IMG/VR virus record: IMGVR_UViG_3300010160_000014
Coordinates: 1 to 34,922 of that record
DNA from: a virus
DNA: 34,922 nt
Strand: one strand, 5' to 3'
In this document: one piece after another, positions 1 through 34,922 of the stretch
How positions within the stretch are numbered: the first letter of the stretch is position 1
Layout: every line of letters starts with the position of its first letter
The notes under the pieces: model-generated
The model's input: the letters and a program-made list of their open reading frames with translations, nothing else
Told to the model about the DNA's origin: nothing
The model's database searches: none
Position numbers and translations under genes: made by a program

Positions 1-123
1 TTTGTCTAAAACAGGTCAAGGTGATTTATTAGATAAGTTTAAAGAAGCTAGACAATTAATAGCAAAAACTTATACCATTGAAAAAGCTGCTAACACTACT
101 ACTGGAACTATTGACGCTAAAAA
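1..123. repeat. Terminal direct repeat, left copy (circular closure)
   Basis: These 123 bases are identical to 34800-34922. They lie inside a coding gene, and the reading frame crosses the join without a break. This is what an assembler leaves when it closes a circular or circularly permuted molecule. A physical terminal repeat of the virion DNA would not normally sit mid-gene, so I read it as an assembly overlap. Unique genome length is about 34799 bases. Confidence 0.95.
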
Positions 124-469
124 ATTAGCAGCACAATTACAGCGTGGCAAGCCTTTATCTGGTGAATTAAAAGATATTGCACAATTTAGTCAAGCATTTC
201 CAAAAGCAAGCCAAGCAACAGAAGCTATGGGTAGCTTGCCACAATTAAGTCCATTAGATTATCTTGCTGGAGTAGTTGGTGGCGTAAGCACAGGTGGCGC
301 AGGTGCTGGGGCTATTTTAGCTAGACCAGCTTTAAGGGCTGCTGCATTATCTTCACCCGTACAAAATCGTTTAATTCCAAGTACGGCTGCACCATTTTTA
401 ACGCCATTACAAAGAAATTTGGCTACATTATTAACATTGCAAGGCGTACAAGGAGTAACAAATGAGTAG
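2..469 (+). CDS. C-terminal part of ejection-type protein split by the window ends
   Basis: This is the last 155 codons of the gene that starts at 33640; joined across the repeat it gives a 542-residue protein. The apparent first codon (TTG at 2) is an internal leucine, not a start. The segment has a helical lysine/alanine-rich stretch, then a glycine/alanine-rich hydrophobic stretch about 30 residues long at roughly 270-350, of the kind seen in membrane-active phage ejection proteins. It ends in TAG at 467-469, eight bases into the next gene. Function is inferred from position: it is the third large gene after the tail connector genes, where P22 carries gp7, gp20 and gp16. Confidence 0.85.
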   Translation: MSKTGQGDLLDKFKEARQLIAKTYTIEKAANTTTGTIDAKKLAAQLQRGKPLSGELKDIAQFSQAFPKASQATEAMGSLPQLSPLDYLAGVVGGVSTGGAGAGAILARPALRAAALSSPVQNRLIPSTAAPFLTPLQRNLATLLTLQGVQGVTNE

Positions 470-1721
470 AAACGGTAGCGGTACATATTCCTTACCAGTA
501 GGTAATCCTGTAGTAACAGGCACAACTATTAGTTCTACATGGGCTAATAATACCCTTACAGACATTGCTAACGCATTGACAGGTTCATTAGCTGCTGACG
601 GTCAAACAACCGCTTCTGGCAACCTTAACATGGGTACAAACAAGATTATTAACCTTGCTGACCCTACTAATGCCCAAGACGGTGCTACTAAATACTATGT
701 AGACCAACTAATTGCTGCTTTAGGCACTATGGCTTACCAAAATGCTAACAATGTGGCTATTACTGGTGGTGCTGTAACTAATGTGGCATTAGACCTACAC
801 GCCCAAACTGGTCAAATGTATTTGCCTGTTGGCCCTACTGCTTTGCGTACTGCAAGTCCTATTGCTGGTTTAATGCGTTGGAATACAGACGGTGGTGGTT
901 TTTATGAAGGTTATAACGGTAGTGCATGGCAAAAGTTTACTACTGTAAATGAAGGTTCTTACACTATTACTTATGTCATTGTTGCTGGCGGTGGTGGCGG
1001 TGGTACAAATGCTGGTGGTGGTGGAGGCGGTGGAGGTGTAGTTTCAAATACATTAACTGCTATTCCAGGCACAGTATTTAGTATGACTATTGGTGCTGGT
1101 GGCGCTGGCGGTTCAAACGGAAGCAATAGCTTTATTACAGGTATTGCAACTGCTACTGGCGGTGGCGCAGGCGGTACTGCTGGCCCTGCTAGTGGTTCTG
1201 CTGGTGGTTCAGGAGGTGGTGGTAGTAGTTTCGGCAATACAAGCGGTGGAACAGGTGTACCAGGACAAGGTAATAACGGAGGTGGTTCTGCTTCTAATGG
1301 TGCAGGTGGCGGTGGTGGTGGCGGTGCGTCAGGCGCAAGTGGTAGTTTTCCAACTGGAGGCGCTGGTGGTGCTGGTTCAACATTAACTATTACTGGCACA
1401 ACTACCTATACAGCAGGTGGTGGTGGCGGGGCTGTTGAATATTACCAATCTGGTTCAGGTGGCGCAGGTGGTATTGGTGGCGGTGGTGGCGGTGGCGCAA
1501 CTGGCGTAAATGGTACAAACGGCACAATCAATACAGGTGGTGGCGGAGGTGGTGGAGGTGCAGGGCCAGCTGTTGCTGGTGGTTCTGGTGGTTCTGGTCA
1601 AGTTTATATGTCTATGCCAACTGCAAACTACACAGGCACAATTACTGGCTTACCAACTGTGACTACAAGTGGTGCTAATACTATTTTACGATTTACTACT
1701 TCTGGCACATATAGCGCATAA
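462..1721 (+). CDS. Glycine-rich tail fibre / host-recognition protein
   Basis: This is a 419-residue protein. Residues 1-45 match the common phage fibre N-terminus (NGSGTYSLPVGNPVVTGTTI, then a short helix), which usually docks the fibre to the virion. Residues 46-165 carry fibre-like repeats (NLNMGTNKIINLADPTNAQD, then a tryptophan-containing linker). Residues 172-378 are dominated by runs of glycine with scattered Ala, Ser, Thr and Asn, beginning YVIVAGGGGGG. Residues 379-419 form a short beta-rich tail. Glycine-rich regions of this kind form packed polyglycine II helices in the adhesin of phage S16, so a receptor-binding tip is a reasonable inference. The ATG overlaps the preceding gene by eight bases and follows AGGAG at 451-455. 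It lies between the ejection genes and the lysis genes. Confidence 0.85.
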   Translation: MSRNGSGTYSLPVGNPVVTGTTISSTWANNTLTDIANALTGSLAADGQTTASGNLNMGTNKIINLADPTNAQDGATKYYVDQLIAALGTMAYQNANNVAITGGAVTNVALDLHAQTGQMYLPVGPTALRTASPIAGLMRWNTDGGGFYEGYNGSAWQKFTTVNEGSYTITYVIVAGGGGGGTNAGGGGGGGGVVSNTLTAIPGTVFSMTIGAGGAGGSNGSNSFITGIATATGGGAGGTAGPASGSAGGSGGGGSSFGNTSGGTGVPGQGNNGGGSASNGAGGGGGGGASGASGSFPTGGAGGAGSTLTITGTTTYTAGGGGGAVEYYQSGSGGAGGIGGGGGGGATGVNGTNGTINTGGGGGGGGAGPAVAGGSGGSGQVYMSMPTANYTGTITGLPTVTTSGANTILRFTTSGTYSA

Positions 1722-1730
1722 GGAATAAAT

Positions 1731-1895
1731 ATGTTTATTGTTACTTGGTTATTTGACAAAATGGGCTATATGCCTAAAGTTACTGTAGATACTGCATGGT
1801 CTTTTCCTACGCCTAATAAAATTGCCCCAAAAGCTACGCCTGTTGCTAAAAAAACAACAGTTAAGAAAACTACTGCACGCAAAAAGAAAGCATAA
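1731..1895 (+). CDS. Small lysine-rich protein, unknown function
   Basis: A 54-codon gene starting at ATG 1731 with an AGGA-type site at 1721-1724, nine bases after the fibre stop. The N-terminus is hydrophobic and aromatic (MFIVTWLFDKMGYMPK). The C-terminal third is strongly basic, alternating Lys, Thr and Ala and ending ARKKKA. It could sit on a membrane by its first ten residues or bind nucleic acid by its tail; nothing decides between these. Spacing of two bases to the next start supports translation as part of the fibre-lysis operon. No family recognised with confidence. Confidence 0.75.
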   Translation: MFIVTWLFDKMGYMPKVTVDTAWSFPTPNKIAPKATPVAKKTTVKKTTARKKKA

Positions 1896-1897
1896 CT

Positions 1898-2131
1898 ATG
1901 GAATGGCAATATGTAATTAACTTCCTAGGCGCTGGACTTCTAACTGCTGTTGGCTGGTGGTGCAGACAAATTTGGGATTCAGTACAAACCCTTAAAAAGG
2001 ATGTACAAAAAATTGAAGTGGTATTACCCACTAAATATGTTCTTAAAGAAGATATTGAAACTAAGTTTGACAAATTAGAAAATACATTACAACGCATTTT
2101 AGACAAGTTAGATACTAAAGCTGACAAATGA
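1898..2131 (+). CDS. Membrane-anchored coiled-coil protein of the lysis cassette
   Basis: 77 residues. A single hydrophobic segment at about 6-24 (VINFLGAGLLTAVGWWCRQI) is followed by a charged helix at about 27-75 with a heptad-like pattern (LKKDVQKIEVV, then LENTLQRILDKL). This layout, one membrane helix and a long amphipathic tail, is common in small phage proteins beside holins, but it is not diagnostic of a function. Its stop shares bases with the next start (ATGA at 2128-2131), so the two are likely translationally coupled. It may be an accessory to the holin or a virion-associated protein. Confidence 0.75.
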   Translation: MEWQYVINFLGAGLLTAVGWWCRQIWDSVQTLKKDVQKIEVVLPTKYVLKEDIETKFDKLENTLQRILDKLDTKADK

Positions 2132-2331
2132 GGCGCAAAACTAAGGGTGCTATGCACTCTAAGACTATGTGGTTTTCTTTTGCGTTAGTTGTACTGGGGG
2201 TAGTCTATGATAATTTTAGCTATGTTGAAAATCTTATTGACCCTCGTTTGTATGGCATATGCCTTATTTTTATTGGTATTGTTGTTGCTGTGCTTAGATT
2301 TGTAACCACAATGCCTTTGGAGGATAAATAA
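2128..2331 (+). CDS. Putative holin with two membrane segments and possible dual start
   Basis: 67 residues with two hydrophobic helices, about 13-28 (TMWFSFALVVLGVVYD) and about 40-61 (LYGICLIFIGIVVAVLRF), and a charged C-terminus. Size and topology fit a class II holin, which opens or depolarises the inner membrane and releases or activates the endolysin. It sits directly before the spanin and endolysin genes. Two starts are possible. ATG 2128 overlaps the upstream stop and gives a basic leader MRRKTKGA. ATG 2152 has AAGGG four bases upstream and gives a 59-residue form starting MHSKT. In phage 21 such a pair makes a holin and an antiholin; here that is inference. Confidence 0.72.
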   Translation: MRRKTKGAMHSKTMWFSFALVVLGVVYDNFSYVENLIDPRLYGICLIFIGIVVAVLRFVTTMPLEDK

Positions 2332-2750
2332 TGTTTGGTTTAACAATCCCATTTCAGTTTTATATATACGCAGCATTGTCTTTGGCTGCTGTTGGTGGTA
2401 TTGGCTACGGCAAATATCAATCTGTCAAGTACGATGCCTATGTATCAAAAGCTGAAGCTATTGCTAAAGAACAAGATATGATTAATCTTTATAAGGCTAA
2501 AGAAGCTGCCCAAGTAAACGAAAAGGTAAAAAATGATTATGAAAATAAGCTGTCTATTATTAAGCGTACTTATAGTGGGGTGCGCTTCACCAATCCCCAA
2601 CAAGCAAGCGTTATTTCCAACACCGCCAGCGCAACTGATGGCACAACCTCCGACCCTCAATTTATTGAAAAGTGCGCCATAACAACATTACAACTTGTTT
2701 CATTGCAAGCATGGTTAAATGAACAAATAGGCATATTTAATGCAAGGTAA
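2331..2750 (+). CDS. Rz: Inner-membrane spanin (Rz-like)
   Basis: 139 residues. One N-terminal membrane helix at about 8-27 (IYAALSLAAVGGIGYGK) is followed by a lysine, glutamate and alanine-rich helix at about 36-80 and a less regular periplasmic end. That is the layout of the i-spanin, which pairs with an outer-membrane lipoprotein to fuse the two membranes at the last step of lysis. The strongest support is the Rz1-type lipoprotein encoded inside it in the +1 frame. The ATG overlaps the holin stop by one base and has GGAGG at 2319-2323. The family is poorly conserved in sequence, so the call rests on architecture and context. Confidence 0.82.
   Translation: MFGLTIPFQFYIYAALSLAAVGGIGYGKYQSVKYDAYVSKAEAIAKEQDMINLYKAKEAAQVNEKVKNDYENKLSIIKRTYSGVRFTNPQQASVISNTASATDGTTSDPQFIEKCAITTLQLVSLQAWLNEQIGIFNAR
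2533..2682 (+). CDS. Rz1: Outer-membrane spanin lipoprotein (Rz1-like), embedded in Rz
   Basis: 49 codons from ATG 2533 to TAA 2680-2682, wholly inside the Rz gene in the +1 frame. The product starts with MIMK and a hydrophobic signal (SCLLLSVLIVG) ending in a lipobox, Ile14-Val15-Gly16-Cys17. After cleavage it would leave a lipidated 33-residue peptide starting CASPIP, rich in proline (FPTPPAQ, then AQPP). Short, lipidated and proline-rich with a nested gene is the classic Rz1 pattern. AAGG at 2523-2526 lies seven bases upstream. A chance frame would be unlikely to combine start, signal, lipobox and proline-rich tail. A second ATG at 2539 is also possible. Confidence 0.88.
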   Translation: MIMKISCLLLSVLIVGCASPIPNKQALFPTPPAQLMAQPPTLNLLKSAP

Positions 2751-3261
2751 TTTTAAAGAGTGTCTTGAGTTAGTATTAAAGTCAGAAGGTGGTTGGACAG
2801 GTGCTAATGGTTTAACTGGCGACCCTGGTGGTGAAACTAATTTAGGCGTTACTAAGCGTGTTTGGGAAGAATGGGTAGGTCACCCTGTGGAGTCCCTTAA
2901 AAACCTCACAAAAGACCAAGTAGCACCCTTATATGAACAAAGATACTGGAGGCCTTGCTATGGAGAAGTATTGCCTAGGGGACTCGACCTTGTTGTCTTT
3001 TCAATGGGAGTTAACGCAGGGCCAGGTAGGTCAGTTAAATTGCTTCAATCAGCTATTGGATGTGTACCTGACGGAGTTATTGGCCCAAAAACAAGAGGAC
3101 TTATTTGTGACTCCAATACTGCAACTCTTATCACTAAATTCTCTGAAGCTAGACGGGAATATTACAAGTCATTAAAAACTTTCCCCATGTTTGGGAAAGG
3201 CTGGCTTGCTAGAGTAGATAAAGAAGAATCAGAAGCACTTAGTCTGGCTAAGAACTCTTGA
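2740..3261 (+). CDS. Endolysin, glycoside hydrolase family 108 type muramidase
   Basis: 173 residues. Residues 8-40 carry the family signature: the catalytic glutamate Glu16 in SEGG, then DPGGETNLGVTKRVW starting at Asp28. The C-terminal part (about 90-165, with AGPGRSVKLLQ and DGVIGPKTRGLI) resembles the peptidoglycan-binding domain that goes with it. Enzymes of this family cut the bond between N-acetylmuramic acid and N-acetylglucosamine. There is no obvious signal sequence, so release should depend on the holin. The start overlaps the Rz end by 11 bases. The 3' end overlaps a minus-strand gene by 33 bases, and I see no terminator between them. Confidence 0.9.
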   Translation: MQGNFKECLELVLKSEGGWTGANGLTGDPGGETNLGVTKRVWEEWVGHPVESLKNLTKDQVAPLYEQRYWRPCYGEVLPRGLDLVVFSMGVNAGPGRSVKLLQSAIGCVPDGVIGPKTRGLICDSNTATLITKFSEARREYYKSLKTFPMFGKGWLARVDKEESEALSLAKNS

Positions 3262-3459
3262 ACCCTTTGTAATCTGTCCTAAAGGCGTTTCTAGGCGTTT
3301 TACACGATTGTCGGGGTGACACACCCACTTATTACCCATACGCTTAATCATGGCCTTAGAATTGGCTTCATTTTGGGCTATTAGCAACTCATACATTTGG
3401 TAGCTAAAGCGCCCAGCTTCAATCATTTGTTTCAATAAATTCTTGTCGTTTTTTGTCAT
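3229..3459 (-). CDS. Small protein of leftward operon, unknown (last gene)
   Basis: 76 residues starting MTKNDKNLLKQMIEAG. The first half is predicted helical; the second half is basic with one Cys-His pair (NKWVCHPDNRVKRLETP). The start ATG shares one base with the stop of the 39-codon gene upstream (TAATG), which supports translation by coupling; no good ribosome-binding site is visible. Its 3' end runs 33 bases into the endolysin gene on the other strand. No family recognised. It is the last member of a six-gene leftward string. Confidence 0.65.
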   Translation of the reverse strand: MTKNDKNLLKQMIEAGRFSYQMYELLIAQNEANSKAMIKRMGNKWVCHPDNRVKRLETPLGQITKGSRVLSQTKCF

Positions 3460-3578
3460 TATTTATTTCTGTGATATTTGTCATTAGGGTTATTAAGCAT
3501 AGATTTAATAAGGTCATTTATATTAAAAAACCATTGAATAACTTTCATGCCATCATGCGTATAGATAGTAAAACTCAT
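3459..3578 (-). CDS. Tiny 39-residue protein of leftward operon, unknown
   Basis: The start ATG (3578-3576) overlaps the stop of the gene upstream as ATGA, and its stop TAA (3461-3459) overlaps the next start as TAATG. Filling the space between two genes exactly, with a stop/start overlap at both ends, is strong evidence that this short frame is translated. The product begins MSFTIYTHDGMKVIQWFFN and ends in a basic tail (DKYHRNK). It has no membrane segment or recognisable motif. Confidence 0.7.
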   Translation of the reverse strand: MSFTIYTHDGMKVIQWFFNINDLIKSMLNNPNDKYHRNK

Positions 3579-3823
3579 CTATCTTTAGCCCACTCATCTA
3601 TTGCTTTATCAAACAAACGCTGCATTTCTGCGTTTTCTTCTTCTTGTTTGCGTAATGTGGCTATTATCCATTCCCCAGCAATCTTGTCTTTAAACCACAA
3701 GTCAGGTGACTTTTCTAATTCATCAGCTAATTCTTTTGCGTTCATTTGTATGCTACCCCCTATTACATTAATGGTGTATGAACCGTCTACTTCTTCAATA
3801 ATTTGGTTATTCAAACAAGTCAT
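3575..3823 (-). CDS. Small acidic protein of leftward operon, unknown
   Basis: 82 residues from ATG 3823. The N-terminal half looks beta-rich (EEVDGSYTINVIGGSIQMNA) and the C-terminal half is a charged helix (LRKQEEENAEMQRLFDKAID). The composition is acidic overall. It overlaps the gene upstream by 17 bases and the 39-codon gene downstream by four. Small acidic phage proteins sometimes act by mimicking DNA or blocking a host protein, but nothing here shows this. No family recognised. Confidence 0.68.
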   Translation of the reverse strand: MTCLNNQIIEEVDGSYTINVIGGSIQMNAKELADELEKSPDLWFKDKIAGEWIIATLRKQEEENAEMQRLFDKAIDEWAKDR

Positions 3824-4046
3824 TTTGTCCCGCTTTTGTTTGTAATGCTTTTAGGTAATTTTTAAGGGCTTTATCGTCTTCCTTAAATATCTTTTGAAAC
3901 AGTTGGTTAGAAGGCATTCTTACTCTGTTTTCATCAAATACACCATGCAATACAAAGCTAGAAAATGCCCTACAAGCTAACTCATCTTTACCGCATTTAT
4001 AAGCTAATTCGCAACCGTCACATGGGCATATTTCATCTAGTTCCAT
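3807..4046 (-). CDS. Small cysteine-rich, possibly zinc-binding protein, unknown
   Basis: 79 residues from ATG 4046, chosen because AAGGG lies just upstream with good spacing; in-frame ATGs at 4064, 4073 and 4079 are possible but reach further into the gene before. The first 30 residues hold five cysteines (MELDEICPCDGCELAYKCG, then ELACRAF), an arrangement that could bind zinc or an iron-sulfur cluster. The rest is a basic helix (LFQKIFKEDDKALKNYLKAL) and an acidic tail. This pattern occurs in small phage proteins of unknown role. Metal binding is inference from cysteine spacing only. Confidence 0.68.
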   Translation of the reverse strand: MELDEICPCDGCELAYKCGKDELACRAFSSFVLHGVFDENRVRMPSNQLFQKIFKEDDKALKNYLKALQTKAGQNDLFE

Positions 4047-4224
4047 TACGCCCTTTTTGGGCATAAAGTTCATACTCAAACTTTTCCCAACAATCTAATT
4101 CATTGCACATTTCGGTAATGTCGTGGTCGCCAATGTAAGCGTATTCTCTTTCACCGTTATAGCCACGCAACTCAATAGTAGTGTTGCCAAAAACTACTGA
4201 ACCAACATAGTGTCCGTCTTTCAT
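4033..4224 (-). CDS. Small protein of leftward operon, unknown
   Basis: 63 residues starting MKDGHYVGSVVFGNTTIELR. ATG 4224 is preferred over a longer frame because GGAAGGGG lies five to twelve bases upstream and because it begins one base after the previous stop (4226). The product looks like a small beta-sheet followed by an acidic helix (HDITEMCNELDCWEKFEYEL). It overlaps the next gene by 14 bases. I recognise no family; function unknown. Confidence 0.68.
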   Translation of the reverse strand: MKDGHYVGSVVFGNTTIELRGYNGEREYAYIGDHDITEMCNELDCWEKFEYELYAQKGRNGTR

Positions 4225-4225
4225 A

Positions 4226-4471
4226 TTAACCCCTTCCAACTTGGTCGTATGTATTCCAATCTTGAATAGCACCTCTTAAAGCAAACGCTTTAGTGTCACC
4301 AGTACCAAAACATGACCACAATGGTGAGTCTTTAATATCGTCTTTGTCGGTTGCGCCATCACCAAGCGCCAAGTAACAACACCATTGTTTGTCACCAGCT
4401 TGGTAAACATTTTCTTCTAATTTAAAACGGTAAGCTATTGAAACATTAGCCCAATCTTTAAAAGTTCGCAT
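4226..4471 (-). CDS. First gene of leftward small-gene operon, unknown
   Basis: 81 residues from ATG 4471, with a strong AAGGGG site seven bases upstream. The sequence begins MRTFKDWANVSIAYRFKLEE and contains CCYLALGDGATDKDDIKDS and SCFGTGDTKAFAL. It is mixed alpha and beta with an acidic middle. It is the promoter-proximal gene, read out of the AT-rich region 4472-4620 that carries repeated TGTATAA words. No family recognised. Confidence 0.68.
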   Translation of the reverse strand: MRTFKDWANVSIAYRFKLEENVYQAGDKQWCCYLALGDGATDKDDIKDSPLWSCFGTGDTKAFALRGAIQDWNTYDQVGRG

Positions 4472-4573
4472 TTAATTCCCCTTAAATGAATACTACAAAT
4501 ACAGTTTAAAACAAAAAGCAATAGAAATATATAGGTGTTTTCCCTAAGTGTTGTATTTTGCCAAACATTAAAA

Positions 4574-4622
4574 ATGTATAAAATATTACACAATTTATAC
4601 ACATAGTCATCAATATGTATAA
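4574..4622. promoter_or_regulatory. Operator-like cluster: three TGTATAA words and an inverted repeat
   Basis: GTATAAA at 4576-4582 and TTTATAC at 4594-4600 form a perfect 7-base inverted repeat around an 11-base centre. The word TGTATAA occurs at 4575-4581 and 4616-4622 on the plus strand and at 4595-4601 on the minus strand. Spacing of about two helical turns between the copies fits a dimeric repressor site. It lies 100-150 bases upstream of the first small leftward gene. The binding protein is unknown; the phage Cro-like protein is one candidate. Confidence 0.4.
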
Positions 4623-4626
4623 GTCT

Positions 4627-4679
4627 TAGACATAACTTGACCAAGGGTGATAGGGAACTATCAGCCGACCCAATGTCTA
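4627..4679. other. Predicted nested stem-loop
   Basis: TAGACAT (4627-4633) can pair with ATGTCTA (4673-4679). Inside it, TGATAG (4648-4653) and CTATCA (4658-4663) pair around a GGAA tetraloop on the plus strand, with two further G-C pairs beyond a single mismatch. A small alternative hairpin, ATGTC/GACAT at 4673-4685, would compete with the outer stem. No T-tract follows, so it is not an ordinary terminator. It could be a leader RNA structure or a protein-binding site. Confidence 0.35.
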
Positions 4680-4866
4680 TGACATCTAGTCCTTCACGAA
4701 GATAATGTTCATTCGATGGAAAGTTTGTATCACCCAAGTCCTTTCCGTCTTGTGTAGTCGCCATTTAACGCTACGAGGCTTGCAATGGGGTTCACACTAG
4801 CCTATCTTTTCTCCCACGCTGGCGATTTAACCACTTAATACGCTTGGGGTGCGGACTGCAATCTTA

Positions 4867-5421
4867 CTACAAATATTTATCTCTATGAAATTCCCCATGA
4901 AAGCCAAAGGTTTGCAAATTAGACAACTCTCTTTCAAAAGAAAAATACCTTGCTAATTCTTCTGGCGCAAACTTAATTCCATTGCTTACAAGGTAATCCC
5001 TATTTAAATGGCAAATAAGGTCATCTTCATTTTTTTCTTTATAAACAAATTTAGGGCTTGATGTTAACTCTAAAAGACGCTTACTGCGTAGGGAGAAACC
5101 CCCATTACCTACACGCAATCTTTCAGGATGCCAAGGCCATACTGCACCTATGTAATCGTAATCTAAAAATTGAGGTTGCCAAGCGCTTGCATTGATTACC
5201 CACCCATCCCATTGGACAATTAAAACAAAGTCCGTCTTGATGTATTTATGCAGTTCTTGAAGCACAAATTTGCTATAGGCTTGACGGCTATTAATGCTGG
5301 CATGGTTTATAAATAAGTCATCACCAAACTGAATATGGCGTTTGCTTATTTCCATAGCTTTTAATGCCAACTCTGGTTGTACCGAGTCTATAGCACAAAT
5401 GGTTACATTACTCAGTTTCAT
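4867..5421 (-). CDS. DUF5672-like putative glycosyltransferase
   Basis: 184 residues from ATG 5421; a TTG twelve bases further upstream is less likely. The signature stretches are FVLIVQWDGWV (65-75), DYDYIGAVWPWHPE (87-100) and RVGNGGFSLRSKRL (103-116), which match the family found in bacterial polysaccharide clusters and some phages. It has a glycosyltransferase-like layout, with the QWDG acids likely at the active site. The substrate is unknown: host surface sugar, virion protein or modified DNA are all possible. It overlaps the Cro-like gene by 14 bases. Such genes are usually late or accessory, so sharing a transcript with a regulator is notable. Confidence 0.75.
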   Translation of the reverse strand: MKLSNVTICAIDSVQPELALKAMEISKRHIQFGDDLFINHASINSRQAYSKFVLQELHKYIKTDFVLIVQWDGWVINASAWQPQFLDYDYIGAVWPWHPERLRVGNGGFSLRSKRLLELTSSPKFVYKEKNEDDLICHLNRDYLVSNGIKFAPEELARYFSFERELSNLQTFGFHGEFHRDKYL

Positions 5422-5683
5422 TTTTAGTGCCAAATGCGTTGTTTTTAAGCAACTCAGGCCATATAAGCCAAAAGCTAGTAGGAAATAAGTCTTGCCTGGT
5501 TACTAAACCATGACTTTCTGTTTCAATTCTTGCGCCCAAAAACATATATTTGTCGGCTGGAATACCTCTAATACGCCAATTAGATACGGCAGCAGGGTCT
5601 ACTTTGCACATTCTAGCCACCTTTGCTGTACCACCTAGTAGGTCAATAATTGCCGTGTCGGTTAGTTTTAATTTTGTGTCCAT
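5408..5683 (-). CDS. Cro/YdaS-like helix-turn-helix regulator
   Basis: 91 residues. A helix-turn-helix lies at about 17-38 (GGTAKVARMCKVDPAAVSNW), followed by RIRGIPADKYMFLG, the typical Cro/YdaS ending of the DNA-binding domain. The remaining half (GLVTRQDLFPTSFWLIWPEL) is a common extension of these small phage regulators. It should bind operators as a dimer and act as the early switch. It is divergent from the rightward early operon across 109 bases that contain inverted repeats. No ribosome-binding site is obvious before ATG 5683. There is no larger CI-like partner or integrase, so this is not evidence of lysogeny. Confidence 0.82.
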   Translation of the reverse strand: MDTKLKLTDTAIIDLLGGTAKVARMCKVDPAAVSNWRIRGIPADKYMFLGARIETESHGLVTRQDLFPTSFWLIWPELLKNNAFGTKNETE

Positions 5684-5792
5684 TAACGCAGTTTAACTTA
5701 AATGTTGTTTATTTGCATAGACTTTACTTTTTTTATTTACTTGTGTTAAAGTCTTTATATAGCAATTTTGCTATGCCAAAGGGAGAAATACT
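5684..5792. promoter_or_regulatory. Divergent early control region with two inverted repeats
   Basis: AGACTTTA (5719-5726) and TAAAGTCT (5747-5754) form an 8-base inverted repeat with centres 28 bases apart. Immediately after it, TAGCAA-TT-TTGCTA (5760-5773) is a 14-base near-perfect palindrome. A weak rightward promoter can be drawn (TTTACT at 5736, TATAGC at 5758, 16-base spacer) that would be covered by both elements. GGGAG at 5781-5785 is the ribosome-binding site of the first early gene. The Cro-like protein encoded on the left is the obvious ligand to test. Confidence 0.5.
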
Positions 5793-6002
5793 ATGGATGA
5801 AATGGCACAGGTAATGATGGAAGTAGAAGAACGCTTGGAAATAGCGTTAGACAACATGGAATACGGCACAGAATTGTCGCAAGACGATGTGGATGTAATT
5901 CGTGCAGCGTGTGGCAAACCCAACAACAAACGCAATGTTTTGTTGCAAGAAGTGTTTAATGATTTTGGAAATGTATTTGGAGGTAAAAATGCCTCAATCT
6001 GA
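5793..6002 (+). CDS. First early gene: small acidic helical protein, unknown
   Basis: 69 residues, mostly helical and acidic in the first 40 (MDEMAQVMMEVEERLEIALD, then ELSQDDVDVIRAACGK), with a short aromatic, basic end. It has a clean GGGAG site eight bases before ATG 5793 and overlaps the ERF gene by 14 bases. Its place just upstream of the recombination genes suggests an early role. No family recognised. Confidence 0.72.
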   Translation: MDEMAQVMMEVEERLEIALDNMEYGTELSQDDVDVIRAACGKPNNKRNVLLQEVFNDFGNVFGGKNASI

Positions 6003-6429
6003 TTCTATTAAAGAACTCGCAACCGCATTGTCTAAAGTTCAAGGGGAACTCACTTATGCTAAAAAAGATTCAGCAAATCCTTTCTTCAAATCTCGGTATG
6101 CTGATTTGGAGTCTGTTTGGGATGCTTGTCGTAGTCTTATGGCTGCAAACGGTCTTAGTGTTATCCAAATGCCTGGCAACTACTTTGAAGGGCGTATGTG
6201 GCTGGTAACACGCCTATGCCATAACTCTGGCGAATGGATTGAACAAGAAATGTCTGTGCCTGTCCAAAAGGCAGACGCACAAGGCGCAGGGTCAGCATTA
6301 ACTTATATGCGTAGATATGCGCTGGCAGCATTTATTGGTGTAGTACAAGCTGATGATGATGGCAATGCTGCATCACAGCAAATTAAACCAACATTAAAAC
6401 CTGTAGCAAAACCTGTGGAGATGATTTGA
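5989..6429 (+). CDS. erf: ERF-family single-strand annealing protein
   Basis: 146 residues from ATG 5989, which follows GGAGG at 5979-5983; a longer frame upstream has no ribosome-binding site and reads the previous gene out of frame. The family core is clear: LSKVQGELTYAKKDSANPFF (14-33), SRYADLESVW (35-44), QGAGSALTYMRRYALAAFIG (98-117) and the acidic DDDGN at 122-126. ERF proteins form rings that anneal complementary DNA, and in P22 they circularise the genome and promote recombination. At 146 residues it is shorter than P22 Erf (about 200) and lacks most of the C-terminal domain. It leads a module with the SSB-like and nuclease genes that follow. Confidence 0.9.
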   Translation: MPQSDSIKELATALSKVQGELTYAKKDSANPFFKSRYADLESVWDACRSLMAANGLSVIQMPGNYFEGRMWLVTRLCHNSGEWIEQEMSVPVQKADAQGAGSALTYMRRYALAAFIGVVQADDDGNAASQQIKPTLKPVAKPVEMI

Positions 6430-6683
6430 TGGCTTTTCAACCTAAAGAAGGTAGCGGTAACCTTTTCAAAAATACCCGCAAAACAAGCGAAACCCACCCA
6501 GACTACACAGGTTCAATTATGAACAATGGCAAAGAACATTGGTTGTCTGCATGGGTTAAAGAAGGTAAGAACGGCAAATACTTTAGCGTTTCTATTGGTA
6601 AAGAAAAGTTACCAATGGGTTTTAAAGAAGCTGGCGCTGATGAATTACCTAAAAACACCATTGAAGATGATGTACCATTTTAG
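6429..6683 (+). CDS. Small single-strand-DNA-binding-like protein with SSB-type tail
   Basis: 84 residues; ATG 6429 overlaps the ERF stop by one base (TGATG). The middle (HWLSAWVKEGKNGKYFSVSI) is a beta-strand pattern like that of DUF736-type phage proteins. The last residues, IEDDVPF, closely resemble the acidic DDIPF tip of bacterial SSB, the tail that recruits many replication and repair proteins. With an annealase before it and a RecB-like nuclease after it, a single-strand-binding or SSB-mimic role is likely. I infer this from tail and context; an OB fold is not proven. Confidence 0.65.
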   Translation: MAFQPKEGSGNLFKNTRKTSETHPDYTGSIMNNGKEHWLSAWVKEGKNGKYFSVSIGKEKLPMGFKEAGADELPKNTIEDDVPF

Positions 6684-6692
6684 GAATTAAAT

Positions 6693-6893
6693 ATGAATAC
6701 CCAGTTGAATTGCATTATTAAAGAACAGGCAACCATTCACACAGAGGAATACCATGTGGATGAAGAAAGACAGCTTATTTCAATGACGCTAGAAGGTCTG
6801 GAAAGCGTTTTAAATACAGCATTTCAACTGGCAGCAGACATGGTACAAGATGAAACTGATAGAATGAAAATCTTACAGTTGCAAATTAAGTAG
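6693..6893 (+). CDS. Small acidic helical protein, unknown
   Basis: 66 residues from ATG 6693, with AGGA nine bases upstream. It starts with a short beta-like segment (NTQLNCIIKEQATIHTEEY) and continues as a helix rich in Glu, Asp and Met (LNTAFQLAADMVQDETDRM). It lies between the SSB-like and exonuclease genes and may assist one of them. No family recognised. Confidence 0.68.
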   Translation: MNTQLNCIIKEQATIHTEEYHVDEERQLISMTLEGLESVLNTAFQLAADMVQDETDRMKILQLQIK

Positions 6894-6912
6894 TAAATTA
6901 AAGGGGAAACAA

Positions 6913-7653
6913 ATGGCTGACCATTGGTATTGTGGAAACACAGGCGAACCACGCTATACAATTATTGGTAAAAACGGTAAAGAACGCAACACCAATATAA
7001 AAGACGCTAGAGAATTAGGGTTAGTACCTAGTGTCACTACAATTAATTCTATGTTGTCTAAATCGGGCCTAGATACTTGGAAACAAACCCAAGTGCTATA
7101 CGCTGCTGTTGAATATCCAAGATGGGAAAACGAAGATGAAAAAGAATGGGTATCAAGAATACTTGACCTTGCAAAAGGAAAAAGCAGGGAAGCTGCACAA
7201 AGGGGTACTAATATCCACGACATTTTGGATAGTTACTTCTCTAATGTTTATTTACCTGAGTGGCCTACTTATATCGCTAGGGTTCAAACTCATCTTGACA
7301 GCACCTTTGGAAAACGCCAATGGGTGTCAGAACAGTCTTTTAAACACCCCGAAGGTTATGGTGGCAAAGTCGATTTGTACTGTAAGGCCGACAATAACCT
7401 GCCTGGCGTAATAATTGACTTCAAGACCACGGAGAAATCCCCTGGTGAACTAACACCCTACTATGAGTATACATTGCAGCTTGCAGCCTATAGAGAGGCC
7501 TTAGTGCCTGATGCAATATGCGCTAATGTGTTTATAAATGGGGAAACAAGTGAGGTTGCGGTAAAAATTCATAAGGAACAAGAACTTAAAGATGGGTATG
7601 AGGCTTTTCTGTCTTTATTGAAAGTATTTAAACTTAAAAATAAGCTAAACTAG
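6913..7653 (+). CDS. RecB-like PD-(D/E)XK exonuclease
   Basis: 246 residues. The nuclease motifs fall in order: His102 in RGTNIHDIL, Glu140 in SEQSF, Asp154 in GGKVDLY, Asp169 and Lys171 in IIDFKTT, and Gln189/Tyr193 in LQLAAY. This is the RecB/Cas4-type fold; phage members degrade DNA from ends and supply single strands to an annealase. The nearby ERF protein is its natural partner, as exonuclease and annealase pair in Red-like systems. The ATG follows AAAGGGG at 6900-6906. It is a short, single-domain form with no helicase. Details of polarity or endonuclease activity cannot be read from sequence. Confidence 0.85.
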   Translation: MADHWYCGNTGEPRYTIIGKNGKERNTNIKDARELGLVPSVTTINSMLSKSGLDTWKQTQVLYAAVEYPRWENEDEKEWVSRILDLAKGKSREAAQRGTNIHDILDSYFSNVYLPEWPTYIARVQTHLDSTFGKRQWVSEQSFKHPEGYGGKVDLYCKADNNLPGVIIDFKTTEKSPGELTPYYEYTLQLAAYREALVPDAICANVFINGETSEVAVKIHKEQELKDGYEAFLSLLKVFKLKNKLN

Positions 7654-7658
7654 ATTAC

Positions 7659-7717
7659 GGGGTGGTTTATGGTTTCCCCTTCCATTACTCCTTCACACGA
7701 GGCCACCCCACCTTTTT
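7659..7717 (+). terminator. Possible terminator with long loop after exonuclease gene
   Basis: GGGGTGG (7659-7665) can pair with CCACCCC (7703-7709), and five T residues follow at 7713-7717. The loop of 37 bases is long for an intrinsic terminator, so efficiency may be low. It sits right after the exonuclease stop and before a non-coding stretch. Confidence 0.4.
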
Positions 7718-7912
7718 ATCAAGGCGTTAAGCCACCATTGTAGGATGCAGTAAGTTAGGGTTTTTGTGGCTTTCCACCTAACGGGTAGCAACTGCCAAAT
7801 ACAGCCTTGTCGTATTTAGGCAACTTAGGGTAAATAAGTAGTGACAATAGGGGAATGTAGTAATAAATTGTAATGACTCACTAACGAGTAATCATTTAAA
7901 GGGGAAACTTAA
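7718..7912 (+). other. Non-coding leader with two adjacent hairpins and possible promoter
   Basis: About 195 bases without a convincing gene. Hairpin A: GTTAGG (7754-7759) pairs with CCTAAC (7777-7782), with GTGG/CCAC available inside as an alternative stem. Hairpin B: TGCCAAATAC (7793-7802) pairs with GTATTTAGGCA (7812-7822) with one bulged A and a 9-base loop. Neither has a T-tract. GTGACA at 7841 with TAAATT at 7864 (17-base spacer) is a weak promoter candidate. AAAGGGG at 7898-7904 serves the next gene. It could be a small RNA or a structured leader of the exported protein gene. Confidence 0.4.
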
Positions 7913-8242
7913 ATGGAATCAAATTTCTTAAAAATCGTATTAGGTATTGCTGCTGGCTTTTTATTATGTTTGCATACAATAGAACCAAAAGCACAGGCTT
8001 TATATGGCCCACAAGGTCAATATTTAGGCAACATTCAACAGTCTGGCAATACTGCCAACTACTATGGCCCACAAGGTCAATACCAAGGCAGCGCTACCAC
8101 TAACAATGGTCAGACCAACTTTTACGGTGCTAACGGTGCTTACCAAGGTACTTATCAAAACCAAGTACAACCAAACTACACACCATACGCACCATACATA
8201 CCACAACAACCTTTACAGCCACAAATGCCTAGGGGATATTAA
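7913..8242 (+). CDS. Exported protein with 20-residue tandem repeats, unknown
   Basis: 109 residues. Residues 7-29 form a signal peptide (KIVLGIAAGFLLCLHTIEPK, ending AQA at 27-29) with a likely cleavage site after Ala29. The mature part holds three copies of a 20-residue unit starting YGPQGQYLG, YGPQGQYQG and YGANGAYQG, then a Gln/Pro/Tyr-rich tail. At DNA level the units start at 8003, 8063 and 8123, an exact 60-base period, and the first two share 20 identical bases. It should be secreted to the periplasm or beyond. Among replication genes this is out of place and suggests a moron-like role at the cell envelope, such as exclusion of other phages; that is speculation. Confidence 0.78.
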   Translation: MESNFLKIVLGIAAGFLLCLHTIEPKAQALYGPQGQYLGNIQQSGNTANYYGPQGQYQGSATTNNGQTNFYGANGAYQGTYQNQVQPNYTPYAPYIPQQPLQPQMPRGY

Positions 8243-8433
8243 TGACTACTTTTACAACTGAAGATAGAATTGACGCTGAAAAGCTAACGCAAGCCAATAT
8301 TATGATTACCGCTAAAGGCAATGAAATAGATGTCCATACAGAAGGTGAGGGACAGGCTTTATTTATTGCTAATTTAATTGTTTCGATGATGGACAACGAG
8401 GTCAAAAATGCTAATAAAGATAGTAAAAATTAA
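8242..8433 (+). CDS. Small acidic protein, unknown
   Basis: 63 residues. The start overlaps the previous stop (TAATG), so it is probably coupled to the exported protein gene. It has a short beta-like middle (IMITAKGNEIDVHTEGEGQA) and a helix (ALFIANLIVSMMD) that is hydrophobic but too short and mixed for a sure membrane span. The end is Asn/Lys-rich. No family recognised. Confidence 0.66.
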   Translation: MTTFTTEDRIDAEKLTQANIMITAKGNEIDVHTEGEGQALFIANLIVSMMDNEVKNANKDSKN

Positions 8434-8668
8434 AGAAAACCCTGATGGTTCTGCTGATGTCAATGTGCGCTATGACAAAAAAGGTTTAGAATTTTTGGTT
8501 CAGCAAGGCTTAACAGCAACAATGGTAGAAGCTATTGTCCAATATCAAACAGGGGAGAAATACAATGTTTGCGACATTCTGGGGACTTTACCCAAAAAAA
8601 GTAGCAAAGGGGGCAGCGATAAAAGCGTGGGTAAAATTAAAACCAGAAGAACACCGAGAAGTGATTGA
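8408..8668 (+). CDS. Small basic-tailed protein overlapping initiator-like gene, unknown
   Basis: 86 residues from ATG 8408, with GAGGT just upstream. The first part is beta-like (MLIKIVKIKENPDGSADVNV), then a helix (GLEFLVQQGLTATMVEAIVQ), then a Ser/Gly/Lys/Arg-rich tail. The tail is read across 104 bases of the next gene, so its composition partly reflects that overlap. The N-terminal domain is likely the functional part. No family recognised. Confidence 0.62.
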   Translation: MLIKIVKIKENPDGSADVNVRYDKKGLEFLVQQGLTATMVEAIVQYQTGEKYNVCDILGTLPKKSSKGGSDKSVGKIKTRRTPRSD

Positions 8669-8936
8669 TGCCCTTGCAAGTCATATAAAATACTGGAGGG
8701 TCAAAGGCACAGATAAGGAGTTTATTCCTTACCCAGCTTCTTGGCTTAATCAAATGCGTTGGCTTGATGAATTAGACTTTGAACCGCCTAAAAAGCCAGC
8801 ATTACCTTGGTATTCATCGGAAGAATTAACACTTGCTAAAGCATTTGAACTTGGAATTACTCCCTACGCAGGAGAGTCATACGCCCAATTACGACAAAGA
8901 ATTTCAACACAAATCAGCCGTCAGGCAACTGTGTAA
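8565..8936 (+). CDS. Replication-initiator C-terminal-domain-like protein
   Basis: 123 residues from ATG 8565, preceded by AGGGGAG at 8551-8557. The first 70 residues match the domain that usually closes phage replication proteins of the O/DnaT type: FWGLYPKKVAKGAAIKAWVK, then a helix, then FIPYPASWLNQMRW with an acidic end (DELDFE). In those proteins the domain helps load helicase or bind a partner. Here it stands alone, without the N-terminal DNA-binding part. The last 50 residues are specific to this phage. It is the only candidate for recruiting host replication enzymes. Context: early operon, before the methyltransferase. Confidence 0.68.
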   Translation: MFATFWGLYPKKVAKGAAIKAWVKLKPEEHREVIDALASHIKYWRVKGTDKEFIPYPASWLNQMRWLDELDFEPPKKPALPWYSSEELTLAKAFELGITPYAGESYAQLRQRISTQISRQATV

Positions 8937-9072
8937 ATACCGTCAAGAAATGGGATTAACCAAGTTTCGTGCATACATTAACAAGCATCAAAAAGTGCAT
9001 GAATTTTTAATAGATTTTCAAACGCAATATAGTCTTGGAAATAGGGGGGAATTTGGATGTTGGAAAAAATAA
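8833..9072 (+). CDS. DUF7696-like small phage protein
   Basis: The conserved part is YDKEFQHKSAVRQLCKYRQE followed by GLTKFRAYINKHQ and the end SLGNRGEFGCWKK; this ending matches a small phage family I know as DUF7696, of unknown role. The start is uncertain. TTG 8833 gives 79 residues and has a weak GGAAG site; the first ATG (8950) would cut the conserved part. It overlaps the previous gene by 104 bases in another frame, which limits its freedom to evolve. Confidence 0.58.
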   Translation: MLKHLNLELLPTQESHTPNYDKEFQHKSAVRQLCKYRQEMGLTKFRAYINKHQKVHEFLIDFQTQYSLGNRGEFGCWKK

Positions 9073-9203
9073 TAGTAGGTGCTACTGGGTTAGGCTACCT
9101 TATAGTCTGTATAGCCCAATTTAATAAAGGTGCTACATCTAACGCTATGATTTGGGGTGGCTATGCCTTTGCCCAAGTTGGATTGTGGTTGGCCCTCAAA
9201 TGA
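9057..9203 (+). CDS. Small membrane protein, two hydrophobic segments
   Basis: 48 codons from ATG 9057, with a GGGGGG run at 9044-9049 as ribosome-binding site. The two hydrophobic stretches are IIVGATGLGYLIVCIAQF (about 5-22) and MIWGGYAFAQVGLWLALK (about 31-48), joined by NKGATSNA. It overlaps the gene before by 16 bases and the methyltransferase start by four (ATGA at 9200-9203). This looks like a tiny early inner-membrane protein, as used by some phages for host takeover or exclusion. Function is not known. Confidence 0.68.
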   Translation: MLEKIIVGATGLGYLIVCIAQFNKGATSNAMIWGGYAFAQVGLWLALK

Positions 9204-10120
9204 ATAAAGTTTATTTTGGAGATTGTCGTGATTCCATGCGCCAAATGGCAAAAGACGGCATAAAAGTGCAAACTTGCATTACAAGCCCTCCTTATTATGG
9301 TTTGCGTGATTATGGTAATGGTGGACAAATAGGATTAGAAGAAACCCCACAAAAATTTGTTAAAAGTCTTGTTGAAGTTTTTGCTTGTGTTTGGGACATT
9401 CTTGAAGATGATGGAACTTTATGGATGAATCTTGGAGATTCTTATTCAGCAGGAGGTCGTGGCGGAGGTCAAGAAGGTGGAATACAAGCAGGTAATAAAG
9501 GTTCTGTAACAGGTGAAGTTTTTGGTGCTTGGAAAGTTGAAGGGTTTAGACCTAAAAATTTACTTGGAATACCTTGGAGAGTTGCAATCGCAATGCAAGA
9601 TTTTGGTTGGAATTTGAGACAAGACATTATTTGGCACAAACCTAATCCAATGCCTGAATCAGTTACTGACAGATGCACTAAAGCGCATGAATACATATTT
9701 TTATTTAGCAAAAAACAAAAATATTATTTTAACCATGAAGCAATTAAAGAACCTGTAAAAGAAGATTGGGGAACAAGAGATAGAACAAATGGCAAATATC
9801 ACAATGAAGGAACAGGTTTAAATCCACATACAGGCCTTGAAAAATCTTATGAAATGGCAAACAAAAGAAGCGTTTGGACTGTAAATACTTCTACATACAA
9901 AGGCGCACATTTTGCTACTTTTCCTGAAAAGTTAATTGAACCAATGATTTTGGCAGGCAGCCGTGTTGGTGATGTTGTTTTAGACCCATTTTTTGGAAGT
10001 GGAACAACTGGTCAAGTTTCTCAAAATTTAGGAAGAAAATGGATTGGTTGCGAACTTAATAAAAATTATGAATCTTTGCAAAATAAAAGATTAAGACAAC
10101 AAGGTTTGGAATTGTTGTGA
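9200..10120 (+). CDS. DNA methyltransferase, N4-cytosine/N6-adenine beta class
   Basis: 306 residues from ATG 9200, which overlaps the upstream stop. Catalytic motif IV is TSPPYYGLRDYG (28-39), and the AdoMet-binding motif I is DPFFGSGTT (262-270) near the C-terminus; this order defines the beta class. SPPY often goes with N4-cytosine methylation, but N6-adenine enzymes with it exist, so the target base is open. The target-recognition part lies between (about 145-240). No restriction enzyme gene is adjacent, so it is an orphan, likely protecting phage DNA against host restriction or changing regulation. The gene looks slightly more AT-rich than its neighbours by eye, and could have been acquired. 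Confidence 0.88.
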   Translation: MNKVYFGDCRDSMRQMAKDGIKVQTCITSPPYYGLRDYGNGGQIGLEETPQKFVKSLVEVFACVWDILEDDGTLWMNLGDSYSAGGRGGGQEGGIQAGNKGSVTGEVFGAWKVEGFRPKNLLGIPWRVAIAMQDFGWNLRQDIIWHKPNPMPESVTDRCTKAHEYIFLFSKKQKYYFNHEAIKEPVKEDWGTRDRTNGKYHNEGTGLNPHTGLEKSYEMANKRSVWTVNTSTYKGAHFATFPEKLIEPMILAGSRVGDVVLDPFFGSGTTGQVSQNLGRKWIGCELNKNYESLQNKRLRQQGLELL

Positions 10121-10446
10121 AAAATTACGACCCTAACGATGCTATTGACTTTATCTTCAAAACAGCGCCAGCGTATGCCAAAGCGAAGGGCGAACTGGCC
10201 CAGCTTGAGGCGTTTAAAAGTTCTCTTAAGGCGATTAAAATGGCACAGACAGACGAACAAAGTCTGGGCGCACAAGAACGAGAGGCTTATAGAAGCCAAG
10301 AGTATCAAGATTTGTGCAAGGCGATTGGATTGGCGACTGAATCTACAGAGGCGTATAGATGGCAATTAGAAGCTGCCAAAATGAGATTTGAGGCCTGGCG
10401 CACAGAACAAGCTAACAACCGTAGTATTGAAAGACTGACTAAATGA
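10117..10446 (+). CDS. Helical protein, unknown
   Basis: 109 residues starting with GTG at 10117, which overlaps the methyltransferase stop (GTGA). Almost the whole chain is predicted helical, rich in Ala, Glu, Lys and Arg (AYAKAKGELAQLEAFKSSLK, then EAYRWQLEAAKMRFEAWRTE). Such small helical proteins are widespread in phage early regions, but I cannot name a function. Coiled-coil self-association or binding to a partner nuclease is possible. Confidence 0.7.
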   Translation: MKNYDPNDAIDFIFKTAPAYAKAKGELAQLEAFKSSLKAIKMAQTDEQSLGAQEREAYRSQEYQDLCKAIGLATESTEAYRWQLEAAKMRFEAWRTEQANNRSIERLTK

Positions 10447-10619
10447 GTGATTATTCTGAAAATTACCTTGTAATTCAACAACTTCTAAAAAAATACCATG
10501 ACGCTACATTAAAAAACAATTATGAAAAAGCTACTCAAATTGCTTGTGAAATTGCCGAAGAAACAATACAGTTAGAATTTGCTACTTATGACCAAGTAAG
10601 AAAACAATGGCTGAAATAA
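10443..10619 (+). CDS. Small helical protein, unknown
   Basis: 58 codons from ATG 10443, which overlaps the upstream stop as ATGA, to TAA 10617-10619, which overlaps a possible downstream start as TAATG. The product is one long acidic helix (MSDYSENYLVIQQLLKKYHD, then YEKATQIACEIAEETIQLEF) with a basic tail (RKQWLK). It fills the gap between two genes exactly, which supports it as real. No family recognised. Confidence 0.7.
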   Translation: MSDYSENYLVIQQLLKKYHDATLKNNYEKATQIACEIAEETIQLEFATYDQVRKQWLK

Positions 10620-11011
10620 TGAGGTCAATGCGTACCCTATTTCCCAAGATAGTAGACTATGGTGAACTCATAGGATTAATACCTAGTAATGAAAAGTTTT
10701 CTCCTAGCGATATAGACGGTATATGTGAACGCAATGGGCAATTTCTAATAATGGAATGGAAGCGCCCAAAAGATGACAGTTATGAAGGCGAAAAGATAAG
10801 CTATGGTCAGCAAAGGCTTTTACAGGCCTTAGCTGCAAAAGAAGGATTTATTGTTGTTATTGTTTACGGTCATACTGATAATGAAATGAAAATAGATAAG
10901 TTTTTTAGAGTGCAGCCACAAGGCCCTTGTATTCAATTAGGTGCTGGCACACAGATGTTCAAAAAGTTTTATCAACAATGGTATGAATTGGCTGATGGCT
11001 ACAAAAAATGA
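10607..11011 (+). CDS. PD-(D/E)XK nuclease-like protein
   Basis: 134 residues from ATG 10607, or 130 from ATG 10619, which overlaps the preceding stop. The core reads Asp35/Asp37 in SDIDGICERNGQFL, then Glu50-Trp-Lys52 in IMEWKRP, then GQQRLLQALA; this is the nuclease fold with D and ExK catalytic groups and the helix that often follows. A later hydrophobic strand (FIVVIVYGH) fits the same fold. Small phage enzymes of this kind often act as Holliday-junction or structure-specific nucleases. Substrate unknown. It overlaps the next gene by 17 bases. Confidence 0.72.
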   Translation: MAEIMRSMRTLFPKIVDYGELIGLIPSNEKFSPSDIDGICERNGQFLIMEWKRPKDDSYEGEKISYGQQRLLQALAAKEGFIVVIVYGHTDNEMKIDKFFRVQPQGPCIQLGAGTQMFKKFYQQWYELADGYKK

Positions 11012-11297
11012 AAAAAAGCGCCTCAACAAGATTGCAGAACTTGGATGTATCCTATGTTCCGAAGTCTATGGGTTTGAAGGCACTCCGTCAGAACTCCATC
11101 ATGTGCGCAGGCATGGAAATGTTCGGTCTGCATCCCCTGTGCTTGCACTATGCCCAGAACACCATCGGAACGGAAATGATAGCCTTCACCGATTGGGTAT
11201 CCACGGTTTTGAAACTAAACACGGAATTACCTGCGAGGCGTTATTGGAATTACAAAATAAAAGACTTGGAAAAGAGTTTTATGAAGAAAAGGGTTAA
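10995..11297 (+). CDS. Ref-like HNH nuclease
   Basis: 100 residues from ATG 10995; ATG 10983 is an alternative. The zinc/HNH pattern is GCILCSEVYG (two Cys), ELHHVRRHG, LALCPEHHRNG and LHRLGIHGFETKHG. This resembles the P1 Ref family, RecA-dependent nucleases that cut single-stranded regions. In P1 Ref acts with host RecA; here the recombination genes nearby make a repair or recombination role plausible. It is the last gene of the rightward early group; the converging metalloprotease gene ends 15 bases beyond it, and no terminator is visible between them. Confidence 0.76.
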   Translation: MATKNEKKRLNKIAELGCILCSEVYGFEGTPSELHHVRRHGNVRSASPVLALCPEHHRNGNDSLHRLGIHGFETKHGITCEALLELQNKRLGKEFYEEKG

Positions 11298-11312
11298 GTA
11301 TGGCAGACCCAG

Positions 11313-11666
11313 TTAAAGTTCAAGAGGGTCAACAAACCCAATTTCAGACCAAATACGGTAGGCTTTTTTACGAAACTCCTTGTCGTGGTGTGTCCATTTA
11401 TTTGTCCGATGACGGGACATATGGATTGCTTCATGCAGCAACACCTTTAACACCGTGTCCAAAGTCCCACAACGAACCTCAGAAATAGTAATGGTGTGTT
11501 CATACTTGTCATTAGATGGGTCATATAAATAAGTACCCATGTCATCACCCTTATCTACAATAAATTCAATTTCATCTGGCAAAGGCATACTACGCCAGTT
11601 ACAAAATGGCTTCATACAGTAGATAGCGCTGTATAGATTTTTAAGAATAGCTGGAGTTAGCTTCAT
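11313..11666 (-). CDS. SprT-like zinc metalloprotease candidate
   Basis: 117 residues from ATG 11666, overlapping the stop of the phosphoesterase gene (ATGA). The motif LLHEAIHMSRH (HEXXH with His at positions 1 and 5) followed by HHDKEF gives three likely zinc ligands and the general acid, as in SprT-like and related minimal metalloproteases. Most of the chain is this domain, with no signal peptide, so it should act in the cytoplasm. SprT-like enzymes can digest proteins crosslinked to DNA; for the phage form this is unproven. A plus-strand frame opposite its 3' half is treated as a shadow. Confidence 0.72.
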   Translation of the reverse strand: MKLTPAILKNLYSAIYCMKPFCNWRSMPLPDEIEFIVDKGDDMGTYLYDPSNDKYEHTITISEVRCGTLDTVLKVLLHEAIHMSRHRTNKWTHHDKEFRKKAYRIWSEIGFVDPLEL

Positions 11667-12622
11667 ACACTATGTATTTTGCCTCTAAACTCAACTTCAT
11701 CTTCACCCCAAACCCTAATCATTTCTGGTTGTAACAGCTTAGACCTTTCAAATGACAGCATTACAAAGCCTGAATTCCAATCTTTAGGAGTATCCTCAGT
11801 ATAGGCAAACTGCCTTCCATTAGGGTCACAAAGAGTGCCTGTTTGTACACCCCAGCGCACACCGTTGTAATCATTAACAGGCATTACAGACAAATGATGG
11901 GTATGGCCTGTAATCATATTTACGCCTGAATTTAAAGCATTGGCCCTTCCAGCGCCAAAACCACCTTTCCAACGGTGTTTAATACAAGTATCCTCATTAA
12001 CCCAAAACGACCAACATGGTAACCAAGCTGGGAAATACTCTTTTAAAGTAGTTCCTTTCATACCTTCAAATGCTGGCAAATTTTCAACAATTTTAGATTC
12101 AAGCCTAGCGTCATGGTTTCCCAAAGGAAAAAATAACTTAGCACCTTTAGCAACTGCCTCAATTTCACCAAGGTAATATTGACAGGCTTCTAATTCTTCT
12201 TTTACCGTAGGAAGCTGTGACCAATCCATGCGTGGAAAACGACTAATTGAAGCACCGTCTAAAGCATCACCATTGCACACGATGGCAGTCGGCTTGTACT
12301 CTTTAATCATTTCGAGAAGGGCTTTAAATGCTGTAGTAGTATGGTCAGGCCAAAAATGGGCATCTGAAAATACAATGACACGCCCTTTTTCTATGTCCAT
12401 ACCCCTGCGAGTATTGCCTACTGTTTGTTCTGTTTTCTTATAATCGTTGACTCTGCGGTCATTAAAAGTTGGTAATTCAATGCCTAATCTTTGTTCTATT
12501 GACCGTCTGCGGTTATATACTGCCCTTTCAGCCATTGCATGAACTTTGGCAAATGTAAGAGGTGAACCTATCTTGTGCCATTCTTCTATAAATTGTTCAT
12601 CAGTTAGCCAATAAGCACCCAT
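11663..12622 (-). CDS. Metallophosphoesterase (calcineurin-like)
   Basis: 319 residues from ATG 12622, with AGGGG upstream; a TTG one codon earlier lacks support. All family motifs are present: Asp87/His89 in FSDAHFWPD, Asp119 in CNGDALDG, Asn169/His170 in PLGNHDAR, His216 in KHRW and GHTH at 239-242. These bind two metal ions. The N-terminal 75 residues form an extra helical region with Arg-rich stretches (YNRRRSIEQRLG) and may bind DNA. The family includes nucleases (SbcD/Mre11) and nucleotide phosphatases; no SbcC partner is present. With the metalloprotease it forms a two-gene leftward transcript. Confidence 0.84.
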   Translation of the reverse strand: MGAYWLTDEQFIEEWHKIGSPLTFAKVHAMAERAVYNRRRSIEQRLGIELPTFNDRRVNDYKKTEQTVGNTRRGMDIEKGRVIVFSDAHFWPDHTTTAFKALLEMIKEYKPTAIVCNGDALDGASISRFPRMDWSQLPTVKEELEACQYYLGEIEAVAKGAKLFFPLGNHDARLESKIVENLPAFEGMKGTTLKEYFPAWLPCWSFWVNEDTCIKHRWKGGFGAGRANALNSGVNMITGHTHHLSVMPVNDYNGVRWGVQTGTLCDPNGRQFAYTEDTPKDWNSGFVMLSFERSKLLQPEMIRVWGEDEVEFRGKIHSV

Positions 12623-12667
12623 CAATAACCCCTATAATCTATAAGTAAACAAATACTAACCTAAAAT

Positions 12668-12967
12668 ATGGCATACGCTAAAAAAGTTGATAAAAATCAA
12701 GGTGATGTGGTAAAAGCACTACGAAAAATGGGGGCAGATGTGTTTCTGCTTCACATGGTAGGTGGCGGTATACCAGACCTGATGGTTGCCTACGCTGGAC
12801 ACACTATTCTAATCGAAGTTAAAGATGGTGAGGATAAGAAATTAACCCCACAACAATTAACCTTGTTTGCCAACTGGAAAGGCGGTCATTTAGCTAGGGT
12901 AAATTCTGTGCAAGAAGCTGAAGAACTGCTAAAATGGCTTGAAACTGACGAGGATTCCTATGAATGA
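12668..12967 (+). CDS. VRR-NUC-type nuclease
   Basis: 99 residues, a complete minimal VRR-NUC domain. It opens with KNQGDVVKALRKMGADVFLL (9-28), then GGGIPDLMVAY with Asp37, then ILIEVKDGEDKKLTPQQLTL with Glu50 and Lys52 and the glutamines at 62-63, and ends with a helix. These small phage enzymes are Holliday-junction or flap nucleases of the PD-(D/E)XK class. It starts 45 bases from the divergent phosphoesterase gene; TATAAT at 12633 could be its -10 box, though no -35 box is visible. It precedes the packaging genes, so resolving branched DNA before packaging is a reasonable role. Confidence 0.85.
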   Translation: MAYAKKVDKNQGDVVKALRKMGADVFLLHMVGGGIPDLMVAYAGHTILIEVKDGEDKKLTPQQLTLFANWKGGHLARVNSVQEAEELLKWLETDEDSYE

Positions 12968-13319
12968 CAACATGGCTTTATTTGCTGCTACGCTTTTGCA
13001 TAGTGCTACTAATACCCATTTCTTTCATTGGTCTACTGATAGTTTCAGCAAACATATGGCTTTGGGAACTTATTATGAAGAAATTGTGGGTTTGGTTGAC
13101 GACCTGGTCGAGGCTTATATGGGATGCTATGAGAAAATCACAACTTTTCCTAGCGTCTATCATCAACCCAAAGAAGCGATAAAGTACATGACTTCATTGA
13201 AGTCTTTTGTAGATGATGCACGCAAAGATTTGCCCCAAGAAACCCAAATTCAGAACATTGTGGATGAAATTGCCCAATTAATTGACTCTACCCTTTACAA
13301 ACTACGCTTTTTAAAATAG
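12960..13319 (+). CDS. Ferritin/Dps-like helical protein (DUF5856-like)
   Basis: 119 residues from ATG 12960, with GAGGA at 12950-12954. The first 60 residues read like a four-helix ferritin-like protein: LLHSATNTHFFHWSTDSFSK then HMALGTYYEEIVGLVDDLVE, with His14, His20, His23 and His32, and acids in YYEE and VDD. In Dps and related proteins such residues bind metal. The family is known in phages (DUF5856), mostly without a proven role. It overlaps the VRR-NUC gene by eight bases. Iron storage, DNA protection or use of the fold only as scaffold are all possible. Confidence 0.68.
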   Translation: MNDNMALFAATLLHSATNTHFFHWSTDSFSKHMALGTYYEEIVGLVDDLVEAYMGCYEKITTFPSVYHQPKEAIKYMTSLKSFVDDARKDLPQETQIQNIVDEIAQLIDSTLYKLRFLK

Positions 13320-13327
13320 GAAGCTAT

Positions 13328-13519
13328 ATGCCATTAGACAAGTCAGGTAGCGCCCAAAGCGTTGGCAAAAACATTAAAGCTGAAATGAAAGCTGGAAAGC
13401 CTAAAAAACAGGCAGTAGCTATAGCACTCAATGTAGAACGAGATAACGCCAAAGGTAAGCGTAAAGCTACCCTTGAAGAAGCATACGGCAAGTTCCTTGG
13501 AAAGCGTGAAGCCAAATGA
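13328..13519 (+). CDS. DUF6496-like small basic protein
   Basis: 63 residues, Lys/Ala-rich, with the motif AGKPKKQAVAIALNVER and the phrase AYGKFLGKREAK at the end. Very similar short proteins occur just upstream of terminase genes in many phages. AGGAAG precedes ATG 13328. It may bind DNA because of its charge, but function is unknown. Confidence 0.72.
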   Translation: MPLDKSGSAQSVGKNIKAEMKAGKPKKQAVAIALNVERDNAKGKRKATLEEAYGKFLGKREAK

Positions 13520-13686
13520 AGCCAGGTTTATATGCCAATATTCACGCCAAGCGTGAAAGAATAGCTAAAGGTTCGGGCGAGAAGATGCGTAAAGCTGGTA
13601 GCAAAGGTGCGCCAAGTGCTTCAGACTTTAAACAAGCCGCCAAGACAAGAAAAGAAGTCATTGCTGACAAAATGAAGGATATGTAA
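13516..13686 (+). CDS. Small basic conserved phage protein, unknown
   Basis: 56 codons from ATG 13516 (ATGA overlap with the previous stop) to TAA 13684-13686 (TAATG overlap with the next start). It is basic, with the recognisable pattern NIHAKRERIAKGSGEKMRK followed by GSKGAPSASDFKQAAKT. Near-identical patterns occur before terminase genes in other phages, so I regard it as real despite the size. Possible nucleic-acid binding; role unknown. Confidence 0.76.
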   Translation: MKPGLYANIHAKRERIAKGSGEKMRKAGSKGAPSASDFKQAAKTRKEVIADKMKDM

Positions 13687-13913
13687 TGGAACACATGACA
13701 AGAACCTATAAAAAAGAAGATGCTATGTTGCGCCCAGAACATGAGTCAACGCTTGAGAAACAACAGCGTATGCGTAGAGATAAGAAGAAGCCACCATTAC
13801 TAGCTGTAGGCGGTAAAGGCGAAATGCTTAACCCTAAAGAGAACGCTAGAATGAAGCGTAAACAAGCATTAGCTGACGCAATGAACAAGATACACGACCC
13901 CGACATTGCTTAA
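13686..13913 (+). CDS. Small highly charged protein, unknown
   Basis: 75 residues, almost entirely charged or polar, with MTRTYKKEDAMLRPEHESTL, then KQQRMRRDKKKPPLLAVGG, then a helix and an acidic end (IHDPDIA). It belongs to the string of basic genes before TerS and is translationally coupled to the 56-codon gene. A DNA-binding or packaging-related role is possible from position and charge only. Confidence 0.68.
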   Translation: MEHMTRTYKKEDAMLRPEHESTLEKQQRMRRDKKKPPLLAVGGKGEMLNPKENARMKRKQALADAMNKIHDPDIA

Positions 13914-13961
13914 ATATTTGTAGTAGAATAAAACCCTTACAAATCAATTACTTGAGAATGT

Positions 13962-14291
13962 ATGGATAAAAAACTGTCGAAGTCTGTTGAAAACAACTTA
14001 AATAGGGCTGGTCGTAAGGCTGGAGTGCCTAATAAAGCCACTACAGAAGCCCGTGAAGCGATTAAAGCGTTACTTGATAGTAACCTACCTTATATTCAAT
14101 CGTGGATACAAAGCACCGCAGAAGGCATCTATGATGACCTTGCTGGTAAATGGATTGTGCAACCTAACCCTGCTAAAGCGTGTGAGATAGTACAGAACTT
14201 AGTTGAATACTCTGTACCTAAGTTAGCTAGGACTGAAGTAATAGGTGATGCTAAAGCCCCACAAAGGATGGTTATCTCTTGGAAGAAATAG
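13962..14291 (+). CDS. terS: Terminase small subunit (putative)
   Basis: 109 residues from ATG 13962. The start MDKKLSKSVENNLNRAGRKA then GVPNKATTEAREAIKALLD is the usual beginning of a group of small terminase proteins, where it forms the DNA-binding helices. The remainder is helical with a short basic end. It would recognise the packaging site and stimulate the large subunit. It overlaps the TerL start by 13 bases, which supports the pair. Sequence similarity in this family is weak, so the call leans on position. Confidence 0.75.
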   Translation: MDKKLSKSVENNLNRAGRKAGVPNKATTEAREAIKALLDSNLPYIQSWIQSTAEGIYDDLAGKWIVQPNPAKACEIVQNLVEYSVPKLARTEVIGDAKAPQRMVISWKK

Positions 14292-15622
14292 AGATTGAAC
14301 TAGACTACAAGCCTAGGGATGTATTTATAGATTTCCACGATAGAGAACAACGCTGGGCTGTCATTGTTGCCCATAGACGCTGTGGCAAGACTGTTAGCTG
14401 CATTAATGAACTAATTTATAAAGCCCTAGTAGAGGGTAAAGATGACGCTAGATATGCGTATATAGCACCGTACTATAGCCAAGCAAAGAATGTGGCATGG
14501 GACTACTTACTAAGATTTAGTCAGCCTGTGCTAAATAAGGCTAATCAATCAGAACTATGGGTAGAACTAATAAATGGCGCAAGGATTCGTTTGTTTGGTG
14601 CTGATAACGCTGACAGTTTGCGTGGTCTGTACCTTGATGGCGTAGTTTTAGATGAATACGCTGATATGCGCCCTAGAATATGGGGTGAGATTATTCGCCC
14701 ATTGTTAGCTGACCGTAGGGGTTGGGCTGTGTTTATTGGTACACCCAAAGGCCATAATGCTTTTTGGGATGTATATAACAGCGCCACTAAAGATAAAGAT
14801 TGGTATGTAAAGACACTCAGGGCAGACCAAACTGACCTGATTGGTGATGAGGAATTAGCAGACGCAAGAAAAGCTATGACTCCTGACCAATACGAACAAG
14901 AGTTTTTATGTAGCTTTGAGGCAGCTATTTTAGGTGCTTTCTATGGTCAAGAAATGAGGGCTGTTACTGATTTGGGCCACATAACCCCAATAGAATATGA
15001 CCCACTATTCCCATTAGAGAGTGCCTGGGACTTAGGTTACTCAGACGACACAACCATTTGGACATTCCAAGTAGTGCATGGCGAGGTTAGATTCCTTGAT
15101 TACCAGACTAGCAATGGCAATAGTATTCCCTACTACACGGGGTACATTGCACAGAAAGAATTAGAGTACAACTGCAAATATGACACTCATTGGCTACCTC
15201 ATGACGCTAGGGCAAAAACACTAGCAAGTGGAGGAAAGTCAATAATTGAACAACTTTCTTTGAAAATTCCGTTAAAATCTATGAAGATTGTGCCAAATTT
15301 GTCACTTCAAGACGGAATTCAAGCAACACGCATGATGCTATTGCGTAGCTGGTTTGACCCTAAGTGCGAAGAAGGCATTGAATGTTTAAGACAGTATCAG
15401 CGTGAGTATGACGAGGATAAAAAGATTTTTAGAGATAAGCCTAGGCATGACTGGGCATCGCATGGCGCAGACGCATTTAGGATGGCAGCAGTAGCTTGGA
15501 AAGAACAGGCAAGACTTCCCCATAAAGACGACTCGATTACTGGGGTTTTTGTAGGACAAACAGATGTTTCGTTGAATGACTTATGGAAAACTAATCCAAA
15601 GCCAACAACAGGGAGAATTTGA
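14279..15622 (+). CDS. terL: Terminase large subunit
   Basis: 447 residues, starting at TTG 14279 (no in-frame ATG nearby; AAAGGA at 14262-14267 is upstream). ATPase motifs: Walker A AHRRCGKT (31-38), Walker B GVVLDEYAD with Asp125/Glu126, and the coupling motif FIGTPKGHN (152-160). Nuclease acids: Asp251 in AWDLGYSDDT, Asp309 in LPHDARAK, and Asp398 in HDWASHGADAFRM. It cuts concatemers and drives DNA into the prohead through the portal. The family and the P22-like gene order suggest headful packaging, which agrees with a circularly permuted assembly. It joins the portal gene by a TGATG overlap. Confidence 0.95.
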   Translation: MEEIEIELDYKPRDVFIDFHDREQRWAVIVAHRRCGKTVSCINELIYKALVEGKDDARYAYIAPYYSQAKNVAWDYLLRFSQPVLNKANQSELWVELINGARIRLFGADNADSLRGLYLDGVVLDEYADMRPRIWGEIIRPLLADRRGWAVFIGTPKGHNAFWDVYNSATKDKDWYVKTLRADQTDLIGDEELADARKAMTPDQYEQEFLCSFEAAILGAFYGQEMRAVTDLGHITPIEYDPLFPLESAWDLGYSDDTTIWTFQVVHGEVRFLDYQTSNGNSIPYYTGYIAQKELEYNCKYDTHWLPHDARAKTLASGGKSIIEQLSLKIPLKSMKIVPNLSLQDGIQATRMMLLRSWFDPKCEEGIECLRQYQREYDEDKKIFRDKPRHDWASHGADAFRMAAVAWKEQARLPHKDDSITGVFVGQTDVSLNDLWKTNPKPTTGRI

Positions 15623-17898
15623 TGGCGAATGACAAGGCAACGGTAAACCGTACATACGAAGATTGGTACAATTGCATCTTAGGGTATGAAAGGTCTTACA
15701 AGAAATGGGAGTCTAGGGCTGACCGCATTGTTAAGAAATACAAAGACGATAGCCGTTATGACCGCAACCCTAATGCCAGGTTTAATATCCTTTGGTCAAA
15801 TGTCCAAACAATCCAACCAGCTATCTTTGCTAGATTGCCACGCCCCGATGTAAGCCGTAGGTTTAGAGATAACGACCCTATTGGGCGTGTAGCCTCAATG
15901 ATGCTAGAACGGGCATTAGAGTTTGAATTAGAACACTATGGTGACTACAAATCAGCAATGAATAACGCTGTATTAGACCGCTTATTAGGTGGTCGTGGCG
16001 TTAGTTGGGTTCGCTATGAACCACACATTGTTGGTGAAATGGGTGGCGAAGCCGATGGTGCGCCTGATGATGGCTACCAAGTAACCGAAGATACTGATGA
16101 AGCTGAAACTTCAGAAGGCATGGAGAATGAGAACCAAGAACGCATAGAGTATGAGTGCGCCCCTGTAGACTATGTGCATTGGAAAGACTTTGGACATACT
16201 GTTGCACGCACCTGGGAAGAAGTAACTTCTGTATGGCGTAAGGTTTATATGACACGCCCAGCATTGGTTGAACGCTTTGGCGAAGATTTGGGCTATCAAA
16301 TCCCATTGGATACCAAGCCTGATGATTTAAAGCAGTCTTATAAGTCTAATGACGGTGTATACGAAGCTGTTATTTATGAGATTTGGGACAAAGAAACAGG
16401 TAAAGTTTATTGGTTATCTAAGTCATTGGGCAAAATTCTTGATGAACGGGATGACCCATTAGAGTTAGAAAACTTCTGGCCTTGTCCAAAGCCTTTGTAC
16501 TCTACATTGACTACAGACAGCCTAGAACCAATCCCTGACTTTACTATTTACCAAGACCAAGCTAGAGAATTAGACACATTGGCAGACCGTATTGATGGCC
16601 TTATTAACGCATTGAAAGTGCGTGGTGTATATGACGCATCATCCTCTGAACTACAGCGCTTATTCTCTGAAGGCGAGAACAACACCTTAATTCCAGTACA
16701 TAACTGGATGGCATTTGCCGAAAAACAAGGTATGAAAGGCGCTATTGACCTAATTGACATTACCCCATTTGCTAACGCATTGATGTCTTGTTATCAAGCA
16801 ATGGAACAAGTTAAGGGTCAAATCTATGAATTAATGGGTATTGCCGATATTCAGCGTGGTCAAACAGACCCTAATGAAACATTGGGCGCACAAATCATTA
16901 AGTCAAACAACGCTGCTGGTCGCCTAAAGACTATGCAACACTCAGTTGTAGACTTCGCTACTGAAATACTGCGTATTAAAGCCCAAATTATCTGCAATCA
17001 CTTTACTGACGAAACATTAGTACAGATTAGTGGTGCTATGCAGTTGTCACCGCAAGACCAACAGATGATTCCGCAAGCCATTGAACTACTACGCAATGAT
17101 GCAAGTAAGAATTTCCGCATAGAAGTCACTTCTGATTCGATGATTTACCAAGATGAACAGCAAGAAAAGCAAGACAGAACCGCTTTCTTAGCTGCTATTG
17201 GTCAATTTACACAGATGGCGTTACCAGCAGCAGCGCAAGCACCTGAATTAGTGCCTATGTTGATGGAAATGCTAAAGTTTGGCGTAACAGCGTTTAAAGC
17301 TGGTAAGCAATTAGAAGGCATTATTGACGAAACTGCTGATAAATTCCGTGACCAAGCTAAACAAGCTGAAGGTCAACCCAAACCACCGTCTGTTGAAGTA
17401 CAGAAGATGCAGATGCAACAACAAGCTGATATGCAGAAGCTACAAATGCAGTCACAGCTTGAACAGCAGAAGATGGCTGCCCAAATGGAGTTGGAAAAGG
17501 CTAAACAAGAGTATCAGGCGCAAGAAAACCAGCTTAAATTCCAGTTAGAAGAACAGCGTAATCAGATGCAGATGGACATGGAGATGAAAGTCGCCCAAAT
17601 GAAGTCTATGACTGAGAGAAATACTCAAGTATTGTTGGCCCACATTAACAATGGTGCAAAGATAGAAGTAGCCCGTATTGGTGCTGATGAGTCTGATGGC
17701 GCACAAGCCTATATGACCGAGGAAACTATGGCACACGCTATGGAACACCCAATGCAACCTATTGCTAACGCTATTGGTCAAGGTAATGAACAAATGGCAC
17801 AAGCTATTACAGCCCTTGTTGATACAATCAATGCACAGCAAAGTAGACCTAAGACTGTAGTTAGAGGTCAAGACGGCAAAATTATAGGTGTCCAATAA
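15622..17898 (+). CDS. Portal protein (P22-like)
   Basis: 758 residues from ATG 15622 (AGGGAG at 15610-15615). Residues 5-60 (YEDWYNCILGYERSYKKWES, then WSNVQTIQPAIFARLPRP) and the middle (DLIDITPFANALM, then YELMGIADIQRGQ with GAQIIKSNNA) are typical of P22-type portals. Twelve copies form the DNA channel and the base for the tail. Residues about 594-664 are an unusually Gln/Met-rich coiled coil; in P22 the C-terminal helices form a long barrel, and this could be a version of that. Residues 130-175 are acidic and poorly conserved-looking. It overlaps TerL and the fibre gene by one base each. Confidence 0.93.
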   Translation: MANDKATVNRTYEDWYNCILGYERSYKKWESRADRIVKKYKDDSRYDRNPNARFNILWSNVQTIQPAIFARLPRPDVSRRFRDNDPIGRVASMMLERALEFELEHYGDYKSAMNNAVLDRLLGGRGVSWVRYEPHIVGEMGGEADGAPDDGYQVTEDTDEAETSEGMENENQERIEYECAPVDYVHWKDFGHTVARTWEEVTSVWRKVYMTRPALVERFGEDLGYQIPLDTKPDDLKQSYKSNDGVYEAVIYEIWDKETGKVYWLSKSLGKILDERDDPLELENFWPCPKPLYSTLTTDSLEPIPDFTIYQDQARELDTLADRIDGLINALKVRGVYDASSSELQRLFSEGENNTLIPVHNWMAFAEKQGMKGAIDLIDITPFANALMSCYQAMEQVKGQIYELMGIADIQRGQTDPNETLGAQIIKSNNAAGRLKTMQHSVVDFATEILRIKAQIICNHFTDETLVQISGAMQLSPQDQQMIPQAIELLRNDASKNFRIEVTSDSMIYQDEQQEKQDRTAFLAAIGQFTQMALPAAAQAPELVPMLMEMLKFGVTAFKAGKQLEGIIDETADKFRDQAKQAEGQPKPPSVEVQKMQMQQQADMQKLQMQSQLEQQKMAAQMELEKAKQEYQAQENQLKFQLEEQRNQMQMDMEMKVAQMKSMTERNTQVLLAHINNGAKIEVARIGADESDGAQAYMTEETMAHAMEHPMQPIANAIGQGNEQMAQAITALVDTINAQQSRPKTVVRGQDGKIIGVQ

Positions 17899-19802
17899 TG
17901 GCTATAACAGTCAAGCATAGTAAGGTTTCAACAATACCTGACGATACTGACGCAAGTTTAGTTAGGCCGTCAGATTGGAACGCAGACCATACATTAGTTG
18001 GTACTGTACCTGTAGCTAACGGTGGTACAGGTGCAGCTACATTAACTGGCTATGTCAAAGGTAATGGCACTAGCACAATGACTGCTTCTGCTACTGTACC
18101 TAGCACCGATGTAACTGGACTTGGCACAATGTCCACCCAGAATAGTAATAACATAAATGTTACTGGCGGTTCAATGTCTGGCGTTACGATTAGCGACTAC
18201 ATTCCTACCACTCAAAAGGCTGCTGCATTAGGTGTAGCTACACTCGACTCATCTACCAAAGTACCTATTAGTCAAATACCTGACGCTGTTATTGGTGCGC
18301 TGAACTATCAAGGAACATGGAATGCAGCTACTAATACTCCTACTCTTACTTCCTCTGTTGGTACTAAGGGTTATTACTATGTGGTTAGTGTCGCTGGCAG
18401 TACTAACCTTAATGGGACTACTGATTGGTTGGTTGGCGATTGGGCGGTATACAACGGCACTATTTGGCAAAAAATAGACAATACTGATTCTGTTACCTCA
18501 GTTAACGGTCTTACAGGCGCAGTAGTGTTAACCACTACCAATGTAAACGAAGGCACAAACCTTTATTACACAGACGCTAGGGCTAGGGCATCAGTCAGCG
18601 CTGGCACAGGCATTAGCTATAACAGCACAACAGGTGTTATTACTAATGCTTCCCCATCTTTAGGTGGTGATGTAGTTGGCCCAGCAAGTGCAACAGATAA
18701 TGCAGTAGCACGATTTGACAGCACTACAGGCAAATTATTACAAAACAGCGTAGTGACAGTAGGTGACACAGGCGCAGTTTCAGGCGTTACAACCTTGGCT
18801 GCCTCTACAAGCGTTACGACTCCTATTGTCCAAGCGACTAACTCTGGTGGTTTAGCCCTCAAAAACTCAGGTGGAACAACCCAAATGAGTGTGGGCGCTG
18901 GCGGTGGTGACAATATGTCTATCAATGTTTCTACCAATATTAATGGTACAAACGCCCAAATAGACATTAGCCCTACTGGTACAGGTCATGTACACATTAA
19001 ACCTAGTGGCACTAATTCTGTAGAAATTGCACCTACAAGCGCTGGAACAATGAATAACATGGTTATTGGTGGCACAACACCTTTAGCTATTACAGGCACA
19101 ACCATTACTGCAACTAGCTTTGTAGGTTCTGGCGCAAGTCTTACCAATGTGGTTAATTCATTAGCTGCAAGCACAGGCATTAGCGTAAGCGGTGCAACTG
19201 GCGCAGTTACAGTAACCAATACTGCACCTGACCAAACAGTAGCTATTGCAAGTGGTACAGGTATTAGTGTTACTGGTACTTACCCTAACTTTACAGTTAC
19301 CAATACTAGCCCTTCAAGCGGTGGTACGGTCACTAGCGTTACAGGTACAGCGCCAGTAGTGTCAAGCGGTGGCAATACAACAGCTATTAGTATGGCTGCT
19401 GCTACAACTAGCGTAAACGGCTACTTGACAAGCACAGATTGGACTACATTTAATGGTAAACAAGCCACATTAGTAAGTGGCACAAACATTAAAACCATTA
19501 ATGGAAGTAGCGTATTAGGGTCTGGAGATTTAACAGTAACAGGCACTCCTGCTGGTTCTACCACCCAAGTGCAATATAATAATGCTGGTGCTTTTGGTGC
19601 TTCTTCTAGCTTTACTTTTGCTAGTTCAACCCTTACAGCCCCAGTAGTATCAGCGTCAAATGGTCTTGTAGTTAACAGCGCAACTGTTAGTGCAAGTTTC
19701 TCAATTCCAAGCGGAAGCAACGCAATGTCTGTAGGCCCTATAACTGTGGCAAGTGGACAGACTGTTACAGTCGCTTCTGGTAATCGTTGGGTGGTTCTCT
19801 AA
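17898..19802 (+). CDS. Large tail-fibre-like / virion surface protein
   Basis: 634 residues. The N-terminus (MAITVKHSKVSTIPDDTDAS, LVRPSDWNADHTL) is a known start of phage fibre proteins. Then come repeated Gly/Thr/Ser-rich units with phrases such as VANGGTGAATL, NEGTNLYYTDARAR, TDNAVARFDSTTG, GTGHVHIKPSG and TGISVSGATGAV. Such sequences form trimeric beta-structured shafts. It begins with TAATG overlap right after the portal gene, an unusual place for a fibre in P22-like phages. It probably forms the shaft or an adaptor for the small proteins that follow. No enzymatic motif seen. Low-complexity repeats make it prone to recombination. Confidence 0.8.
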   Translation: MAITVKHSKVSTIPDDTDASLVRPSDWNADHTLVGTVPVANGGTGAATLTGYVKGNGTSTMTASATVPSTDVTGLGTMSTQNSNNINVTGGSMSGVTISDYIPTTQKAAALGVATLDSSTKVPISQIPDAVIGALNYQGTWNAATNTPTLTSSVGTKGYYYVVSVAGSTNLNGTTDWLVGDWAVYNGTIWQKIDNTDSVTSVNGLTGAVVLTTTNVNEGTNLYYTDARARASVSAGTGISYNSTTGVITNASPSLGGDVVGPASATDNAVARFDSTTGKLLQNSVVTVGDTGAVSGVTTLAASTSVTTPIVQATNSGGLALKNSGGTTQMSVGAGGGDNMSINVSTNINGTNAQIDISPTGTGHVHIKPSGTNSVEIAPTSAGTMNNMVIGGTTPLAITGTTITATSFVGSGASLTNVVNSLAASTGISVSGATGAVTVTNTAPDQTVAIASGTGISVTGTYPNFTVTNTSPSSGGTVTSVTGTAPVVSSGGNTTAISMAAATTSVNGYLTSTDWTTFNGKQATLVSGTNIKTINGSSVLGSGDLTVTGTPAGSTTQVQYNNAGAFGASSSFTFASSTLTAPVVSASNGLVVNSATVSASFSIPSGSNAMSVGPITVASGQTVTVASGNRWVVL

Positions 19803-20326
19803 TGAGTTCAATAGTCCTATCTGGTGACACAAGCGGTACAGTTACCGTTGCTGTACCTGCCGTAGCTGGTACTAATACAGTTACTATTGCAGCGCAAACT
19901 GGTACGCTTAATGCTGCTGGGCCAACTTTTAGTGCTTATCAAAGTACATTGCAATCCGTACCTAATGCAACTTTTACAAAAGTATTATTTCAAACAGAAT
20001 TGTGGGACACAAACAATAACTTTGCCTCTAGCACATTTACTCCAACTGTAGCTGGTTATTACCAAATTAACGGTGCTGTTCAGTTTGCTGGCGTTATAGC
20101 TGGAATACAAGTATTAGCAATTTATAAAAATAATAGTGCTTTTGTAAGAGGCCCATTGTTAAGCACGGGAACTAGCTATGGTTCAGCAGTTAGTGGACTT
20201 GTTTATGCAAACGGCACAACAGATTATTTTGAGTTATTTGCCTATCAAGGTGGTGGTGTTGCATCAAATACAGACCCAACTAGCGCAACAAGTTGGTTTC
20301 AAGCAGCATTGGTAAGGGGCGCATAA
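19802..20326 (+). CDS. C1q-like jelly-roll receptor-binding protein
   Basis: 174 residues from ATG 19802, which overlaps the preceding stop. Residues 1-45 are a short beta leader (SSIVLSGDTSGTVTVAVPAV). From about 48 the sequence has the pattern of the C1q/TNF-like trimeric jelly roll: TFSAYQSTLQSVPNATFTKV, then the stretch beginning STFTPTVAGYYQING (with LAIYKNNS), and a C-terminal strand (SWFQAALVRG). Phage versions bind receptors at fibre tips. It follows the shaft-like protein, so it may be its tip. Receptor unknown. Confidence 0.76.
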   Translation: MSSIVLSGDTSGTVTVAVPAVAGTNTVTIAAQTGTLNAAGPTFSAYQSTLQSVPNATFTKVLFQTELWDTNNNFASSTFTPTVAGYYQINGAVQFAGVIAGIQVLAIYKNNSAFVRGPLLSTGTSYGSAVSGLVYANGTTDYFELFAYQGGGVASNTDPTSATSWFQAALVRGA

Positions 20327-20892
20327 TGGCAAGCATAATTTCTGCAGGAACTACATCAAGTACAGCTTTAAATATGTCAGGGGACACTACTGGCAATTTA
20401 GCTTTTCAGACTAGCGCTGGTACATACACAATCACCGTGCCAAATGAAACAGGTACAATTTTAACTAATAAAACAATCGGAACTGTATTACAAGTAGTAA
20501 ACGCTACAACAACTTCTACTTCTTCTACAACTAGCACCTCTTTTGTTGCATCTAATTTAGCTGTAACAATTACTCCTAAATTTTCCACAAGCAAAATATT
20601 GGTTTTATGTGGAGTTTCTCTCACTAACACAACTAATAGCGGAGTGTCAAACGCTACTATTTATAGAGGTTCTAGTACAAATTTAGCTGGTGGTACAAGT
20701 GCTTTAAGTACCTACCAAATGGTAGGTTCAACTTATGTTTGGATACCTTCATCAATTTGTGTAATTGATAGTCCCGCAACAACATCTGCCACAACATATA
20801 CAGCTTATTTTTCTTCTGGCGGTAGTTCAACTGCATTTATAAATAATAGCGGTTCAGTATCAACAATAACAGTTATGGAGATAGCAGGATGA
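20326..20892 (+). CDS. Fibre protein with jelly-roll-like domain, copy A
   Basis: 188 residues from ATG 20326 (overlaps previous stop). The start ISAGTTSSTALNMSGDTTGN, then AGTYTITVPNETGTIL, is a frequent fibre leader in aquatic phages. The C-terminal 125 residues (VVNATTTSTSS, then LAVTITPKFSTSKILVLCGV, ending STITVMEIAG) are a beta domain also present in the gene at 21567. It is followed by an XkdW-like gene, and both are repeated downstream as a cassette. Likely a receptor-binding or decoration protein on the tail. Confidence 0.74.
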   Translation: MASIISAGTTSSTALNMSGDTTGNLAFQTSAGTYTITVPNETGTILTNKTIGTVLQVVNATTTSTSSTTSTSFVASNLAVTITPKFSTSKILVLCGVSLTNTTNSGVSNATIYRGSSTNLAGGTSALSTYQMVGSTYVWIPSSICVIDSPATTSATTYTAYFSSGGSSTAFINNSGSVSTITVMEIAG

Positions 20893-21227
20893 ACGAGTAT
20901 TTTATACAAGCTATATATGCCTTATATCCACAAGTTGTTGTTACTAGAAATAATGAAGCCTTTGATGCTAATGGCAATGCAGTTCAATATGACCCTGTTG
21001 CGGTGCAACAAGAAGCCGACAAAATGGCTTGTAAAGCAGAAGCACAAGAAATCTTATACAAGACTGATTGGACTACTATTGCTGATGTGGCAGACCCAAC
21101 ATACACACCTTATTTAATGAATCAAATTGAATTTAAGCAATATCGTGCAATTATTCGTGGATATGCCGTAACCCCAGTAGCCGACCCAGTTTGGCCCACT
21201 CAACCAACTGAACAATGGAGTTCATAA
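20889..21227 (+). CDS. XkdW-like tail-associated protein, copy A
   Basis: 112 residues; ATG 20889 overlaps the upstream stop. The N-terminus YFIQAIYALYPQVVVTRNNE with DANGNAVQYDP, a central helix, and the end (EFKQYRAIIRGYAVTP, then WPTQPTEQW) match a small family found after fibre genes in many phages, related to XkdW. These may assist fibre assembly or sit on the fibre. It is a paralogue of the protein at 22043; the two DNA copies share 38 identical bases (20986-21023 and 22137-22174). Confidence 0.76.
   Translation: MNEYFIQAIYALYPQVVVTRNNEAFDANGNAVQYDPVAVQQEADKMACKAEAQEILYKTDWTTIADVADPTYTPYLMNQIEFKQYRAIIRGYAVTPVADPVWPTQPTEQWSS
20986..21023 (+). repeat. 38-base direct repeat, copy A (second copy at 22137-22174)
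   Basis: This stretch is identical to 22137-22174. It lies at the same codon position in the two paralogous XkdW-like genes. Synonymous sites are unchanged across it, which points to a recent duplication or gene conversion rather than protein-level selection alone. Confidence 0.9.
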
Positions 21228-21565
21228 TGACTTATTTTGCTAAATGCGTGCAAACGCCAACCGCAGGAAAACTAGAAGTAGTTGATGTAATTCGTGCAGA
21301 CCAAGAGTTTGTAGACAGCTTGCCTGGCTTTTGGGTATTAACTGACTACAACACCTATGGCAATGTACATTACGCACCTAGCCCTCCTGCTGAACCTCAT
21401 ACACCTGACGGTGGTATACCTATTCGTGCTAACTACGCTGGTATTGGATTTACTTATGATGCTGGCAATGATGTGTTTTATGCACCAATGCCTACATCAC
21501 CTGGCACATGGGTATTAAACACCTCTACATGGCTATGGGAAGATACAACCCCACCAGAGGCTTAA
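21227..21565 (+). CDS. Small virion surface protein seen in aquatic phages
   Basis: 112 residues from ATG 21227 (TAATG overlap); an ATG 12 bases earlier is possible. The recognisable parts are NTYGNVHYAP, then PDGGIPIRANYAGIGFTYDA and NDVFYAPMP, and the tryptophan-rich end TWVLNTSTWLWEDTTPP. This pattern occurs in structural or fibre-associated proteins of cyanophages and other aquatic phages. The function is not established; attachment to fibres or heads is a guess. It separates the two copies of the duplicated cassette. Confidence 0.72.
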   Translation: MTYFAKCVQTPTAGKLEVVDVIRADQEFVDSLPGFWVLTDYNTYGNVHYAPSPPAEPHTPDGGIPIRANYAGIGFTYDAGNDVFYAPMPTSPGTWVLNTSTWLWEDTTPPEA

Positions 21566-21566
21566 T

Positions 21567-22046
21567 ATGACATTTATTGTTGACGGCACAAGCGGTCTAA
21601 CCTTTCCTAATAGTACAGTACAGGCTAGTGCTGGAACTGTATTGCAAGTTGTAAATATGGTGTCAACAACAACCGAAAGCACTACAAGCACAAGTTATGT
21701 AACTTCTAGTTTAACTGCTTCAATTACGCCTAAATTTTCAACAAGCAAAATTTTAATTGTTGCAAATTGTCAAGGAATGGTAAGCGCTTCTGCTGTTCAG
21801 TTTTTCTATACTTTTTATAGAAATTCAACTGATTTAGGGAATACTACTGGTTTAGTAGGTATGGGAACTTTTTACACAGCAAGCGGAGGTTTAACTCAGT
21901 TTCCGTTATGTTTTACATATTTGGATAGCCCATCAACTACATCTGCAACAACCTATTCTTTATATTACAGAGTTAATACTGGAACTGGAACTATTGCTAA
22001 TAATGGATGTAAAGGAAGTTTTACATTAATAGAGGTAGCAGCGTGA
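21567..22046 (+). CDS. Fibre protein with jelly-roll-like domain, copy B
   Basis: 159 residues. A short leader (MTFIVDGTSGLTFPNSTVQ) differs from copy A, but the rest aligns with it: TVLQVVNMVSTTTES, then SITPKFSTSKILIVANCQG, LDSPSTTSATTYSLYY and an end of the type TLIEVAA. It is therefore a paralogue carrying a different docking leader, possibly exchanging tips on the same tail. Its stop overlaps a GTG start of the next gene (GTGA). Confidence 0.74.
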   Translation: MTFIVDGTSGLTFPNSTVQASAGTVLQVVNMVSTTTESTTSTSYVTSSLTASITPKFSTSKILIVANCQGMVSASAVQFFYTFYRNSTDLGNTTGLVGMGTFYTASGGLTQFPLCFTYLDSPSTTSATTYSLYYRVNTGTGTIANNGCKGSFTLIEVAA

Positions 22047-22381
22047 ACTATTTTATTCAAGCAATATACATACTTTATCCTCAAGTTGTTGTTACTCGTG
22101 GCGATGAAGCTTTTGACGCTGACGGAAACCTTGTTGAATATGACCCTGTTGCGGTGCAACAAGAAGCCGACAAATTGTCATGTGCTGACCAAGCTAAAAC
22201 TATTCTTACAGCAACCGATTGGACTTCTATTGGTGATGTAGGTGACCCAGCTAAGTCAAATCCATATCTTGTAAACCAAGCTGAATTTATTGCTTATCGC
22301 AGTACGGTTAGAGGTTATGCTGTAAATCCTATAGTTGACCCTGTATGGCCTACAGAACCTACGGAACAATGGTCTAACTAA
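22043..22381 (+). CDS. XkdW-like tail-associated protein, copy B
   Basis: 112 residues from GTG 22043, overlapping the stop of copy B fibre protein. It matches copy A along its length (FIQAIYILYPQVVVTRGDEA, DADGNLVEYDP, then YRSTVRGYAVNPIVDPVWPT). Both length and gene neighbour are the same as in copy A. Divergence is concentrated in the central helix and the region before the conserved end. Role as for copy A. Confidence 0.75.
   Translation: MNYFIQAIYILYPQVVVTRGDEAFDADGNLVEYDPVAVQQEADKLSCADQAKTILTATDWTSIGDVGDPAKSNPYLVNQAEFIAYRSTVRGYAVNPIVDPVWPTEPTEQWSN
22137..22174 (+). repeat. 38-base direct repeat, copy B
   Basis: Second copy of the stretch at 20986-21023, about 1.15 kb away and in the same orientation. 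Recombination between the copies would delete the intervening receptor genes or, if unequal, add more cassettes. Confidence 0.9.
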
Positions 22382-22857
22382 TGTTTCAGACTGCTTTCCA
22401 ACCAACCGCATTTCAAAACAATGCGTTTCAGATAAACATCACACCACCTACGCCTAGTGGCCCTACAGGTGGTGATGGTTGGACTAAAGAAGAATGGAAG
22501 TATTACCAAGATTTAGACAAGAAAAAGCGTAAAGCAGAAGCTAAACGCCTAGCTGCATTAAAAGCAGATAAAGAAAGCCGTAAACAAAGCATTGCTGATT
22601 TAATTGACCCACCGAAAGTTGGCAAACGCAAACAAAAAGAATTACAATCTAATCAAGCAGTTAGCGTTGATACACCGTCAAACCTAGCAAACATTGACCG
22701 ATACATCGCTAATCTTGAGAAGCAACAACAAGACTTGCGAACCGCAGTAGCAATGAGAGAAGCAAAACTCCGCCTAGAACAGGAGATTGCAATACTTGAA
22801 GCCATACGGTTAGCAGAATTAGACGATGAGGAAGCATTATTAGCCCTAATACTTTAA
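22381..22857 (+). CDS. Coiled-coil protein with repeated FQ start motif, unknown
   Basis: 158 residues. The start MFQTAFQPTAFQNNAFQINI holds a repeated AFQ unit seen at the beginning of other phage structural proteins, possibly a docking peptide. The rest is strongly helical and charged: KEEWKYYQDLDKKKRKAEAK and later YIANLEKQQQDLRTAVAMRE, then LEQEIAILEAIRLAELDDEE. No catalytic motif. It could be an adaptor or fibre chaperone. The next frame overlaps it only if the glycosyltransferase begins upstream of 22857. Confidence 0.66.
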   Translation: MFQTAFQPTAFQNNAFQINITPPTPSGPTGGDGWTKEEWKYYQDLDKKKRKAEAKRLAALKADKESRKQSIADLIDPPKVGKRKQKELQSNQAVSVDTPSNLANIDRYIANLEKQQQDLRTAVAMREAKLRLEQEIAILEAIRLAELDDEEALLALIL

Positions 22858-22892
22858 ATCCCCACCAGCAATACAAACTGGCATACGAACAT

Positions 22893-23747
22893 TTGCACGC
22901 AGGGCGATTAGACGCTGGTTTTAGGTTATTTGAATACCGTTGGCATCCTGACATAATGGCTAATCAAGCACAGCCATATACTCAACCGTTGAAAATGCCC
23001 GTATGGAGAGGTGAAAGCCTATTAGGGAAAACCATTACTGTCATGGCTGAACAAGGCTTTGGCGACATTATTCAATATGCTAGGTTTTTGCCATTTTTAA
23101 AGGTCATGGGCGCTAGTCGTGTTGTTTTATTGCAACATGGTTCATTACATACGCTATTTGGGCAAATGGATTGCGTTGACACCTTTAGCAATATGCCAGA
23201 AGAAGGCATTGCTACTGAATCTGACTATTGGATTGGCATTATTTCTCTGCCTTACTATATCTCTTTAGCGCCCTCTTATGCCAAAGCCTTATTCCCCCTA
23301 TCAACTGACAAAATAATCGGTTCTGAGGGCTATTTAGACGCTTTGCCAAGCAATATTCCTAAGAAGATAGGCATTAATTGGTCTACCTCTAAAGGTTTAT
23401 TGCATTATGTCCGCACAATCCACCCAGAAAAGATGCTAGAAGTCATTGGCCCTGACGCTTATTCGTTTAATCCTGAAGAAGATAGGTTTTGGACACCCCT
23501 TCCTAATGATGGATGGAAGCAAGATTGGAATAAAACAGCAAGCCACCTTAAAGCAATGAAAGGTTTGGTAACTGTAGACACAGGCATAGCCCATCTTGCA
23601 GGTGCATTAGGCGTAAAGACTGTTTGCATCATGCCTAGAAAAGACTTTAAGTGTTGGCGATGGAAGCATGGTACTTGGTACGACTCTGTAGTTACAGTTG
23701 AAGAAGATGAATTGCACAAAATACCTGAATTAATAAGGAGAATGTAA
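22893..23747 (+). CDS. GT9-like glycosyltransferase
   Basis: 284 residues from TTG 22893. Motifs: AEQGFGDIIQYARFLPF (52-68), KKIGINWS (157-164) and GLVTVDTGIAHLAGALG (224-240) with Asp229 and His234, as in heptosyltransferase-like enzymes that use nucleotide sugars. The start is doubtful. The frame is open back to 22830 and reads YKLAYEHLHAGRLDAGFRLF across the TTG, a TPR-like helix that normally belongs to the family, but there is no ATG. An ATT at 22836 or 22839 after GAGGAAG may start it. It sits between fibre and capsid genes, so it may modify virion proteins or the host surface. Confidence 0.8.
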   Translation: MHAGRLDAGFRLFEYRWHPDIMANQAQPYTQPLKMPVWRGESLLGKTITVMAEQGFGDIIQYARFLPFLKVMGASRVVLLQHGSLHTLFGQMDCVDTFSNMPEEGIATESDYWIGIISLPYYISLAPSYAKALFPLSTDKIIGSEGYLDALPSNIPKKIGINWSTSKGLLHYVRTIHPEKMLEVIGPDAYSFNPEEDRFWTPLPNDGWKQDWNKTASHLKAMKGLVTVDTGIAHLAGALGVKTVCIMPRKDFKCWRWKHGTWYDSVVTVEEDELHKIPELIRRM

Positions 23748-24124
23748 TGATTTGCCCTAAATGCGGTTATTCAGAAGGTAACCATACTCAAGCCAAAAAG
23801 TCTGACAAAGACCATTACCTTGAATTCTGGGGGTTTACCCTAGGTAGCCCAGAAGCAGAAAAGGCTTGGATAGAAAAGCAAAATATGACTGCTAGGGAAG
23901 CACCTACCATTATTTCTGATATAGAAGGCTATGTTAGCCAAGTAGATGGCACATGGATTAAGTCTAAATCTATGCACCGTGACCACCTAAAACAGCACCG
24001 AATGATTGAATTGGGCAATGATGTGCCTACTCAGCATAAACCTGTAGAAATTGACAGGAAATCACAAGAGGCACGCAAGCGCCAAATAGCAGAATTAACT
24101 TACGCAAAACTTAACTACCGATAA
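23747..24124 (+). CDS. Small protein before the scaffold gene, unknown
   Basis: 125 residues from ATG 23747 (TAATG overlap with the glycosyltransferase stop). The N-terminus CPKCGYSEGNHTQAKKSDK has a CxxC pair that could bind zinc, but no second pair is evident nearby. The middle (ISDIEGYVSQVDGTWIKSKS) followed by MHRDHLKQHRMIELGND resembles small proteins encoded just before scaffolds in other phages. The end is a basic helix. It may act in head assembly. Confidence 0.7.
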   Translation: MICPKCGYSEGNHTQAKKSDKDHYLEFWGFTLGSPEAEKAWIEKQNMTAREAPTIISDIEGYVSQVDGTWIKSKSMHRDHLKQHRMIELGNDVPTQHKPVEIDRKSQEARKRQIAELTYAKLNYR

Positions 24125-24136
24125 CTTGGAGAATAT

Positions 24137-25192
24137 ATGTCTGAAGAACAACTAAACCGCAGAGATGCCCTAATGCAAGCAATGGAAGCTGCGGAGGAAG
24201 GTACACTTGAAGCACCAGCCGATAAAGAACTTGATGTTGTCCAAGACGATATTGCCGAGGAGTCCGTTGAAGCTAAAACTAGCGAGGCAGATAACGAAGA
24301 ACCTACCGAGGTTTCTGAAGAACCTAAATTTGAGGCAGCGCATGAAGATGCGGAGGAAGAAACCAAGCCTGTAACACGCCCAAGCACCTGGAAGAAAGAA
24401 TATGTCCAAATTTGGGACAAAATGGAAAAAGGCGAACAGATTAGTAAGGAAGATTTTACCAAGTTTGCCGAATATGCCAATCAGCGTGAGTCAGAATATA
24501 AGAAAGGCGTAAGCACTTATAAAGCTGAAGCTGACCGTGCTAGAGGCTACGAAGAAGCTATTGCACCATTTATTCCAGAACTGCAAGCGCAGAATATTAG
24601 CCCTGCTGCATGGATTAATAACCTTGGTCGGGCGCACATGGTATTGTCAAAAGCACCGTATAGCGAAAAAGTGCAAATGTTTCAAAGACTTGCACAAGAT
24701 TATGGAATACAATTAGGTGAAGATGGTGTAAGCGTACCTCAAACAGACGCATACACCCAGCAATTAATGAACCAGTTAAATCAAGTAAACCAAGAGGTTT
24801 ATTCGATTAAAAACAGGTTTCAGCAAGAAGAACAATCTCGATTAATGTCTGAGATTGAACGAGTAAGAAGTAATGTGGAGAAGTTTCCGCATTTTGATGT
24901 GGTTCGGGAAGAAATGGCTCAACTACTTGAGTTAGGGAAAGCCCAAGACCTAGAAACGGCCTACAAGAAAGCCGTGCGAATGAATGATGATGTATGGGCA
25001 TTAGAACAGGAACGACTCCTGACAAGTGCCAAACAAGCATCAAGCAAAGCACAGCAAGTAGCGAAGGCTAAGACTGTTGCAGTCAGTCCGAAGTCCTCTA
25101 CTCCTAGAGGCACGGTAGCTACAACAGATAAAAAGGATAGACGGGCATTATTGTCAGAACAATTAAGTGAGGCAATGGCCCGTAGGGTTTAA
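24137..25192 (+). CDS. Scaffolding protein (putative)
   Basis: 351 residues, with GGAGA before ATG 24137. The first 80 residues are extremely acidic (EEGTLEAPADKELDVVQDDI and more). The middle is helical, including FIPELQAQNISPAAWINNLG and a glutamine-rich coiled coil (QLMNQLNQVNQEVYSIKNRF). The last 50 are basic (KASSKAQQVAK type, ending LSEQLSEAMARRV). An acidic start, helical rod and basic capsid-binding tail, placed just before the coat gene, is the scaffold layout. It should guide prohead assembly and then leave. No protease motif seen. Confidence 0.82.
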   Translation: MSEEQLNRRDALMQAMEAAEEGTLEAPADKELDVVQDDIAEESVEAKTSEADNEEPTEVSEEPKFEAAHEDAEEETKPVTRPSTWKKEYVQIWDKMEKGEQISKEDFTKFAEYANQRESEYKKGVSTYKAEADRARGYEEAIAPFIPELQAQNISPAAWINNLGRAHMVLSKAPYSEKVQMFQRLAQDYGIQLGEDGVSVPQTDAYTQQLMNQLNQVNQEVYSIKNRFQQEEQSRLMSEIERVRSNVEKFPHFDVVREEMAQLLELGKAQDLETAYKKAVRMNDDVWALEQERLLTSAKQASSKAQQVAKAKTVAVSPKSSTPRGTVATTDKKDRRALLSEQLSEAMARRV

Positions 25193-25218
25193 CTTAACAA
25201 TTTATTAAAGGAAATATC

Positions 25219-26193
25219 ATGGCATACGCTAACTCAGCGATTACCGATATTATCGCAACGACTATTCAAAGCCGTAGCGGTGAATTGGCAGATAACTTAA
25301 CAGAAAACAATGCAATCCTGCAACGCCTGAACAGCAAGGGTAATGTACGCCCATTCTCAGGTGGTAATGTGATTTTGGAAGAAATCATGTACAACGACCC
25401 AAATACTAATAACGCTAATTCTTATAGCGGTTACGAAGTATTGAACATTGCCCCAGATAGCCCTATCTCTGCTGCACAATTTAAAATTGCACAGTACGCA
25501 GATTCAGTAACAATGTCTGGTTTAGAAATGTTGCAAAACAGCAGCAAAGAAGCAATCATTGACCTTTTAGATGGTCGTATGCAAGTTTCTGAAGCACGCT
25601 TGTTAAACCGCATTTCTGGTGACTTGTACCTTGATGGTACAGGTAACGGTGGTAAGAACTTGGATGGTCTAGGCGCTGCTGTTTCAGCAACTCCTACAAC
25701 TGGCACATACGGTGGTATTAATGCTGCTAACTGGACTTTCTGGCGTAACCAAATCACTACTGGCGCTACTGCTAACACAATGTTGGCTTCTATGACTACT
25801 GCTGCTATCAAGCAGATTCGTGGCACAGACAAAGCTGACCTTATCGTAGCTGGTAACACAATGTACCAATATTATGTTGGCGCATTGCAAGCTATTCAGC
25901 GTATTGCTTCTGAAGAATCTGGTGCTGCTGGATTTGCTTCATTGAAGTTCTACGGTGGTGGTACTTCTGCTGATGTGGTATTAGGTGGTGGTTATGGTTC
26001 ACAAGAAACAGCTACATATATGTATTTCTTGAACACTAACTACATTTTCTTCCGTCCACATAAAGACCGCAACTTTGTACCTATCGGTGGCGAACGCCAA
26101 GCGATTAACCAAGATGCGATTGTTAAGTTGTATGGTTTTGCAGGTAACCTTACAACTTCTAACCGCTTCCTACAAGGCTTGTTGACAACCTAA
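25219..26193 (+). CDS. Major capsid protein
   Basis: 324 residues. Recognisable parts are IIATTIQSRSGELADNLTEN, then ILQRLNSKGNVRPFSGGNVI, SGYEVLNIAPDSPISAAQF, then VTMSGLEMLQNSSKEAIIDL and LDGTGNGGKNLDGL, a pattern I know from podovirus coat proteins with a presumed HK97 fold. The end is a beta-rich part (NYIFFRPHKDRNFVPIGGER). The leader AAAGGAAATATC before ATG 25219 is repeated before the next gene. Position after scaffold and before a decoration-like gene supports the call. Confidence 0.9.
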   Translation: MAYANSAITDIIATTIQSRSGELADNLTENNAILQRLNSKGNVRPFSGGNVILEEIMYNDPNTNNANSYSGYEVLNIAPDSPISAAQFKIAQYADSVTMSGLEMLQNSSKEAIIDLLDGRMQVSEARLLNRISGDLYLDGTGNGGKNLDGLGAAVSATPTTGTYGGINAANWTFWRNQITTGATANTMLASMTTAAIKQIRGTDKADLIVAGNTMYQYYVGALQAIQRIASEESGAAGFASLKFYGGGTSADVVLGGGYGSQETATYMYFLNTNYIFFRPHKDRNFVPIGGERQAINQDAIVKLYGFAGNLTTSNRFLQGLLTT

Positions 26194-26216
26194 TAGATGG
26201 GGGGAAACCCCTTCTA
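26194..26216 (+). terminator. Stem-loop after capsid gene, weak terminator or processing site
   Basis: TAGATGGGG (26194-26202) pairs with CCCCTTCTA (26208-26216) with a single T-T mismatch; the loop is GGAAA. Only TTT follows, so termination is likely partial. It could reduce readthrough after the capsid gene or protect the 3' end of its message, giving more capsid than downstream protein. Confidence 0.5.
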
Positions 26217-26251
26217 TTTAACTGTCTAATTTATTAAGAAAAGGAAATATC

Positions 26252-26548
26252 ATGGCATTTACCACTCTCCCCATCGCAGGTGTAGACCTCGTTGATACAC
26301 AAACCGCAGTAGAATTAGCTGCACAAGGCACTCCTGCACAGTTTGGCCCATTAGGTGTACAAACTTTTGCAAATGATGGTTTGCGTTATGTTTGGGCTAT
26401 TGCTGGTGCAGCTATTACAGCTTCAACAACAACTTGTTCTATTAACGCTTCAACCTTTGTAGCTACCGCTTCTGCTGGTACTTACACTTCACCTACAACC
26501 GCAATGGCTTCTGGCGATTATGGTTGGTTTAGCAAGGCTTCAGTCTAA
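26252..26548 (+). CDS. Small capsid-associated (decoration-like) protein
   Basis: 98 residues, beta-rich, Ala/Thr/Ser/Gly-rich, without charge clusters: LPIAGVDLVDTQTAVELAAQ, then LRYVWAIAGAAITASTTTCS and ATASAGTYTSPTTAMASGDY with a final WFSKASV. It is transcribed right after the major capsid gene from a nearly identical ribosome-binding leader and is ended by a strong terminator. That suggests high expression and a head decoration or minor capsid role. No family name recognised. Confidence 0.7.
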   Translation: MAFTTLPIAGVDLVDTQTAVELAAQGTPAQFGPLGVQTFANDGLRYVWAIAGAAITASTTTCSINASTFVATASAGTYTSPTTAMASGDYGWFSKASV

Positions 26549-26573
26549 AAAATTGAAGAATAAGTAGTAACCT

Positions 26574-26609
26574 AGGGACTTCCTCACAAGGGGAGTCCCT
26601 TTTTCTTTT
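26574..26609 (+). terminator. Strong intrinsic terminator
   Basis: AGGGACTTCC (26574-26583) pairs with GGGGAGTCCCT (26590-26600), giving about ten pairs including one G-T, with a six-base loop. TTTTTCTTTT (26600-26609) follows directly. This is a textbook rho-independent terminator, placed right after the capsid and decoration genes. Confidence 0.9.
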
Positions 26610-26637
26610 AATAACCCTAACCACTTAGGAGATTTAA

Positions 26638-27261
26638 ATGGCTATCGAGTCAGATGTTAAAAACGCAGACGCAAACCTAGCAGTCACATTCTATAAACGG
26701 TCAGTAAAGCAAGATATGGCTTCTGAAGAAGCTGGCAGACCGATTTTTAAGGAATTTGATTTTATAAGAATTATGGTTCCTGGCGATAATTTAAGTGAAA
26801 TTGACACTTATGCCCAAGAGTCCCATAAACAGCGTTTTCCACGCCATTGGGCGCATTACCAAAACCAAGAGGGTACAAATCAAAACTTTGAAGGTACACC
26901 GATTGAACAATGGCCTTTGGTAACCCGAAGTCAAGCAGATGAATTAAGAGGAATTAAGTTTCCTACTGTTGAAGCTGTTGCTAACTGTTCAGACCAACAA
27001 TTACAGCGTATTGGCATGATTGCAGGGATGTCACCCCATTCTTTCCGTGAAAAAGCCAAGGCTTTTCTTAATTTGGCTACAGATTCAGCCGAAGTAGCAC
27101 AAAGAGAAGCAGAATTGCAAGCATTAAAAGAAGAAAATGCTAAAATTAAGGCTGAAACAGATGCGAAGCTATCCAAAATGCAGGAACAAATGGAAGCCCT
27201 ACTTGCTGCTGTTGCGGAAAAAACTCCAAAATCACGCAAACCGAAAGTAGTAGAGGCCTAA
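26638..27261 (+). CDS. Conserved virion-region protein with C-terminal coiled coil
   Basis: 207 residues. The N-terminal half holds AVTFYKRSVKQDMASEEAGR, then FDFIRIMVPGDNLSEIDTYA and HKQRFPRHWAHYQNQEG, and QLQRIGMIAGMSPHSFREKA; I know this arrangement from other podoviruses, without a function. The C-terminal part (about 150-195) is a coiled coil (QREAELQALKEENAKIKAET) and the end is basic. Between capsid and connector genes, it may belong to head completion or stay in the capsid interior. Confidence 0.72.
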   Translation: MAIESDVKNADANLAVTFYKRSVKQDMASEEAGRPIFKEFDFIRIMVPGDNLSEIDTYAQESHKQRFPRHWAHYQNQEGTNQNFEGTPIEQWPLVTRSQADELRGIKFPTVEAVANCSDQQLQRIGMIAGMSPHSFREKAKAFLNLATDSAEVAQREAELQALKEENAKIKAETDAKLSKMQEQMEALLAAVAEKTPKSRKPKVVEA

Positions 27262-27262
27262 T

Positions 27263-28174
27263 ATGTCCCAAACGATGTTGCAACTGGTTCAGCAAGTCAC
27301 AGCAGAACTTAACTTAGCAGTACCTACCTTTGTAGCTGGTAATCAGTCACAAGATGTACAGCAAATCTTGGCGTTAATGAATGGCGCTGGCTATGATTTG
27401 GTTAAGGAATACAACTGGCAAGCCCTTCAGGTGCAATATCGTTTCTACACACAGGCAATTAATACAACTGGTGCTACTGTAAATGGTTCTACCACATTGC
27501 AAATTGGCCAAGCGATTGATTTAAGTGGTGTTACTACGCAATGGCAGGTAACTGGCACAAACATTAACCAAGACACCAATGTTGTGTCAGTAAACAACAC
27601 TACAAAACAAATTGTTTTAAGCCAAATGGCTTCAGGTACAGGGTCGGGAGAGATTGTTTTAGCCCAAACCGCTTATTCATTACCTGCTGATTTTGAAACC
27701 ATTACAGACCGTACTCAATGGGACAAAACTAAGCATTGGGAAGCCCTTGGGCCTGAAACTGCCCAACAATGGCAATGGTTAAAGTCTGGTTATATCTCTA
27801 CTGGGCCACGCATTAGATGGCGTATTTTGGACAATCAATTCCAAATATGGCCTCCTATGAATACTAATGAGTATTTAGGTTGGGAATACCGCAGTAAAGG
27901 TTGGGCAAGGGCAGCTAATGGCGCTATAAAGAATAGCTTTACTGTTGACTCTGATACAACTGTATATGATGACCGTTTAATGGTTATTTATACCAAACTT
28001 AAATACTTTCAAGTAAAGTCTTTTGACACTACTGCATTGCAACAAGATTATCAGCGCTATTTAAGCGTTGTAAAAGCTAACGACAAAGGTGCGCCAAACC
28101 TATCGTTTGCACCATACCCAAGCAAAGTGCTTATTGGTTATGCCAATATTCCTGATACTGGTTATGGAAGCTAA
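27263..28174 (+). CDS. Head-tail adaptor (P22 gp4 / tubular protein A type)
   Basis: 303 residues. The first part is helical (TMLQLVQQVTAELNLAVPTF, then ALMNGAGYDLVKEYNWQALQ), followed by a beta insertion at about 75-130. The end (DDRLMVIYTKLKYFQVKSFD, then LQQDYQRYLSVVKAND) is helical again. The arrangement of helices around a beta insertion and the location before a P22 gp10-like gene fit the ring that closes the portal and starts the tail. Sequence similarity cannot be measured here. Confidence 0.78.
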   Translation: MSQTMLQLVQQVTAELNLAVPTFVAGNQSQDVQQILALMNGAGYDLVKEYNWQALQVQYRFYTQAINTTGATVNGSTTLQIGQAIDLSGVTTQWQVTGTNINQDTNVVSVNNTTKQIVLSQMASGTGSGEIVLAQTAYSLPADFETITDRTQWDKTKHWEALGPETAQQWQWLKSGYISTGPRIRWRILDNQFQIWPPMNTNEYLGWEYRSKGWARAANGAIKNSFTVDSDTTVYDDRLMVIYTKLKYFQVKSFDTTALQQDYQRYLSVVKANDKGAPNLSFAPYPSKVLIGYANIPDTGYGS

Positions 28175-28176
28175 TT

Positions 28177-30858
28177 ATGGCGCAGCCTAAACAAAGAAGT
28201 GCTGTAACAGCCTCAGTTTCTAGCCCTATTGGTGGTTGGAACGCTAGGGATTCTATTGCTGAAATGCCACCGCTAGATGCTGTGGTATTAGACAATATGT
28301 ACCCTACGCCTACTGATGTGCAATTACGACTAGGCTATACCAAGGCTAGTGTATTAACTACAACAACTGGTGTGCGTACTATTTCTAGTATTACTGTTTC
28401 TGGAATTACTGCAACCCTTACTACCGCCTTAGCGCATGGCTTGTCTACTGGTGCTACAGTTTCAATTACTGGGGCTACCCCTTCTGGGTTTAATGGCGTT
28501 TACACAATAACCGTTACAAGTGCAACTGTTTTTACTTATAAACCTATTGCTGTCCCCGCAGGTAACGCTACTGTAGTCGGTGTTTATGCAATAGGAATAA
28601 CAACTCCAATTAATTCTTTAATGAATTACGCTGGTACAAGCACTCAAGACCTATTTGCTGCTGCTGGTACAACTATTTATGATGTTTCTGGCCCTGTTGC
28701 CGTAGCTTCACACACTATTTCTAATGACAAATTGCAGCACATTAACATTACAACTGCTGGTGGGCATTTTCTAGTAGCTTGTAATGGTCAAGACGCTACT
28801 ACCTTTTATAACGGTACAGAATGGATTAATAACGCTTCTACCGAAACGCCACAAATAATGCAAACCATTACCCGTGTAGGCACATTGGCAACCGTTACTA
28901 CTGCTTCTGCACATGGTCTTGTAACAGGCAACCAAATTGTAATAGTAGGGGTTACACCAGCAGCCTATAACGGTACATTTAAAGTTACCGTATTAAACGC
29001 TACTCAATTTACCTATGTCATGGCTTCTACGCCAGCTTCTAATGCAACCGCCAACGGTACAGCCTATGCAATAACATCTATTACCAATACTGGTACTGGC
29101 GCTTTAGTTACTACTGCTGCTGCCCATAATTTGTATACAGGCAATATTGTTGTGGTAACAGGTGCTACTCCTGCTGCATATAACGGTACTTATGCCATTA
29201 CAAAGCAAAGTGCTACAACTTTTACCTATGCTTTAACTACTAACCCAGGCGGTGATGCTACCGTTGTAGGAACATATAGCGTTACCCCTGTAACAATGTC
29301 TACAATATCCAATGTTGGGACTACAGCTAATGTAACTACAGCTACAGCACATGGCTTGTTAACTGGCAATCAAATTACTGTATCTAGTTGCACTCCCGCA
29401 GATTACAACGGTACATTTATTATTACTAGGCTAAACGACACTCAGTTTAGTTATGTAATGGCTACTACCCCTGTAACAGTTGCCACAACGGTTGGTACTT
29501 ATGTAATAGTTGCCCAAACAATTAGCACCAATGTGCAAACAGGCATTATTGCCAAAGTCACAACCCCTGTAAACCATGATTTAGTAACAGGTGATGTAGT
29601 CACAGTTTCAGGATGTGTCCCTGTTGCTTATAACGGCACATACAATGTGATTGTTATTAGTGCTACGCAATTTAGCTACATAATGGCTTCTGCACCTATT
29701 ACAGGTGCTACCACAGTAGGTACTTACGCTACTTTTCAAGGCACATATAGCATTAATTACGCCATAACTGGTGTAAATAGTAACAAATTTGTTAGTGTCA
29801 ATTTGTTTAAAAACCGCTTATATTTCACCGAAGAAAATAGCATGAGAGTCTGGTATTTACCAGTTAACTCTATTGCTGGTGTAGCAGAACCCCTTGAATT
29901 TGGTGGAATTGCACGCAACGGTGGCTTTATTCAAGCTATGGCTACTTGGACTATTGACGCTGGACAAGGCGCTGATGACTATGCTGTGTTTGTAACCAGT
30001 ATGGGCGAGGTAATTGTCTATAACGGTACTGACCCTAATGATGCTGCAACATGGGCGCTTAAAGGTGTATGGCAATTAGGCTATGTATTTGCAAGACGCT
30101 GCTTTTATAAGTTTTCTGGCGATATTCTATTATTAACCCAAGACGGTTTAGTGCCTTTGGCTTCTGCATTGCAGTCTAGTCGCCTAGACCCTAGGGTTAA
30201 CCTTACTGACAAGATTTACTACGCTATTTCTCAAGCTGCTACGCTATACGGTATTAACTTTGGTTGGCAAATTAACTACTATGCCAGCCAAAATATGTTA
30301 ATTATTAATGTGCCATTTAACTATGGTACACAGCAATTTGTAATGAATACCATTTCTAAGGCATGGGCAAGTTTTAGCGACATTAATGCTAATTGTTGGG
30401 AATTGTCTAATGACCAAATGTACTTTGGTTCTACAGGCTTTGTAGGTAATTTTTGGAACGCCTATTCAGACAATGGTAGCAACATTAATGCAGAAGCCCA
30501 ACAAGCATATAGTTACTTTGACGCTAGAGGTCAGTTAAAGCGCTTTACTATGATTCGCCCTATATTTCAAACAGATAATGGAACACCTGGCGTTTTAGTA
30601 GGCATAAATGTGGACTTTGCCACTCAAAACGATTTAGGAACTGTGTCATTTAATGCCCAAAACGCACAAATTGGTTCATGGGATAACGCTATTTGGGATG
30701 AATCCCAATGGGGTGGCACATTGTCTATTACTAAGTCATGGCAAGGCGTTACAGGTATTGGCTATTCAGGTGGTGTAGCTATGAAGATAGCTTCCCAAGG
30801 GATTGATGTACATTGGGCTTCTACAGATTATGTAATGGAAAGAGGGGGTGTTCTCTGA
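28177..30858 (+). CDS. Tail nozzle/stabilisation protein with five inserted repeats
   Basis: 893 residues. The N-terminus (SPIGGWNARDSIAEMPPLDA, then VLDNMYPTPTDVQLRLGY) and the C-terminal half (from about 540, with FKNRLYFTEENSMRVWYLPV and WATDYVMERGG-like end) are typical of P22 gp10/T7 tubular protein B-type nozzles. Inserted are five units of about 72 residues with the pattern AHGL-TG-QI-V-G-TPAAYNGTF-I---T-FTYVM, at residues 67-139, 229-299, 300-369, 374-445 and 448-520. Such beta domains probably decorate the tail surface. They make it longer than a bare nozzle protein would be. The stop overlaps the next gene. Confidence 0.85.
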   Translation: MAQPKQRSAVTASVSSPIGGWNARDSIAEMPPLDAVVLDNMYPTPTDVQLRLGYTKASVLTTTTGVRTISSITVSGITATLTTALAHGLSTGATVSITGATPSGFNGVYTITVTSATVFTYKPIAVPAGNATVVGVYAIGITTPINSLMNYAGTSTQDLFAAAGTTIYDVSGPVAVASHTISNDKLQHINITTAGGHFLVACNGQDATTFYNGTEWINNASTETPQIMQTITRVGTLATVTTASAHGLVTGNQIVIVGVTPAAYNGTFKVTVLNATQFTYVMASTPASNATANGTAYAITSITNTGTGALVTTAAAHNLYTGNIVVVTGATPAAYNGTYAITKQSATTFTYALTTNPGGDATVVGTYSVTPVTMSTISNVGTTANVTTATAHGLLTGNQITVSSCTPADYNGTFIITRLNDTQFSYVMATTPVTVATTVGTYVIVAQTISTNVQTGIIAKVTTPVNHDLVTGDVVTVSGCVPVAYNGTYNVIVISATQFSYIMASAPITGATTVGTYATFQGTYSINYAITGVNSNKFVSVNLFKNRLYFTEENSMRVWYLPVNSIAGVAEPLEFGGIARNGGFIQAMATWTIDAGQGADDYAVFVTSMGEVIVYNGTDPNDAATWALKGVWQLGYVFARRCFYKFSGDILLLTQDGLVPLASALQSSRLDPRVNLTDKIYYAISQAATLYGINFGWQINYYASQNMLIINVPFNYGTQQFVMNTISKAWASFSDINANCWELSNDQMYFGSTGFVGNFWNAYSDNGSNINAEAQQAYSYFDARGQLKRFTMIRPIFQTDNGTPGVLVGINVDFATQNDLGTVSFNAQNAQIGSWDNAIWDESQWGGTLSITKSWQGVTGIGYSGGVAMKIASQGIDVHWASTDYVMERGGVL

Positions 30859-31286
30859 GGCAAGTTGTTACTGCTGACCAAGACCATATGCGTGCTTGGC
30901 TGGGTAATAAATTGGGCGAGAAATTGCCAGAGAATACCACTTGTATTGGGCAGGAAAAAGACGGTAATTTAGCAGCAGTAGTAGGGTATTGTGGCTTTCG
31001 CACAAAGTCGTGTGTTTGCCACATTGCCTCGGTAGGTAAAAATTGGATGTCCAAAGACTTCTTATGGGCAATCTTTGATTATCCCTTTAATAAACTAGGA
31101 GTTAGCGTTATACTTATCACGATTTCCTCTAATAACGAGGATTCATTAAAGTTTAGCCGACACCTTGGTTTTGTAGATAAAGCGTATATCGAAGATGCCC
31201 ACGAAGATGGGGATTTGGTTATATTAGCAATGAGGCGTGAACAATGTCGTCAATTAGACATTAAAACGACTCTACAAGGAGTTTGA
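30855..31286 (+). CDS. GNAT-like acetyltransferase with likely CTG start
   Basis: 143 residues if CTG 30855 is the start. AGAGGGGG at 30841-30848 lies six bases before it, and CTGA overlaps the upstream stop, as ATGA overlaps do elsewhere in this genome. The first in-frame ATG (30888) would remove the first helix. The core reads NLAAVVGYCGFRTKSCVCHI, SVILITISSNNEDSLKF with SRHLGFV, and an end DGDLVILAMRREQC: the GNAT layout for acetyl-CoA binding. Phage members in tail regions have no known substrate. Modification of a virion protein or a host target is possible. Confidence 0.74.
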   Translation: MRQVVTADQDHMRAWLGNKLGEKLPENTTCIGQEKDGNLAAVVGYCGFRTKSCVCHIASVGKNWMSKDFLWAIFDYPFNKLGVSVILITISSNNEDSLKFSRHLGFVDKAYIEDAHEDGDLVILAMRREQCRQLDIKTTLQGV

Positions 31287-31287
31287 C

Positions 31288-32364
31288 ATGGGTGGCAACA
31301 ACGGAATATTAGGCGGAATTACAAATACATTGTTTGGCAGTCCTCAGACTGTGGCAACGCCAGACTATACAAGTGCAGCGCAGCAAACAACTGCTGCTAA
31401 TGCTGCCAATAATCGTATTAACCAAGTTACCCCTTATGGTAACTCTACCTATGTTCAAACTGGTACTGACCAGTATGGTAACCCTACTTATACCATGAAC
31501 ACAACGGCTGCACCGTTTGTACAAAATGCTATTAATGCCCAAGGCGGTCAATTAGCAGCTACATACGGTACACCGTTTCAATCACCTACATTTAACAGCG
31601 CTGGTGATATGCCAGCAATGAACTATTACGGTTCACGCTTAAACCAACAGCAATTTAACCCTGCTACACAGTTAATTGATTTGCCTAAATACAATGTAAA
31701 TACGCAAATTGACCAATCTAAATTGCCTTCTTATGGTATTAACCCTGGCGAAACATACGAAGCTGCCATTATGCGTAGGCTTGACCCTGCTTTACAGCGT
31801 CAATCACAGGCTTCAGATGCCCAGTTAGCTAATCAAGGTATTGTGCCTGGTACTAGGGCTTATGAAACAGCCAAACAATTATTAGCACAACAACAAAATG
31901 ATGCAAGAACTAGCGCCATTGTTGGTGGTATGGATACAGGATTACGGGCTAATCAACAAGCATTTGGTCAAGGCGCACAACAAATTGGACTAAACCTTGC
32001 TGGTCAAGAACAATCATTTAATCAGCCATTGCGTACCAATGTACAAAATATGTCAGCTAATGAACTTGCGTTTAATCAGCAATATAGAAACCAAGGACTT
32101 GGTATGCAAGCGCAAAACCAAGCGTTTACGCAAGAAATGATGAAATACATGACTCCTTTGCAAGTTGCACAAGGGTTAAAAAATCTTTCTACACCTACTT
32201 ATGCGCCTACAAATACAATACCTGGCACAGACTTTTTAAGCGCAATGGGGCTTACAAATCAATCTCAACAAGCTAACGCCAACGCTACAAATGCAAGAAA
32301 TAACTCAATGATAAGTGGCTTATTTAATTTGGCTAACGCTGGTTTTAAATACGGAATGAGTTAA
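31288..32364 (+). CDS. Ejection / internal virion protein 1 (putative)
   Basis: 358 residues with AAGGAG before ATG 31288. The start is Gly/Asn-rich (MGGNNGILGGITNTLFGSPQ), then Tyr/Asn/Gln-rich beta-like sequence, then a helical part rich in Ala, Gln and Arg (RRLDPALQRQSQASDAQLAN, then TRAYETAKQLLAQQQNDART and later QGLGMQAQNQAFTQEMMKYM), and a hydrophobic Ala-rich end. This arrangement is common in the first of the internal proteins that enter the cell with the DNA. Position relative to the tail genes matches P22 gp7. Function not proven by motif. Confidence 0.72.
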   Translation: MGGNNGILGGITNTLFGSPQTVATPDYTSAAQQTTAANAANNRINQVTPYGNSTYVQTGTDQYGNPTYTMNTTAAPFVQNAINAQGGQLAATYGTPFQSPTFNSAGDMPAMNYYGSRLNQQQFNPATQLIDLPKYNVNTQIDQSKLPSYGINPGETYEAAIMRRLDPALQRQSQASDAQLANQGIVPGTRAYETAKQLLAQQQNDARTSAIVGGMDTGLRANQQAFGQGAQQIGLNLAGQEQSFNQPLRTNVQNMSANELAFNQQYRNQGLGMQAQNQAFTQEMMKYMTPLQVAQGLKNLSTPTYAPTNTIPGTDFLSAMGLTNQSQQANANATNARNNSMISGLFNLANAGFKYGMS

Positions 32365-32372
32365 GGATAAAT

Positions 32373-33638
32373 ATGGCTACTGATTTAACACAATTATTGG
32401 CTAATCCAGAACTTGCTGGATTTGAACGCCAGCGCAGAATGGCAGAAATGCTTGTTCAAAGAGGTCAAAAAACCCCACAAGGCCAGATGATTGGCAATAT
32501 TTATGTTGGCGCTAGTCCTTGGGAATTTTTAGGAAATATGGCCCAACAATATGTTGGCGAAAAAGAACTTAAAGATATTGACAAAAAAGAACTGTCAATG
32601 GCCCAAGCATTGCGTCAAAAAGAAATTGCTGATTTAAATAGATTTGCAGAATTGCAATACGGCACTCCTGACCAAATGGTTCAACAAGCTGGGCCAATGA
32701 TGGATGGTGGAAATATTGCACCGCAAATGGTACAAGGTCAAGCACCCAATCGTATGGCTGCTTATCAACTTGGTATGGAGTCAAGAAATCCATTAGTTAG
32801 GTCACAATTAGCAGAAATGCTTAAAGGGCAAAAACTAAGTGAAGGTGATGTTTTCCAACGCTACAATCCAGCAACAGGAAAAGATGAAATAGTAGGTCAA
32901 GGCCCTGCTAAATATCGTGCACCTATCCAAATTGATACAGGCACAGCTATTGAGTTGCGTGACCCATTAGACCCTACCAAGGTTATTTCTAAAATTCCTA
33001 AATCACAAATGCCTACTGCTGGTCAAATCTATGAAAGTGCTGAAGGCCCATTGTTAATTAATACAAAGGCTGGTACTGCAACACCATTAATGGGGCCTGA
33101 TGGACAGCCTTTAGCTGCAAAAGCAAAACCATTGCCTGAAGCGCTTAATAAACAAGTTACTGGTTCTGTTAATTTAAGTGACGCAATTACTGATTACCAA
33201 GCAAAAATTAAAAACTTTTCAACCGTAGATTTTGCTAACCCTGATAAAAGGGCGGAAATGGGTAACGCATATAACAATATGATGTTGCAAGCTAAAGAAG
33301 CATATAACTTAGGTGTATTAAACGGCCCTGATTATGCAATTTTGCAAAAAGTTGTGCGTGACCCAACAAATCCATCTTCTTTGTTGTTTACAAATAAAGC
33401 GTTAGATAAACAAGCTGAAAACTTAAGAAACACAGCCCAAAGCATTGTTAAAAACGCATATATGTCACAAGGTCGTGAAGTTCCTGCCGATATTGCTAAA
33501 AAACTTGTTAAACCTGAAGCACCTCAAAGTGGAAAGAATTTTTCTTCAGAACAAGATGTAGAAAAAGCAATACAAAGTGGTAGTTTAAAAAAGGGTGACA
33601 GAGTAACTATCAATGGCGTAACTGGAACTATTCAATAA
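32373..33638 (+). CDS. Ejection / internal virion protein 2 (putative)
   Basis: 421 residues. The N-terminal 130 residues are helical and polar with many Met and Gln (FERQRRMAEMLVQRGQKTPQ, then NMAQQYVGEKELKDIDKKEL). The middle holds beta-like Pro/Gly-rich sequence (GTAIELRDPLDPTKVISKIP), then two helices (LSDAITDYQAKIKNFSTVDF) and a short C-terminal domain (KKGDRVTINGVTGTIQ) like a small beta fold. It lies between two other ejection-type genes, where P22 carries gp20. No enzyme motif seen. Confidence 0.7.
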   Translation: MATDLTQLLANPELAGFERQRRMAEMLVQRGQKTPQGQMIGNIYVGASPWEFLGNMAQQYVGEKELKDIDKKELSMAQALRQKEIADLNRFAELQYGTPDQMVQQAGPMMDGGNIAPQMVQGQAPNRMAAYQLGMESRNPLVRSQLAEMLKGQKLSEGDVFQRYNPATGKDEIVGQGPAKYRAPIQIDTGTAIELRDPLDPTKVISKIPKSQMPTAGQIYESAEGPLLINTKAGTATPLMGPDGQPLAAKAKPLPEALNKQVTGSVNLSDAITDYQAKIKNFSTVDFANPDKRAEMGNAYNNMMLQAKEAYNLGVLNGPDYAILQKVVRDPTNPSSLLFTNKALDKQAENLRNTAQSIVKNAYMSQGREVPADIAKKLVKPEAPQSGKNFSSEQDVEKAIQSGSLKKGDRVTINGVTGTIQ

Positions 33639-33639
33639 T

Positions 33640-34922
33640 ATGAAATTTGTACCTGACACCCAACAAGTATCACGCTTTGTTCCTGATGAAGCAGTAAGTC
33701 CTACACCTACAGCATACGCAGGGCCTACTATAGAAGAAAACCCAGTATGGACTTCTACAGGCGGTGGCGCTGCAATGGGTAGACCACGCATGGTTAACCG
33801 TACAAATGTACAAGAACAACCAAGACCATTAGAGTCAGCTTTAGCTGGTGCAACTAAATCTTTTATTGACCCATTGGTTGCTGGCGCACAATTAGTTACT
33901 GGTGGCAACCTCGGAACAAGTCAATTAGCACAAAATTTAGATAAACAGGCTGATGTTTATTATGAAGCAAACCCAATATCTTATGGTGTTGGTCGTGTAG
34001 GTGGTGCTTTAGCCCCTGCTGCTGCAATTACTAAAGGTGCTGGCATGATTCCTAGTTTTGCCCGTGCCAATCCAATTATGCAAGGCGCTGCTTTAGGTGC
34101 TACTTCAGGATTAACAACTCCTATAAATACAGGCGCAACTGGCGCAAAAATGTACCAAGATGTTGGTCAAAATGTTGCAGTTGGCACAACTTTAGGTGGT
34201 GTTATTCCTGGTATTGGACAACTACCATCTATGTTGCGTGGTAAAGCGCCTAGCCCACAACTTGTTGAATCTATTACAAAAGCAAGAGATTTAGGTTATG
34301 TAATACCACCAACTCAAGCAAATCCAAGTGTATTAAATAGACTGATGGAAGGCGTTGCTGGAAAAATTAGTACAGCACAAAACGCTAGTGCTAGAAACCA
34401 AGAAATAACTAATAAATTAGCTGCTAAATCATTAGGTTTGGCTGAAGATACTGTTATTACCCCACAAGTTCTTGCAGATTTGCGAACAACGGCTGGTGAT
34501 GCTTATAAAAATTTAGGATTTGCAGGTCAAATAATTACTGATAAATCTTATGCCCAAGCGTTAGATGACATTGCAAAGCCATTTGTAGTTGCTGCAAAAG
34601 GTTTTCCTGATGCACCGCCAAGCCCAGTTTTAAATTTAGTTCAATCTTTAAAATCACCTAGTTTTGATGCAACTGCTGGTATTGAAAAAGTTAAACAATT
34701 AAGAACTGCTGCTGATGACGCATTTAGAAGTGGCAATACAGATATTGGCAGGGCTTCTAAAAAAGCTGCTGAAGCCATTGAAAATGCTTTGGAAAATCAT
34801 TTGTCTAAAACAGGTCAAGGTGATTTATTAGATAAGTTTAAAGAAGCTAGACAATTAATAGCAAAAACTTATACCATTGAAAAAGCTGCTAACACTACTA
34901 CTGGAACTATTGACGCTAAAAA
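33640..34922 (+). CDS. Ejection / internal virion protein 3, N-terminal part (continues at base 2)
   Basis: First 427 codons of a 542-residue protein; codon 388 is at 34801, equal to base 2. Residues 1-90 are polar, with a possible docking start (MKFVPDTQQVSRFVPDEAVS). Residues 110-200 are Gly/Ala/hydrophobic (GVGRVGGALAPAAAITKGAG, then MQGAALGATSGLTTPINTG), probably membrane-interacting. The rest is helical with Lys/Glu/Ala. A large last protein in the row with membrane-active stretches corresponds by position to P22 gp16, which helps DNA across the envelope. Gene start ATG 33640 is one base after the previous stop. Confidence 0.76.
   Translation, partial: MKFVPDTQQVSRFVPDEAVSPTPTAYAGPTIEENPVWTSTGGGAAMGRPRMVNRTNVQEQPRPLESALAGATKSFIDPLVAGAQLVTGGNLGTSQLAQNLDKQADVYYEANPISYGVGRVGGALAPAAAITKGAGMIPSFARANPIMQGAALGATSGLTTPINTGATGAKMYQDVGQNVAVGTTLGGVIPGIGQLPSMLRGKAPSPQLVESITKARDLGYVIPPTQANPSVLNRLMEGVAGKISTAQNASARNQEITNKLAAKSLGLAEDTVITPQVLADLRTTAGDAYKNLGFAGQIITDKSYAQALDDIAKPFVVAAKGFPDAPPSPVLNLVQSLKSPSFDATAGIEKVKQLRTAADDAFRSGNTDIGRASKKAAEAIENALENHLSKTGQGDLLDKFKEARQLIAKTYTIEKAANTTTGTIDAK
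34800..34922. repeat. Terminal direct repeat, right copy
   Basis: Identical to bases 1-123. It marks where the circular sequence was cut open, inside the third ejection-type gene. Removing one copy restores one uninterrupted reading frame. Confidence 0.95.

Follow-up and report, generated by a model that had tools for sequence, protein, structure and literature searches.

In the leftward early (pL) operons of phages P22 and lambda, small accessory genes come after the recombination genes, and a Cro-like gene diverges from them. In P22, the small genes beside erf serve the recombination/replication machinery or the control of phage transcription. The early region described here comes from an uncultured, podovirus-like lake phage, represented by a 34,922-base IMG/VR virus record that has no completeness estimate and is referred to below, at its full length, as the window. 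The phage family to which it belongs resembles P22 and lambda in that recombination genes are followed by small accessory genes, with a Cro-like gene divergent from them, but is unlike them in that the small genes have a conserved control region of their own, which is kept when the neighbouring block of genes is inverted. The Podoviridae sp. isolate ctn9Y15 (MW202674.1, Manatee Spring) is organised like the usual, non-inverted relatives of the window, with lysozyme, a small leftward gene, nuclease, SSB and ERF on the minus strand, and a Cro-similar stretch followed by replication genes on the plus strand. It carries AAATACAACACTT before its small gene, but differs in that this gene is single and encodes a protein of 94 aa with no cysteines. 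Structured RNA in phage early transcripts has a precedent in the put RNA of HK022 (PMC9378689), although the two RNAs found here are unlike put in being mutually dissimilar in sequence, in lying at the 3' ends of the arms and in having no Rfam match. Titles and opening abstract lines of publications on structured RNAs in phages, inverted early regions and small genes with anti-defence roles revealed nothing with this arrangement. Elsewhere in the window, the major capsid protein (25219-26193) is 49-51% identical to those of Myxococcus phage Mx8, Bradyrhizobium phage ppBjS10J-1 and Stenotrophomonas phage BUCT555; the annotated early region of BUCT555 differs from that of the window.

Six coupled ORFs on the minus strand, genes A-F, span positions 3229-4471 and encode proteins of 81 (A, 4226..4471), 63 (B, 4033..4224), 79 (C, 3807..4046), 82 (D, 3575..3823), 39 (E, 3459..3578) and 76 aa (F, 3229..3459). 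Genes A and B are 1 nt apart, whereas overlaps of 14 nt (B/C), 17 nt (C/D), 4 nt (D/E, ATGA) and 1 nt (E/F, TAATG) join the others; gene F, the last of the operon, also shares 33 nt with the end of the endolysin gene. An earlier note, made from the DNA letters alone, had described such a packed leftward series, and the ORF sizes, gaps and overlaps are as it claimed, as is the ribosome-binding site, AAGGGG, that precedes gene A. Comparison with relatives gives dN/dS values of 0.03-0.42 in 17 of 18 gene-by-relative comparisons, beyond what chance would produce, the sole outlier being gene F against L007 (1.2, resting on six changes). Because this is the signature of purifying selection, A-F are real genes, and all six are coding. 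A 109-aa ORF at 4435-4764 was not accepted as a gene, since what it shares with relatives at the protein level stems from a structured RNA, RNA2, in which gaps break the frame. The operon had also been placed on the opposite strand from its neighbours; this holds for the lysis genes and from ERF onwards, but not for the DUF5672 and Cro genes, which lie directly upstream on the same strand.

These neighbours form a central block comprising the DUF5672 protein (4867..5433, minus), a Cro/YdaS-like regulator (5408..5683, minus), an ERF single-strand annealing protein (5902..6429, plus), an SSB-like protein (6426..6683, plus) and a PD-(D/E)XK exonuclease-like protein (6913..7653, plus). Beyond its right junction lie g16 (7913-8242) and the replication-initiation gene (8535-8936). 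Relatives were collected by a scan with gene A, which gave three contigs, and a scan with the endolysin, from which the best 80 of 595 relatives were taken; the first set comprised 84 loci and the window (85 records, of which L001 repeats the window and L002 repeats L006). In the usual order, endolysin, small genes, exonuclease, p66, SSB and ERF are on the minus strand, followed on the plus strand by Cro, an accessory gene, g16 and the replication genes. This order is found in 54 of the 85 records, while 9 (seven distinct contigs, the window included) are inverted and 22 could not be told. Thus 54 of the 61 orientable contigs have ERF, SSB and exonuclease upstream of the small genes on the same strand with Cro divergent, as in a pL operon, an order that the inversion has broken in the window. 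In an enlarged set of 228 examined, 11 records representing eight distinct contigs are inverted (the window, L006, L007, L008, L009, L011, L050 and, from the later loci, L200) and 180 are not, contig repeats being kept in these counts. Gene maps of the relatives place a member of the gene C family between the endolysin and the early block, on the minus strand, and the small genes retain their own control region in both arrangements of the block.

Each end of the central block is capped by what is apparently an undescribed structured RNA. RNA1 (7721..7808, plus) is an 88-nt element with a pseudoknot between a hairpin loop and an internal loop, and is found 3' of the exonuclease gene in 154 of the 159 loci holding both. 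Its five helices, one of which crosses two others, were proposed after reading the alignment; in 40 sequences 98.7% of cells are paired and 12 of 26 pairs have changed on both sides, and none of 500 shuffles was as good on these pairing measures. Since its G-U pairs fit the exonuclease strand, we take this to be the strand of the RNA. A terminator-like hairpin (7659..7709, plus) lies between exonuclease and RNA1, which therefore stands after the hairpin and not before it; an antiterminator of the HK022 put type would act in cis on terminators downstream of itself. RNA2 (4625..4860, minus; about 235 nt) is a conserved element located 3' of the Cro-DUF5672 arm, and lies 3' of the Cro arm in 48 of 50 records. 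In 13 sequences 95.5% of cells are paired and 23 of 48 pairs have changed on both sides, with none of 500 shuffles as high; the structure was predicted from the alignment on which it was then counted, a bias in its favour, although slid controls score far below it. When 28 sequences were aligned separately, 21 of 46 pairs had changed on both sides. Rfam gave no gathering-level match in the window, and nothing credible for either RNA at relaxed thresholds. Patterns for the two RNAs matched at least 119 (RNA1) and 41 (RNA2) IMG/VR stretches, whereas a DNA search of phage records found neither and a gapped RNA1 pattern had no match in bacterial and archaeal species genomes. These are, then, two strongly covarying RNAs carried by many uncultured phages.

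The upstream region of the small-gene operon had been called operator-bearing, and two palindromes in it do recur ahead of the same operon in relatives. One, of 26 nt, is TATACATATTGATGACTATGTGTATA (4596..4621, minus), which lies at the left inversion junction; the other, TTAGGG..CCTAT with consensus TTAGGGTTTRTCCCTAA (4531..4547, minus), is 76 nt before gene A. A further element, CAACACTTAGGG (4542..4553, minus), stands ahead of gene A and is shared with the other outer operon, where it appears as CAACTTAGGG (7821..7830, plus) ahead of g16 and the replication-initiation gene. Among 98 distinct upstream regions, a TTAGGG..CCCTAA palindrome is present in 45 (shuffled mean 1.5), a AAATACAACACTTAGGG-like motif in 23 (shuffled mean 1.5) and a TATACATATTGATACCTATATGTATA-like motif in 11 (shuffled mean 0.2); 41 have none of the three. 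The pattern CAAC(AC)TTAGGG, which was picked after inspection of the data and is guarded by strand and 5' controls, is found in the 700 nt that follow RNA1 on its 3' side at 64 of 136 distinct loci (two on the opposite strand, none in the 700 nt 5') and is absent from the other 72. For RNA2, the same 3' interval contains it at 28 of 33 distinct loci, with none on the opposite strand or 5'. The element therefore heads the small-gene and the g16/replication operons in either orientation of the block, and the small-gene operon is less isolated than it appears, having a control element in common with the replication operon. A scan with the sigma-70 consensus found no minus-strand site at the operon head, and sites were not in excess over shuffles. 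Nevertheless, the small genes' own control elements and the terminator-like hairpin argue for a separate transcription start. The 26-nt palindrome was considered as a recombination site and rejected; because it usually occupies a single end, and some loci carry tandem copies of it 33 nt apart, we read it as an operator. In L191, L218, L219, L141 and L189 the palindromic sites 3' of RNA1 are in tandem with 33-nt spacing, as if a protein bound one face of the DNA.

We conclude, with a probability of about 0.6, that A-F form the outer operon on the left side of an early region built of three units, and encode early small proteins beside a centre that has been inverted in some lineages. The centre unit would be divergent, with Cro and an accessory gene read one way and ERF, SSB, p66 and exonuclease the other, each arm terminating in its own structured RNA (RNA2 for the Cro arm, RNA1 for the exonuclease arm). 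The small-gene and g16/replication operons would be the outer units and, since both are headed by CAAC(AC)TTAGGG, are probably switched together. Because each unit is self-contained, the centre could have been inverted in some lineages with the small genes keeping their control. The product of gene C would be a conserved protein that binds metal and is probably required in most infections, and the accessory proteins of the operon a changing set that probably acts on the host, in takeover or counter-defence. Early timing, transcription and regulation, like metal binding and the functions of the proteins in this scheme, are what we infer from sequence. The scheme turns a list of tiny genes into a testable architecture, in which the shared control element offers a handle for purifying a regulator.

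The gene content of relatives separates gene C from the others. Matches in tblastn searches of the 85 records (two of which repeat the window and L006) are found for C in 69, E in 22, B in 17, F in 12 and D in 12, five of these last being strong with the window and repeats counted; beyond the window and L006, only L007 has a strong match to D. Gene A is rare, in six records that represent three contigs besides the window. The interval from endolysin to block is complete in 61 loci, where it measures 830-2741 nt (median 1613) and holds 2-10 leftward ORFs. These intervals contain 52 families, of which 26 occur once, with the gene C family in 56 intervals and the gene B family in 26; the family counts are approximate because they come from single-linkage BLAST clustering of mechanically chosen ORFs. 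Gene C is therefore near-core and the other genes accessory. Three loci (L025, L030 and L035) have no called C gene, and in its stead their small-gene operon has a member of the g16 family.

Gene C is also the product for which five cysteines had been noted. Four of them (C9, C12, C18 and C25) are constant in 43 sequences, in an invariant PC-x2-C-x5-C-x5-AC motif, and the quartet, of the kind seen in four-cysteine zinc-binding proteins, is a probable metal site. Its predicted structure is helical (pLDDT 70), with no match in the PDB; its best structural match is BFVD A0A6J5P6M6, a 79-aa protein of an uncultured phage (E 2.8e-3), and phrog_1664 matches seven of the 43 family members (best E 0.0019). 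Bacterial and archaeal species genomes gave 15 pattern candidates for gene C relatives, none of them confirmed. Gene B is predicted to have three strands and two helices (pLDDT 85), and a fold search gave no convincing match (best VIA-align Z 2.8); neither the B nor the C protein has a match in 50,697 phage records. The products had been said to belong to no known family, and searches of PHROGs, Pfam, NCBIfam and PADLOC indeed gave no convincing match. In NCBIfam and PADLOC nothing for A-F was better than E 0.02, and no homology to a known inhibitor or defence-associated family was found. We rejected three hits as chance-level: TIGR04540 (NCBIfam) for gene D (E 0.02), the best PHROGs hit for gene B (0.028) and Pfam TIP120 for gene C (0.028).

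Presence in 56 of 61 intervals makes a core-like phage function attractive for gene C, which is too constant for a purely accessory role. It is possible, though less likely than not, that C and its neighbours are phage housekeeping genes that aid recombination or replication or regulate phage transcription, as in P22. The invariant cysteine motif, the position of C directly 3' of ERF-SSB-exonuclease in most relatives and the control element held in common with the replication operon all point this way; the other five genes, however, are rare or variable, and fold and family matches are absent. The opposite extreme, that every small protein inhibits some host defence system, we consider unlikely. 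Small size, quick turnover, the movement of families between arms and the unmatched folds of B and C would suit it, but the defence models of PADLOC and NCBIfam are unmatched, other host-takeover roles would fit the same features, and C, being nearly constant, resembles a conserved function of the phage rather than an anti-defence gene subject to swapping. The earlier note's proposal of a host-takeover or counter-defence island thus survives in part. Separate control, unfamiliar families, fast turnover and linkage to recombination genes in most relatives speak for it, and the small-gene features fit early host-acting proteins, counter-defence being one of several possible host-directed roles; the constancy of C and the unmatched defence families do not suit an anti-defence island.

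Our preferred reading, with its changing accessory set, receives further shape from exchange between the arms. Eight families (5, 8, 16, 65, 112, 114, 136 and 149) are found in both outer arms. Relatives of the usual order carry gene E on the plus strand of the replication arm; in the window, L006 and L007 it belongs to the small-gene operon. L226, which is of the usual orientation, has gene A in the other early arm, 3' of RNA2, and was flagged for this reason among the 180 non-inverted records. Small genes usable from either operon are most simply understood as independent small effectors, and would make up a mobile accessory set common to two operons, leaving the near-core, four-cysteine gene C as the first target for study.

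The junctions of the inverted block in the window lie near 4596-4640 on the left and near 7808-7834 on the right, the right junction being visible in the main inverted group only. Long inverted repeats were not found at the junctions, the longest exact match in the window being 9 nt; across 27 loci it is 9-12 nt in 22 and 14-17 nt in five, and the longer matches, read by eye, are palindrome or ribosome-binding-site/start sequence. Inverted recombination sites of the Gin/Hin type at both junctions were likewise not found in these 27 loci. Since flanking invertase-type repeats are absent, the inversion is better described as rearrangement of a self-contained cassette than as a proven switch. In the first set, the lysin and ERF trees each need two changes of orientation and the Cro tree five (three forced by well-supported branches). 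With more loci, five changes are needed on the ERF tree, where L050 and L200 stand outside the main inverted group and L106, of usual orientation, inside it; a single change suffices for an exonuclease tree from which L050 and L200 are missing. This puts the inverted order in at least three lineages, so that either the inversion would have happened repeatedly or modules would have been exchanged. The block of the window, as seen in the identical block of L006, is 87.5% identical to that of L106 over 1.8 kb, in opposite orientation.

Could the inversion be a programmed switch, changing which outer operon is paired with RNA1 and which with RNA2? The scattering of inverted contigs over the ERF tree, the position of the junctions just 3' of each RNA and the presence of CAAC..TTAGGG at both block ends in opposite orientation would favour this, as would L038, which has the 26-nt palindrome at both ends. 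It is nonetheless improbable, given the lack of long inverted repeats and the single change needed by the exonuclease tree; moreover, no near-identical pair of contigs in opposite orientations was found and no recombinase was identified. That the inverted order is an assembly artefact is scarcely credible, for although all the sequences are metagenome contigs, seven contigs besides the window, from seven IMG datasets, have the same order as far as each reaches, and they are spread over at least three regions of the ERF tree.

A further, tentative reading is that RNA1 and RNA2 represent two new classes of cis- or trans-acting phage RNA, and that inversion of the block swaps which of them precedes the host-takeover operon and which the replication operon. 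If this is true, the swap would be a heritable re-wiring of early gene control.

Two smaller observations concern the exchange of genes in this family. In L006 the ERF, Cro and six island proteins are identical to those of the window and the endolysin is only about 94-96% identical, a divergence that is mosaic exchange. Beside Cro, the slot occupied in the window by the DUF5672 gene holds other genes of 240-280 aa in relatives (families 62, 66 and 109), and is a second accessory slot.
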